From NCBI GenBank assembly GCA_945787445.1, contig CALZHT010000061.1, positions 1 through 48,898 of the forward strand: a stretch of DNA of 48,898 nucleotides. Reading direction: 5' to 3'. Below the pieces are notes generated by a model, which ran no database searches, had not been told where the DNA came from, and saw only the letters and a program-made list of their open reading frames with translations. A program made the translations under genes and the position numbers. This document shows positions 1 to 48,898 of the stretch, piece by piece. This stretch comes from an uncultured Desulfobulbaceae bacterium (lineage in GTDB: Bacteria; Desulfobacterota; Desulfobulbia; Desulfobulbales; CALZHT01). Positions within the stretch are counted from its first letter, which is position 1. Every line of letters begins with the position of its first letter.

Positions 1-116
1 TATTCCTTGAAAAAGATGGGCATGACAGCCGTGAGCACGATAAGCGCAAACGCCGAATTCGCAACATCATACAGGATCCAGCTCTTCTCTTGCTTTGTAA
101 ATGAAAACGTGGCCAT
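1..116 (-). CDS. UMF1-family MFS transporter, N-terminal fragment cut by window edge
   Basis: Reading the minus strand from an ATG at 116 gives about 38 residues running off the left edge. After a short polar start, the sequence reads SWILYDVANSAFALIVLTAV and then MPIFFKE. The W-x-L-Y-D-x-A-N-S-A-F-A signature followed by a first membrane segment is the N-terminus typical of the UMF1 branch of the major facilitator superfamily (vacuole-effluxer Atg22-like). These are 12-helix inner-membrane transporters of uncertain substrate. Only the first helix is present, so substrate and intactness cannot be judged. No clear Shine-Dalgarno precedes the ATG. The hairpin repeat at 131-195 starts 15 bases upstream of the start codon. 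Confidence 0.75.
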   Translation of the reverse strand, partial: MATFSFTKQEKSWILYDVANSAFALIVLTAVMPIFFKE

Positions 117-130
117 TATGAATCGCTATG

Positions 131-195
131 TAGTTCCCATCTGGAAAGTCGCAGACTTTACAGATGCTGGAACAAGTTGTTTCCATTCGGATACT
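131..195 (+). repeat. 65-bp hairpin repeat R2, left copy
   Basis: A 65-bp stretch that recurs at 48689-48754 with most bases identical. It folds into a hairpin: CATCTG (138-143), AAAGTC (145-150), loop GCA, GACTTT (154-159), CAGATG (161-166). An outer GTTCC (133-137) / GGAAC (169-173) pairing adds to the stem. In the right-hand copy the pair T142-A162 is C-G, a compensating change. It lies between the UMF1 gene and the response regulator and contains no gene. Confidence 0.75.
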
Positions 196-603
196 AAACT
201 AATTATATCTCAACAACCTCTGTCTAAAGACGGTGGGTTTTGAATGAAAAGGACTGAAAGTCCTGATGCGGGTCAAATAGACCCGTTTGTATCGTGCTCG
301 TGCTCGTGCTCGTGCTTGTAATCGAAAAAGAAGCATTACGTGTTTGTGATTACAACCTAATCGCCTAGCACAAAAAAATAAAGAGAAGGTTGATTCCATT
401 CGTAATATCGACCGGGCACGAGAGCAACATGACTGACATAAGGCCCGCGCTGCATGCTTACTGCCTCTCCAATAAGTCGTAAATACATGACGGAGACAAA
501 CTTGTTTTGTTTTTGACTGCAGTTGCATGATATAATTATTTTATTGTAACCGATTATTTTTGCTTGGAAAGAATTATCACTTCTCATTGCCTGTCGGAAA
601 AAT
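196..603. other. Gene-free interval with two small hairpins and a hexamer repeat
   Basis: No convincing gene is seen here. It holds two adjacent short hairpins, GGACT-gaa-AGTCC (251-263) and CGGGTC-aaata-GACCCG (about 269-285), and four tandem CGTGCT hexamers at 293-316. Open frames crossing it are low-complexity (Arg-Ala alternation from the hexamer) and are not credible proteins. The promoter of the receiver gene at 604 is probably in the AT-rich last 80 bases, but no clean -35/-10 pair is evident. Confidence 0.5.
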
Positions 604-1002
604 ATGGCCCATCCTGATACTGCAAAACGAATACTCGTAATAGAAGATGATAATAATATTCGTTTGATCATCAAAATGGTCCTTGAAAAGGAAGGATATG
701 CAGTAGCAGAAGCGTGTGACGGTGAAGAAGGCATTGAGAAATTTCATGAACATCCCGCTGATCTCGTCATAACCGATATCCTCATGCCTCGGAAGGATGG
801 TCTGAACACCATCGACGAATTGCTACATGAATATCCTGATATAAAAATAATTGCCATATCAGGCGGCTGCACCATAGAACCGGAACGGTATCTCACCATC
901 GCCAAAACCCTCGGCGCCCAACAAATACTTCAAAAACCCTTCACTCCTGATACCCTGCTCGAACTCGTAAATCAGGTACTATATTCCAGCAGCAACATCT
1001 AA
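604..1002 (+). CDS. Single-domain response regulator (CheY-like receiver)
   Basis: The 132-residue protein is a lone receiver domain with no output domain. All phosphorylation-site residues are visible: acidic pair D15-D16 after strand 1 (ILVIEDD), phosphoacceptor D58 (VITDILMP), S86 (AISGG) and K111 in QKPF. Such proteins receive phosphate from a histidine kinase and act by protein contact or as a phosphorelay step. No kinase lies next to it. It is followed by a LuxR-type regulator gene 170 bases downstream on the same strand, but the gap argues against tight coupling. The ATG has no strong Shine-Dalgarno. The family assignment is firm; the pathway is unknown. Confidence 0.93.
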   Translation: MAHPDTAKRILVIEDDNNIRLIIKMVLEKEGYAVAEACDGEEGIEKFHEHPADLVITDILMPRKDGLNTIDELLHEYPDIKIIAISGGCTIEPERYLTIAKTLGAQQILQKPFTPDTLLELVNQVLYSSSNI

Positions 1003-1172
1003 GCATTCCTCTATAAAAACGACCAACACTGCAGAATAGTATTGATTTTGTTTTTATCCGGTGTATTTTTCTTAATGTTCTCCACTAAAAAGTTAGAAAG
1101 CTAACAATACCGACCCTAAACTTTGCTGTAAAGGCAGCAAGGTTAATCCAAATAAAGCTGGGAACCCGCGCC

Positions 1173-1829
1173 GTGAGCAAAACAGAAAAATGCATTCATG
1201 TAATCGGCCCGAACATGCTTCAAAACCAGCTTATTGTCACCATGCTTAGCGGAAGAAATACAGAATTTCGTTTTGCATTGGGCAGTAACGCTGAACCACC
1301 ATCTCCTGCTCTTTTTTCCATGAATGGAGATTCTGGTATGCAAAACCTGATTCTTTATGACTGTTTGGGAAAATCCGCCGACCTGATTATGAAAGCCTTG
1401 CAACTGGAATTACAAAGTCTTTTAAGAACAAACAATATTGTGTTGTTTAATCTGCATCCGGACTGCGGTGTCGAGGACTTTGCTCTGAAAATGGGAATCA
1501 GGGGTTTTATTTATGAATCAGATGAATCGGAAGCTGTCCGCAAAGCAGTCGATGCCGTGTTTGCCGGGGAAATTTGGATGTCCCGCAAAAAGATGGCCCA
1601 GCTCTTGCTCGCAAAACCTCAGAAAACCTATGACAATCCCAGGACCCACTTAACTACGAGGGAGACAGAAATCCTCAAACTCGTGGCGCTCGGCAAATCC
1701 AACGCCCAAATTGCCAAAAAGCTCCACATCAGCCTTCACACCGTAAAAACCCACCTGTATAATACCTACAAAAAAATAAATGTTTCCAACCGCACCCTGG
1801 CAGCCAAGTGGGCTTCAAAATATTTATAA
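1173..1829 (+). CDS. CsgD/LuxR-type transcriptional regulator with degenerate receiver
   Basis: The protein has 218 residues. Residues about 158-218 form a LuxR/GerE helix-turn-helix (LTTRETEILKLVALGKSNAQ, then HTVKTHLYNTYKKI). The N-terminal half has receiver-like spacing, but strand 1 reads HVIGPNM with no acidic pair and the usual switch lysine is replaced (GFIYESDE). D63 in ILYDC is the only phosphosite-like Asp. This is the pattern of CsgD/VpsT-like biofilm regulators, which do not depend on classical phosphorylation. The GTG start at 1173 is used because no upstream ATG is in frame. The next genes downstream encode a PEP-CTERM cohesin protein and a giant dockerin protein, so a role in surface or matrix gene control is a reasonable inference. 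Confidence 0.85.
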   Translation: MSKTEKCIHVIGPNMLQNQLIVTMLSGRNTEFRFALGSNAEPPSPALFSMNGDSGMQNLILYDCLGKSADLIMKALQLELQSLLRTNNIVLFNLHPDCGVEDFALKMGIRGFIYESDESEAVRKAVDAVFAGEIWMSRKKMAQLLLAKPQKTYDNPRTHLTTRETEILKLVALGKSNAQIAKKLHISLHTVKTHLYNTYKKINVSNRTLAAKWASKYL

Positions 1830-1948
1830 AAATCATTATCATCCACCCTACCCCACTCAATATTTTGTAAAGTGCTTCTCATTTTCATTCAGCCCAGTTC
1901 TAATACAAAAATATTATAACAAATCTTAGCATCAAATATCTTCTAGCA

Positions 1949-2021
1949 CTTTTTTCCTAGAAATCTCACAAACAATATAAGCCTTAAAAAGGTACTTTCT
2001 TCGTATTCCCTTTTTTCCTAG
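1949..2021 (+). promoter_or_regulatory. Direct repeat of CTTTTTTCCTAG upstream of the cohesin gene
   Basis: The 12-mer CTTTTTTCCTAG occurs at 1949-1960 and again at 2010-2021, spaced 61 bases, about six helical turns. The surrounding 1830-2103 interval is very AT-rich and otherwise featureless. Two same-face sites between a LuxR-type regulator gene and the surface-protein genes could be regulator binding sites, but this is a guess from position and repetition only. Confidence 0.3.
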
Positions 2022-2103
2022 CAAAAAATAATATGCTCAAATCCCTTACTCTATAAACACCAAATAACTATTTACAATAAAATTTTATACATTGGAGGTC
2101 GCC

Positions 2104-2724
2104 ATGAAACAGAGACTCTATGTATTTTTCCTGATTTCCATCTCAACCCTTTTGTTCGCATCAAATTCCCAAGCCATTATCATTGATTTTCAACAGAATA
2201 AGGCTAACCTAATGCTTCATGATTCCTTGGGCGTGGATATTATGGTATCGGAACTTAGTGATGAGACAGTTTCATCCTTTGACCTTTACATTTTATTCGA
2301 TCCTTCTGTCCTCGCTGCAACCAATGTCACCTTCGGACCCTATCTTGGCGAACCCTTTTTTTTCGAGGCACTTACAGACTTCTCCTTGACAACACCGGGA
2401 GTTGTCGACCTTGCCGAGCTTTCCTTGCTATACGACAACGATCTTGCAAACCTGCAGCCCGATTCCTTTGTCCTGGCGTCAGTGTCTTTCGATGCCATTG
2501 GCCTCGGTTCCACTACCCTAGATTTTCGGTTTGATAAGTTCAATGATATCAAGGGGCGTGATGCTGTAATGTTAGCCGTCGATTCAAGTTCGGCAGCTAT
2601 CAACGTCACCGGTCCCGGAACCGGACACTTTTCTACTTTTCGGAAGCGGCATTGCAGGAACCCTGTTTTTTTGCCGAAGAAAAAAATCCTGCCCGCATCC
2701 GCTTTTGGGAACGGCACTTTATAA
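2104..2724 (+). CDS. Cohesin-like secreted PEP-CTERM protein, frame-shifted before its sorting signal
   Basis: The ATG at 2104 has a good GGAGG site 7 bases upstream. Residues 1-25 form a signal peptide ending SNSQA. The mature part has the cohesin/CBM-like beta-sandwich pattern seen in many PEP-CTERM proteins (V-D-I-M-V-S-E-L, then S-S-F-D-L-Y-I-L-F-D-P-S-V-L). The present frame ends in a basic tail without a membrane anchor. The +1 frame from 2612 encodes a textbook PEP-CTERM tail, so one extra base near 2611 (in ACCGGTCCC) has removed it. With the frame restored, the protein would be about 209 residues ending at 2731. Cohesins bind dockerins, and the next gene carries two, so this may be the surface anchor for that protein. 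The break could be a mutation or a sequence error. Confidence 0.8.
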   Translation: MKQRLYVFFLISISTLLFASNSQAIIIDFQQNKANLMLHDSLGVDIMVSELSDETVSSFDLYILFDPSVLAATNVTFGPYLGEPFFFEALTDFSLTTPGVVDLAELSLLYDNDLANLQPDSFVLASVSFDAIGLGSTTLDFRFDKFNDIKGRDAVMLAVDSSSAAINVTGPGTGHFSTFRKRHCRNPVFLPKKKILPASAFGNGTL

Positions 2725-2731
2725 TAACTAA
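2612..2731 (+). other. Out-of-frame PEP-CTERM sorting signal of the cohesin-like gene
   Basis: Read from 2612 in the +1 frame, the DNA gives VPEPDTFLLFGSGIAG, then a hydrophobic stretch TLFF, then CRRKK, and stops at TAA 2729-2731. V-P-E-P, a transmembrane helix and an Arg/Lys cluster are the three parts of the PEP-CTERM signal recognised by exosortases. The upstream gene is in the neighbouring frame, so the signal is lost unless one base is removed around 2611. Confidence 0.85.
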
Positions 2732-2792
2732 TACTTTTTCGCATATTTTATAAACTTGAGTGTGGAGGTCTGTATAAAAAGGGAGGGAGGAG

Positions 2793-5700
2793 ATGAAGAA
2801 GTACACAATCGGTATTGTTTTTCTAATCAGCGTTATCTGGTCCATCTTGCTAACAAGCCCTGTCCGCGGCGCGGCCTGCGATGCTGATGATAGCGGTGCC
2901 ATTGACAGAAATGACATAAGCGCCATTTTCGCTGCACGTAGCACACCTGCCGACAGTCCGGATGATCCAAGGGATGCAAACGGAGATGGGCTGATTACTG
3001 TAAAAGACAGCCTTATTTGCGTGCTGCGATGTGATTTGCCCAGATGTGAGATAGTGGACCAGACGAATGAGCCTCCCATAGCGGTCTGCGATGCTGATGA
3101 TAACGGTGCCATTGACAGAAATGACATAAGCGCCATTTTCGCTGCACGTAACACCCCAGCCGACAGCCCGGATGATCCCAGGGATGCAAACGGAGATGGG
3201 CTGATTACTGTAAAAGACGGCCTTATTTGTGTGCTGCGATGTGATTTGCCCAGATGTAAGATAGTGGTCCAGACGAATGAGCCTCCTATAGCAGATGCAG
3301 GACAGGACCAGAACGTGCTTCTCGGTTCAACGATTAATCTGAACGGCAGCGAAAGTAGTGATCCGGACAGCGGTCCTGCGCCACTGACATATCTCTGGTC
3401 TTTTGCTTCAGTGCCACCTACATCCTCAATAACCAACAGCGATATTGCCAATGCTGATTCCGCCGCTCCCAGCTTCGTCCCCGATGTCATTGGCGCTTAT
3501 GTGTTAACCCTTGAAGTAAGCGACGGCGATCTCTCAGATAGCGATCAAGTTCAAATCATGGTCGAGAGAACCAATGTGGCCCCCAACGCCGACGCCGGCC
3601 CCGATCGAAATGTACTGCTGGGCAACATCGCCCAACTTGACGGCAGCCAAAGCTATGATCCGGACAGTTGGCCCGATCCCTTAAGCTTCCAGTGGACCTT
3701 TTCCTCCCTGCCGCCTGATTGTGTTCTCACTGACAGCAACATACTCAATGCGACGACTCCCTATCCTTATTTTAGCCCCGATGTGACCGGAACCTATCTC
3801 CTTTCCCTTGAGGTGAGCGACGGCGATCTTATTGACACCGATCAAGTGGAAGTGTATGCCCAACCTCATAATGTGCCGCCCAATGCCGATGCCGGGCCGG
3901 ACCAGGAAGTGGAACTTGGAACAATCGTACTGCTGGACGGCAGTGACAGCGAAGACCCCGATAACGGTCCCGGAAGCCTTACTTTTTCCTGGACCATTGT
4001 TTCCCTGCCTTCTGAAAGCACACTTACCCAGGAGAACATCCTGGACGCAGATTCACCTTCGCCATCTTTTACACCCGATGCCGCAGGCACTTATGTCTTT
4101 CTCCTGCAGGTGAGTGACAGCGACCTCAACGATTCTGATCAGGTGATGATTGTCGTTTCCGTACCAAACCATCCTCCTGTTTCTCATGCAGATAATTACG
4201 CAATCGATGAGGACACTACCCTGGTAGATAATGTGCTCGCCAATGACACGGACGAAGACGGTGATGCTCTTAATGCCGTGCTGGTTGCGTCTACAATGCA
4301 CGGCTCACTTTCCTTACAGAGCAATGGCTCATTCAATTACACCCCGGAGCAGAATTATAACGGCACCGATACATTTACCTACAGAGCAAATGACGGCGAA
4401 TTGGAGAGCATTGAAACAATGGTGACCATCACGGTCAACCCGGTTAACGATGAACCGGCGGCAAATGATGATGCATATTCGATGAATGAAGACGGAACGC
4501 TTACCATTAATGCAGGCGCCGGAATTTTGGTAAACGATGCGGACATAGATGGCGATGCACTGACTGCCGCCCTGGTTTCCGATGTAAGCAACGGCACCCT
4601 TACTCTTAGTGCGGACGGCTCGTTTTCCTATACCCCGAATGCTGATTTCAACGGCGCCGACAATTTCACCTATACAGCCACGGACGGCACGCTCACCAGC
4701 AACGAAGCCACAGTGACCATCATGGTAAACCTGGTGAACGATGAACCGGTGGCAAACGATGATGCATATTCAGTTAATGAAGACGGAATGCTTACCATTG
4801 ATGCAGGGGCCGGAATCTTGATAAACGATATAGACATAGACGGCGATGCACTGACTGCCAACCTGGTTTCCGATGTAAGCAACGGCACCCTCACTCTCAA
4901 TGAAGACGGCTCGTTTTCCTATACCCCGCATGCTGATTTCAACGGTGTTGACAGTTTCACCTATACAGCCACGGATGGCACACTCACCAGCAACGAAGCC
5001 ACAGTGACCATCACGGTGGACCCGGTGAACGATGCACCTGTGGCTAATGATGATGCATACAGTGCTAACGAGAATGAAGTACTTACCGTCGAAGCTGCTG
5101 CAGGAGTTCTTATTAACGACACAGATATTGATGGGGATACCTTGAACGCTATCCTTGCATCCACGCCACAGCATGGCACGCTTTCACTCAATGGTGATGG
5201 CTCCTTCACCTACACACCGGACAATGGTTTTCATGGACAGGATTCCTTTACATATACAACCCATGACGGAGCAGCGGCAAGCAACGAAGCCACAGTAATA
5301 ATTACTGTAGCGCCCGCTTCCCTCACCCCACCCGTACTTGATCCTCTGCCGGGCGCCACCATATTCAGCAGTATCCAGGTCTGCGGCACCTCCAGATCTG
5401 ACACAACGGTAAGGATTGAGGGCGGCGTCCGTCCTGTATCCATTGACCTGGATGCCAATACTGAGAGATTCTGTCTTGACGTGCCGCTTCGTTTGAACAC
5501 GGAAAACACGCTGACAGCCTCGGCCATAGACAATTTGACCCCGGCACCCAAACCGGTGGCTTATGCCCAACCTGTACAAATTGTGCACGTGGATCCTTCC
5601 AAGGTCATTATCTCTGAGGTTACTGCGCGGCCCCTTACCACCGAAGAAATCGAAGAACTGGTCGCCAACGGCGTCATCAACTTGGATGATCCGGCGAACT

Positions 5701-6764
5701 TTAATGTTTCCATGTTTACGGTGGTGCTCACCATTGGTTCTCAGCAAGTTACTATCTCCCAACCGGTGGCCGTTTCCAGAACCAGGGGAACCGTAAGTTT
5801 CGGCGGAGGAGGAGGATGGACGAGCATAAGCGGCGGTGGCGGAGGAGGCTTTCCGTCGAGCGGCGGCGGCACGCCCTCCAGAGGAAGTTCCGCGCAACTG
5901 GTTGTAATAACAACCAATGACGGCCAGACTATCCCGGGCGTTATCATCATTGACGGCAGGATTAAAACACTTAAGGAATTCTTCCAGGTAACCATCGCGC
6001 TTTTTAATACGACTGAAATGTTCACCCTGGCCGACATGAATGCCGGTATTGTCTTGCCGACCGGCCTGACGCCGATAAGGGCCGGGATCGGTTCTGACGT
6101 ATCGGATGTAAGTACGGATGGACCTATCGATACTGTTCATATTGGTGTAATCGGCCCGGGCGAGACAGGGATCGGCCAGTTCATTATCCGTGGCGATGAA
6201 GAAGGCACTCATGAAATTAAGGTACGGTTTGCCGGATTTCTCACCGGCGGAGGACTGCCCGAGCCCGTGCCGGTAAGCGGCGCTGCCAGAACCACGGTAG
6301 AGGTTCACGGACCTCCGGAGTTGAGTGTGGTGGTCCGTCATCCCAGCGATCCCAGTGGCCCTGATGTGAGCGAAAATGAAATATATCCCCTGATCGTGGA
6401 AATAACCAACAACTCCCCCTTCCCGGCCCATTATGCAAGCCTGGAGCTTTTTGTCGGCGGCGGGGCGCTCCTGGTGGATGAAAACGGCGACCCCATTCCC
6501 GAATCAGATGTCATTCGCGATTTTGGTCATATCCAACCTGGCCGGACAGTTGCCACCTCTTTCTGGGTCCAATCCCTCCTGGAGGGCGAGATCATCGCCT
6601 GCCAGGCCATTACTGCCGAAAATATAACTCTGACGGTAGATACCGGACCGGACGGCACGGCCTGCAATATTGTTATCCCGCCAGTTTTGTTCCCCTACCG
6701 GAAGATATGCCACCTGCAGTCATCGGCATCAATCCACTCAATCATCAACGCGAAATACCGCTGA
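2793..6764 (+). CDS. Giant dockerin-PKD-cadherin-like surface protein, first of three frame segments
   Basis: The start ATG at 2793 follows GGGAGGAG. A signal peptide (residues 1-27) precedes two tandem type I dockerins (about 29-90 and 99-160, each with two Ca-binding loops such as DANGDGLITVKD). Three PKD domains follow (about 163-455; PPNADAGPDQ-type starts), then four Big_9/cadherin-like repeats (about 460-840; ANDDAY, ndidGD, GSFSYTP motifs) and an Ig-like region. A Gly-rich linker lies near residues 1000-1035, followed by more beta-sandwich sequence. The frame runs into a nonsense tail after about 6690. The proper continuation is in the -1 frame (LPEDMPPAVIGINP), so one base is missing near the CCCC run at 6692-6695. 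The intact gene would span 2793-8871, about 2,025 residues. It probably acts as an adhesin or matrix protein held by a cohesin. Confidence 0.88.
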   Translation: MKKYTIGIVFLISVIWSILLTSPVRGAACDADDSGAIDRNDISAIFAARSTPADSPDDPRDANGDGLITVKDSLICVLRCDLPRCEIVDQTNEPPIAVCDADDNGAIDRNDISAIFAARNTPADSPDDPRDANGDGLITVKDGLICVLRCDLPRCKIVVQTNEPPIADAGQDQNVLLGSTINLNGSESSDPDSGPAPLTYLWSFASVPPTSSITNSDIANADSAAPSFVPDVIGAYVLTLEVSDGDLSDSDQVQIMVERTNVAPNADAGPDRNVLLGNIAQLDGSQSYDPDSWPDPLSFQWTFSSLPPDCVLTDSNILNATTPYPYFSPDVTGTYLLSLEVSDGDLIDTDQVEVYAQPHNVPPNADAGPDQEVELGTIVLLDGSDSEDPDNGPGSLTFSWTIVSLPSESTLTQENILDADSPSPSFTPDAAGTYVFLLQVSDSDLNDSDQVMIVVSVPNHPPVSHADNYAIDEDTTLVDNVLANDTDEDGDALNAVLVASTMHGSLSLQSNGSFNYTPEQNYNGTDTFTYRANDGELESIETMVTITVNPVNDEPAANDDAYSMNEDGTLTINAGAGILVNDADIDGDALTAALVSDVSNGTLTLSADGSFSYTPNADFNGADNFTYTATDGTLTSNEATVTIMVNLVNDEPVANDDAYSVNEDGMLTIDAGAGILINDIDIDGDALTANLVSDVSNGTLTLNEDGSFSYTPHADFNGVDSFTYTATDGTLTSNEATVTITVDPVNDAPVANDDAYSANENEVLTVEAAAGVLINDTDIDGDTLNAILASTPQHGTLSLNGDGSFTYTPDNGFHGQDSFTYTTHDGAAASNEATVIITVAPASLTPPVLDPLPGATIFSSIQVCGTSRSDTTVRIEGGVRPVSIDLDANTERFCLDVPLRLNTENTLTASAIDNLTPAPKPVAYAQPVQIVHVDPSKVIISEVTARPLTTEEIEELVANGVINLDDPANFNVSMFTVVLTIGSQQVTISQPVAVSRTRGTVSFGGGGGWTSISGGGGGGFPSSGGGTPSRGSSAQLVVITTNDGQTIPGVIIIDGRIKTLKEFFQVTIALFNTTEMFTLADMNAGIVLPTGLTPIRAGIGSDVSDVSTDGPIDTVHIGVIGPGETGIGQFIIRGDEEGTHEIKVRFAGFLTGGGLPEPVPVSGAARTTVEVHGPPELSVVVRHPSDPSGPDVSENEIYPLIVEITNNSPFPAHYASLELFVGGGALLVDENGDPIPESDVIRDFGHIQPGRTVATSFWVQSLLEGEIIACQAITAENITLTVDTGPDGTACNIVIPPVLFPYRKICHLQSSASIHSIINAKYR
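2871..3290 (+). repeat. Two 210-bp tandem copies encoding the dockerins
   Basis: Units 2871-3080 and 3081-3290 are nearly identical at the DNA level, differing by scattered single bases. Each encodes one 70-residue dockerin plus linker (TNEPPIA). The exact 210-bp period and low divergence point to a recent in-frame duplication that doubled the number of cohesin-binding modules. Confidence 0.9.
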
Positions 6765-7915
6765 CCTCATCGGTGATAGCAACCCTTTCACCGCAATCTG
6801 CGTGCCTGACAGCAGACACGTGGACGAATGTGCAGACCGCTTTGATCGATCCTTCTGATCCGAGCCGGGGAATACAGGTAATTTCCGCTGATCTTGCCAA
6901 CACGGGCAGCTTTTATCTGGAGGAGTTGGATCCCTTTGGCGAGCCGGTGCGTCATATTCCTGTTGACCTGACTGTAGAACATCCGCCGGCTGGCGGAACC
7001 ACCATTGCCGTCCTGCGTTTAGGCCTCCCTGACCCACTCAGCCAATTTTTCCTGACGCCCAACACTATGTACCGGGTCACACTTGTTGGTGCTGACCAGA
7101 CGCCCGGCAGCGCATTATGCAGCCTGGCCAGCGGCGCGGAGATGGAAAATACATTCCAATGGACCTTTATCACAGAGCAGCCCTGCACCGGTGTTGATGC
7201 GCCGACATCAACCCTTATAAGACCGATAGACGGTTCTAACGAACAGCCACTCAATCAGCAGATCGTGCTACAATTTACCAACCGAATGAATCCCGGAAGC
7301 TTTGCATTCAATCCTTCTGACATCACTGCAAGCACATTTGGCGTGTATGTAAATGGCGTGGTTTCGGCCGGAGAGCTTGTTTCAGGAGACCCGGTTCCAG
7401 GTACCGGTTTGTTTAATGCCTTAAACAATACTTTAACCTATACTCCGGCAACAAACCTGCCCGAGGACAGCGTCATTCATGTGCATCTTACAAGTGGCAT
7501 ACAAGATACCTGCGGCAACGGTTTGCAAACGCCGACCAATGGTGTGCAATTGTTCAGCTTCCAAACAGAGCTTCCCGACACAACAGTACCAGATGTGCTT
7601 TTGGTTAATCCGGTGCCGGCAATAACCAATCTGGATTCAGTCCAGGTAAGCGGTTCTGCGGAACCCAACAGCATTGTGTCGGTAAGCGGTGGCTCACAAA
7701 GTGTCCAAACACCCGCTTCAAGCAGTGGACTGTTCAATATATCCGTGCCGCTTATTCCGAATCAATTGAACAGCTTTGAGGTCATTGCAACTGATGCCTC
7801 GGGCAATATTTCGCCCACAACGACCACGGACATCAACGGCGATCCGCTGGAAGTGCTGCATGACAATACGGAACTGATAGCAACCGTATTGCCGGTGGAT
7901 ACTCTATTTCCGTGA
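6707..7915 (+). CDS. Giant surface protein, second frame segment (Big_5-like domains)
   Basis: This 402-residue frame continues the giant protein after the break near 6692; coding similarity begins a few codons before the ATG at 6707. It contains a bacterial Ig-like Big_5 domain (STLIRPIDG... then LQFTNRMNPGSF... and SVIHVHLTSGIQD) and a further Ig-like module (VPDVLLVNPVPAIT..., FNISVPLIPNQLNSFEVIAT). There is no signal peptide or ribosome-binding site, so it is not an independent gene. It ends in TGA at 7913-7915, where the next segment takes over in the -1 frame. With restored frames it would be roughly residues 1300-1705 of the whole protein. Confidence 0.75.
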   Translation: MPPAVIGINPLNHQREIPLTSSVIATLSPQSACLTADTWTNVQTALIDPSDPSRGIQVISADLANTGSFYLEELDPFGEPVRHIPVDLTVEHPPAGGTTIAVLRLGLPDPLSQFFLTPNTMYRVTLVGADQTPGSALCSLASGAEMENTFQWTFITEQPCTGVDAPTSTLIRPIDGSNEQPLNQQIVLQFTNRMNPGSFAFNPSDITASTFGVYVNGVVSAGELVSGDPVPGTGLFNALNNTLTYTPATNLPEDSVIHVHLTSGIQDTCGNGLQTPTNGVQLFSFQTELPDTTVPDVLLVNPVPAITNLDSVQVSGSAEPNSIVSVSGGSQSVQTPASSSGLFNISVPLIPNQLNSFEVIATDASGNISPTTTTDINGDPLEVLHDNTELIATVLPVDTLFP

Positions 7916-8871
7916 GCTTCAATAAGCCAATCCAACAAGGAACAGTCAATACACTGAACTTCTCCCTTCAGGGGGCTACCGAAGTGGCCGGCACATTCAT
8001 TGTGGATGGCGATTCCGGTTTCATCTTCACACCGGATCAGTCCCTTGGCTACAACCAAACATATACCATCCGCGTGCGCTCAGGCGGTATCCGCGACTTA
8101 GCAGGAAACAGCCTGACAGAGGATTTTGTAAGTTCGTTCACAACCACCGATGTAAACCCATTGCCAATTATTACCACCATAAGCCCGAGCCACGGTGTTA
8201 TTGGGATGTCCGTGCCGGCGTTGCTCCAGGGCACCGGTCTCTTGGACATCACAAGCATTACCATCGATGGAACTGGCGTAACTGTCAACGATCTCGGCAC
8301 TGGAGATGATACACGGCACGACGTGCAATTTGAAATTGCAGATTCGGCACCAATTGGTGTCCGCGTCGTCACCGCGACCACGCCCGGCGGCACAGCCACT
8401 GGCAGTTTTGAAGTGATCGCAAATCCTCTCCCTCTTGATGAGAATTTTGAAACCGGCGGCCCAGATTGGACTATTGATAAAGGAGTTTGGGAGGTCGGCA
8501 CGCCGACGGCTGGGCCTGGTAGCTGTTACACCGGCACCCAGTGTGCGGGCACGGTATTGACCGGGAATTATCCGACGTATGCCGACAGCCGACTGATCAG
8601 TGCGCCCCTTCCCCTGCCAGGTGTTAGTGGAGATGAAGCGCTGCATCTGCGGTTCTGGGAGTGGTTCAACTACACTGACAACGGGACCACCTGGAACGAT
8701 GTCGGTACTAACATAGGGTATTATTCCGGCGGCTGGACAAGGAGGGACATAGACCTCACTGCCTATGCGGGCCAGACAGTGCTGCTCGCCTTTTACCATT
8801 ATGACAATAACGATGGTGGTGAACGCACCGGCTGGTATATCGATGATGTGGAAGTGATCATTATCCCATAA
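7912..8871 (+). CDS. Giant surface protein, third frame segment (Big_5, IPT and MAM-like domains)
   Basis: The 319-residue frame overlaps the previous stop. It begins in the middle of a Big_5 domain (VSFNKPIQQG ... YTIRVRSGGIRDLAGNSL), with the beginning of that domain (LPVD) lying in the preceding frame. An IPT/TIG domain follows (PIITTISPSHGVIGM...). The C-terminal 140 residues (LDENFETGGPDWTID ... GWYIDDVEVIIIP) resemble MAM-like/choice-of-anchor J jellyroll modules of secreted enzymes. No membrane anchor or sorting signal ends the protein, which fits anchoring through its N-terminal dockerins. A one-base loss near 7895-7910 explains the frame change. Whether the break is real or an assembly error cannot be told from sequence alone. 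Confidence 0.75.
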   Translation: MSFNKPIQQGTVNTLNFSLQGATEVAGTFIVDGDSGFIFTPDQSLGYNQTYTIRVRSGGIRDLAGNSLTEDFVSSFTTTDVNPLPIITTISPSHGVIGMSVPALLQGTGLLDITSITIDGTGVTVNDLGTGDDTRHDVQFEIADSAPIGVRVVTATTPGGTATGSFEVIANPLPLDENFETGGPDWTIDKGVWEVGTPTAGPGSCYTGTQCAGTVLTGNYPTYADSRLISAPLPLPGVSGDEALHLRFWEWFNYTDNGTTWNDVGTNIGYYSGGWTRRDIDLTAYAGQTVLLAFYHYDNNDGGERTGWYIDDVEVIIIP

Positions 8872-8946
8872 CTTCTTTATATTTATAAATTTAAGTTAAA
8901 AGTCTTGGTTTGATTATGTAATAGGACAACGGAGGAAGTTATAAAA

Positions 8947-9399
8947 ATGAAATATATTAAGCACATACTAGTGATTTCTCTTCTCTCCATTCTTCACATA
9001 AACTGCGGCGGAGGAACAGATGGAGACAACTCCGGGCAACAGCCAAACAATACTCCTGCACCGACTGGCTTTTCTCTTACCGGATCGTGGGGTGCCACTA
9101 CAATTGAAGGCTCTTTGGATCCCCAGGGTAACCCGCTGCAAGTCGATGCATCGGTCAGTACATGGACCTTCAATGCTGACGGCAGTTATACCTGGTTTCT
9201 CCACGCCCCGCCCTGGTACGATATCAGCGGGAGTGGAAATTGCACACTCAATGGAAGCGATCTGTCAGTGGATGGAATAATTGCGGATACATTAATTAGA
9301 AGTTATTCGAATAAAACAATACCACTTACCATAAGCCAAACCGGCAACACCTTCAGCTTTCTTGACGAAGATGGCGACCGTTGGGTATACGAACGATAG
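8947..9399 (+). CDS. Small lipoprotein with lipocalin-like fold
   Basis: The ATG at 8947 has GGAGGAAG upstream. The 150-residue product starts with a hydrophobic signal ending at Cys20 (LHINC-GGG), a weak but plausible lipobox followed by a Gly/Asn/Pro-rich linker. The body (LTGSWGATTIEG ... WTFNADGSYTW ... ISQTGNTFSFLDEDG) has the strand pattern of lipocalin-like/META-type small domains that often follow such signals. It lies 75 bases after the giant surface gene and is probably in the same expression unit. The frame continues past the TAG stop into leucine-rich-repeat sequence, so the intact ancestral protein was longer. Function is unknown. Confidence 0.75.
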   Translation: MKYIKHILVISLLSILHINCGGGTDGDNSGQQPNNTPAPTGFSLTGSWGATTIEGSLDPQGNPLQVDASVSTWTFNADGSYTWFLHAPPWYDISGSGNCTLNGSDLSVDGIIADTLIRSYSNKTIPLTISQTGNTFSFLDEDGDRWVYER

Positions 9400-9663
9400 A
9401 ATACTTCCGGTAATGGCTCTTCTGGAAATACACGACGGCTAATCTCTGATATACAGTATGGGGATGCCAAACTCGCTGCTTGCGTTTCTAATCTGGGGCT
9501 TACGTATGCGCATGAAGTAACAACACTTTCATGTGTTGGTGGTAAACAAATGAGCAATTTGTCCGGCATAGAAGAGTTGACCAACCTTACCCGATTGGAA
9601 TTGCATGCCAATATGATCAGCGATGGCAGTCTGCTGAGAACAACAACATCATCTCAGGAATAA
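9400..9663 (+). pseudogene. Leucine-rich-repeat remnant in frame behind the lipoprotein stop
   Basis: In the same frame as the lipoprotein, directly after TAG 9397-9399, the DNA reads NTSGNGSSGNTRRLISDIQY, then AACVSNLGL..., VTTLSCVGGKQMSNLSGIEE and LTNLTRLELHANMISD, ending at TAA 9661-9663. This is an internalin-type leucine-rich repeat preceded by a Gly/Ser linker. Near 9637 the repeat pattern continues in the adjacent frame (ENNNIISGITTHSQ). One amber codon and at least one frameshift therefore separate it from a working gene. It is best read as decayed C-terminal domain sequence. Confidence 0.65.
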
Positions 9664-9928
9664 CAACCCACTCGCAGTCCGCCGCCCCGCTCAAACCGGA
9701 TCTCTGCTTATCTCCGATGAGCACGGAGGAATGCTCACGAAAAGGTACGTTCCATTATCCTTTTCACCAATCCAATCTCAGTGACTTTTCGATCAAACAC
9801 CAGAAAAATTCTTAATCACAGTAGATGTGGCTCAAGCAATACATCGATTCACCTTTTTCTTTAATGCCTTGACATTTGCCAGTAAATACATTCAATTTTG
9901 TCAAAATCTCTAGCATCCAAGCCACATT

Positions 9929-10303
9929 ATGACAAAACACCTTCTCGTTTTTCTTGCCGTAATACCGGTAACAGCATATTTTTGGACTAAGACTCGATAT
10001 CCTGAAAAGATTTATCAGATTACCGGGATCTTCATGGGCCTGGTCGTATCCCCTGTCGGCCTGGCTTTGACAAGCCTCAGCACAATTCCGGTTGTCGGCA
10101 TGCTGTTCGGCCTTTCCGGCGCCATTCTCCTGGTTATCCATGGCATACCCGGATATTTCATGGTTGTTTCTGCCGGATTGGTAGAGCCGGGAAGTTTGCT
10201 TACCGGCAGACAACAGCTTTATATAGAGCTGTTTAACGGAATCTTGTGGAGCACGGTTTACGGTCTTCTTGGCTTTTATTTTGACTCGCGCCGATTGTCC
10301 TAG
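9929..10303 (+). CDS. Small integral membrane protein, family not recognised
   Basis: The protein has 124 residues with about four hydrophobic segments: LLVFLAVIPVTAYFW (5-19), the ITGIFMGLVVSPVGLALT region (32-49), VVGMLFGLSGAILLVI (55-70) and a C-terminal FNGILWSTVYGLLGFYF (102-118). A short polar loop (EPGSLLTGRQQLY) separates the last two. I do not recognise a family or catalytic residues. It stands alone on the plus strand, between the surface island and a minus-strand molybdenum-carrier-like gene. No good Shine-Dalgarno is visible. Confidence 0.6.
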   Translation: MTKHLLVFLAVIPVTAYFWTKTRYPEKIYQITGIFMGLVVSPVGLALTSLSTIPVVGMLFGLSGAILLVIHGIPGYFMVVSAGLVEPGSLLTGRQQLYIELFNGILWSTVYGLLGFYFDSRRLS

Positions 10304-10337
10304 CCCGGATTATTCCGTCGGAAAAATCTTTCCGTTC

Positions 10338-10796
10338 TCACAGGAAAATACCTCGCAAAACATCTTTCGTTGCCTGATAAATCTTCTTGTCTTCGCTTGC
10401 CCTTGGGCCGGCAACATTGAGCACCTTGATATTCTCACGGGCGATCCACTCCTTTATACGAGCAACCGCTTCCGGTAAAGTGACCCTGTTAAAATCAATA
10501 TGGAGCAAGGCGTGGCCGAAACGCCGGGCTAGTATTCTGGTAAGCTTTGAGCCGCCGGCAAGTTTGCCGTGCGAGAGGATAAGGGTGCCGTCCGAGTCAA
10601 GAACATTCTGTTCCGTGCGCTTTGGATACCCACCGACAGAAAGTTCTTTTAAATTGTATGAATAGGGTAATGGACCATCTTCGGCCTTCCTGCCCTTGGG
10701 CAGCCAGCCGCCATAGGGGATGTCTAATTCCATGGCAAGATCAAGAGCCGCCCGGTCCGCCCCGGTTTGACCTCCGGAAATGATCTTTGGCACCAT
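10338..10796 (-). CDS. Putative molybdenum carrier protein (MoCo_carrier family)
   Basis: The 152-residue protein begins PKIISGGQTGADRAALDLA, the nucleotide-binding-like loop that defines this Rossmann-type family (Pfam putative molybdenum carrier), related to the SLOG/YpsA and DprA folds. Further family marks are the GGWLPKGRKAEDGPLP segment and LNVAGPRASE near the C-terminus. Length matches the family. Despite the name, the role is inferred from structure (a molybdenum cofactor-binding homologue); the ligand is uncertain. The start ATG at 10796 follows an A-rich leader. It lies downstream of the GGDEF-PilZ gene on the same strand with a 160-base gap that holds a hairpin and short repeats. 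Confidence 0.85.
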   Translation of the reverse strand: MVPKIISGGQTGADRAALDLAMELDIPYGGWLPKGRKAEDGPLPYSYNLKELSVGGYPKRTEQNVLDSDGTLILSHGKLAGGSKLTRILARRFGHALLHIDFNRVTLPEAVARIKEWIARENIKVLNVAGPRASEDKKIYQATKDVLRGIFL

Positions 10797-10867
10797 TTTT
10801 TTTATTTAATCCCGGAAAGAATGAGGACTTGACGTTGATGAATCAAATTAAGGCGTAAGAATTTATA

Positions 10868-10880
10868 CCCCTCAAAGGGG
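10868..10880. terminator. Short hairpin behind the GGDEF-PilZ gene
   Basis: CCCCT-caa-AGGGG forms a 5-bp perfect stem, 78 bases past the stop of the minus-strand GGDEF-PilZ gene. On that strand it is followed by an AT-rich stretch but no true T-run, so it is at most a weak terminator. Confidence 0.3.
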
Positions 10881-10914
10881 CACTGATAATAGTCTGATTA
10901 GAAAAATACCATAA

Positions 10915-10951
10915 CTTTAGGCACTTTAGGCACTTCAAACTTTAGGCACTT
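10915..10951. repeat. Three copies of CTTTAGGCACTT
   Basis: The 12-mer CTTTAGGCACTT occurs at 10915-10926, 10924-10935 (overlapping by three bases) and 10940-10951, just beyond the stop codon of the GGDEF-PilZ gene. Function is unknown; it may be slippage-generated. Confidence 0.6.
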
Positions 10952-10957
10952 CTTTAA

Positions 10958-12118
10958 TCAGAGATTCTTTTCCTCAAGCTGTTTTAAAAGATAATGTAGA
11001 ATCTCACTCTTGGCTGTTTTATCTGCTTCCAGAAAGGATATCCCGATTTCAACTCCTTTATCCTGAAAGTCTTCGACTCTGACCACGGTACCAAGAATCA
11101 CCTGCGGATTTTCATTGTTAAAAGTTAATTCCAACTGCACTCGGGTGCCGATGCCAAAGGGCTTGTTGCTCAAAAAAAGCAACCCGCCGGCGCTGAGGTT
11201 CTTGCAGTTTCCGGAAAGAGTGATGGAGTTATCAAAACCTATCTCTTTAACCTTGATGACCTTGCAGAAATCAATACGGATAAAGCGTCTTTTATCGGCG
11301 CTGAACAGGGTAATCTTGTTTTTACCGGTTGTTTTGGCATTGTAAAGAGCATTGTCCGCATCGTTGAGGAGATCCATGATACTTGCCCCGTCATAGGGAA
11401 ACGACGCAACCCCTCCACTTAAGGTGACACGGATGTTTTGGTTTCGATATTTTACGACCTTTTGGGCAACTTTTTCGCGGATCCTCTCCGCTGTTACCAA
11501 AGCATTTGCCTTTGATGTCTGGGGAAGAATGAGGATAAGTTCTTCGCCGCCATAACGGGCGGCAATATCCTCATCGCGTTTTTCATGAAGGAGGATCTGG
11601 GCGACTTCCTGCAAAACCAGATCGCCGGCCAAATGGCCGTAATAATCATTAACCAGCTTAAAATCATCGAGATCGAAAAAAAGAATGGATAGATCGGTAT
11701 AATACCTTTTTGCCCTTGATATTTCGCGGATCAATGCATCATCAAAATAGCGGCGGTTGAAAAGACCAGTCAGGCTGTCGAATCTTGTCAGTTTGTCCGT
11801 TTTTTCAAAAAGTGATATTTCAATGAGTTTAGGATTTACCAGTTTCTTTTCTATTGTATGGAAATAGTCGCACAGAGCGGTGCGCAGGCTTATTTTTCTG
11901 CTCAATCGGGAATTCAGCTTTTCATAGTGTTCCGTTACTTTACGCCAGTATTCTTCGGCCTCATGGGGCTCAAAATTCAAATGGACCAGCACGTCAAAAA
12001 TAGCCTGACATGCTCTATTGCCATGCTCTTCAACAATACGGCTCAAAGCACTCACCAGGTCATCGTCACCGGTGGTTTCATTTAAGGATGAAATGATTTT
12101 TTCACGTAAATCTTGCAT
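10958..12118 (-). CDS. Diguanylate cyclase with C-terminal PilZ domain
   Basis: The protein has 386 residues. Residues 1-100 are helical with no recognised sensor. About 112-275 is a GGDEF domain: DSLTGLFNRRYFDD, FDLDDFKLVNDYYGH and the active-site GGEEL. An RxxD inhibitory site (RDED) lies five residues before it, so the enzyme is probably an active, feedback-inhibited cyclase making c-di-GMP from two GTP. The C-terminal 110 residues are PilZ-like (RRFIRIDF, then NLSAGGLLF and VGIS-type VEIGISF), a c-di-GMP-binding domain. Combining synthesis and binding in one chain suggests local signalling. No membrane segment is present, so it should be cytoplasmic. Confidence 0.9.
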   Translation of the reverse strand: MQDLREKIISSLNETTGDDDLVSALSRIVEEHGNRACQAIFDVLVHLNFEPHEAEEYWRKVTEHYEKLNSRLSRKISLRTALCDYFHTIEKKLVNPKLIEISLFEKTDKLTRFDSLTGLFNRRYFDDALIREISRAKRYYTDLSILFFDLDDFKLVNDYYGHLAGDLVLQEVAQILLHEKRDEDIAARYGGEELILILPQTSKANALVTAERIREKVAQKVVKYRNQNIRVTLSGGVASFPYDGASIMDLLNDADNALYNAKTTGKNKITLFSADKRRFIRIDFCKVIKVKEIGFDNSITLSGNCKNLSAGGLLFLSNKPFGIGTRVQLELTFNNENPQVILGTVVRVEDFQDKGVEIGISFLEADKTAKSEILHYLLKQLEEKNL

Positions 12119-12397
12119 AAATTATAAACAAACCTTACCGCAATTTAGGCAAACCACTCAGCAGAAACTGAGACAAACACTCTATTTTAACCAATACGAT
12201 TACATTAAATCTATAAATTATAATTTATAAGAATGCCAATAATAACAAAAAGCAAGAGTATTGCCAAATATCTTTTTTCGAGATATGCATGAATGTTCCA
12301 TGCTCATTCCATATTGCTGATATAGTTATTAACAATGAAACAAATATAGTTACTCAATGTAACACCCTGTAAGCCTACGATATCACAAGGAACAAAC

Positions 12398-13165
12398 ATG
12401 AAAAAAACAGTCTTGATAACCGGCGGCACCTCCGGCTTCGGAGAAAGCTGTGCACGAATTTTCGCACAAAATGGATGGAAAATTATTGTTACCGGCCGAC
12501 GACTGGAACGTTTGGAATCTCTTGCAAAAGAATTGAGACAAACAACACCAGTTCACACAATTTGTCAAGACGTTAGGGATCGAAGTTCTGTTGCAGAGTC
12601 AGTTTCCAATCTGCCCAATGACTTTGCAGGCATTGATGTGCTGATTAATAATGCGGGCCTTGCTCTTGGTTTAGAACCAGCCCACCAGACAGATCTTGAT
12701 GAGTGGGAAACCATGGTTGACACTAACATCAATGGAATGCTCTATTTTACCCGCCTCATACTCCCGCGGATGGTTGAGAAAAACAATGGCCATATCATTA
12801 ATATTGGCTCGGTTGCGGGCAACTGGCCCTATCCTGGCGGCAATGTTTATGGCGCCACCAAAGCTTTTGTTAAGCAATTTTCGCACAATCTGCGCGCCGA
12901 TCTTCTCGGCCACAATATCAGGGCAACGAACATCGAACCAGGAATTGCCGAAACTGAATTTTCCATTATTCGGTTCAAAGGCGACAAAGAACAGGCGAAA
13001 AAGGTATATGAAGGCACGCAGCCCCTTACTGCCGATGACATTGCCGAGATTATCTACTGGGTTGCAACCCTGCCGCCACACATCAATATCAACAGCATGG
13101 AAATCATGCCCACCTGCCAAAGCTGGTCGCCATTTGCCATACATCGGGTGCAAATCGATGAATAA
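12398..13165 (+). CDS. ydfG: Short-chain dehydrogenase/reductase, YdfG-like NADP-dependent hydroxy-acid dehydrogenase
   Basis: The 255-residue classical SDR has the NAD(P) loop TGGTSGFG (8-15), NNAG, the catalytic Ser in NIGSVAGNWPYPGG, and Tyr-Lys in YGATK. The R-R-L-E-R segment after strand 2 indicates NADP preference. The NWPYPGGNVYGATKAFV and NIEPGIAETEFS blocks resemble YdfG, which oxidises L-allo-threonine, serine and 3-hydroxypropionate. The ATG at 12398 has an AAGGA motif upstream. Its 3' end overlaps the following hydrolase gene by 8 bases, so the two are probably co-translated. Exact substrate remains inferred. Confidence 0.88.
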   Translation: MKKTVLITGGTSGFGESCARIFAQNGWKIIVTGRRLERLESLAKELRQTTPVHTICQDVRDRSSVAESVSNLPNDFAGIDVLINNAGLALGLEPAHQTDLDEWETMVDTNINGMLYFTRLILPRMVEKNNGHIINIGSVAGNWPYPGGNVYGATKAFVKQFSHNLRADLLGHNIRATNIEPGIAETEFSIIRFKGDKEQAKKVYEGTQPLTADDIAEIIYWVATLPPHININSMEIMPTCQSWSPFAIHRVQIDE

Positions 13166-13634
13166 AATTTTTCTGCACGGGCTGGATAGTAGCAGTCAGT
13201 CCACCAAGGGAAGATATTTCAAAAAATTTTTCCCTGACATGCTGGTGCCGGATTTTACCGGTCCCTTTCCCGAAAGATTGGCTAAGCTTGAAAAAACCAC
13301 GAAAAACCTTGCCAATATCATCATGGTGGGCTCAAGCTTCGGAGGTCTAATGGCCACGGTCTATGCCATAATGAATCCTGAGCAGGTAAGACGTCTTATC
13401 CTCCTGGCCCCTGCCCTCAACTTCCCGGAATTTACAGATTATGCCGGCAGGACAATATCGGTCCCAACCTGGCTTTATATTGGCGACAATGACACTGTGA
13501 CTCCACCTTCCGCGGTCAAGCCCATCGCAAAGAAGGTTTTCAGCAATATCCATTTGCACGTCAGCAACGACGACCATCTTCTCACCCTGACTTTTAAAAC
13601 CATTGACTGGAATAAATTACTCAAAAGGCCATGA
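13158..13634 (+). CDS. Small alpha/beta-hydrolase (YqiA/RBBP9-like esterase)
   Basis: The start ATG at 13158 lies inside the end of the SDR gene (overlap ATGAATAA), a typical translational-coupling arrangement. The 158-residue product starts MNKIFLHGLDSSSQSTKG (oxyanion loop HG) and has the nucleophile elbow GSSFGG, an acid in GDNDTVTP and a late His in SNDDHLL. This is the minimal hydrolase core of the YqiA/UPF0227 type. It probably hydrolyses a small ester; the substrate is not visible. Its pairing with the SDR suggests the two act on related compounds. Confidence 0.85.
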   Translation: MNKIFLHGLDSSSQSTKGRYFKKFFPDMLVPDFTGPFPERLAKLEKTTKNLANIIMVGSSFGGLMATVYAIMNPEQVRRLILLAPALNFPEFTDYAGRTISVPTWLYIGDNDTVTPPSAVKPIAKKVFSNIHLHVSNDDHLLTLTFKTIDWNKLLKRP

Positions 13635-13764
13635 TAAAGAGAGCGCCTGAAGAAAAGCCCTTTACCTGGCGGCTGAATGTTTGGGTTATTTTTTAGTGGA
13701 ACAGGGTACAGGAAAGCAATGGATACTGGTGGTTGTAAAAAAAATGTACAGGATTACCTGATTG

Positions 13765-14181
13765 TTACATCATCTTTTTCATTTTGTAGAGTAATTGGTC
13801 AGGGGTGAACGGTTTCTGAATAAAAAAACTTTTCTCGGGATCTTCCTCGTTGTATGCGCTTGAAGGACGAAGGAGGCCGGACATAAACAGCACTTTGGCT
13901 TGCGGACATTTTACTTTAAATTTGTCCACCAGTTCATGGCCAAGCATGTCGGGCATAACCACATCGGTAAGGAGCATATCGATAGATTTATCAGGAAGGG
14001 ATGCAAATTCGAGCGCATCAGAACAATTTGACGCAACATGTATAGTAAATCCCAAAGGTGTCAAGATATCGGCAATCAATTCAAGAATGACAGGATCATC
14101 ATCTACTACGAGTACAGTTTCAATGCCCGAAAGTCGCATGTCTCCCTCATTAATAATTTCAGGTATTTTCCGTTTTCCCAC
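13765..14181 (-). CDS. Receiver domain, probable remnant of a hybrid histidine kinase
   Basis: From a GTG at 14181 the product has 138 residues with a complete receiver: TVLVVDDDP, phosphoacceptor in LLTDVVMP, LFMSGL and IQKPF. Upstream in the same frame the DNA reads KFLPASDASIYSKG before a TAG at 14224-14226. A phrase of the type YLPAS followed by a linker is how the ATPase domain of hybrid sensor kinases ends before the receiver. No kinase sequence is found further upstream. The gene is thus most likely the surviving tail of a hybrid kinase. It may still be expressed as a free receiver from GTG, since its phosphosite is intact. Confidence 0.75.
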   Translation of the reverse strand: MGKRKIPEIINEGDMRLSGIETVLVVDDDPVILELIADILTPLGFTIHVASNCSDALEFASLPDKSIDMLLTDVVMPDMLGHELVDKFKVKCPQAKVLFMSGLLRPSSAYNEEDPEKSFFIQKPFTPDQLLYKMKKMM

Positions 14182-14501
14182 CCCCTTCGAGTAGATCGAA
14201 GCATCGGATGCCGGCAGGAATTTCTAGCAATGTTTTTAGATTTTATCAGTGCGCCCAATTACAGAAATGTCAAATTTTAATAAAATCAGTATCCTTTAAA
14301 TGCTGAATTTATCAAGATAATTGATTATAGCAGCGTCAAGTCTAATGTCAAACGAAAAGGTCTGAAGGATTTGAAAAAATATTGTAGCATATTTTTCTGT
14401 CTAGAGAAGAAAAGAAAAGGCAATTGATAATTTTTTTTCCGATTGGAATCAATGCAAAGAAATATATATTCCTTTTCAATATTTGCAAGGTTCAATTTGG
14501 C

Positions 14502-16139
14502 TTATAGTACCTTATCCCAATACACAATCTTTCCTTCCTGCGTTCTGAGCCATTGCAGTTCCTTAAATATCCTGAAAAACAGAGAACCATCAAATTTTTC
14601 AACCGGCTTCAGGCCTCTGTTAACAATGGCATACAAACATTTTTCCTTGAGTAATTTTTCAAACAACATTATGCCGCTTCGTGTCCGGGGCTCGTGGACC
14701 GTGTCAGGTTGGAGGATTTCGATGAGGCCCGCTCTCTCGCCATCAAACGTGAGTCCTTTTATAAAATTTAAAATTCGCGCACATATAAAAAGAGTATTAA
14801 GGGCATCACGAGCACAATTTTTATCAGTAATGGCCATGGCCGTTGACCGTGATTTGAAAATGTCATCAGCGTGCATTTGTGGAAAACACGAAGAAATACC
14901 AGATCCAGGTGTTAGGTAAAAAACGGAAACGCCGATCAAAACCGGATGTCTGGCCAGGAAAATCATGGTGTCGATCATTCCCTTTATTGAATCATTCGGC
15001 AATCCAAGAATTTGGTGAGCAAGCAAAGTAAAACCAAGAGTAAATGCTTGATCCACTACCTCGCTGAATTGCTCTACCGAATGCGGCCTCCTTATATCCT
15101 TCAGAACGGTCCGGTCAGCACTGACCAGAGCCAGATTCAGACGGGTAAAGCCGGCCTTCCGCATCAATTCCAGAGAATCTTTATTAAGGCTTTTATACGA
15201 AATGCCGTTCATGGCCAACAACTGCACCTCCCTATCCTTGAATTGTGTCATAATCTGAAGACATAATTCTTTCACGGCAGCCTGGTCAAAGGTGAGATTG
15301 TCATCTTCAAAATCAAACACCCGATACCCTTCTGCGTAGCGTTTCTCCATTTCTTCGATAATTGATTCAGATGTCCTTCTCCGGTATTTTTTCCCAAAAG
15401 TACGATTGACCGAACAAAAGGAACAACGGTGCGGACATCCCCGCGACGTGATTAAAAAGGTGATTGGTTTCTTTTCATACAGGTATCGTGATGGAGAAAG
15501 GTCGGAAAAGTCCGGAATAGGCAAATCATTGATAGGATAATTATCCGTTACCTTATTGAAGACCATTTCCCCTTCTTTTTTAAATCCCAAATTGGCGACA
15601 TTTTCATATCCTGTTCCGTGCATCCACGCATCGAGCAATTCCACCAGTGGTTTTTCCCCTTCCCCTCGTATAACAAAATCCACATTGGGATCGGAAAGCA
15701 TTTCAACCGGGCAACAACTCACGTGCGATCCACCGAGAAGGATCGGGACATCATTCATTTCCCTGATCGCAGCGGCACATTTTAGAACTTCCCGGTAATA
15801 TGGCGAAAATAATGAAGAAATTCCGACCAGATCGGGGTGTTCTTCAGCAACTTCCCGGGCTATTGTGAGATAGGCGGCGCCAAAATGGTAGTACTGGTGA
15901 AATGTACTAAAAGGGCTTTGGTCGGGCCAGGCATAATATGGTTTCAGATACGCAAGTTCTTTGGGAATCGGGATGGTTTTTCTGCCCCATCCCTGATGAT
16001 AATCCTTGATGACAACCTCAATGTCGGGATGATATTTTCTTACCGCAGCCTTAAGATAACATAGCCCTAAGGGCTGGAGCCTGATGTCGGTATCGTAAAA
16101 ATCTTCAACCGGTGGTTGGATAAGCAGAAGTTTCAGCAT
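14502..16139 (-). CDS. B12-binding radical SAM protein
   Basis: The ATG at 16139 (MLKLLLIQPP) is preferred over a GTG seven codons earlier because the family begins with this strand. The protein has about 545 residues. Residues 1-160 form a cobalamin-binding-like Rossmann domain (LRLQPLGLCYLKA type start, DLVGISS, ILLGGSHVSCCP). The radical SAM domain follows with the cluster motif CPHRCSFC and YRRRTSESIIEEM. The middle has GLPNDS, typical of such enzymes. The classic DxHxxG is not evident, so the corrinoid may be absent or bound base-off. It is followed by a poorly conserved C-terminal region. Substrate is unknown; relatives act on lipids, bacteriochlorins and peptides. It stands alone. Confidence 0.88.
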   Translation of the reverse strand: MLKLLLIQPPVEDFYDTDIRLQPLGLCYLKAAVRKYHPDIEVVIKDYHQGWGRKTIPIPKELAYLKPYYAWPDQSPFSTFHQYYHFGAAYLTIAREVAEEHPDLVGISSLFSPYYREVLKCAAAIREMNDVPILLGGSHVSCCPVEMLSDPNVDFVIRGEGEKPLVELLDAWMHGTGYENVANLGFKKEGEMVFNKVTDNYPINDLPIPDFSDLSPSRYLYEKKPITFLITSRGCPHRCSFCSVNRTFGKKYRRRTSESIIEEMEKRYAEGYRVFDFEDDNLTFDQAAVKELCLQIMTQFKDREVQLLAMNGISYKSLNKDSLELMRKAGFTRLNLALVSADRTVLKDIRRPHSVEQFSEVVDQAFTLGFTLLAHQILGLPNDSIKGMIDTMIFLARHPVLIGVSVFYLTPGSGISSCFPQMHADDIFKSRSTAMAITDKNCARDALNTLFICARILNFIKGLTFDGERAGLIEILQPDTVHEPRTRSGIMLFEKLLKEKCLYAIVNRGLKPVEKFDGSLFFRIFKELQWLRTQEGKIVYWDKVL

Positions 16140-16186
16140 GGAATATTTTCTACCAGGCACTGATGAATAAAGTACCCCTCATATTT

Positions 16187-16286
16187 GATGAAATCGTAAA
16201 AAATACGATTTCATCGATGTATTACGTTGTAACTAGTTGAAATTACATGGCACGTTAACCGCTTTCCCGACTTTTTGCGGGATCAT
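16187..16286 (-). repeat. 100-bp structured repeat R1, copy a
   Basis: On the minus strand this is a 100-bp element nearly identical to 48511-48610 and clearly related to 48765-48864, all three the same length without gaps. It contains a conserved core (GCGGTTAACGTGCCATGTA) and ends in a perfect 12-bp hairpin (16187-16198 with 16204-16215, loop AAAAA). It lies 48 bases upstream of the radical SAM gene start. No protein is encoded. Confidence 0.85.
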
Positions 16287-16382
16287 CATATTTAATCGCG
16301 CAAAAAAACAAACCTTTGACTTATATCAAGGAAATCTTTTGTTCTTCATGACATGGTTTAAATAACTCTTAAAAAGTCACGG

Positions 16383-16536
16383 GATGGCTAAGCAAAAAGT
16401 TCGCTATCCAAGGAGTAGTGGTGTCGAGGGCGCGGAGGTGCTGTGAAACGAATGCCCTTGGGGTGCATACATCAGGTATGCCGAGTACCTGAGAACCCGC
16501 TACGACGCAGTAGATAGAAATTTTTGCGACGCCATC
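16383..16536. repeat. 154-bp imperfect palindromic element, copy B
   Basis: The ends GATGGCTAAGCAAAAAGTT (16383-16401) and AAATTTTTGCGACGCCATC (16518-16536) are imperfect inverted repeats (15 of 19 positions). Near the centre is GCATAC-atcag-GTATGC (16465-16481) followed by CGAG. The plan (terminal inverted repeats, central hairpin, CGAG-like block, GCAGTAGAT near the right arm) matches the element at 18569-18750. It lies in the 500-base gene-free stretch before the hemerythrin gene. The small open frame across it is not a credible gene. Confidence 0.6.
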
Positions 16537-16636
16537 ATGGTTTTCAATAACAAATATTCCCGTCTCAGTCACTTGTTTTGACTTAGCGTACTACAATTAA
16601 CATTTTACAATAATTTCAAATTAGTAGGAGGGTATC

Positions 16637-17596
16637 ATGGAAAATTTTTCCCGCTGGGATGACTTTCTTGTAGCAGAACACGAACTCATTGAACGGAGCA
16701 TGGAAGTTTTAAAAAATTCCCTTGAAAACCTTGATGACACCCTTAAAGATCCTGTGCAAATCAAACGATCCATTGATTTCCTTCTTGAATTCGGCGATAA
16801 AATTCACAACAAAAAAGAAGAAAATTTTTTATTTCCACTCATGGAAAAAAGGGGAATTCCGGTGGCAAGCGGTCCCCTTGGCGTCATGCTCAAAGAACAT
16901 GAAATGGAGCGTGAACTTCTCAGCAACATGAATATCGAACTCGCAGGTTTGGCGGATGCCGGTTCCGACAAAAAAGAAAATTTCATCGCAAAAGGCCTGG
17001 AGTATCTTAAAATCAGGGCTGAGCATATCTGGAAAGAAAACGACATACTTTATGCCATGGGGCGCAAGGTCATGGATGAAAAGGATAATGTCCATCTGCT
17101 TGCTGAATTCAATCGACTCGACACCGAAACATACGGCCCCCAGGCGCATATGAAATTTATCACCATGGTGGAAGAGGTTGAAAAAACCTCGGAGGCCAAA
17201 AAACTCATGATCCGCAACCTTTCCTATGAACAATTGGACGCTATTATGGAGTCCTTGCCGTTTGAACTCACCTTTGTTGATGCCCAAGATACAGTGGCAT
17301 ATTTCAACCGGCTTGATAAGGAGAAATTATTCCCCCGCACACGATCGGTGATCGGCAGAAAGGTGGAGAAATGCCATCCGGAAAAAAGTTTGGATACCGT
17401 GCGGGCCATTGTTGATGGATTCAAGAATCGTACACGCGACAAGGCGGAATTCTGGATAAATTTCAGAGGTGACAAGGTACTGATTCGCTATTTTCCCGTC
17501 TACAGCGACTCCGGAGAGTACATGGGCGTTCTTGAAGTTACTCAGGCCGTTGGCTCTATCCAGAAACTTGAAGGAGAAAAACGTCTTCTTGATTAA
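16637..17596 (+). CDS. Hemerythrin-HHE plus PAS domain protein (DUF438-like)
   Basis: The ATG at 16637 follows GGAGGG. The 319-residue protein has a hemerythrin-like four-helix part (about 1-150) with iron-ligand candidates in FLVAEHELIE, IHNKKEENFLFPLME, LKEHEMER and RAEHIWKENDILY. This matches the H...HxxxE...HxxxH-like spacing of HHE proteins, which bind di-iron and sense O2 or NO. The C-terminal 120 residues are a PAS domain with the DUF438 hallmark GRKVEKCHPEKS. Cytoplasmic, no output domain, so it is probably a redox or gas sensor acting through a partner. It is isolated between repeats and a small hairpin at 17610-17626. Confidence 0.88.
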   Translation: MENFSRWDDFLVAEHELIERSMEVLKNSLENLDDTLKDPVQIKRSIDFLLEFGDKIHNKKEENFLFPLMEKRGIPVASGPLGVMLKEHEMERELLSNMNIELAGLADAGSDKKENFIAKGLEYLKIRAEHIWKENDILYAMGRKVMDEKDNVHLLAEFNRLDTETYGPQAHMKFITMVEEVEKTSEAKKLMIRNLSYEQLDAIMESLPFELTFVDAQDTVAYFNRLDKEKLFPRTRSVIGRKVEKCHPEKSLDTVRAIVDGFKNRTRDKAEFWINFRGDKVLIRYFPVYSDSGEYMGVLEVTQAVGSIQKLEGEKRLLD

Positions 17597-17609
17597 CGCA
17601 GCATCATTT

Positions 17610-17626
17610 GTATAGCAATGCTATAC
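17610..17626 (+). terminator. Hairpin after the hemerythrin-PAS gene
   Basis: GTATAGC-aat-GCTATAC is a perfect 7-bp stem with a 3-base loop, 14 bases after the stop codon. No T-run follows, so its role as terminator or mRNA 3'-end protector is tentative. Confidence 0.4.
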
Positions 17627-17828
17627 TGGATAACATATTGTCGTGCTGGGGAAAAAGGATGAATATAATCCGCGCGCATTTATTCCTTATGTCTCCTTGC
17701 AGCGTGCCTAAGGGGATATTTCCACTGGTTTGCAGGAGGAAAACGGGAGTTACGTTTCAGCAGGGGCCGCGGGAATAATTTGTTACGATCCTTGGTGATA
17801 ATACTCTAGAAAAGAGGCTCCACAACAC

Positions 17829-17957
17829 ATGACTATAATAAAGAAAATGATCGTTTTGTTTATAGGAATCACATTGCTGATTTTTGCCGTAAGTTTGAGC
17901 AGTTGTTCCACCATTGATGAACGGCAAGAGATGGGCACTGACTCCTGTGTCGAATAA
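17829..17957 (+). CDS. Tiny lipoprotein (42 residues)
   Basis: An ATG at 17829, with AAAGAGG about 10 bases upstream, opens a 42-codon frame ending TAA 17955-17957. The product is a short basic start (MTIIKKM), a hydrophobic helix (IVLFIGITLLIFAV) and a lipobox LSSC followed by only 16 residues (STIDERQEMGTDSCVE). Size and plan resemble entericidin-type small lipoproteins, although the sequence is not clearly homologous. It sits 18 bases before the TlpA-like gene on the same strand and may be co-transcribed. Confidence 0.5.
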   Translation: MTIIKKMIVLFIGITLLIFAVSLSSCSTIDERQEMGTDSCVE

Positions 17958-17975
17958 TATATGTAGAATGTGCGT

Positions 17976-18494
17976 ATGCCAAACTTTACGATCAAATTAT
18001 ATTTTTTCGTCGCTATATCCCTTTTTTCTTTTTTTGCATGCGAAAGGAAACCGGCAATACCCTATGGTGCTGAAATAGACAAACCAGCCCCGAACTTTGA
18101 ATTACAAGACACAAAGGGAATTACATGGAAGCTTTCCGAGCTTAAGGGAAAGGTTGTCTTTTTAAATTTCTGGGCGCCCTGGTGCTCACCTTGTCGGGAA
18201 GAAGTGCCATCAATGACTGCCCTTAACAAGTCTTTGGCTGGTGAGCCCTTTCAGATGCTTACTGTTCTCTACAATGACACTCCAACCGCAGCAGAAAAAT
18301 TTTTCTCCGAACTCAAGGTTTCTTTGCCCATATTAATTGATTCCGGAGCAAAAACAGCCAAGGCTTACCGCATCACCGCCATCCCTGAAACCTTCATAAT
18401 TGACCGAGACGGTATCCTTCGCAAAAAACTAATCGGCGGCCGTAACTGGGATTCTCCCCTGGCTGTTGAAATTATCAAGGAATATCTCCAATAG
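17976..18494 (+). CDS. TlpA/ResA-like thiol-disulfide oxidoreductase
   Basis: From the ATG at 17976 (a GTG two codons earlier is possible) the product has 172 residues. It has an N-terminal hydrophobic export signal ending SFFAC, possibly lipidated at Cys22, then a thioredoxin-like AhpC/TSA domain (KPAPNFELQDTKG, VVFLNFWAPWCSPC with redox cysteines C70 and C73, and the cis-Pro segment AIPETFIID). Such proteins work outside the inner membrane, often keeping the cysteines of apocytochrome c reduced for haem attachment. The neighbouring gene on the opposite strand is a multihaem cytochrome with a CxU motif, so a maturation link is possible but unproven. Confidence 0.88.
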   Translation: MPNFTIKLYFFVAISLFSFFACERKPAIPYGAEIDKPAPNFELQDTKGITWKLSELKGKVVFLNFWAPWCSPCREEVPSMTALNKSLAGEPFQMLTVLYNDTPTAAEKFFSELKVSLPILIDSGAKTAKAYRITAIPETFIIDRDGILRKKLIGGRNWDSPLAVEIIKEYLQ

Positions 18495-18568
18495 ATGTTC
18501 AGCAAGTCAGGGTAGACTTCTTTCAATGTGCCGGGATTGGAATGATTAATTTGGCAAGAATGAAAAAC

Positions 18569-18750
18569 CTAGTCCGCATTTCTCACAAAGGTCGTAGCGA
18601 GATGCCGGAAAGTGTCGTGGATACAAGGCGCGGGAAGGAAAATACCCGCAGGCGTACTTTCAGTACGTTGAGGATGTTTTTCGAGCGCAACGCAGTAGAC
18701 GCAATACTTTCCGGCATCGCAGTAGATCGCTTGTGAGAAATGCGGACTAG
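18569..18750. repeat. 182-bp palindromic element, copy A, with perfect 20-bp terminal inverted repeats
   Basis: CTAGTCCGCATTTCTCACAA (18569-18588) is the exact reverse complement of 18731-18750. A second inner arm pairs GATGCCGGAAAGT (from 18601) with ACTTTCCGGCATC. The exact centre is a hairpin CGTACT-ttc-AGTACG (18653-18667). The right end overlaps the stop codon of the selenocytochrome gene (18747-18749). No transposase is encoded, so it is either a miniature element or a long hairpin acting at the 3' ends of converging genes. Confidence 0.85.
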
Positions 18751-20342
18751 TGGGTGACTAACTTCAAATCCTTTTGATAATCAAAGGTATCATCACGTTC
18801 CGGTGTATGGCAGCGTTGACAGATTTCCGGGGCCGGACGCTTTGGCAGTTTATGGTTCTTGGGATCTGTCGCATGTTTTTTGCCAGGGCTGTGGCACACC
18901 TCACATCCTACGTGATGAAGAGCCTCCGGCAATGAATAGGCATAGGGCTCATCCCCTGTTTCTACACCGGTAACATGACAGGGTATACATTTCATATTAT
19001 ATTGCTGCTGTCTTACCAGGAGAGTAATAAACGCCTTGGCGTGCCGGGTTTTCTTCCATGATGCAGACTGGTCCTTATGGCATGAAGCACAGGCCTTGTT
19101 GCCCACTAGATTGATCCCTTTGCCAAATGTCGGCAAAATCTTTTTGTTCTTGTTTTGCAAAGCCCTTTTTCTCCCCAACTCATTAACCTTTTTCTTGACG
19201 TCCTCCACGATGGCAAGCACATCTTTTTGATCAGGCAAAGTTTTTTCAAGGGCAATAAACTGGTTCTTAAAGGTGGCGCTTATTATTCTCTTATCCCGTT
19301 CCTGCTCAATGGCATCCTCGATTTTTTTCAGCTCCTTACCTGCTTCATCTCGCCGCCTGACCAGATCATTAAACACTTCCAGTTGCTTCGCGTCTGTTTT
19401 TTTAATTTGGGTGTAGCGTTTGATCTCCCAATCATACCTTTCAAACTCTCTTTGTTTCTGAATAAGCAAGGTGTTTCTATTATGCCCCCATACACTGGAC
19501 GGGCTCCAGTTAAATTCCAGAACCCCCATATATTTACCCTGTTTGAGGACCTGACACAGAACAGTATTATCGACCTGTTTGGGGTATTTATTTGAAGAAT
19601 GATGCATTGCCTGGATAATGATATGAATATCGGTAAATTTTTTGGCTATTTCATCATTCTGGCGGGCATCAAGGCTTGACAACAGCACAATGAGATCACT
19701 TTTTTTGGAGAGTTCTTTGACAAGACCAGGCAGGACATGAAGCCAGGGAATGACATGTGCATCATCCTTTTCCGTAAACGTATAAAAGGGGATTTTCCCG
19801 GTGATGCCGATAATGCCTACGGTGAGATCACCTATTTTCGTAAGAGTACTGGCAGGGAAAATAGCCTTGCCGGTTGACTTTCTGACAATGTTGGCGCTTA
19901 ACCAGGCAAATTTCGATTTTTCCCGGATCGCCGCCAGAAAATCCAGTCCGCCGGCAAGGTCCTCAGGCGCAATGCCGACCGCAGTATAGTTCATGAGATT
20001 GTACGCCTCGACAATACCCTGCGCCGTAACCAGTGCCTGTTCCTGACGGCCTGGGAACAAACGGTCATTATCGAACAGAAGGGCTCCTCCATCAAGAATA
20101 AGATAGGGTATATCCTTTGCCTTCTGGATCTCCTTAATCATGTGTGCTTTTTTGGACAGACCGCCCAATTGTCTGCTTTTTCAGCCGCAAGGCTCAGTTT
20201 CCCCAAGCACGCTGTTCGAGTAAAAAATCACGTTCTTTTGGTTTGCTGCACAAACAGGGCCAACTGAAAGCGCAAACACCAAAGAGGAAATAAGGAGAGC
20301 AATGATCAGGAAAATGCGAATACGATATGTCTTAGTAGTCAT
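18747..20342 (-). CDS. UshA-like multihaem c-type cytochrome, probable selenoprotein (UGA = Sec54)
   Basis: A minus-strand frame from ATG 20342 encodes a signal peptide (MTTKTYRIRIFLIIAL..., cleavage near VCA-A), then NVIFYSNSVLGETEPCG, an in-frame TGA at 20181-20183, and KSRQLGGLSKKAHMIKEI in the same frame to 18747. Relatives of this 5'-nucleotidase/UshA-like family carry CGC-x-x-x-Q-x-GGL at this spot, so TGA stands where a cysteine belongs. A SECIS-like hairpin lies just after it. Reading TGA as selenocysteine gives 531 residues: a metallophosphatase-like domain (about 38-290), a coiled coil (about 300-400) and four CXXCH haem motifs at 418 (CASCH), 452 (CIPCH), 480 (CEVCH) and 508 (CQRCH). 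The protein should be periplasmic and take part in electron transfer; the substrate is unknown. Starting at a TTG after the TGA would lose the signal peptide that haem attachment requires. Confidence 0.88.
20152..20168 (-). promoter_or_regulatory. Candidate bacterial SECIS hairpin
   Basis: On the mRNA, 12 nucleotides after the UGA, UUGGG pairs with UCCAA (five pairs, one a G-U) around the loop CGGUCUG. Known bacterial SECIS elements have a small apical loop with a G in its first two positions, about 16-37 nucleotides from the UGA. Here the loop starts about 17-18 nucleotides after UGA and contains GGUCUG, the same run as in the E. coli fdhF element. Confidence 0.7.
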
Positions 20343-20415
20343 ATAAATATAGAAGTTAAATAGTAGTGAATATTCACTGCATACAAGTATACTTCGTACC
20401 TAAAATAAAAAAAAG

Positions 20416-21744
20416 TCATTGTGTCGATGCTTTTTTTCTGGTTTTGAGGATTTTTTTCCACTTTTCCAGCCGGTCTTTTATTACAGCTTCGTATCCCCTG
20501 TTGGTTGGATCGTAGAATCGCTTCCCTTTGATTTTATCAGGGAGATGATCCTGATCAACAACACCATCCGGATTGTCATGAGCATACTCATATCCCTTGC
20601 CGTATCCCAGATGTTTCATGAGTCCGGTAGGTGCATTTCGAATATGCAAAGGGACCGGCAGGCTGCCGGAACGGTCGATTTCCTGCTGCACCTTTTTGTA
20701 GGCAGAATAAACAGCGTTACTCTTGGCTGCCGTGGCAAGATAAATAACAGCCTGGGCAAGAGCTAACTCCCCTTCCGGTGAACCAAGCATATGGTAACTG
20801 TCTCGCGCACTAATGGCAATGGTCAAGGCCTGGGGATCAGCAACGCCGATATCCTCTGAAGCGAAACGGATGAGCCGTCTGGCAATATACAGCGGCTCCT
20901 CACCTGCCTTGAGCATACGACCAAGCCAGTAAAGAGCGCCGTCCGGATCACTGTCGCGCAAGCTCTTATGTAGGGCGGAAATCAGGTTGTAATGTTCCTC
21001 ACCATCTGCGTCGTAGCGCAAACTTTTCCGTTGGATCGCCTCTTCTGCCAAGACCAGCGATACCATGCGTTTGTCATCAACACCTACTTCAACAAGCGAT
21101 GCCGAAATCTCAAGACTGTTAAGAAGATTGCGTCCATCGCCGTCCGCCATTTTTATAAGGTGTTCAAGGGCCCCTTTTTCAAAGACCAGGTTGAAATCTC
21201 CCAAGCCTTTTTCTGTATCGCCAAGGGCCCTTTTAGCAATAATCAGTAGATCTTCATCATGTAGTGGGTTCAGGACAAGCACCCGGCAACGGGAAAGTAG
21301 AGGAGCGACTACCTGAAAAGAGGGATTTTCAGTGGTTGCGCCGATAAGGGTCAAAAGACCGCTTTCGACATGGGGAAGAAAGCCATCCTGCTGACTTTTG
21401 TTGAATCGGTGGATCTCATCCACAAAAAGTACAGTGGCGGCCCCCCTTTCTTCTTTTGCATCCCGGGCCTGAGACACTATCGCCCGTATCTCCTTCACCC
21501 CTGACAGCACTGCTGAAAAAAACACAAAGTCAGCCCCGGAGGTCCGGGCAAGGATGCGGGCAAGGGTAGTCTTGCCGGTACCCGGCGGACCCCAAAGGAT
21601 TAATGACGGCAAATATTTTTGCTGTATCAAACGGTCAAGTATTTTCCCTTTATCAAGCAGGTGCTGCTGACCAACAATATCCTCAATGCGGTCAGGCCGC
21701 ATGCGCTCGGCTAAAGGAATGGCACTTTTTGAAATTGACAGCAT
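20416..21744 (-). CDS. rarA: Replication-associated recombination protein RarA (MgsA), AAA+ ATPase
   Basis: The 442-residue protein matches the family in length and order. It has a start PLAERMRPDRIEDIVGQQHL, Walker A GPPGTGKT (about 52-59), Walker B LFVDEIHRFNKSQQD, sensor 1 GATTENPSF and arginine-finger LLSRCRV. A C-terminal tetramerisation part follows (ALYWLGRML, RRLIRFASEDIGVADP, HLGYGKGYEYAHDNPDG, YYDPTNRG-like FYDPTNRGYE). RarA acts at stalled replication forks with SSB and RecA. It is a single-gene unit, about 70 bases downstream (in transcription) of the start region of the selenocytochrome gene and in the same direction. Confidence 0.96.
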   Translation of the reverse strand: MLSISKSAIPLAERMRPDRIEDIVGQQHLLDKGKILDRLIQQKYLPSLILWGPPGTGKTTLARILARTSGADFVFFSAVLSGVKEIRAIVSQARDAKEERGAATVLFVDEIHRFNKSQQDGFLPHVESGLLTLIGATTENPSFQVVAPLLSRCRVLVLNPLHDEDLLIIAKRALGDTEKGLGDFNLVFEKGALEHLIKMADGDGRNLLNSLEISASLVEVGVDDKRMVSLVLAEEAIQRKSLRYDADGEEHYNLISALHKSLRDSDPDGALYWLGRMLKAGEEPLYIARRLIRFASEDIGVADPQALTIAISARDSYHMLGSPEGELALAQAVIYLATAAKSNAVYSAYKKVQQEIDRSGSLPVPLHIRNAPTGLMKHLGYGKGYEYAHDNPDGVVDQDHLPDKIKGKRFYDPTNRGYEAVIKDRLEKWKKILKTRKKASTQ

Positions 21745-21826
21745 AGATTAATGGCGACCCTGGATATACGCATCTGTTATCACAGACAGGAAATATTCAT
21801 ATTACCTGACTAGCCCACAATATACC

Positions 21827-23572
21827 TTAAAAAATCTTAAGACCTCCCAGGAGGTCGTTTCCTATATTAAGCCTTTGGGTGAGCTCTTTATCAATTGAAC
21901 CAAGATCAAGCAGACCATTCTGCAGCCTGTCGATGGGACCGTTGACCTTGGCCTGTATTGCCCCGTTTAATTCTTTCTCGAAATGCTTACTCTGTTTTTT
22001 TATTATTCCGGCTGCTGCATTTTTCAATACACCATCCAGATCTGATGTAAGTTTTACATCATAATTATCCAATGTCCCGAATGCATTAGCTTGCATGGAG
22101 AACCTTGAAACACCAGCCAATGCGTCTTGTACGGCGCCGCTAAAGGACATTTTTTTATCCTGGCTGTCCGATCCAGCAAATTGAACTGCTTTCATGAAAC
22201 CCACTAAGGTGGCGGAGATATTGCCGCTGGCCAGCACACTATTGAGTTTAAGATCAGCAAGCCCGCTCTTTACGGTTATGGGCAGTGTGCTGTCTTTGGA
22301 AAGAGACAAATCAGCCACGCTATATTCCGTTAGCATGAGGTTGATGGTATCCTTGCTGCTTTCAGGGGAAATATGATCAAGGATACCATTGATGGACAGA
22401 GCACGCACGCCTTTCAGTTTTTCACCGGAAAAGGCAAAAGTAAGGGGCAAACCGGTGATATCTTGATCGGGTGTTATGTTTTCCATGGTACCCTGTAAAT
22501 CGCCTGCCTTTATCAGTACTGCAGCCTTGATCCGCCGGATGAGAAAATCAGGTACCGGCTCATCTTCGGCAAAACGGACATCAACTCCTCTGCCACGGAT
22601 CTTTTTAGCTCCTGCTTCCTCTTTTCCCTTTTCAGCGCCCCCCTCAAGGTAAGGTTTCACGCGGTAATACCAGGTAATGGCTTTATTGATGTAATTTGCT
22701 ATCTGCGGCCCGAAGAACAGCCTGCTTAGATTGCTGAGGCCTTGCGGTGAAAGGGTATACTTATTTTTTAACCGGTTAAAATCCCGGGCCGGGGCCGAAG
22801 TAACTTGGTCCAGTCTGTTTTTGAGAAACGCTCTTTTTTGCTCAAAAAGATTGCGGCCATTTTTGAGCGCCTCAAGATCCTTTTTGACATCCTTGTGGAG
22901 ATTCTGGACGTCGGAAGCCGCGCCCAAAATTCCCATAACACCGCCACTTTTGCCTTTAAGATTCTCAAGTCGGGTTTTATATTCCTGAAATTTCTTTTCA
23001 TCGGGCAGTCCCTGGAGCTGGACCTGCCAGTTGTCCTTTGTTGCCTGTATTTCCGTCTCAAGTTCTTTGACAAGAGTCAGAGTCTCAAGGTTCTCGTTTT
23101 CAAGAATTTCTTTTGCGTCCAGGTTGTCAAAGTTCGGCAGGGTGAAGGCAAATGGTGAATCCTTTTTTTCCGAGTCCTCCACTGTTTTCATGCGGGTCTT
23201 TTTTAAGACAACCGCACCGGAAGTCTTTCTCGGCGTATTGAAACGCAGACCCTCCAGCGTCATATCATCAATAATGACTTTGCGCTTCAACAGGTGCCCT
23301 GCTTCAAGGGACATGGCCATTTGGTCAATCTGCACTGCATTGGTCATGGGCTCATCTGGGTTGGTCACCTGCAACCCTTTTAATGCTAGGCCCATCGGGA
23401 ATAATGAAAGGTCCGCGCTTTCAAGATCTACCTTGGCCTCCACTATTTCAGTGCCGTATTTTTCAATCATGTTGGCAACAATGAGATCTATAAAAACAAA
23501 CCAAAAGAGCGATATTAATATGATAATTACGCCAAAAATTCCAAATCCCTGCCAACGCAGCCATTTTTTCAT
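21827..23572 (-). CDS. TIGR03545 family protein
   Basis: The ATG at 23572 (MKKWLRWQGF) overlaps the stop of the preceding TIGR03546 gene as ATGA, so translation is coupled. The roughly 581-residue protein has one N-terminal membrane helix (about 9-33), then a long periplasmic part resembling AsmA-like repeats (DLESADLSLFPMGLALKGLQ; MTLEGLRFNTPRKTSG), a helical middle (DVQNLHKDVKKDLEALKNG) and a C-terminal repeat of the first pattern. The family is widespread in proteobacteria, always next to TIGR03546, with unknown role. The AsmA-like pattern suggests an envelope or lipid-trafficking function; this is inference. Confidence 0.85.
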   Translation of the reverse strand: MKKWLRWQGFGIFGVIIILISLFWFVFIDLIVANMIEKYGTEIVEAKVDLESADLSLFPMGLALKGLQVTNPDEPMTNAVQIDQMAMSLEAGHLLKRKVIIDDMTLEGLRFNTPRKTSGAVVLKKTRMKTVEDSEKKDSPFAFTLPNFDNLDAKEILENENLETLTLVKELETEIQATKDNWQVQLQGLPDEKKFQEYKTRLENLKGKSGGVMGILGAASDVQNLHKDVKKDLEALKNGRNLFEQKRAFLKNRLDQVTSAPARDFNRLKNKYTLSPQGLSNLSRLFFGPQIANYINKAITWYYRVKPYLEGGAEKGKEEAGAKKIRGRGVDVRFAEDEPVPDFLIRRIKAAVLIKAGDLQGTMENITPDQDITGLPLTFAFSGEKLKGVRALSINGILDHISPESSKDTINLMLTEYSVADLSLSKDSTLPITVKSGLADLKLNSVLASGNISATLVGFMKAVQFAGSDSQDKKMSFSGAVQDALAGVSRFSMQANAFGTLDNYDVKLTSDLDGVLKNAAAGIIKKQSKHFEKELNGAIQAKVNGPIDRLQNGLLDLGSIDKELTQRLNIGNDLLGGLKIF

Positions 23573-24093
23573 GATCCACTTCCTCCCCATCCAGGTATGT
23601 TCTGATATATCGTATAGAGTTTACTTGCTTTAAAAACTTGCATGATCCTGCTTTTTTGAATCCAGGCAAGAACATGTTCTCGATAGCGTTTGACAATAAA
23701 ATTTGCCAGGAAAAAGAACGGGATGAAGGCAATCAGAGAAAAGGCCAGACTGCCCATGACAATGGAATTGTTAAAATGGGCAAGACGGAAAAGGGACAGT
23801 TTATAAAGGGATGTCCAGAGGCCGCGCAAAGCTTCAGCCTGGAGAAGGGCAAGACCGAAACCATTGAATAAGTGATCCATCGGATAGGCAAGTCCTGAAA
23901 AAACCACCCAGCCCAAGATGAAAGCAGAAAGATTGGCCCTGAGCACCAGAACAAGCAATAACACTATAAGATTATGAAAAGAAAACAGAGGAGTAAGACC
24001 GGCGATCATGGCAAGGCATAAAGCCAGGCTGATTTGCCCCGGCTCGGCATCTGAGTTCAAAACCTTTAAAAACTTCGCCAACATTTTCAGCAT
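23569..24093 (-). CDS. TIGR03546 family membrane protein
   Basis: This 174-residue membrane protein begins LAKFLKVLNSDAEPGQISLA, the diagnostic start of the family. Hydrophobic segments occur at about 22-32, 40-53 (NLIVLLLVLVLRANL), 56-66 and 112-130 (MGSLAFSLIAFIPFFFLANF). A GAGGTGG site precedes the ATG at 24093. It is the upstream member of the invariant pair with TIGR03545, overlapping it by four bases. A shared envelope function is likely; no mechanism is known. Confidence 0.87.
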   Translation of the reverse strand: MLKMLAKFLKVLNSDAEPGQISLALCLAMIAGLTPLFSFHNLIVLLLVLVLRANLSAFILGWVVFSGLAYPMDHLFNGFGLALLQAEALRGLWTSLYKLSLFRLAHFNNSIVMGSLAFSLIAFIPFFFLANFIVKRYREHVLAWIQKSRIMQVFKASKLYTIYQNIPGWGGSGS

Positions 24094-24441
24094 AGCGGGC
24101 CACCTCTAATCAAAGCTTATTGATAAGGAAAAGACAAATTATTACCACCGTTTTCTGAACAAATAATATGTAACTGAAAAGCGGATGTCAAAAAAAAGTA
24201 AAGAATTTGCTAGAAGCGTTTTTTCTATAATACGTTATCTTCTCATTGAATTAATGAGGTTTGGCACAAGCAGATTTTTTCCTTGCAAAAAAACTGAGTA
24301 CAGAGTAGATTTTGCGGATAACTTAATTCTACTTTAAGTAGAAGCATACTCTTTCACGTTTTCCCGCCCACGTTGTTCTTTTTTTCTTACATCGTTCGCA
24401 ACCGTAGAAGTTTTTTGCTGATCGCTTAAAAGGAAGACAGC
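24094..24441. other. Divergent intergenic region with one palindrome
   Basis: This region separates the minus-strand TIGR03546 gene from the plus-strand RRM gene. It contains the hairpin TTCTACT-tta-AGTAGAA (24327-24343), about 100 bases before the RRM start, which could be an operator or leader structure. No gene is seen; the remainder is AT-rich and unremarkable. Confidence 0.45.
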
Positions 24442-24708
24442 ATGAAACTCTATGTCGGCAACTTTACCCACACCATGACCGAGACGGAATTGAAAAAACT
24501 CTTTTCCAGCCATGGCTTTGTAAAAAGCGTCCGGATTATAACCGATCATTTTACCAGGCAATCCAAATGTTTTGGCTACGTTGAAATGCAAAATAAAAAA
24601 GATGCATCAAAAGCTGTAGAGATGCTGCATGGGAAAAGTGTTAACAAGCGGCTTCTGGTTGTCAAGGAAGCGCGTTCCCGCGACGAAAGAGAAGGGCGTC
24701 CCTGGTAA
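24442..24708 (+). CDS. RRM-domain RNA-binding protein
   Basis: The 88-residue protein is a single RNA recognition motif: RNP2 KLYVGNF at residues 2-8, RNP1-like KCFGYVEM near 48-55, and a short Arg/Glu-rich tail. Bacterial RRM proteins of this size (Rbp type) bind single-stranded RNA and are often cold-induced. The ATG has AAGGAAG upstream. It is followed by a DEAD-box helicase and a cold-shock protein on the same strand, so a shared role in RNA unfolding at low temperature is likely, although each gene appears to have its own leader. Confidence 0.92.
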   Translation: MKLYVGNFTHTMTETELKKLFSSHGFVKSVRIITDHFTRQSKCFGYVEMQNKKDASKAVEMLHGKSVNKRLLVVKEARSRDEREGRPW

Positions 24709-24935
24709 ACAGAGGCTGTCCGAATATCATATTCAGGATATTTCCCAATAAAGATAAGAGCACTCATCTGAGCTAATCCTCAACAGTCTGTTCCATCAGA
24801 AATTTTCTCCCACTATTAAAGAATAAACCAATCAACTTACTTGCCCATAAGCAGCCTATGATGCTGCATTGCCGAGCGCGGGCCGAAAAAACGATTTCAC
24901 TGCCCGTGGTTACTTATCACACGAAAGGAGTTTTA

Positions 24936-26192
24936 ATGAGTTTCACAGCATTTACGTTTCACCCCCAGATCCAAACAGCCCTTGCAGATTGCGGGTATGC
25001 ATCACCTACCCCTATTCAAGAGCAGGCCATCCCCCCGGTTCTTGCCGGGCGCGATCTTCTAGGCCTAGCCCAGACCGGTACAGGCAAAACCGCCGCCTTC
25101 GTCTTACCTATCCTGCAACGTCTCCATTCAGGCCCCAAGGGCAAAATTCGGGCTCTGATCATCGCCCCCACCAGGGAGCTTGCCGAACAGATCCATGATT
25201 ATATCGGCAAAATGGCCGAACACACCCACCTGCGCAGCGTTGTCATCTATGGCGGGGTAAGCAAACAGGCCCAGATCAACAAAATCCGCCAGGGTGCGGA
25301 TATTATCGTTGCCTGCCCCGGCCGCCTCCTCGACCTGGTAAACGACCACGCCATAATCCTTTCCACCGTGGAAATGTTGATTTTGGATGAGGCGGACCAT
25401 ATGTTCGACAAGGGCTTTTTACCGGACATCCGCCGGATTTTGCGAAATCTGCCAAGGAAACGGCAGACTCTTGTATTTTCCGCCACCATGCCCAAAGAGA
25501 TCCGTTCTCTGGCCGAGGACATCCTGACCGACCCCACCACCGTGCAGATCGATCACACCAAGCCGGCCGCAACCATCTCCCACGTGTTTTATGAAGTTGA
25601 ACAAAAAAACAAGACCGCCCTGCTTAAAAAAATTCTGCATGAAAAAGAAATAGCAACGGCCCTCGTTTTCACCAGAACTAAACACAAGGCCAAGAACCTG
25701 GCCTTGCAACTGCAAAAAGCGGGCTGCAAAGCCACTTCACTTCAGGGCAACCTGACGCAGCAGAAACGGCAGCTGGCTCTGGACGGCTTCAAGAAAGGCA
25801 CTTACAATATCCTGGTGGCCACCGATATCGCCGCCCGCGGCATTGATGTGTCCGGGATCTCCCATGTGATCAATTTCGACATGCCGGCAACGGCGGAAAC
25901 ATACACACACCGGTCCGGCCGCACCGGCCGCGCCAGCCGCACCGGTGAGGCCTTCACCTTTACCACCCCCGACGACCGCAAGATGATCAGGGCTCTTGAG
26001 CGCTGCGGCATAAAACTGGTTTACGATAAAGGCTCCGGCCTTAAAGGCGCGCCCCAGGTTCCGGGGGGAAAAGCGACAATACAAAAGCCACCCCCCAGGA
26101 CCAGAAAAAATCCGGGACCTGCCAAGGGAAAAAGAAAACCCCAACGCAGCCGGGCGGTGGCCTTTGACTTCGGCCTTTCGGCCAGGGTATAA
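24936..26192 (+). CDS. rhlE: DEAD-box RNA helicase, RhlE-like
   Basis: ATG 24936 follows AAAGGAG at ideal spacing; an upstream in-frame start is unlikely. The product has 418 residues with all motifs: Q motif (TPIQEQAIP), I (AQTGTGKT), Ia (PTRELAEQ), II (DEAD), III (SAT), IV-V (LVFTRTK, ATDIAARGID) and VI (HRSGRTGR). The last 45 residues are basic and Pro/Lys/Arg-rich (KPPPRTRKNPGPAKGKRKPQ), the kind of tail that adds general RNA binding. It unwinds short RNA duplexes using ATP, in ribosome assembly or mRNA decay. It is placed between an RRM gene and a cold-shock gene. Confidence 0.93.
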   Translation: MSFTAFTFHPQIQTALADCGYASPTPIQEQAIPPVLAGRDLLGLAQTGTGKTAAFVLPILQRLHSGPKGKIRALIIAPTRELAEQIHDYIGKMAEHTHLRSVVIYGGVSKQAQINKIRQGADIIVACPGRLLDLVNDHAIILSTVEMLILDEADHMFDKGFLPDIRRILRNLPRKRQTLVFSATMPKEIRSLAEDILTDPTTVQIDHTKPAATISHVFYEVEQKNKTALLKKILHEKEIATALVFTRTKHKAKNLALQLQKAGCKATSLQGNLTQQKRQLALDGFKKGTYNILVATDIAARGIDVSGISHVINFDMPATAETYTHRSGRTGRASRTGEAFTFTTPDDRKMIRALERCGIKLVYDKGSGLKGAPQVPGGKATIQKPPPRTRKNPGPAKGKRKPQRSRAVAFDFGLSARV

Positions 26193-26264
26193 CAGTATAC
26201 ATCCAGTTTTGGCAACAAAACTGTTACCGGGTTGTACTTTGATGATCCGGCTCATTAAAAAAGC

Positions 26265-26280
26265 GGTTCCCAAAGGAACC
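26265..26280 (+). promoter_or_regulatory. Leader hairpin before the cold-shock gene
   Basis: GGTTCC-caaa-GGAACC is a perfect 6-bp hairpin ending 7 bases before the AAAGGAG ribosome-binding site of the cold-shock gene. Cold-shock mRNAs commonly carry structured leaders that alter translation with temperature; this one is a candidate. Confidence 0.45.
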
Positions 26281-26302
26281 CAGCACAAAGGAGTAGTACA
26301 AG

Positions 26303-26503
26303 ATGGCAGAAGGAACAGTTAAATGGTTTAACGATTCAAAAGGTTTCGGCTTTATCGAGCAAGACGGTGGCAACGATGTTTTCGTTCACCACAGCGCAAT
26401 CCAGGCCCAAGGCTTCAAATCCCTCCAGGAGGGCGCTCGGGTATCATTCGAGGTTGTTGACGGTCCTAAAGGTCCGGCAGCCGACCAGGTTGTCCAGCTG
26501 TAA
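26303..26503 (+). CDS. cspA: Cold-shock protein, CspA family
   Basis: The 66-residue product is a complete cold-shock domain with the two RNA-binding motifs KGFGFIEQ (RNP1) and DVFVHHSAI (RNP2). It starts [16 protein letters not shown] and ends with the usual PAADQVVQL. It binds single-stranded RNA and acts as an RNA chaperone. AAAGGAG precedes the ATG, a small hairpin lies in the leader, and a strong rho-independent terminator follows. It is the last gene of the RRM-helicase-Csp group. Confidence 0.97.
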
Positions 26504-26524
26504 AACTACATTTCGATCATGACA

Positions 26525-26553
26525 AAAACCCCGCATTTTGCGGGGTTTTTTTT
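26525..26553 (+). terminator. Rho-independent terminator of the cold-shock gene
   Basis: CCCCGCA (26529-26535) pairs with TGCGGGG (26539-26545) around a three-base loop (TTT). Eight T residues follow directly. It lies 22 bases after the stop codon of the cold-shock gene. Confidence 0.95.
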
Positions 26554-26753
26554 GCCGTATAGAAAATATTCTACCCTTCGTTGCCATGCATCAATACAGG
26601 ATAAACTCTGCCTGGAATATAGACCTGATGTTTCATTGCCATATCCGGATGACACCCCCAAATATCGTATTGTAAAGTTATGATAGCCGATCCCAATTCC
26701 ATTTCCTTCCAAAGGGTGGACCATCAACATAATAGAAGGTTTTAATCGGTTAA

Positions 26754-26984
26754 TTAACAAATATTTCGAATAGTTATATCTAACTCTCTTCCATCGGATT
26801 TGAGAAAAGCGGTGAAACTTTCATATACGTCTTTTCTGTGGCCAATCACATAAACCATTATGATTTTGTCATGGGGGTGGACCTTATAAATTATCCTGCA
26901 GCGGAGGAATTTACAGGACCAAAACCCATGCAGTTCTTGCTGTAATTCTTTTCCTGCGTATGGTTTCTTGGCAATTTCCCTCAA
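26754..26984 (-). pseudogene. RelE/ParE-type toxin, N-terminally truncated
   Basis: The frame (76 residues from a TTG) reads EIAKKPYAGKELQQELHGFW, then SCKFLRCRIIYKVHPHDKII and VYVIGHRKDVYESF. This is the C-terminal two-thirds of a RelE-superfamily mRNA interferase: the K-x-L-x-G loop, the RIIYKV strand and the GHRKDVY end. The normal first 25-30 residues are missing and an in-frame TAA lies two codons upstream of the TTG. No antitoxin gene is adjacent on either side. It is best seen as a decayed toxin, though the conserved active-site half is intact. Confidence 0.7.
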
Positions 26985-27033
26985 TGATTATATTAAAGGT
27001 AGGAAAGATGCTCAACCTGGAGAAGTATAATAA

Positions 27034-27420
27034 ATGCCCTCACGCGCGGAACTTGCAAAAATTCATATAGCCAAAAAAGATGCAAAAAACTTGTCCGAGC
27101 AGGAAGCGCGGTTGCTGCTTGAAGTTTTCCGCAAGGCCGGATGGCAACCGAAACCGCCAAAGCTCCGATCCATAAAAGGAAAGGATATCCCCCGGGCCCA
27201 AGACCCGCAGTCCAGAAAAATACGGGCTCTGTGGCTCAACCTGCACAAAATTGGTGAAGTACGCGACCCTTCAGAGCGTGCCTTGGCTGCTTTTTTAAAA
27301 CGGATGACAGGCAGGCCCTTCCTGCAATGGACAACATCCGCGCAGAAAAGCAAGGTTATTGAATCACTCAAGCTTTGGATGGACAGGGCGATACGGCAGC
27401 AAAATAATGGCACTGGATAA
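27034..27420 (+). CDS. gemA: GemA-like protein (Mu gp16 / DUF1018 family)
   Basis: The 128-residue protein begins SRAELAKIHIAKKDAKNLSE and has QDPQSRKIRALWLNLHKIGE and DPSERALAAFLKRMTGRPFL near its C-terminus, the conserved blocks of the phage Mu GemA/gp16 family. In Mu, GemA modulates host gene expression. The central part between the two blocks looks shorter than in typical members. No other Mu genes (repressor, MuA, MuB, Mor) lie nearby; the neighbours are a truncated RelE and a hypothetical gene. It is therefore a lone remnant of a Mu-like prophage or a recruited copy. Its frame is intact and a GGAGAAG site precedes the ATG. Confidence 0.85.
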   Translation: MPSRAELAKIHIAKKDAKNLSEQEARLLLEVFRKAGWQPKPPKLRSIKGKDIPRAQDPQSRKIRALWLNLHKIGEVRDPSERALAAFLKRMTGRPFLQWTTSAQKSKVIESLKLWMDRAIRQQNNGTG

Positions 27421-27484
27421 TACTATCAGTACGTGGATTTGTTACAAAAAGTTTTTGCAGTAACCGATCTGATAGCGGCGGGGT

Positions 27485-28072
27485 TCATTTAAACATCTTA
27501 TGACAGTTTTTCCTCATGCGATTACTTTCTGCAACAAGGGCGGTGGCAGATTGATAATCTCCTGATGTTACGGCGTCCAGGCATTTTTTCATGGTGTCGC
27601 AACAGGAGAGCCATTCTTTTTCCCATGGCTTGCCGGCGTATGGGTTAGTGGTGATAAACCTCCGGAGGGCTGTGATATCTTCCTGGCCGGCGGCTTCCTG
27701 TTTAACAATTTTTGTTGAAACGGTTTTCCATAATTTATTTAAGTCTTTTTTTATTTTTTTGCTGTTGAGACCAGTTTTCTTTGGCGCTGGAAATGGTTTT
27801 CTTTGTTTTTCTTTGCGCGCTTTTTTGCTCGTAAATTTTTCCTTTCCTACAGCCGCGGCAACGGCACCTTTTTCAAGGTCCTTGTTGTCAAGCAAGGCTT
27901 CCAGCGAAAGTTCGATGGTGATTTTATCGCCTTTTACTTTTTTTTTAGTTTTAAAAAAGACAGGTCCACTGATATTTGCGAAATGGGCACCGACCCTGAT
28001 CTGTCCCTTGCTTAGTACATCAGCAAGAAGAGTAAGCTCTTCCACTATATCGTTAATATGTTTCTTGTCCAT
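27485..28072 (-). CDS. Hypothetical protein, weakly amphi-Trp-like N-terminus
   Basis: This 195-residue protein is not confidently recognised. Residues 1-60 (NDIVEELTLLADVLSKGQIR then VFFKTKKKVKGDKITIELSL) follow the strand and spacing pattern of small amphi-Trp-type domains, but without the tryptophans. A Lys-rich linker (about 83-110, KEKQRKPFPAPKK) leads to a helical C-terminal part with three cysteines (WLSCCDTMKKCLDAV). No signal peptide or membrane segment is seen. It is separated by 50 bases from the hydantoinase gene upstream on the same strand and may be co-transcribed with it. Confidence 0.65.
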   Translation of the reverse strand: MDKKHINDIVEELTLLADVLSKGQIRVGAHFANISGPVFFKTKKKVKGDKITIELSLEALLDNKDLEKGAVAAAVGKEKFTSKKARKEKQRKPFPAPKKTGLNSKKIKKDLNKLWKTVSTKIVKQEAAGQEDITALRRFITTNPYAGKPWEKEWLSCCDTMKKCLDAVTSGDYQSATALVAESNRMRKNCHKMFK

Positions 28073-28122
28073 GATTGGTCTATGCAGCTCTCAAACATCT
28101 TTAGGAAAATCTGTAGCTGTGC

Positions 28123-30114
28123 TTAGTAATTGTTATCATGCTCGGAAATCCTGTCAATAATAAGATTGAGTAGGGAATCGACTCGTAATGCGAATCCGTC
28201 CGGCAAGAGGATTGTCGTGTACGAATCAACGATTAGAGCGGGAGGGGCTATTTCATTTCCCGGTTTAAAGTCCTTGCGCAGATAAAGCGGCAGAGTTTCG
28301 CTGCCGTTTTCAAAATAGACATCAGTCATTTGCAGAGGTTGCGGCAAAGAAGCAGTTTTTTCACCACACCTTGGAAGTTTGATCATGGGTTGGATCATGC
28401 GCAGGCTAAGCCTGATGGAAACAAGCTCGAGAGGTACGGTTTGCATATCATACCCATAGGCATATTGGTGAGCATTATGGAAACTCATCATGAAATCATC
28501 GACAAAGGGAGTGGTCAGTTCATGGGACTGTCCTTTATAGCGCAGATCCAAAAACCTCCGGATCTCATATTGTGCGTTAGCAGGGTTTAATGCATCGGCT
28601 TCCTTCCTGGCCTTACCTTCGAGCTTTGAGAATGCTGCTGCCAATTTTTCCTTGGTAAGGTCCGATCCTGAAAGAAAATGGGCCTGCACATGATCAAGGG
28701 TAGGCTCGGAAAGGATCATGCCTTGGGCGGAAAGGATACCGGCCCGGTTGGGGATAACGATCCGGTTTATGCCCAGATCGGAAGCAAGCTCACAACAATG
28801 AAGGCCTGCCGCTCCTCCAAAGGCGAACAGGGAGAATTCTCCGGGATCATGTCCCCGCTCTACGGACACCGCGCGTATCGCTTTCACCATATTGGCATTA
28901 ACTATTTTTATGATGCCCAGGGCAACATCCACGGACGACATGGACAGCTGTTCAGCCAAAATCTCCATATACTGGTCCACCCTCTCCTTCTCCAACACCA
29001 TCTTGCCGCCAAGAAACCGGTCTGGGAGGAGCCTGCCAAGGAATAGGTTGGCATCGGTGACCGTGATCCTTTGCCCTGTGCCGTAGCATACCGGGCCGGG
29101 ATCGGCACCGGCGCTTTCCGGTCCGACCTGCAAAAGGCCGCCGGCGTCAATCCAGGCATGCGATCCTCCACCAGCGCCCACAGTGTGTATGTCAATTACC
29201 TGGGTTCTGATGGGAAATCCTTCGATAGCATAATCACGGGTCATGGTCAACGCCCTGTCGCAAAGGGAAACATCGGTGGAAGTTCCTCCCATGTCAAATG
29301 TAACTATCCTGGACAGCCCTATTTCACCGGCCAAATGAAAAGCACCGTATACACCACCGGCAGGGCCTGAAAGTATTGTCTGCACAGCATGGTCAGCAAT
29401 ACCTGCAGCAGGCAAAATGCCGCCGTTTGACTGCTGAACAAAAACAGGAATCCCGGGTAATTGTGCAGCGAGGCTTTCTATATATGACGAAATTACCGGA
29501 GCAATGTATGCATTTATTAACGTTGTGCAGAGTCGCTCGTATTCACGGAATTCAGGGATCAGCTCCGAAGATAACGTAACCGGTATTTCCAGGTCCCTGA
29601 GACTTGCTTGTAGTTGTTTTTCATGTTCCGGATTGGCATAGGAGTGCAGGAGGCAGATGGCAATTGATTGAGCATGTACTTTGCGAGCTAATGATCGCAC
29701 CCTTTTCCCCACGGTTTTGCCAAGAGGTTGCTGAATCGATCCATCCCAGCGCGTGCGCTCTTTGACACCGACACAAGAATTGCGGTCGATAATTTCCGGA
29801 GGTCGGCGCAGATTCAGATCGTACAACTTGGCCCTGTTCTGACGCCCGATAAACAGAACATCTTCAAAACCATGGGTGGTGATAAGGATTGTTTTGGCTC
29901 CTTTTCTTTGCAGAAAGGCATTTGTTCCCACAGTTGTGCCATGAATTATTTCCAGAGTATCCGGTGGATTTGAAAAGAAAGAAGAGAGCCCCTCCAGAAT
30001 TGCCTTGGCAGGGTTTTCAGGAGTCGAGGGCAACTTTAAGGTTTCCATACCGTTGTCGGTATGCAAAATGAAGTCTGTAAAGGTGCCGCCTGTATCTATA
30101 CCCAGTTTGATCAT
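28123..30114 (-). CDS. Hydantoinase A / 5-oxoprolinase N-terminal family protein
   Basis: ATG 30114 (MIKLGIDTGGTFTDFIL) is chosen because the family begins exactly there; an upstream in-frame start would add 17 odd residues. The 663-residue protein has the first phosphate loop GIDTGGTFTD, the second ASKHA loop VTFDMGGTSTDVSL and the GGGS region VGAGGGSHAW, then the HyuA C-terminal domain (RFLDLRYKGQSHELTTPF). It is an ATP-dependent amidohydrolase subunit that opens hydantoins, oxoproline or, with partners, carboxylates acetone-like ketones. No HyuB partner is adjacent, so the substrate cannot be assigned. Confidence 0.88.
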   Translation of the reverse strand: MIKLGIDTGGTFTDFILHTDNGMETLKLPSTPENPAKAILEGLSSFFSNPPDTLEIIHGTTVGTNAFLQRKGAKTILITTHGFEDVLFIGRQNRAKLYDLNLRRPPEIIDRNSCVGVKERTRWDGSIQQPLGKTVGKRVRSLARKVHAQSIAICLLHSYANPEHEKQLQASLRDLEIPVTLSSELIPEFREYERLCTTLINAYIAPVISSYIESLAAQLPGIPVFVQQSNGGILPAAGIADHAVQTILSGPAGGVYGAFHLAGEIGLSRIVTFDMGGTSTDVSLCDRALTMTRDYAIEGFPIRTQVIDIHTVGAGGGSHAWIDAGGLLQVGPESAGADPGPVCYGTGQRITVTDANLFLGRLLPDRFLGGKMVLEKERVDQYMEILAEQLSMSSVDVALGIIKIVNANMVKAIRAVSVERGHDPGEFSLFAFGGAAGLHCCELASDLGINRIVIPNRAGILSAQGMILSEPTLDHVQAHFLSGSDLTKEKLAAAFSKLEGKARKEADALNPANAQYEIRRFLDLRYKGQSHELTTPFVDDFMMSFHNAHQYAYGYDMQTVPLELVSIRLSLRMIQPMIKLPRCGEKTASLPQPLQMTDVYFENGSETLPLYLRKDFKPGNEIAPPALIVDSYTTILLPDGFALRVDSLLNLIIDRISEHDNNY

Positions 30115-30176
30115 ATCAATACATATACAGCGATTGTTGTTGAGGAAAAACTGTTGCACAGCCATTGCTGGAACTT

Positions 30177-30209
30177 AATTGAGCGTTTCAAAATTTGAAA
30201 CGCTCAATT
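30177..30209. repeat. 33-bp perfect palindrome, full copy
   Basis: AATTGAGCGTTTCA (30177-30190), a five-base loop AAATT, then the exact complement TGAAACGCTCAATT. It lies 62 bases upstream of the hydantoinase start. A 24-base part of it recurs at 42622-42645, where it forms the beginning of the DsrC-like gene. Confidence 0.85.
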
Positions 30210-30286
30210 TGGATAAAAAAACATGGAAAACATACAGGGAGAGTGTCGATTTGCAAAGAAAAGAATGTCGATGAGATCTAACAAAA

Positions 30287-30441
30287 CCTGAATCCGTGAA
30301 CGTTCGGTTCGTCAGAGGTCCGGATTCGCGAAGGGAATGAATTCGATTATCCTAGTGTGATATCGAAGAGTTCCCGACAGGTAAGCGAGCCTGCGAGACT
30401 CCGAAGCAGACGGGCCGCTGACGAACGCTCACGGATTCAGG
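30287..30441. repeat. 155-bp imperfect palindromic element, copy C
   Basis: The end CCTGAATCCGTGAACGTTCG (30287-30306) matches the reverse complement of the right end with one mismatch; TCAG arms also pair further in. A central inverted pair TCGAT / ATCGA (30343-30366) lies near the midpoint. The right end overlaps the stop codon of the PP2C gene (30437-30439), just as copy A overlaps the selenocytochrome stop. It sits in the 320-base gap between the hydantoinase and the PP2C gene. No gene is encoded. Confidence 0.75.
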
Positions 30442-31225
30442 AAAACACAACAAGGGCGGTAATATTATCGAGCCCTCCGGCGGCATTAGCCATGTCGACT
30501 AAGCTGTCTACGGCATTTTGCGGGGTTGGCGATTCTTTAAGCACTTGATGCATTTTTGCATCGTCAATCATTGACCACAGCCCATCTGAACAGAGTAGCA
30601 ATTTCGCCTCGGGCGGGAGTTCTTCACAATGATACTCAGGATCTTCAGGAAATGGAAAGCCTATTGCTCTGGTGACCACATGCCTTGTGGGCACAAGAGT
30701 TGACACCGTATCACTGTTAAGCGTATCGGTTGCATAATTTGCCGCCACGGTATGGTCGTTGGTAATCTGTTTCATTTCACCACCAGCAGCAAGGTAGCAT
30801 CGGGCATCTCCAACATGACAGGTATGCAGCTTCTTGTTTTCTATCATGCAGGCAACCAAAGTACAGCCCATGCCCCGCAAATCATGATCAGTTGCCGCAA
30901 CCTTTATGACCTTATCATTGGCAATCCGAAAGGAGGTTATGAGAGAGTGTCTCACCTCTTCAGGATTTTTAAAAACCTGACACCATTTTTTGGAAAAAAA
31001 ACGCACCATTGTCTCAATCGCAACCCTACTGGCAATCTCGCCGGCATTATGACCTCCCATGCCGTCGGCAACAATAAAAATCCCCTTGTCTTCCATAAAA
31101 TGAAACGCATCTTCGTTTTTCTTTCTGACTTTACCGATATCCGTCTGTCCGGCGCATTGAAATTTCGTTTGCTGAAATAAGCAAAAAATCCAGCGCCCAA
31201 CATTTTTTAAAAAATCTACCATCAT
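30437..31225 (-). CDS. PP2C-family serine/threonine phosphatase
   Basis: The 262-residue protein has the PP2C metal-site motifs in order: QTDIGKVRKKNEDAF (Asp and Glu), VADGMGGHNAGEIAS (Asp, Gly), LLCSDGLWSMIDD and DNITALVV. The catalytic domain spans about 20-262 and no output domain is attached. These Mn/Mg-dependent enzymes reverse phosphorylation by Hanks-type kinases. The kinase gene lies 47 bases upstream on the same strand, and an FHA gene precedes that. The set is therefore a likely signalling module. The stop codon is within palindrome C. Confidence 0.93.
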   Translation of the reverse strand: MMVDFLKNVGRWIFCLFQQTKFQCAGQTDIGKVRKKNEDAFHFMEDKGIFIVADGMGGHNAGEIASRVAIETMVRFFSKKWCQVFKNPEEVRHSLITSFRIANDKVIKVAATDHDLRGMGCTLVACMIENKKLHTCHVGDARCYLAAGGEMKQITNDHTVAANYATDTLNSDTVSTLVPTRHVVTRAIGFPFPEDPEYHCEELPPEAKLLLCSDGLWSMIDDAKMHQVLKESPTPQNAVDSLVDMANAAGGLDNITALVVFS

Positions 31226-31272
31226 AAGCTCGCAATTATTCTGAAATAATAGGGATTATGCGTCACCAGACC

Positions 31273-33723
31273 TTACTGAAACTGTAGTTTATAAATAATA
31301 TTCCAAAGCAACACAGCACCGTCCCTTCTGCCGGCAAAAAAGGTATGGGGCCTAGGGCCAGGAGCAAGAGAGGTGATGCCGTCACCACGGCCGTCGAGCG
31401 TAAGTATGCTTGTCCCGCTTTCTGCATGCCATAGCTGGACAATATCGTCTTCACTGCCCGAGACTAAGGTTTTGAGATCAGGGAGCATGAGTACCGAGGT
31501 AATTACCTCATCATTAGACGCAATAGTGTTTATGCAGCGGCCTGTCGGTGTGTCCCAAAACTTAATATGGCAGTCCTCGCCGATTGATATAAATCTCCGG
31601 CCCGATGGTTCTGAAGATATGGTAATAATCGGAAGTCCGTGCGCCTCAATTATCCTGACACATTCTTTACCTCCGGCCTCCCAAAAACGTAAGCGCCCGT
31701 CTTCGCTTCCAGTTACCATATCAAGCTGCTTATTAACAAAAACAACGGATCGGATAGAACCACCCTTTACAATGGAAACTGTTTTTTCTACACCTGAGTC
31801 AATACCTCTAATCTTCAAGGACCCGTCTTCACTGCCCGAGGCAAGACCGCGGCCGTCAGGTGTGAACGTCAAGGCAGAAACCGGTGCATCATGCTTGATT
31901 CCGGCGGTAATACTTTGACCAAGCTTCACAGCCCATAAATATACGGAACCATCATCATGTCCCACTGCCAGCCTCTCACCGTCGGGCGAAACCGCAAGGG
32001 ACCTGACAGGTTGGTTCTTTTTACCGAAAACTTCCCTGTCCTCTGATTTCTTGAAGTCACGAATATATATTTTGCTATCCTGATCTACACAAGCAATAGT
32101 ATTGGTTCCAGGAATATACGCCAAATAATCTGCTGGTTGGCCTGAGCCTTTAAGGGTAAGCAAACGCTGTCCACCAACCACCGAATTTTTCTCTCCTTTT
32201 ACCACTATCTTTTCATAGGCTTTGTTCAATATTGTGTCTTTCTTAAAGCCGTTGTTTCGCCAAGCCGTTAAGATTACTTTAAAACATTCCTCATGCTGGT
32301 TTCTCTCCATGAGACTCAAGACATTTCTCTGAACGGAACGATGGAGCTGGCTTTCACGGAATATTTCCAAAGTCACCTTGGGTATGCAAAGACGATATTC
32401 CGGGAATGTTTCTCTTGTAACATGGTGTCCTTTTTTTTCAGCATCACGGTCTTTTTTGAGTTCTTCGACAAGGTCATCCAGAAGAGCGATTTGGGGCGCG
32501 CGTTTTTTGGTTGCTTCAATATGCCGCAATATTCTAGCGGGGGAAGTGGAACCCTGCCGCCATTTATAAACAAGGCGGTTGTGGATGGCTTCCGGGAGAA
32601 GATCATTAATTTCCAATGCCTGATTCAAGCAGGCATAGGCTTCCTTAGTTTTGCGCAGCTCAAAAAGAGAAACTGCGCGGTTGTTAAGGCTGTCCGCTCT
32701 GAGATCGATATTATCCAATTCGGCATAAGGGGATGAAACGCCGAACAGCGCCTTATGTGCCTCATTTAAGACTTTTCGAATAGAAGCAAAATCGCTAAAC
32801 CGGTCTTCACGATCATAGGCGACACATTTCTTCAGCAGATTCACCAGAACAGGGGGAAAGGCAACCGCAGGAATAAAGGGCACCGGCTCCGGAATATCAT
32901 GTTTTACGATATTTTTTATAAAAGGTTTTTTACCACATAGCATCAACCATAGACAGAGTCCGAATGAAAAAATATCCGTCCGTTGATCCACGTCATGAGC
33001 GCTCCGCAGTTGTTCAGGAGAAGCATAGCCGGGGGTGCCTCGGAATCCGACAGTTGCATTGTTATCGGCTTGCCAGATATCTGTCGCCTCATTTTCTTCA
33101 ACTTCTTCTTCTTCACCCTTGTGGAGCAGTATGCCGAAATCAGTTATTTTCAGAAGGGCGTTTTTGGTGACAAGAATGTTTTGCGGTTTTATGTCACGAT
33201 GAATAATCCCTCGCGAATGGGTATATTCCATACCATGACAAAACTGGATAGCAAGAGAAAGACTGGTTCGTAGATCCTTGCATCTTCCGGCTTTTATCCA
33301 TTCATCAAGGCTGCCGCCATCAATGAATTCAATGAAAAGATGGGGAATTTTTTCGATAGCCAACACATAATAACATGCCGCAACGTTCGGGTGCATACCC
33401 ATCTTGATCCAGGCACTCGCCTCCATGAGAATTCGCTTCATCCCCTCCCGATCAGCAAGAACCTCAGGCTTGGGTGATTTGATAGCCATCTTGATCGCCC
33501 AACCCAGATGCTCTGAGATAAAAACCTTTCCCATGGAGCCGGACATTACGTTTTCCACCTTGTACCTGTCCATTATCACGTCACCAGGCTTCCAGTCAGG
33601 ACTGAAAAAACCTTTTTTGTGTAAGGAGACGACAGGAGGAGTTTGCGATGGTTTATCGTGGAGAGGGAGTGCTTGTGCACCCTTTTTTGACTTTGAAAAT
33701 TTATTCTTGAGGCGACTGAACAT
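31273..33723 (-). CDS. Hanks-type Ser/Thr kinase with TPR-like middle and C-terminal WD40 repeats
   Basis: The protein has 816 residues. The kinase domain (about 48-330) carries a Gly-loop (VMSGSMGKV), Lys in AIKSPKP, catalytic HRDIKPQN, TDFG and an APE-like CASPEQ (YASPEQ). It is followed by a TPR-like region (DSLNNRAVSLFELRKTKEAY, CLNQALEINDLLPEA) at about 350-400 and a beta-propeller from about 525 to 816 with WD40 phrases (RSLAVSPDGERLAVGHDDGS, FTPDGRGLASGSEDGSLKI, GSEDDIVQLW). No transmembrane segment is seen, so it is cytoplasmic. The propeller probably recruits a substrate or scaffold. The gene sits between FHA and PP2C genes, giving a kinase, phosphatase and phospho-binding set. Confidence 0.93.
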   Translation of the reverse strand: MFSRLKNKFSKSKKGAQALPLHDKPSQTPPVVSLHKKGFFSPDWKPGDVIMDRYKVENVMSGSMGKVFISEHLGWAIKMAIKSPKPEVLADREGMKRILMEASAWIKMGMHPNVAACYYVLAIEKIPHLFIEFIDGGSLDEWIKAGRCKDLRTSLSLAIQFCHGMEYTHSRGIIHRDIKPQNILVTKNALLKITDFGILLHKGEEEEVEENEATDIWQADNNATVGFRGTPGYASPEQLRSAHDVDQRTDIFSFGLCLWLMLCGKKPFIKNIVKHDIPEPVPFIPAVAFPPVLVNLLKKCVAYDREDRFSDFASIRKVLNEAHKALFGVSSPYAELDNIDLRADSLNNRAVSLFELRKTKEAYACLNQALEINDLLPEAIHNRLVYKWRQGSTSPARILRHIEATKKRAPQIALLDDLVEELKKDRDAEKKGHHVTRETFPEYRLCIPKVTLEIFRESQLHRSVQRNVLSLMERNQHEECFKVILTAWRNNGFKKDTILNKAYEKIVVKGEKNSVVGGQRLLTLKGSGQPADYLAYIPGTNTIACVDQDSKIYIRDFKKSEDREVFGKKNQPVRSLAVSPDGERLAVGHDDGSVYLWAVKLGQSITAGIKHDAPVSALTFTPDGRGLASGSEDGSLKIRGIDSGVEKTVSIVKGGSIRSVVFVNKQLDMVTGSEDGRLRFWEAGGKECVRIIEAHGLPIITISSEPSGRRFISIGEDCHIKFWDTPTGRCINTIASNDEVITSVLMLPDLKTLVSGSEDDIVQLWHAESGTSILTLDGRGDGITSLAPGPRPHTFFAGRRDGAVLLWNIIYKLQFQ

Positions 33724-33874
33724 AGTGTCTCTGCTACGCGATTAGACCGCAGGCCTCATGGTCTGCAATAAATACGATATTGGCAGCGGTTGTGGAACAT
33801 GCTGCCGGAGATACGATAGTACCCGGTGTTTGTATGAAAATGTCAGCAGGGTGCAAGGTCAGAGCCAAGAATCC

Positions 33875-34588
33875 TTATTCGAATTTCATTTTTGTCTGTT
33901 TGATTTGAATGATGTCACCTTTGCGCAGCACATGTTCATTCTTGATTTGTGTACCGTTAAGGATGGTTTTCGCCCAACATTTTTGCGGAATTAAAATATA
34001 CTTTTTATCCTTTTGGATAATATAACATTGTGCACTACCGACCCAAAATCCGGATATTACCATATCACAGCTGGGATCTTTTCCGATTTTTATGCTGGTT
34101 TTGCCATCCAGGGAAAGTTCCGTCAGAGAGGCAGACCCTTCAAAAACCTTAAGCATATTTTGAGGCTTATCCTTTACTGATCTGTCCATAGCGGCTTTTG
34201 CCTTGCTGCTGCTCACAAACACAGTGGCATCATCCATGTCCATATCAAACGATGGATCAGATGAAGAAAGCGAAGGCCCTACGGCACTTGCGTCCTCTCC
34301 GGCAGCAACAAGCTGGAATTTCCCGACGTTTATAGAGTCCGTTGTGGCAATGGGGACGTCGGCGGCATCAATTTTCTTGCCGTTAACAAATGTGCCGTTC
34401 AAACTTTTCAGGTCAGAAAGATAGAAAACACCATCTCGCAGCTCAATGGATGTGTGTTCACGGGATATTGCAGTATTGTCTATGACAACATCAGCATCTT
34501 TGCTTCGGCCGATGACAAGTCTGGACCCTTCTGAGATCGTAAACTGCTTGATCACCTTGTCGTGGAGCGTTACAGCCCAAGTCGTCAT
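33875..34588 (-). CDS. FHA-domain protein with a second, degenerate FHA-like domain
   Basis: ATG 34588 has AAGGAG at good spacing. Residues about 22-100 form a canonical FHA domain: VIGRSKDADV, SREHTSI, LKSLNGTFVNGKKI; it binds phosphothreonine. A Ser/Asp-rich linker (GPSLSSSDPSFDMDMDDATV), a possible phospho-target, leads to a second module (about 140-237; IGKDPSCDMVISG, ILNGTQIKNEHVL) that lacks the full GR and SxxH set. It lies 150 bases upstream of the kinase gene on the same strand, so it is probably a partner or substrate of that kinase. Confidence 0.9.
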   Translation of the reverse strand: MTTWAVTLHDKVIKQFTISEGSRLVIGRSKDADVVIDNTAISREHTSIELRDGVFYLSDLKSLNGTFVNGKKIDAADVPIATTDSINVGKFQLVAAGEDASAVGPSLSSSDPSFDMDMDDATVFVSSSKAKAAMDRSVKDKPQNMLKVFEGSASLTELSLDGKTSIKIGKDPSCDMVISGFWVGSAQCYIIQKDKKYILIPQKCWAKTILNGTQIKNEHVLRKGDIIQIKQTKMKFE

Positions 34589-35078
34589 GTGTTACTCCTT
34601 TTTGTGAGGTTTCTAAATGGATAGTTCGCCCCAGAGAATACCTATGAATATTCTATTAATTAAACCATAATTTTAGAAGATAAACCACTATGAATATTAT
34701 TGAATGCCATCAAAAAGCAACTGCGGCTGTTCCCTATGGTAAGTTTCCAATAAAAAATCATACTCTGAAGGTCGAATAATAGTTTGGATTTAAAATTAAC
34801 CTTGCCGTTTTATTTGTTATTATAATATGATAGAGCATTAATTTAGTTTCAAAGCTTTATTACTCCATCATTGTACATGAAGAAATATTCTGAGTCGGCA
34901 GTTATTTTCTTTGATCATCTGACCCGCAATCAGACTGAAGATACTGCAGATCTAACATGGTGGCAGTTGTTAATGGTATTTATTTAGAATATAGTACAAT
35001 TCCTTTGCGAGGATATGTAAGGAAACATAGGCGCGCACAAGCCTGACTGGCTGCAAGCAAGGTTTATTATACCAAATT
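34589..35078. other. Divergent intergenic region, no gene seen
   Basis: This is 490 bases of AT-rich DNA between the divergent FHA (minus) and HDOD (plus) genes. It should contain both promoters. I see no tRNA, repeat or clear operator; small open frames here have no protein-like composition. Confidence 0.4.
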
Positions 35079-36638
35079 ATGGATAACGACTCGATCCCCG
35101 CCGAACCCCAACAAGAAGCCTCGGAAAAGCTCACAGAGATCTTTGCCAGGGTTAACATGAGTGATCTCCCTGCCATGTCTTCTCATGTGACCGATCTTAT
35201 TACGCTTACCGGTGACAAGAAAAGCAGCGCCCAAGAACTTGCCAATATCATCCTTAAAGATTACTCCTTAACCAACAAAGTACTGCAAGTGGTAAATTCC
35301 GCATTTTATTCCCTGGCCAGAACAGTAACATCAATTTCTCGGGCCATAACCATTCTTGGTTTTGATGCTATCCGTGACCTGGCAATCCCAATCGCCCTCT
35401 TTGAAGATTTTTTAAAATCAGGAGTCGAGAAGACAGGCATAAGCAAACTTCTGGCAAAATCTTTTTTAAGCGGCCTCCAGGCCCGGGATCTATCCGAAAA
35501 GAAAAGCCTGAAAGTAATCCCGGAAGAAGCTTTTATCTGTTCGCTTCTTCATAGTCTCGGCAAAATCATCGCCTGCCTTTATTTCCCTGACATGTTCAGA
35601 GAAATTGAGGCCAAGGTTCAGAAAGGAATTTCCGAGGAAGATGCCTCCCTGGAAGTTCTTGAAGGCCTCACTTACTCCCAGCTAGGTATGGAGATAGCTA
35701 AATTCTGGAACCTTTCCGAAAAAATTGTCGCCTCCATGGAAATCGTGCCGGAGGAACCGGAAAGTGCCTTTGACGAACTCGGCCAGTTAAAAAATTTATC
35801 ATACTTTACCAATCAGCTCGTCGACCTGGTTTGTCATGAAAAAGAAATCCATCATCTCCTTAAAACTTACAGCGAAATGTTTTCCATTGATATTGACGAA
35901 GTGGTTGTCATGATGAACTGGAGCGTTGAAAATGCCGAAAACATATCACGCACAGTCAGCTTCGGCTTAAATAAACTCAAAGTTCGCAGCAAGATCGTGC
36001 TCCTTGAACTTACTTCAAAAAATTACAAATATATCCCGCAAAAAGAAGATGCGCCGAAAGATTCCCTGCCGGAAACGGTGCAGCCGGATGAACCGGAAAC
36101 AGTCTTGCCCAATGAAGATTTTGCCAACAAATTCATCCATGAAATGACTGAAAAGCTTGTCGAGTCTTTTCAAGTAAACGACTTTTATAAAGAACTTTTG
36201 GGAGGGATCTGCAAGGCAGGAGGATTTGATCGAGCCATCCTCGCGTTTGTCAAAGCACAGTCAACTAAAGTTGTCTTAACAGGTCGGATGGGTCATGGCG
36301 AAATAGATAAACAGGGGATAAAAGCATTCGAACATAAATTGTACTCATCCTTCATGCTTGCCAATCCAAAACTGGTAATTCCTCGTTCATTAAAGCTCTG
36401 CAAGGACATGGCCATACCTGCCAACACCAAAGACGTATTCCCGGAAGGATTACAGGAACTGGTGAAAGACCGCACCGTGTATCTCCTACCGATCTGTCTC
36501 AACAAAAAACCCATTGGGCTTCTCTATCTGGACCAGAAAGATGCAAGTCGAAAATTGAGCGATCAACAGCTCAAAAGTGTCCGCCTGATGCGCGACCTTG
36601 CAGTGATGGCAGTCAGAAAGATGCGTGACAAGGCGTAA
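35079..36638 (+). CDS. HDOD-domain signalling protein with GAF-like C-terminus
   Basis: The protein has 519 residues. The HDOD domain (about 18-225) is recognised by LPAMSSHVTDLI, LANIILKDYSLTNKVLQVVNSAFYS, ISRAITILGFDAIRDLA, SLLHSLGKII and YSQLGMEIAKFWNL. HDOD proteins lack catalytic HD metal ligands and act as regulatory scaffolds, often in c-di-GMP or stress pathways. After an acidic linker (about 325-345, PETVQPDEPETVLPNE) comes a region of 170 residues with a GAF-like pattern ending LPICLNKKPIGLLYLDQKDA. It is transcribed divergently from the kinase cluster. Cytoplasmic; partner unknown. Confidence 0.9.
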   Translation: MDNDSIPAEPQQEASEKLTEIFARVNMSDLPAMSSHVTDLITLTGDKKSSAQELANIILKDYSLTNKVLQVVNSAFYSLARTVTSISRAITILGFDAIRDLAIPIALFEDFLKSGVEKTGISKLLAKSFLSGLQARDLSEKKSLKVIPEEAFICSLLHSLGKIIACLYFPDMFREIEAKVQKGISEEDASLEVLEGLTYSQLGMEIAKFWNLSEKIVASMEIVPEEPESAFDELGQLKNLSYFTNQLVDLVCHEKEIHHLLKTYSEMFSIDIDEVVVMMNWSVENAENISRTVSFGLNKLKVRSKIVLLELTSKNYKYIPQKEDAPKDSLPETVQPDEPETVLPNEDFANKFIHEMTEKLVESFQVNDFYKELLGGICKAGGFDRAILAFVKAQSTKVVLTGRMGHGEIDKQGIKAFEHKLYSSFMLANPKLVIPRSLKLCKDMAIPANTKDVFPEGLQELVKDRTVYLLPICLNKKPIGLLYLDQKDASRKLSDQQLKSVRLMRDLAVMAVRKMRDKA

Positions 36639-36686
36639 GCTGTCAGGATACAATTGAAATCAGGTGACAGACGAAAAAGGACAATT

Positions 36687-38099
36687 TCAATCACCTTCTC
36701 CTCGTTTTATCTTGACAAGCGCCTCCTCTGCCAGGCGCCTTGTGCGATTATCCTTTGCTAAGCCCTCCTTGGCCAGTTTCAGATGATACCGTGCCGTTTT
36801 CAGATTACCGCTTAACCAGAAATAAATGCCCATGTGATAGTGAGCGCTATTGGTCTCGCCCTTTGCTGCTTTAATCTGGCCAATTCTATAATACAGGGTG
36901 CTGAAATCAGGAAGCATGGAAAGCAATTCATTATAAAGTTTTAGTGCCTCCTGGGGTTTTCCATTCTCCTCCAACACTCTGGCAAGATGGAACGCGGTAT
37001 ATGAGGAATCCTGGTCCGATTTTCTTGCCCTTTCCAGAATCTCCAGCGATTTTTCAAAATCACCTTCCTGGAAATAAATGATTGCCAAATCGGTGAGAAG
37101 TATTGGCTTGTCAGGGAAATGGTCGATTACCTGTTGCAGAGTCTCACGAGCCTTATCAAATTGGGCATTTTGGAGGTACACCTGGGAAAGACCATATAAG
37201 GCGATGGCCTTTTTATCCTTATCGTCGTTAACCTGAGAAACACGGTTCAAAAAACGCGGCAAAAGGGTTTCCGGCGCTTTACTCAGTACCAATATTCTAT
37301 TTTTAATGCGCTGGAAGGCAAAATCGTCTTCCACAGTGTATTCTTTCTTATCACGAGTGGCTATAAGGTCAAGGACATAACTTAAACGGGCTTCAGGTTC
37401 CGGATGGGTGAGCAGATATGGCGGAGCATTACCCTTGCTGTACTGGCTCACTCTCCTCATTTTTTGTAGCATGCCGACCATGGTGGCGGGATCCCTGCTT
37501 TTGGCCTGCATAAGATCAAAAGCAACCCGGTCCGCCTCCTCCTCATTTTCCCTGCTGTAACTCAAGCTCATTGCAGCCCCTGCAGCCAAGGAACCTGTGA
37601 CCATCGCTTCTGACAAGCCTTCAGTATTAATGGCGATGCCGGCGATCAGCAGCGCAGCAGTTGCTATGCTGATTTTCTTATCTTTTGCCAGTCGTTCCGC
37701 AATATGGCGATTGGTCACATGGCCTATTTCGTGGGCCATGACACTCAACAGTTCACCTTCGTGCTCCATTACTTCAATGAGGCCTGAATAAAAGAAAATA
37801 AGACCGGAGGGGGCAGCAAAGGCATTAAAATCCTTATTATTGACCACAAAGAATTTGTAATCGAAATATTGCGGCCCTGCTGCTTTAAGAACTGATTTGC
37901 CAAGGTTATTGATATATTGAGATATGTCCGGTTCATCGAGCAGCGGGAAATCCTTACGGATTACGGTAAGGAGTTTTTCGCCTGCTTTTTTTTCATCCCC
38001 CACCGAAAAGGCATGACAGAAAGGTGCTCTAAAATAAAAACTTCCATTGCCGAGAACCAGAGCCACAGAAAGTATAGATGCAAGAATAATTCGTATCAT
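36687..38099 (-). CDS. bepA: M48-family metalloprotease with TPR repeats (BepA-like)
   Basis: ATG 38099 (MIRIILASILSVALVLGNGS) is chosen because it gives a proper signal peptide. The roughly 470-residue product has the M48 protease part with HEIGH in SVMAHEIGHVTNRH and the third ligand in SRENEEEADRVAFDLM, preceded by the family start PLLDEPDISQYINNLGKSVL. The C-terminal half is TPR (QVYLQNAQFDKARETLQQVI, LAIIYFQEGDFEKSLEILER and more). BepA/YfgC proteins assemble or degrade outer-membrane beta-barrel proteins such as LptD in the periplasm. Family placement is sure; exact substrate is inferred. Confidence 0.93.
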   Translation of the reverse strand: MIRIILASILSVALVLGNGSFYFRAPFCHAFSVGDEKKAGEKLLTVIRKDFPLLDEPDISQYINNLGKSVLKAAGPQYFDYKFFVVNNKDFNAFAAPSGLIFFYSGLIEVMEHEGELLSVMAHEIGHVTNRHIAERLAKDKKISIATAALLIAGIAINTEGLSEAMVTGSLAAGAAMSLSYSRENEEEADRVAFDLMQAKSRDPATMVGMLQKMRRVSQYSKGNAPPYLLTHPEPEARLSYVLDLIATRDKKEYTVEDDFAFQRIKNRILVLSKAPETLLPRFLNRVSQVNDDKDKKAIALYGLSQVYLQNAQFDKARETLQQVIDHFPDKPILLTDLAIIYFQEGDFEKSLEILERARKSDQDSSYTAFHLARVLEENGKPQEALKLYNELLSMLPDFSTLYYRIGQIKAAKGETNSAHYHMGIYFWLSGNLKTARYHLKLAKEGLAKDNRTRRLAEEALVKIKRGEGD

Positions 38100-38268
38100 T
38101 GTTTTGCAGACAAGAATCATTTGGAAAAGGTTCCGCGAAAAAAAGTACAGCACCGCACTGCAGACATTGCCGGAGCATATCCCCTTATCCCGGAAAATCC
38201 AGGATTACTTCATCATGGACTAATGATACTGGTATTGCAATCTTTATAGAATACGGTATAGATGTGGC

Positions 38269-39939
38269 ATGCTGCGCGAGTTACAAATACACAATCTGGC
38301 ATTAATCAAAGAATTGCACCGGGATTTCTCCTCCGGCCTGGTGGTCTTGACAGGAGAGACCGGCGCAGGCAAATCCATAATTCTCCAAGCTATTCATCTT
38401 CTTTTTGGCGGCAAATCAGCAGCCTCCTGGATACGATCAGGATCCGACACAGCTACAGTTGAGGCACTTTTTGAAATCGCACCGGAAAGAGCATGGCTCA
38501 TAGAAGATATTAAAGAACGGGGCTTTGAATCTGACGGAGAAATTCTCATTAAAAGAATCCTGAACCGTACAGGCAGGACCAGATATTATATCAACGGCAG
38601 CATGGCAACCGCCAAGGTTGTAAGTGCAATTACTGAAAACCTGCTCAATGTTGCAAGTCAGCACGACCATCAACAATTGCTAATGGCCCGATCACATTTG
38701 GATTTTATTGATACGATCGGTGAACACTGGGAGGATCGCACAAAACTTGGCTCCATTTATGAAGAGCTCAGAGCTGCTCAAAACCGGTATGAATTATTGC
38801 AAACCCATGAACGCGATAAAGAGCAGCGCCGTGATTTTCTCTCCTTCCAGCACCGTGAAATTGAAGCCGCCCGGATCAATCTCGGCGAAGACCATGAACT
38901 TGTTCGGGAAAGGGATCGTCTCAAGGCATCGGAAGACCTTAAACGTTTAGGATGGGAGAGTCATCAGATATTGAGCGATACGGTTGTTGAATCCATGGGC
39001 ATGATCAGGAAGAACCTGGAGCAGATGGCTGCGTTCGACCTTACTCTTGCCGGATTTGCCGAAGAAGTCGCAGAAAACAGCTATCACGTGGAAGATCATG
39101 TTGTCCGTCTGCGAGACTATCTGGCAGAAATTCCTGACGACATGACCAGACTTGACGCGGTCACGGAACGCATCGACCTTTTGCAACGTTTGAAACGAAA
39201 ATATGGTCCTACCCTGGAAGAGGTTCTCGCCCATGGCGACAAAGCCGGCAAAGAGCTTGAGGATCTTGAAGACATGGACCATCAACTTGATGGACTGGCA
39301 GAGGAAATAGCAGCTCTTGAAAAGATGCTTATTGATCGAGCACACCGGTTATCAAAAGCCCGGAGCAAAACAGCCCGGAAACTGGAAAAGGATATTGTCC
39401 GAGAGCTTAAATCCCTCAACTTTGACCAGGCATCCTTTGCCATTGTTTTTGAAAAATCTGCGAAACAGGTACGTGAAGATATCACGAGAAGCGGCTGGGA
39501 CAGGCCGGAGTTTTTCTTTTCCGCCAATCCGGGCGAAGCATTGATGCCGCTTATAAAAATAGCCTCGGGTGGCGAGCTCTCACGGCTCATGCTGGCCCTG
39601 AAATGTATCCTGGCCAAAAAGGACCGGGTTGAGACGGTAATTTTTGATGAAATAGATGCCGGGATCAGCGGCAAGGCGGCTGAGGCTGTTGCCAAAAAAA
39701 TCAAAGAACTGGCCGGACACCATCAGGTTTTATGTATTACCCATCTGCCGCAAATCGCCTCCTTTGCCAACGAGCATTTTCTGGTCGACAAGACCGTTAC
39801 CAAACAAAGAACCCGCACCATGATTAAGAGGCTGGACCATGAACAACGGGTAAACGAACTTGCCCGGATGCTTGACGGCGAATCAGCCACCTCCAGAACC
39901 ATTGCCTACGCCCGGGAACTCATCCACAGGAACCAGTAA
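38269..39939 (+). CDS. recN: DNA repair protein RecN
   Basis: This 556-residue SMC-like ATPase has the expected length and parts. The start LRELQIHNLALIKE leads to Walker A GETGAGKS (about 30-37); a central coiled-coil region (about 160-380) contains the conserved HREIEAARINLGED; the ABC signature is SGGELSRLMLALK and Walker B is VIFDEIDAGISGKAAEAV, followed by CITHLPQIASFANEHFLV. RecN holds broken DNA ends together in recombinational repair. The stop is two bases before the next ATG, so it is co-transcribed with a PP-loop tRNA-modification-type gene. Confidence 0.97.
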   Translation: MLRELQIHNLALIKELHRDFSSGLVVLTGETGAGKSIILQAIHLLFGGKSAASWIRSGSDTATVEALFEIAPERAWLIEDIKERGFESDGEILIKRILNRTGRTRYYINGSMATAKVVSAITENLLNVASQHDHQQLLMARSHLDFIDTIGEHWEDRTKLGSIYEELRAAQNRYELLQTHERDKEQRRDFLSFQHREIEAARINLGEDHELVRERDRLKASEDLKRLGWESHQILSDTVVESMGMIRKNLEQMAAFDLTLAGFAEEVAENSYHVEDHVVRLRDYLAEIPDDMTRLDAVTERIDLLQRLKRKYGPTLEEVLAHGDKAGKELEDLEDMDHQLDGLAEEIAALEKMLIDRAHRLSKARSKTARKLEKDIVRELKSLNFDQASFAIVFEKSAKQVREDITRSGWDRPEFFFSANPGEALMPLIKIASGGELSRLMLALKCILAKKDRVETVIFDEIDAGISGKAAEAVAKKIKELAGHHQVLCITHLPQIASFANEHFLVDKTVTKQRTRTMIKRLDHEQRVNELARMLDGESATSRTIAYARELIHRNQ

Positions 39940-39941
39940 TC

Positions 39942-40955
39942 ATGACGAAAAAAAAAGCGGCAGCGCTGGCCCTTTTTTCCGGCGGCCTGGACAGTATTCT
40001 GGCCTGCCGCGTCATAGCGGGGCAGGGGATTCAGGTAGATGCCATCAGATTTGTCACGCCTTTCTTCGGCTATGATCTTTTACGTAAGGAAAAAGCATAT
40101 GTTGCAGAAACAAAGGAAAAATTCGGCATCAATGTCACCCTGCAGGATATTAGTGAAAAATATCTGCAGATGCTCATGAGCCCGGTGCACGGCTATGGAA
40201 AAAATTTTAATCCCTGCCTGGACTGTAAGATTCTTCTTGCCACTGAGATCCGCAAGTTACTGCCGCAATTTAATGCGTCATTTATCATTTCCGGTGAAGT
40301 GCTGGGCCAGCGACCCATGTCCCAAAGGCGGGACACCATGCGGATCGTGGAACGGGACAGTGGCTGTGAAGGGATACTGCTGCGCCCCCTGTGCGCCAAA
40401 TCCATGAAACCGACAATCCCCGAGCTGGATGGCATTGTTGACCGCGAACAACTCCTTGATTTCTCAGGAAGAGGCCGCAAGGATCAGATGGAGCTTGCCG
40501 CCTGGATGGGGATAACCGAGTACCCAAACCCGGCCGGCGGCTGTCTGCTGACCGATCCGAACTTGGGAAAACGCATCCAACTCTACTATGAGGAGCATGA
40601 TGACATTGTTGTCGATGATCTTGTGCTCCTTTGTACCGGCAGACAGTTCCGGCTGCCGAACGGCGGCATGCTGGCCATGGGACGCAATGAAAAAGAAAAC
40701 GAAACAGTCCGGGAACTGGCAAAACCGGCTGACCGGTTGCTGAAAATGAAAGACAGGCCCGGCCCCACCGGATTGCTCAGATACGGCGATCATCCTGAAG
40801 ATATCAAGGCCGCTGCGGGGCTGGTTGTCCGGTATGGGAAAAAGATAGCGGGGGCTGAGCAGAGCACCACAGTTGTTGTGAGTTCTTCCCAAGAACAGGT
40901 TGAGGTACATGCCGCACCACTTGCCGATGAACTCTTTAGACCCTGGAGCAGATGA
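39942..40955 (+). CDS. PP-loop tRNA-thiolation-type protein with NFACT-R-like C-terminus
   Basis: The 337-residue protein begins with the PP-loop LFSGGLDSILA of MnmA/ThiI-type adenylating enzymes. CLDCKI (about 91) and CEGILLRPLCAKSM follow, and PAGGCLLTDP supplies a cysteine that may carry sulfur or bind a cluster. The C-terminal part (VLLCTGRQFRLPNGGMLAMG then RNEKEN) is of the NFACT-R/DUF814 type seen fused to such domains in deltaproteobacteria. It is often annotated as a tRNA (5-methylaminomethyl-2-thiouridylate)-methyltransferase-like protein. It probably activates a nucleotide in tRNA for thiolation; the target position is unknown. It lies two bases after recN. Confidence 0.85.
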   Translation: MTKKKAAALALFSGGLDSILACRVIAGQGIQVDAIRFVTPFFGYDLLRKEKAYVAETKEKFGINVTLQDISEKYLQMLMSPVHGYGKNFNPCLDCKILLATEIRKLLPQFNASFIISGEVLGQRPMSQRRDTMRIVERDSGCEGILLRPLCAKSMKPTIPELDGIVDREQLLDFSGRGRKDQMELAAWMGITEYPNPAGGCLLTDPNLGKRIQLYYEEHDDIVVDDLVLLCTGRQFRLPNGGMLAMGRNEKENETVRELAKPADRLLKMKDRPGPTGLLRYGDHPEDIKAAAGLVVRYGKKIAGAEQSTTVVVSSSQEQVEVHAAPLADELFRPWSR

Positions 40956-40986
40956 TTCCCACCTTGCTCATCCCTTTATATTCTCA

Positions 40987-41015
40987 TTGACCTAATATAT
41001 AAAATTTTATATAAA
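40987..41015 (+). promoter_or_regulatory. Promoter with palindromic operator before the HigB/HigA remnants
   Basis: TTGACC (40987-40992), 17 bases, then TATAAA (41010-41015) fits a sigma-70 promoter. A perfect 16-bp palindrome ATATAAAATTTTATAT (40997-41012) fills the spacer and overlaps the -10, where a HigA-type antitoxin could bind. The first ATG is only 8 bases after the -10. Confidence 0.55.
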
Positions 41016-41022
41016 GAGTTAA

Positions 41023-41136
41023 ATGAAACACATTGAGTTTCACGGAATATCCAGAAAAGATATCAAAAAATTCCCGAAACAAGCCAAGGACATCGAAATT
41101 GCCCGCAAACGTTATAAAGAAATTCAAGGAGGTTAA
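41023..41136 (+). pseudogene. higB: HigB / phage Gp49-like toxin with large internal deletion (37 residues left)
   Basis: The frame reads MKHIEFHGISRKDIKKFPKQ, then AKDIEIARKRYKEIQGG and stop. The first part matches the N-terminus of phage-derived Gp49-like (HigB) toxins and the second matches their C-terminal helix (K-x-I-x-x-A-x-x-R). The roughly 60 residues between, with the catalytic core, are gone, and the join is still in frame. The toxin must therefore be inactive. It retains its place three bases before the HigA antitoxin gene, and its AAGGAGG end supplies the antitoxin's ribosome-binding site, which may explain why the remnant is kept. Confidence 0.75.
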
Positions 41137-41139
41137 TTC

Positions 41140-41421
41140 ATGGCGGAAAAATACGACAACGCATGGGATGCTCTTTATGATGACGATCCTGCACGGGCGG
41201 AGAGTTTGAAAATAAAAAGCGAACTTATGATACGGGTCGAAAAGTACATCAAGAAAAACAACCTTATCCAGAAAGAGGCAGCCGAGCTTTTTGGCGTGAG
41301 TCAGCCCCGAATCAGTGATCTTGTGCGTGGAAAAATTGATCGTTTCACAATCGATATGCTGATCAATATGCTTTCCCGTGTTGGCATAAAGGTAGATATC
41401 ACAATAAAAAAAGCTGCATAA
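41140..41421 (+). CDS. higA: HigA-type XRE antitoxin (toxin partner disabled)
   Basis: The 93-residue protein has the family start DNAWDALYDDDPARAESLKI and a helix-turn-helix (IQKEAAELFGVSQPRISDLVRGKID), ending with the DNA-binding dimer part VGIKVDITIKKA. This is the HTH_37/HigA2 type usually found after a Gp49-like HigB toxin. A strong AAGGAGG from the end of the toxin remnant precedes its ATG. The frame is intact. With the toxin gutted, it may persist as a stand-alone repressor of its own promoter or as protection against related toxins. Confidence 0.9.
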   Translation: MAEKYDNAWDALYDDDPARAESLKIKSELMIRVEKYIKKNNLIQKEAAELFGVSQPRISDLVRGKIDRFTIDMLINMLSRVGIKVDITIKKAA

Positions 41422-41435
41422 ATCGGAGCATAAAA

Positions 41436-41705
41436 TTGATTGATGTAAAAGAAGCAGCACAAAAAGCCTTGGACCACCTTCGGGCCCTATACCCTGATTA
41501 TGATTTAGGGGATATATTACTTGAAGAAGCTGAGTTGTCGGACGATGGCCAATTCTGGCTCATCACGTTGAGTTTTAAAACACCGGGAGAGTTAGGGGCT
41601 GTCGGTAAATCCGTATTCGGCGAAAATCGGAGCTTTAAAATTTTTAAACTTCTGGCCGAGACCGGTGAAGTGAGGTCAATGAAGATCAGGACGACTATAA
41701 AATAG
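41436..41705 (+). CDS. Hypothetical 89-residue protein
   Basis: From a TTG at 41436 the product is acidic, with the segments KEAAQKALDHLRALYPDYD and ILLEEAELSDDGQFWLITLS followed by two strands (FKIFKLLAETGEVRSMKIR). The strand and helix plan resembles small PepSY-like or sensory beta-sheet domains, but no family is firmly recognised. CGGAGC upstream could be a weak ribosome-binding site. It lies 14 bases after the HigA stop and may be transcribed with it. Confidence 0.6.
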   Translation: MIDVKEAAQKALDHLRALYPDYDLGDILLEEAELSDDGQFWLITLSFKTPGELGAVGKSVFGENRSFKIFKLLAETGEVRSMKIRTTIK

Positions 41706-41772
41706 AATTAATCAACTAGAAAAGAATGCCCTCTGCGGGCAATCGAACTTTTACTATTGAGGAAAGGGACTG

Positions 41773-42593
41773 ATGGTTGAGAAGCTTCAAACAGTAAGTG
41801 GAGCAATTACGGTGCTTGTCGATAATACCATTATGGAATTGGTGCCTGACAGTCCTTATCGAGACTGGCAACAAAAAAATATTGGTTGATACTGGTGCTA
41901 CCGGGATCGCCTTAACACATAACCTTGGGCTATTGGGGCTATCTTTTGATGATATCGATGTGATTTTTCTTTCCCATGGTCATTATGACCACACAGGAGG
42001 ACTTCCCGCAACAAAAGGAAAGATCATTACTCATCACCATGCTTTTTGTGAACGTTCTTTAGTGGCTAAACAAGACGTCTCTGTTGACTTGACAGGTCCG
42101 GCTCCTAATGGTGATCACCACTCGCTTGAATACCAAAGGGGGCCGGTGAAACTTGCAGAGGGTGTCATAACAACCGGCGAGATTAATAGGATTCATGACT
42201 GGGAAGAACTCTCCATATTCAGGATCAAGAAAAATGAAGAAGAAGAGGTGGATAGAGTTTGGGATGATCAGGCCGTAATCATTAATTCTGAGTATGGTCT
42301 TGTGATAGTAGCAGGCTGCAGCCATGCCGGCATCATCAATACAATCAAACATGCCATGAAAATAACGGGTGAAAATAACGGGGCCTACAAACATCTATTG
42401 CGTCATTGGCGGTTTTCATCTTATCGGTCCGGGGGAGGCCAAAATTGACCGGACTATTCAGGAGTTGAAACAGCTTGACATACAGAAAATTGTCCCCATT
42501 CACTGTACAGGGTTTGAGGCAACTAAAAGACTCTCCACGGAAATGTCTGAACAGTTTGAATATTGCACTACAGGCTGCCGGATGGAGTTTTAA
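41773..42593 (+). pseudogene. MBL-fold metallo-hydrolase, broken in two places
   Basis: The gene starts MVEKLQTVSGAITVLVDNTI at 41773. It continues in the next frame from about 41846 (LTVLIETGNKKILVDTG, then LSHGHYDHTGG with the zinc ligands, and VIVAGCSHAGIIN) and ends in a third frame (GPTNIYCVIGGFHLIG, IVPIHCTGFEATKRL) at TAA 42591-42593. The middle piece matches MBL-fold enzymes of the 7,8-dihydropterin / beta-RFAP-synthase-like group. The second break is a 13-bp tandem duplication at 42357-42382. The first break near 41846 is less clear, and some sequence may be missing there. As it stands, no full-length protein can be made. Confidence 0.8.
42357..42382 (+). repeat. 13-bp tandem duplication that breaks the MBL gene
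   Basis: TGAAAATAACGGG occurs twice head-to-tail (42357-42369 and 42370-42382). Removing one copy restores the frame AMKITGPTNIYCVIGG exactly. Confidence 0.9.
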
Positions 42594-42621
42594 ACCTTTA
42601 TAACTGACAAAATAGAATCCT

Positions 42622-42645
42622 TTTCAAAATTTGAAACGCTCAATT
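42622..42645. repeat. Half copy of the 33-bp palindrome at the DsrC-like gene start
   Basis: Twenty-four bases (starting TTTCAAAATTTGAAACG and ending CTCAATT) are identical to part of 30177-30209. The TTG start codon of the DsrC-like gene and its first codons (K-R-S-I) lie inside this copy. Confidence 0.85.
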
Positions 42646-42972
42646 GAGGTTGAAATAAACGGTACACTCTACGAACTTGACTTTAAGGGTCACCTGAAGG
42701 ACTTCAATAAATGGTCGCCCCAGTTGATGGAGTGGTATGCCGAGCAGGATAATATAGAATTAACCGACGAGCACCTCAAAGTAATTGACTTTCTGCGCAA
42801 TTCCTTTGCGAAAAACAAGGTTCACCCTGTTCTCAGAAGTGTTACAGCAGCGATGGGCGAAAAAATAAGCCCGAATAAGGGCACTATAAAATACTTCCAC
42901 ACGCTTTTCCCAACCGGCATCCATCAAGCATATATGATCGCAGGTCTTCCAGGAATATTACTCAGCGTGTAA
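42631..42972 (+). CDS. DsrC/TusE-family protein lacking both conserved cysteines (RspA-like)
   Basis: The 113-residue frame begins VEINGTLYELDFKGHLKDFN and has LTDEHLKVIDFLRNSF and the C-terminal YFHTLFPTGIHQAYMIAGLP. This is the DsrC/TusE fold throughout. In DsrC the C-terminal arm has two cysteines (a C before K-x-AGLP and the penultimate C) that carry sulfur. Here these positions are Tyr (QAYMIAGLP) and Ser (ILLSV), so sulfur transfer or trisulfide formation is impossible. Such versions have been called RspA and are proposed to be regulatory. The only start is TTG at 42631 within a palindrome copy, with no clear ribosome-binding site. An in-frame TAG sits six codons upstream. Confidence 0.8.
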   Translation: MKRSIEVEINGTLYELDFKGHLKDFNKWSPQLMEWYAEQDNIELTDEHLKVIDFLRNSFAKNKVHPVLRSVTAAMGEKISPNKGTIKYFHTLFPTGIHQAYMIAGLPGILLSV

Positions 42973-43305
42973 TGATGCCTTCCGGATTAAGTCCGCGACA
43001 TTTTTGACCACGATCACAAACTTTCTAACCCAAATATCTATATTCATGCAGGACTGCATGTTTTAGTAAAATCTTGACTCGGTGGTTACTTTGGCGGGCC
43101 AAGCTCTTCAAGCTTTAATAATGAAAGCCTGACAAGTTTTCTCGTTTTTGACCCCTGCTCTGTCCAATAAAAAATTTTTACTATCATTTCACCCTTTGGG
43201 TTGACAATTTACCTGTAAAAATTTAAGCAGAAGTATATTTGTATTTATTGTTCTCATTGGGCTCATTTCTAAAATTTATACGAAAAAAACTGTTATGGAC
43301 AGGGT
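42973..43305. other. Gene-free interval
   Basis: This is 333 bases between the DsrC-like and FlgT-like genes. It is AT-rich towards its right side, which should hold the promoter of the gene at 43306. No repeat, hairpin with T-run, or RNA gene was recognised. Confidence 0.4.
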
Positions 43306-44823
43306 ATGTTTACAATTAAGCCTAACAATTTAATTTATTTATCCGGCTGGGGCGAAACCTTTTTGCTGTTGCCCATCATTGCACTGATTTTTTTGTGCTT
43401 TGTTTCTCCAGATGCGGCATTAGCGATAGAGAAAAAAGGTGTTCTTCTTGGTTGGCAAGCAATGGAGGTTCAGATAGAGAAAACTGGTCAAGCTCCTGCC
43501 GAAGCCCCTGATCGGGAACGGATAGCCAGGAGAAATGCGGTAACCGAAGCGGTACGTGAAATAGTTGGAGAAACAATCAAGTCCCAGACATTGGTGGAAA
43601 ATTTTTCATTGGTATATGACAGGATTTACAGCAAAATGTCAGGCTACGCCAGAAAGGTGCAAAAGACAGGCTCTTCTTCCATAAAAGATGGGGTGTATTA
43701 TCAGCCATACTCCCTGGTTGTCAGTCCGCCGGCGCTTGACAAGGCCCTGCTCGAAAGCTCCATTGAAGAAATGATCGATATCCCTGTGGTTTATGAAATG
43801 ATTGATGCGCCACGCATTGCATTTGCCATAACTGAAACGGTTATCGATGAGAAGGGACAGAAACAGGTGCGCGATCCTGATTTGCATTCTGAGAGCAAGG
43901 TCCAGGAATATTTCAAAAATAAAAACTCGGATTTTCATTTTATAAGCATGCCGTCTCTGGCTGATACTGCCGCTGAAAAGCCGGACTGGGTGGTACTGGG
44001 CAAAAAAAATAATTTTGACGTCATCATACTCGGCGAGGTCCGCAGCGCTTATCTTCTTAAAGTCGACAAAAGAGTACAGGGGGTTGGCAAGGACATTCTT
44101 GTACCATTTTACCGGTATTCATCAGAGCTTACCTGGAACATAGTCAATGTGTCCCGGGCCGAAAGAATGAATACAGTTCATCAGATATTTGATAAAGGCA
44201 GTGACAAAATAGGGTCGAGTGAAGTTGCGGCCCAGAATTATGCCAAGAGTGAAGTGTTGGAGATTGCCATACCGAAGTTGTTCAAAGACTTGATGCTGAA
44301 CTGGGTACAGACCGTTTATTACACCCCTTATGAAATAATATTTAACAACACCAAGGCTCAGGCGGATATTGATATAGCCAACACGTTACGCAAAATTACA
44401 AACATTATGCCGGAGAGTATTCATTCCAGGGGGAGTACGGCGGGAAAATTGACTTATGATCTTCGGGGCCAGGGCACCCTTGGTGAAATTGCCGGCGCCT
44501 TGAACAATTATTTCCCACAGTATGAAATTTCCGAAAGCCGGCTTGGGAAAATAGTTCTGAATCCTGCCGGCAGCAAACCTCAAGTGTATCAACTTAAAGT
44601 CAGCAACTGTTCTTTCAGCCAAAGCGAATCGATTTTAGAAAAATTGCGGTCATTACAAGGAGTTTGGGAAGTAGGCGAACCTGTCCTCTCAGCAGGAACA
44701 GCTGAATTTACTATAACCGGTTCTCTGCCGCCTCGCGATTTCGGCAGATTGATTGAAAAAAAACTACCGATCATGATCACAACCTTGGCAGGGAGCTTAA
44801 TTGAAGCGCAAATAAAGAAGTAG
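43306..44823 (+). CDS. Exported protein with FlgT-N/LPP20-like domain
   Basis: The protein has 505 residues with a signal peptide/helix (about 15-42). Residues about 66-150 match the FlgT N-terminal/LPP20-like fold: ERIARRNAVTEAVREIVGE, IKSQTLVENFSLVYDRIYSK, then MSGYARKVQ. A middle part (about 160-335, AFAITETVIDEKG, FDVIILGEVRSAY) resembles the CsgG/FlgT-middle type of nucleotide-like periplasmic domain. The C-terminal 150 residues hold two more small modules (QLKVSNCSFSQSESILEKLR). FlgT supports the flagellar H-ring, but no flagellar genes are near. The next gene is a CsgG/LpoB-like secreted protein, so the two may form an outer-membrane-associated complex. Function is inferred. Confidence 0.75.
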   Translation: MFTIKPNNLIYLSGWGETFLLLPIIALIFLCFVSPDAALAIEKKGVLLGWQAMEVQIEKTGQAPAEAPDRERIARRNAVTEAVREIVGETIKSQTLVENFSLVYDRIYSKMSGYARKVQKTGSSSIKDGVYYQPYSLVVSPPALDKALLESSIEEMIDIPVVYEMIDAPRIAFAITETVIDEKGQKQVRDPDLHSESKVQEYFKNKNSDFHFISMPSLADTAAEKPDWVVLGKKNNFDVIILGEVRSAYLLKVDKRVQGVGKDILVPFYRYSSELTWNIVNVSRAERMNTVHQIFDKGSDKIGSSEVAAQNYAKSEVLEIAIPKLFKDLMLNWVQTVYYTPYEIIFNNTKAQADIDIANTLRKITNIMPESIHSRGSTAGKLTYDLRGQGTLGEIAGALNNYFPQYEISESRLGKIVLNPAGSKPQVYQLKVSNCSFSQSESILEKLRSLQGVWEVGEPVLSAGTAEFTITGSLPPRDFGRLIEKKLPIMITTLAGSLIEAQIKK

Positions 44824-44854
44824 CCTTGGTGCAGATCATGCGAGGTTGAGAGTA

Positions 44855-45973
44855 ATGAACATGGTTATATCGCGCCTAATATTATTGTTCATGGGAATCT
44901 TCTTGCTCGGCGGCCCCACCGTGTCTGCAAGCACTGTCAAGTCCACCCTTGCTGTTGTGATCAGCAAAAGCCCCACCCTTACTGAAAGTGAAAAAGTTAC
45001 CCTGGGAAACCTTATTGGCAAAGGCTTTGCCGATAGCGGCAAATACCAGATTGTTGATCCTGATGTTGTGAACAAAATGTTGGAAGATGAAGTTGTCGAA
45101 GCCCTTCTCCTGGGCAAGGAAGATAAGCTCAATGAAATTCAGGAAAAATACCAGGTCGACGTTTTAATAAATGCAAGCGCTATGGTGGAGAGTATCAAGG
45201 CCATAGGTGGGTATAGTATGGCCTCATCAACAGCAACTATCAACAGCCGCTTGAAAAACAGCGAAGTTCTTTTTAACCAAAAGACCAGCGAGCCGCAGAA
45301 CGGCTTTCTGGGCATACCTGAGTGGCTTGGCGTAACCGAGGAAGGCGCTCGGAAGGTGTCTCTTTTGGCAGCCCTGGCCGATATATTTCAACAGCTTGAC
45401 TTGAATACCATACAAATGCCTCTGCCCATTTCCATGAAAATCAAAATTGATGAGGTGGGTCGCCCTGGTTCGCCGGTATCTGCCCAATCCAAATATGAAA
45501 TGACTAAAACGGACGCTGAGAGGACCGCGCAGCTGGCGGAAGACAAGTTAGGCAGCAAGTCCAAAATAACGTGTTCCGTGCTGGACAGTGATAAGAGGAT
45601 TGCTGTGGCAGGGGTGCTAAAAATCGATATTGATCTGCAGCGGCATCGGCGGCTTGACATAGCGGAGTTCCAGGTTTTTGATTTCCGGAAGGGAAGGCTG
45701 ATGAGGTCCTTTGAATTGCCGCGCAAGGTCAAAGGGATCAGGAGACCACGATCCAGGGAGATAACGGATATCGCTATTGTGCCGACCGGTAGATTTCTGG
45801 CTCTGGTCAGTAAGCATCCGGCTATATGGATTTATGATATTTTAAACGGCACCTTGCTTTACAGCGGCAAAACAGAGAAAGGCATGGAAAGAATCGAATT
45901 TTCGCAGGACGGAACGTACTTGATAACTCATAAAGGGAAAAGCACCTCGTTTTACCGAATACAGGGAACATAA
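44855..45973 (+). CDS. Exported CsgG/LpoB-like protein with WD-like C-terminus
   Basis: ATG 44855 is preferred to an upstream TTG. The roughly 372-residue protein has a signal peptide ending SASTVKS. Residues about 30-125 (LTESEKVTLGNLIGKGFADS, YQIVDPDVVNKMLEDEVVE, VDVLINASAMVES) follow the CsgG/LpoB pattern of an exported curli or PBP-activator type domain. The C-terminal part (ITDIAIVPTGRFLALVSKHP, AIWIYDILNG, IEFSQDGTYLITHKG) resembles two beta-propeller blades, too few for a full propeller. It follows the FlgT-like gene by 31 bases on the same strand, so the two are probably one unit. No lipobox cysteine is seen. Confidence 0.72.
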   Translation: MNMVISRLILLFMGIFLLGGPTVSASTVKSTLAVVISKSPTLTESEKVTLGNLIGKGFADSGKYQIVDPDVVNKMLEDEVVEALLLGKEDKLNEIQEKYQVDVLINASAMVESIKAIGGYSMASSTATINSRLKNSEVLFNQKTSEPQNGFLGIPEWLGVTEEGARKVSLLAALADIFQQLDLNTIQMPLPISMKIKIDEVGRPGSPVSAQSKYEMTKTDAERTAQLAEDKLGSKSKITCSVLDSDKRIAVAGVLKIDIDLQRHRRLDIAEFQVFDFRKGRLMRSFELPRKVKGIRRPRSREITDIAIVPTGRFLALVSKHPAIWIYDILNGTLLYSGKTEKGMERIEFSQDGTYLITHKGKSTSFYRIQGT

Positions 45974-46114
45974 AAACGGTTTATCAATGGATTGTTTTTT
46001 TGAACCACCAGCGAATTTCCAGGAAAGGGGGTGATAGGTTTTTATAATATGTGCTTTACGTTTATTAATTATTTACAAACAAGCTATCCGTGACGCAATA
46101 CGTTTTTACTGTCC

Positions 46115-46219
46115 CACCAGGAAGGTAAAAAGAGGGGAACATCCGCAACGCAGGCTTAGTGGTTGGGCACTACGGCTGATACGCCGCGCGGCTGGATGAA
46201 AAGGGCTGATTGCCTGGTG
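46115..46219 (+). other. Structured leader before the beta-barrel gene
   Basis: Nested pairings enclose this 105-base GC-richer stretch: CACCAGG (46115-46121) with CCTGGTG (46213-46219), CATCC (46140-46144) with GGATG (46194-46198) and AGTG (46158-46161) with CACT (46168-46171). It ends about 40 bases before the start codon, with GGGGGAGGAAG between. It may be a regulatory RNA leader; it did not match riboswitch motifs that I know. Confidence 0.45.
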
Positions 46220-46260
46220 TGTAAAACATAAATAACATTAAATGTGGGGGAGGAAGTGTA

Positions 46261-46779
46261 ATGAAAAAGTTTGGAACGGTAGTATTCCTTATTGGTATTT
46301 TATCATTTTTTCCATCAACCATCTTGGCTGGAACAAACGCGGGAGATGTGGAAATCGGCGCTCAGATAATACTGTCTAATACTTCAGTTGACAATGACGA
46401 CACAACTACGTTTACTATTGCGGGAAAGATCAGCATTTTTGCCACCAGCTGGCTGTCGTTGGGCATTACTCCCTCCGGCTCCCTTACAGAGAGTGACTCT
46501 GGTGATTCATCATCGATATTTTTTGAATTTGAGCCGAACTTTCATTTTAATACTTCCGGCATCAATGTCCCATATTTTGGGCCTCATGTGGGTTTTATCA
46601 AATTTGAGTCCGGCACAACTGATGAAACCGAATTTTCCTATGGCGCCCAGATAGGCTTCAAAACCTTTTTTTCTGAAAACACCGCGCTGGATAGCCAACT
46701 GAGGTTCACTCGTTGGGAAATCTTTGATACTGAATTTGATGATCTTTCCCTGAGGCTCGGTATTAATATTTACTTCTAG
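46261..46779 (+). CDS. Outer-membrane beta-barrel protein
   Basis: The 172-residue product has a signal peptide ending TILAG. The mature part shows alternating strands typical of 8-stranded barrels (VEIGAQIILSNTS, TIAGKISIFATSW, FFEFEPNFHFNTSG, VPYFGPHVGFIKFE, FSYGAQIGFKTFF, LRLGINIYF), ending with the C-terminal Phe needed for BAM-dependent insertion. GGGGGAGGAAG precedes the ATG and a structured leader lies upstream. A hairpin follows the stop. It probably acts with or after the preceding FlgT/CsgG-like pair, but this is only positional. Confidence 0.85.
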   Translation: MKKFGTVVFLIGILSFFPSTILAGTNAGDVEIGAQIILSNTSVDNDDTTTFTIAGKISIFATSWLSLGITPSGSLTESDSGDSSSIFFEFEPNFHFNTSGINVPYFGPHVGFIKFESGTTDETEFSYGAQIGFKTFFSENTALDSQLRFTRWEIFDTEFDDLSLRLGINIYF

Positions 46780-46788
46780 TGTTTGTTC

Positions 46789-46832
46789 AAACTCCAGGCG
46801 GTCTTCCATGGTGAACGGCCGTCCTGGAGTTT
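46789..46832 (+). terminator. Hairpin after the beta-barrel gene
   Basis: AAACTCCAGG (46789-46798) pairs with CCTGGAGTTT (46823-46832), extended by CGG/CCG inside. It lies nine bases after the stop codon. There is no long T-run, so it may be a weak terminator or mRNA-stabilising stem. The following stretch to 47200 contains no gene that I can support. Confidence 0.6.
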
Positions 46833-47201
46833 CCCATCGCTCTCCGATTATTGAAAATTCCCTGGCAGAGGCCTCTGTCTTCCACAAGTTATGTATACGA
46901 TTAGGAACGATTATATTTTTCATGCTTTTCTTAGCATGAAACAATGCCCCCGCCCTGCTACACTGCCCAGCTGACTGCCGGTTGAGTCAACCCTAACTTT
47001 TTCCCCAACCATGTGACACTATTCCCAAGCTCCTTAACCTATACATCCTTTCTGGATTTTTATGCGCCGGTTATTCCTATCACGTGAAGGAATTTCTTGG
47101 AATTTAACTCTTTTGTGGGTAAAGATAGTTTGGAACATTTATGCTTTAGGTTGTATTACTCTGTTAAAAAACTGCTTCTGATTTTTCTATTTTGCTCCAA
47201 C

Positions 47202-47242
47202 TTGACGTACCTGTTAACAGGTGCTATTATTTGACCTGTTAA
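47202..47242 (+). promoter_or_regulatory. Promoter and operator of the Phd/ParE-type toxin-antitoxin pair
   Basis: TTGACG (47202-47207), exactly 17 bases, then TATTAT (47225-47230). The spacer contains the perfect palindrome ACCTGTTAACAGGT (47209-47222), and a half-site ACCTGTTAA repeats at 47234-47242. A site between -35 and -10 fits autorepression by the antitoxin. Confidence 0.75.
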
Positions 47243-47264
47243 GAGTGCTTGAAAAGGAGGCTTC

Positions 47265-47534
47265 ATGAAGACAAAATTCTCAGAAGATATAGTTCCAATC
47301 AGCGTTCTCAAAGTTAATCCGGGCAAAATAATCAAACAGGTGCAAGAAGTACATCGGCCGGTGGTTTTAACGAGCAGGGGCAGAGGAGTTGCCGTGGTTC
47401 AGGCCTTGCATGATTATGAGTCAAATATTGAACAACAGGAATTTATGAAAGCGGTTGTCAAGGGAATGGTTGACCTGGAAGAAGGAAGAGAGCTGAGCCT
47501 TGCCGAAGTCAAAAAAACTTTGAAAATAAAGTAG
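47265..47534 (+). CDS. Phd/YefM-type antitoxin
   Basis: The 89-residue protein has the Phd/YefM N-terminal DNA-binding fold: DIVPISVLKVNPGKIIKQVQ, then RPVVLTSRGRGVAVVQALHDYES. The C-terminal helix (VDLEEGRELSLAEVKKTL) is the toxin-neutralising part seen in ParD/RelB-like antitoxins. AAAAGGAGG lies just before ATG 47265. The promoter at 47202 carries a palindromic operator. The toxin gene begins one base after its stop. This is an intact pair, unlike the HigB/HigA remnants nearby. Confidence 0.9.
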   Translation: MKTKFSEDIVPISVLKVNPGKIIKQVQEVHRPVVLTSRGRGVAVVQALHDYESNIEQQEFMKAVVKGMVDLEEGRELSLAEVKKTLKIK

Positions 47535-47535
47535 A

Positions 47536-47835
47536 ATGACGCGTAAAACCGCAATTTCTTTTGCCGCTTCCGCGCTGCGAGACTTGGAAGATGTTCTCGA
47601 ATATTACAGGGAGCAGCAGGCTCCTCAGGCTGGAGAGAAACTTGTCGCGCAAGTTATCAAGGATATAGAATTACTCGGTGATCAGCCTGATATGGGGCGT
47701 GTAGTGCCGGAATTTGAGTTGGAATATCTGCGAGAACTGATTCGACCGCCTTTCAGGATTGTGTATCGTCGCGATAAAGGTAAAGTCCGGATTGTACGAA
47801 TCTGGAGGAGCGAACGATTAGTGGTGTCACCCTGA
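47536..47835 (+). CDS. ParE/RelE-superfamily toxin
   Basis: The 99-residue protein has the ParE/RelE core: ALRDLEDVLEYYREQQAPQA, IELLGDQPDMGRVVPEFE, YLRELIRPPFRIVYRRDKGK and VRIVRIWRSERLV. The R-E-L-I-x-x-P-F-R-I-V-Y block is typical of ParE toxins that poison gyrase or of plasmid-stabilisation-type toxins. The frame is complete, and the ATG is one base after the antitoxin stop, so translation is coupled. Whether it targets gyrase or mRNA cannot be decided by sight. Confidence 0.92.
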   Translation: MTRKTAISFAASALRDLEDVLEYYREQQAPQAGEKLVAQVIKDIELLGDQPDMGRVVPEFELEYLRELIRPPFRIVYRRDKGKVRIVRIWRSERLVVSP

Positions 47836-47958
47836 TATTTGAAGACTTCCGCCATGCCTCTCACACGCAATTCTTTGATCACCAGACCCTAACTATAAGT
47901 AACTAAGTAAACTGTCCCCAATATTCGCCGGGCTTACTGCTATCCAATACCGCGCTCT

Positions 47959-48453
47959 TTAAAGTCTGTATAGTAGAATTATTAACAGGGCAGATGCCAG
48001 GCTCGCAAAGGCCGTCCTGATTGAGTTCCATAGGTTCCAACGCGGTTCGAAGTCTTTACGGGCTGCTTTTTGCGTTGTTTCGTCCATAGCGTCGACATCC
48101 AGAGTTTGCAGTTTGTTATTCAGCGGTACGTTAATAGCGATGGTCGGCAATTGGACGCCGAAAAGATAGGCGAGTGCGGCAAAGATTATGAGCAGACGCC
48201 CAGCTCCATCCAATTGCCCCATGCCAAGCACAGCCGAAGTCACCAAAGCCACAACTGAACCGATCCAGACCAACATAAAAATCGGCTGATTATTCTGGAT
48301 AACGCGATCCATCACCTGAAAAGCTCGGATAAACTCCCGGTTATTTAAACTTCTTATGCCCGGCATCACCACTAAGGCAAAAGCAAACAGGAAGCCTGCT
48401 ACCAGGGAACACAGAAATGTTGCCAAGATCAATGCAATCTGAAAGATTCCCAA
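47959..48453 (-). CDS. DUF1772 family membrane protein
   Basis: The start is a TTG at 48453 with a strong AAAGGAGG at 7 bases. The 164-residue protein has four hydrophobic segments: ALILATFLCSLVAGFLFAFA (about 6-25), IFMLVWIGSVVALVTSAVLG, LLIIFAALAYLFGVQLPTIA and FASLASALLIILLYRL at the end. NVPLNNKL and ARKDFEPRWNLWNSIRT are the DUF1772 (anthrone oxygenase-like) marks. The function in bacteria is unknown. It is transcribed towards the toxin gene. Repeats R1 and R2 lie upstream of it. Confidence 0.87.
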   Translation of the reverse strand: MGIFQIALILATFLCSLVAGFLFAFALVVMPGIRSLNNREFIRAFQVMDRVIQNNQPIFMLVWIGSVVALVTSAVLGMGQLDGAGRLLIIFAALAYLFGVQLPTIAINVPLNNKLQTLDVDAMDETTQKAARKDFEPRWNLWNSIRTAFASLASALLIILLYRL

Positions 48454-48510
48454 ATTAAACCTCCTTTTCGATATTTTAATGTTAGGACAATTATCTACGA
48501 CTCAATAATG

Positions 48511-48610
48511 ATGATCCCGTAAAAAGGCTGGAAGGCGGTTAACGTGCCATGTAATTTCAACTAGTTATAACGTAATACATCGATGAAATCGTATTTTTTA
48601 CGATTTCATC
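48511..48610 (+). repeat. 100-bp structured repeat R1, copy b
   Basis: This copy aligns without gaps to 16187-16286 (reverse strand) and 48765-48864. It ends with the perfect 12-bp hairpin GATGAAATCGTA / TACGATTTCATC (loop five T). It sits upstream of the DUF1772 gene, within the 445-base gene-free end of the window. Confidence 0.85.
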
Positions 48611-48688
48611 AATAATAACAAATAGCAAGCTTCATGGTTGATTATCATATCTGGATAGATTAAAAAATATCAATCTGCGCATGTTACT

Positions 48689-48754
48689 TAGTTCCCATCC
48701 GTAAAGTCGCAGACTTTGCGGATGCTGGAACAAGTTGTTTCCAATTCGGAAACT
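48689..48754 (+). repeat. 66-bp hairpin repeat R2, right copy
   Basis: This is the second copy of the element at 131-195. The stem is CATCCG / CGGATG, outside AAAGTC-gca-GACTTT. Relative to the left copy, a T-A pair has become C-G. A second hairpin GTTTCC-aattc-GGAAAC follows in this copy only. Confidence 0.8.
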
Positions 48755-48764
48755 GACAATTTTA

Positions 48765-48864
48765 ATGGTCCAGTAAAAAGTCGGGAAAGCGGTTAACGTG
48801 CCATGTAGTTTCAAGGATTTACAGTGTAATACAACGATAAATTCGTAATTTTTACGAATTTATC
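48765..48864 (+). repeat. 100-bp structured repeat R1, copy c
   Basis: This is a diverged copy of R1, the same length as copies a and b. Its terminal stem GATAAATTCGTA / TACGAATTTATC differs from copy b at two positions on each arm, and all changes keep base pairing. It begins 10 bases after repeat R2. Confidence 0.85.
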
Positions 48865-48898
48865 AATTTTGCGAAAGGTCAAGGAGATCAAGGAATTG

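Follow-up and report, generated by a model that had tools for sequence, protein, structure and literature searches.

The main finding of this study is that the gene at 18747-20342 on the minus strand of the window—the 48,898-nucleotide stretch of DNA from an uncultured Desulfobulbaceae bacterium that was analysed here—is very probably a new member of NF041198, an already known family of selenoproteins, complete with selenocysteine (Sec) decoding. At its codon 54, a UGA is almost certainly read as Sec, with SelB and tRNA-Sec acting through a SECIS hairpin predicted immediately downstream. The phenomenon is known, and the gene is a clean instance of it. The decoding is confirmed by comparative evidence, to which a clade contributes that lacks the Sec machinery, carries Cys and shows a hairpin that is weak or absent. 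The function of the family could matter more, because these proteins are widespread and because the loss of metal ligands together with the retention of Sec amounts to a testable idea.

The gene, its product and its family

Translation of the frame from 20342 to 18747 on the minus strand reveals a single internal stop, the TGA at 20181-20183 (read as 20183-20181), which falls at residue 54 of 531 in the context EPCG-U-KSRQLGGL, before the frame closes with TAG. This agrees with the preliminary description, in which the frame was open except for that codon. The residues encoded before the TGA do resemble an export signal, as had been claimed: residues 1-33 contain a hydrophobic stretch with a likely cleavage site predicted after VCA. 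With a standard ORF finder, the frame begins at TTG 20168, comprises 473 aa and lacks this N-terminal signal, which is the truncation that had been anticipated for gene callers. Programs that stop at UGA drop the signal peptide and would misplace the cytochrome to the cytoplasm. Four CXXCH motifs are found at residues 418-422, 452-456, 480-484 and 508-512, and this part of the protein matches the Pfam domain PF13435 (Cytochrome_C554) with 45.8 bits against a cut-off of 20.8. The translated sequence strongly implies that the protein is exported via its N-terminal signal and that four c-type haems are covalently attached to it. Coordinates of all features are collected in Table 1.

Table 1. Features of the UshA-like gene and its upstream neighbour, in window positions
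Feature	Position	Strand	Basis and remarks
UshA-like tetrahaem selenoprotein (very probable), complete gene	18747..20342	-	ATG 20342 to TAG 18747, 531 aa, Sec54; translation and NCBIfam NF041198, 596 bits
Probable signal peptide, residues 1-33	20244..20342	-	Read from translation; helix 6-26 in AlphaFold2 model
UGA, almost certainly Sec54, in motif PCGU	20181..20183	-	Translation; Sec/Cys exchange among homologues
SECIS-type hairpin	20152..20168	-	6-bp stem UUGGGC/GUCCAA, loop GGUCU, loop start 18 nt past UGA; criteria from PMC13188914 Fig 2A
Domain with UshA/5'-nucleotidase-like metallophosphoesterase fold (residues 34-289, approximate)	19476..20243	-	PDB nucleotidase profile match, Foldseek 1hp1/1ush (E about 1e-19), column counts; metal ligands mostly lost
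Long helical linker, helices 289-312, 318-350 and 373-399	19146..19475	-	AlphaFold2 model
Tetrahaem domain, four CXXCH	18807..19091	-	Cytochrome_C554 match; haem Cys/His nearly invariant
RarA-like AAA+ ATPase gene	20416..21744	-	Next gene upstream, same strand; neighbour conserved within the order

The full-length product scores 596.4 bits against the NCBIfam model NF041198 (UshA_like_PCGU, UshA-like (seleno)protein; cut-off 275), so the statement in the preliminary description that NCBI uses this name was correct. The match spans residues 30-523 and positions 17-519 of the 519 in the model, haem domain included, and nearly all of the members that we retrieved carry four CXXCH motifs. The four-haem fusion, which had been thought less familiar, is thus the normal architecture of the family. 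Within the family motif PCG[U/C], in which Sec and Cys exchange, the window protein has PCGU, and it differs from most members in that it also lacks the Asp of DxH (here NSVL). Selenoproteins of this kind have been recognised before: COG0737 UshA-like proteins already appeared as a selenoprotein family in a 2008 ocean survey (PMC2398784), and the UshA-like family, with the motif CxU, is among the known selenoprotein families in a 2026 review (PMC13188914). At E <= 1e-30, matches to the family occur in 228 of the 258 genomes from the class to which the window belongs and, in a sample of the whole phylum, in 171 of 395; most family members among the matches listed have exactly one internal TGA. 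A single-protein scan of the genome contigs gave no confirmed relative; relatives did emerge from the search across genomes.

The window protein also resembles several other groups, each in part. NF049981 (UshA-like (seleno)protein family 2), for which the motif is CxxU (PMC13188914), has the same scaffold with Sec near the same point, but the window protein scores only 38.8 bits against its cut-off of 140 and the model is limited to 262 positions. The tetrahaem domain is shared with cytochrome c554 (PF13435; 1bvb was also matched), whereas here it is fused behind an UshA-like selenoprotein domain. ExtKL of Geobacter (NF040886) is likewise a multihaem protein with one Sec, but the score is 20 bits against a cut-off of 250 and the likeness is confined to the haem part.

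Reading of the in-frame UGA

The exchange of codons among relatives is the first line of evidence for Sec. The codon at 99 distinct homologous sites is TGA in 76, TGC in 16, TGT in 5, CGA in 1 and ACT in 1, which amounts to Cys at 21 sites and other residues at 2, and Cys52, Gly53 and Cys/Sec54 are nearly invariant in the family. The own genome of the window (96% complete) encodes the full machinery, namely selB (356 bits), selA (638 bits), selD (340 bits) and a tRNA-Sec (71.5 bits) with the anticodon TCA (UCA). The two checks put forward in the preliminary description, a search for Sec or Cys at residue 54 of the homologues and a search for the Sec genes in the genome, therefore both gave the result expected of a selenoprotein. 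Every one of the 19 Sec genomes examined has either tRNA-Sec (18 genomes) or at least selB, six of them having selB missed at E <= 1e-60 though tRNA-Sec was found. All five genomes of the genus g20, on the other hand, are without selB and tRNA-Sec, and all carry TGC or TGT at the site. These genomes are a single clade and hence probably a single event, but the pattern is as the Sec reading predicts.

Two further observations concern Sec in these genomes. The selD gene in the own genome (L037, contig C85) is itself interrupted by an in-frame TGA (LARTCG*AAK), making it a second likely selenoprotein gene there. In the single CGA case (L084, genome G365), PSGR replaces PCGU; Cys and Sec are both gone, yet the genome keeps selB and tRNA-Sec.

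The RNA that follows the UGA provides another line of evidence. Bacterial SECIS rules call for a loop of 3-9 nt, a stem of 4-16 bp, a G among the first two loop bases and a distance of 16-37 nt from the UGA (PMC13188914 Fig 2A). The hairpin of the window begins 12 nt after the UGA and has a 5-nt loop, a 6-bp stem, an early loop G and a spacing of 18 nt, so the earlier statement that it fits these rules holds for all four of them. Its energy on its own is -6.4 kcal/mol, weaker than a published filter of -7.5 (PMC13188914). A 57-nt stretch folds at -10.1 kcal/mol, but its lowest-energy fold differs from the hairpin, and the single-sequence fold of these 57 nt is not significant (z = -0.21); the centroid is nevertheless the hairpin. 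Rfam at gathering score gave nothing in the window, and a permissive Rfam search of 20050-20260 gave chance-level matches only.

Comparison across homologues is more telling. At the 76 Sec sites, the mean number of stem pairs is 5.70 of 6, whereas 200 recodings with synonymous codons gave 3.95 (sd 0.12, maximum 4.30), while 17 non-Sec homologues have a mean of 4.24 against 3.88 (sd 0.24) when recoded, with no clear excess. Pairing above the synonymous null at Sec sites and not at non-Sec sites indicates a constraint on the RNA that goes with the UGA. The remnant hairpin is weak in two Cys members of g20 (-0.8 kcal/mol in L045 and -2.0 in L048). This test excludes L109 and L112-L116, which are out of register in the alignment. 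Mann-Whitney values are uncorrected for relatedness, and the argument is carried by the synonymous-recoding null and by the genus without Sec.

Two other readings of the codon have to be weighed against this evidence. If the UGA were a real stop, a short exported peptide would end at residue 53 and the remainder would be a separate or broken gene, through pseudogenisation or a sequencing error. The 473-aa frame from TTG 20168 returned by the ORF finder and the unremarkable single-sequence fold after the UGA would suit such a stop, which is nonetheless highly improbable, given that 76 of the 99 distinct sites, spread across the phylum, have TGA in the same column, that most members among the matches listed contain exactly one internal TGA, that the protein is conserved on either side of it and that the hairpin is kept beyond what codon constraint explains. 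Alternatively, an altered code or a suppressor could insert another amino acid such as Trp, since any sense reading would open the frame. To this we attach almost no weight, because the alternatives in relatives are TGC and TGT (Cys) and never TGG, because the genome has the full Sec machinery and because the genus without that machinery has Cys at the site. The initial proposal that the UGA encodes Sec is thus supported by codon exchange, decoding machinery and hairpin conservation.

Scaffold, haems and possible function

A structural model supports the UshA-like fold, and a count of conserved columns shows that most of its metal ligands are gone. The AlphaFold2 model, built with 45 relatives, has a mean pLDDT of 89 and a pTM of 0.84. 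Foldseek against the PDB places E. coli UshA first (1hp1, E 8e-20), followed by other 5'-nucleotidases, mainly through the N-terminal domain; the TM score to 1hp1 is 0.40 across the whole query since the N-terminal domain alone matches. Ligand columns were placed by alignments to solved nucleotidases (PDB profile match) and counted over 45 members at the DxH, GD, GNHE, SH and GHxH positions, which are the established metal ligands of UshA-type enzymes. Of the DxH residues, Asp persists in 36 members and His in 5. The Asp of GD is present in 4, the Asn of GNHE in none and the His of SH in 4, and in the last motif, GHxH, the two positions are occupied by His in 5 and 3 members. At these columns the window protein reads S44, L46, A87, P126, S223 and M246, and its sole candidate ligand is H248, in the last column. 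The invariant Asp84 was considered as a metal ligand and rejected, as it aligns to the non-ligand first Asp of DAGD. Because most of the residues that bind the two catalytic metals have been lost, the UshA-like domain is probably not a nucleotidase.

E. coli UshA (1ush, 1hp1) shares the fold of the N-terminal domain, with a weak sequence match, whereas the window protein is without most of the metal ligands and has a tetrahaem domain where UshA has its C-terminal nucleotidase domain. The thiosulfohydrolase SoxB (TIGR04486) is a distant sequence relative, but its metal site is not conserved here and the score of 55.4 bits is far under the cut-off of 550.

The haem part is, by contrast with the metal site, well kept: the haem Cys and His residues are nearly invariant in the family, and two further nearly invariant His residues (434 and 490) could serve as distal haem ligands. 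The haems are not universal in the wider group. At 20 further loci there are shorter, haem-free members, all with one TGA near the same point and with Sec in the contexts CGU, CPTU, CPGU or SGU, and no separate tetrahaem gene was found beside them at nearly all of these 20 loci. As these relatives keep Sec even where Cys52 has moved (CPTU) or become Ser (SGU), Sec is more constant than either the Cys or the haems. A requirement for Cys52 and for the haems becomes less likely on this evidence, and the case for Sec as the working residue becomes stronger. Neither the haems nor Cys52 is essential to the role of Sec in the wider group. The relatives L183-L196 form a haem-free set with Sec in CPTU, CPGU or SGU and with the metal motifs missing, and possibly include NF049981.

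Our limited literature search found no function assigned to the NF041198 family. We tentatively propose, with somewhat less than even confidence, that the window protein is an exported selenol redox protein built on a dead phosphoesterase scaffold and that it exchanges electrons with its own haems. After export through the N-terminal signal and covalent attachment of four c-type haems, Cys52-Gly-Sec54 would act as a thiol/selenol redox pair (a selenenylsulfide/selenol couple), on a former phosphoesterase scaffold that would have lost phosphoester hydrolysis. Electrons would pass, through this pair, between a small substrate in the periplasm and the haems of the same protein. The substrate may be an oxidised sulfur or selenium compound, and such compounds are the first candidates because of the distant relation to SoxB. 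A broader and more speculative extension, which we hold with slightly less conviction, is that the whole UshA-like selenoprotein group is a class of redox enzymes on a phosphoesterase scaffold without a metal site, in which Sec, more constant than the Cys or the haems, took over as the reactive group, and in which the tetrahaem form would wire the selenol site directly to the periplasmic cytochrome network.

Two other functions are conceivable, and we consider both unlikely. The UshA-like domain could still be a phosphoesterase or a SoxB-like thiosulfohydrolase in which Sec would aid hydrolysis or metal binding rather than redox chemistry. The weak SoxB match (55 bits against 550) and the Asp of DxH in 36 of 45 members are in keeping with such a hydrolase, but across the family few or no members keep the His of DxH, the Asp of GD, the Asn of GNHE or the His of SH, the window protein retains only H248 as a candidate ligand and a four-haem fusion suits redox chemistry. 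Alternatively, Sec54 and Cys52 might bind a metal or metalloid such as mercury or selenite, the protein being a carrier or a detoxifying reductase for which the haems supply electrons. A selenolate is a soft ligand, which would fit this role. So would the haem selenoprotein ExtKL of Geobacter, which has been proposed to act in selenite reduction (PMC5877670), although the recurrent neighbours of the gene are rarA and an inorganic pyrophosphatase, with no metal-resistance genes among them.

Gene neighbourhood and other features of the window

In the order to which the window belongs, rarA immediately precedes the UshA-like gene on the same strand at 22 of 41 sampled loci, always in that order, an arrangement that seems to be inherited rather than to reflect a functional link. 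A Mn-dependent inorganic pyrophosphatase gene is often convergent at the 3' end of the UshA-like gene across the order; in the window, it is absent within the stretch compared, while rarA is present. A 195-aa protein without Pfam or NCBIfam match, encoded at 27485-28072 (-), has counterparts close to the rarA/UshA-like locus of three other genomes.

Just downstream of the UshA-like gene, at 18600-18745 (-), lies a partly palindromic repeat of 146 bp. The genome has 16 complete or partial matches to it, counting the copy in the window, and the best other copy is 97% identical. It folds strongly (z -4.0) and is a MITE- or REP-like dispersed element. Further away, at 30437-33723 (-), a serine/threonine kinase with a WD40 propeller adjoins a PP2C-type phosphatase, forming a kinase-phosphatase pair.
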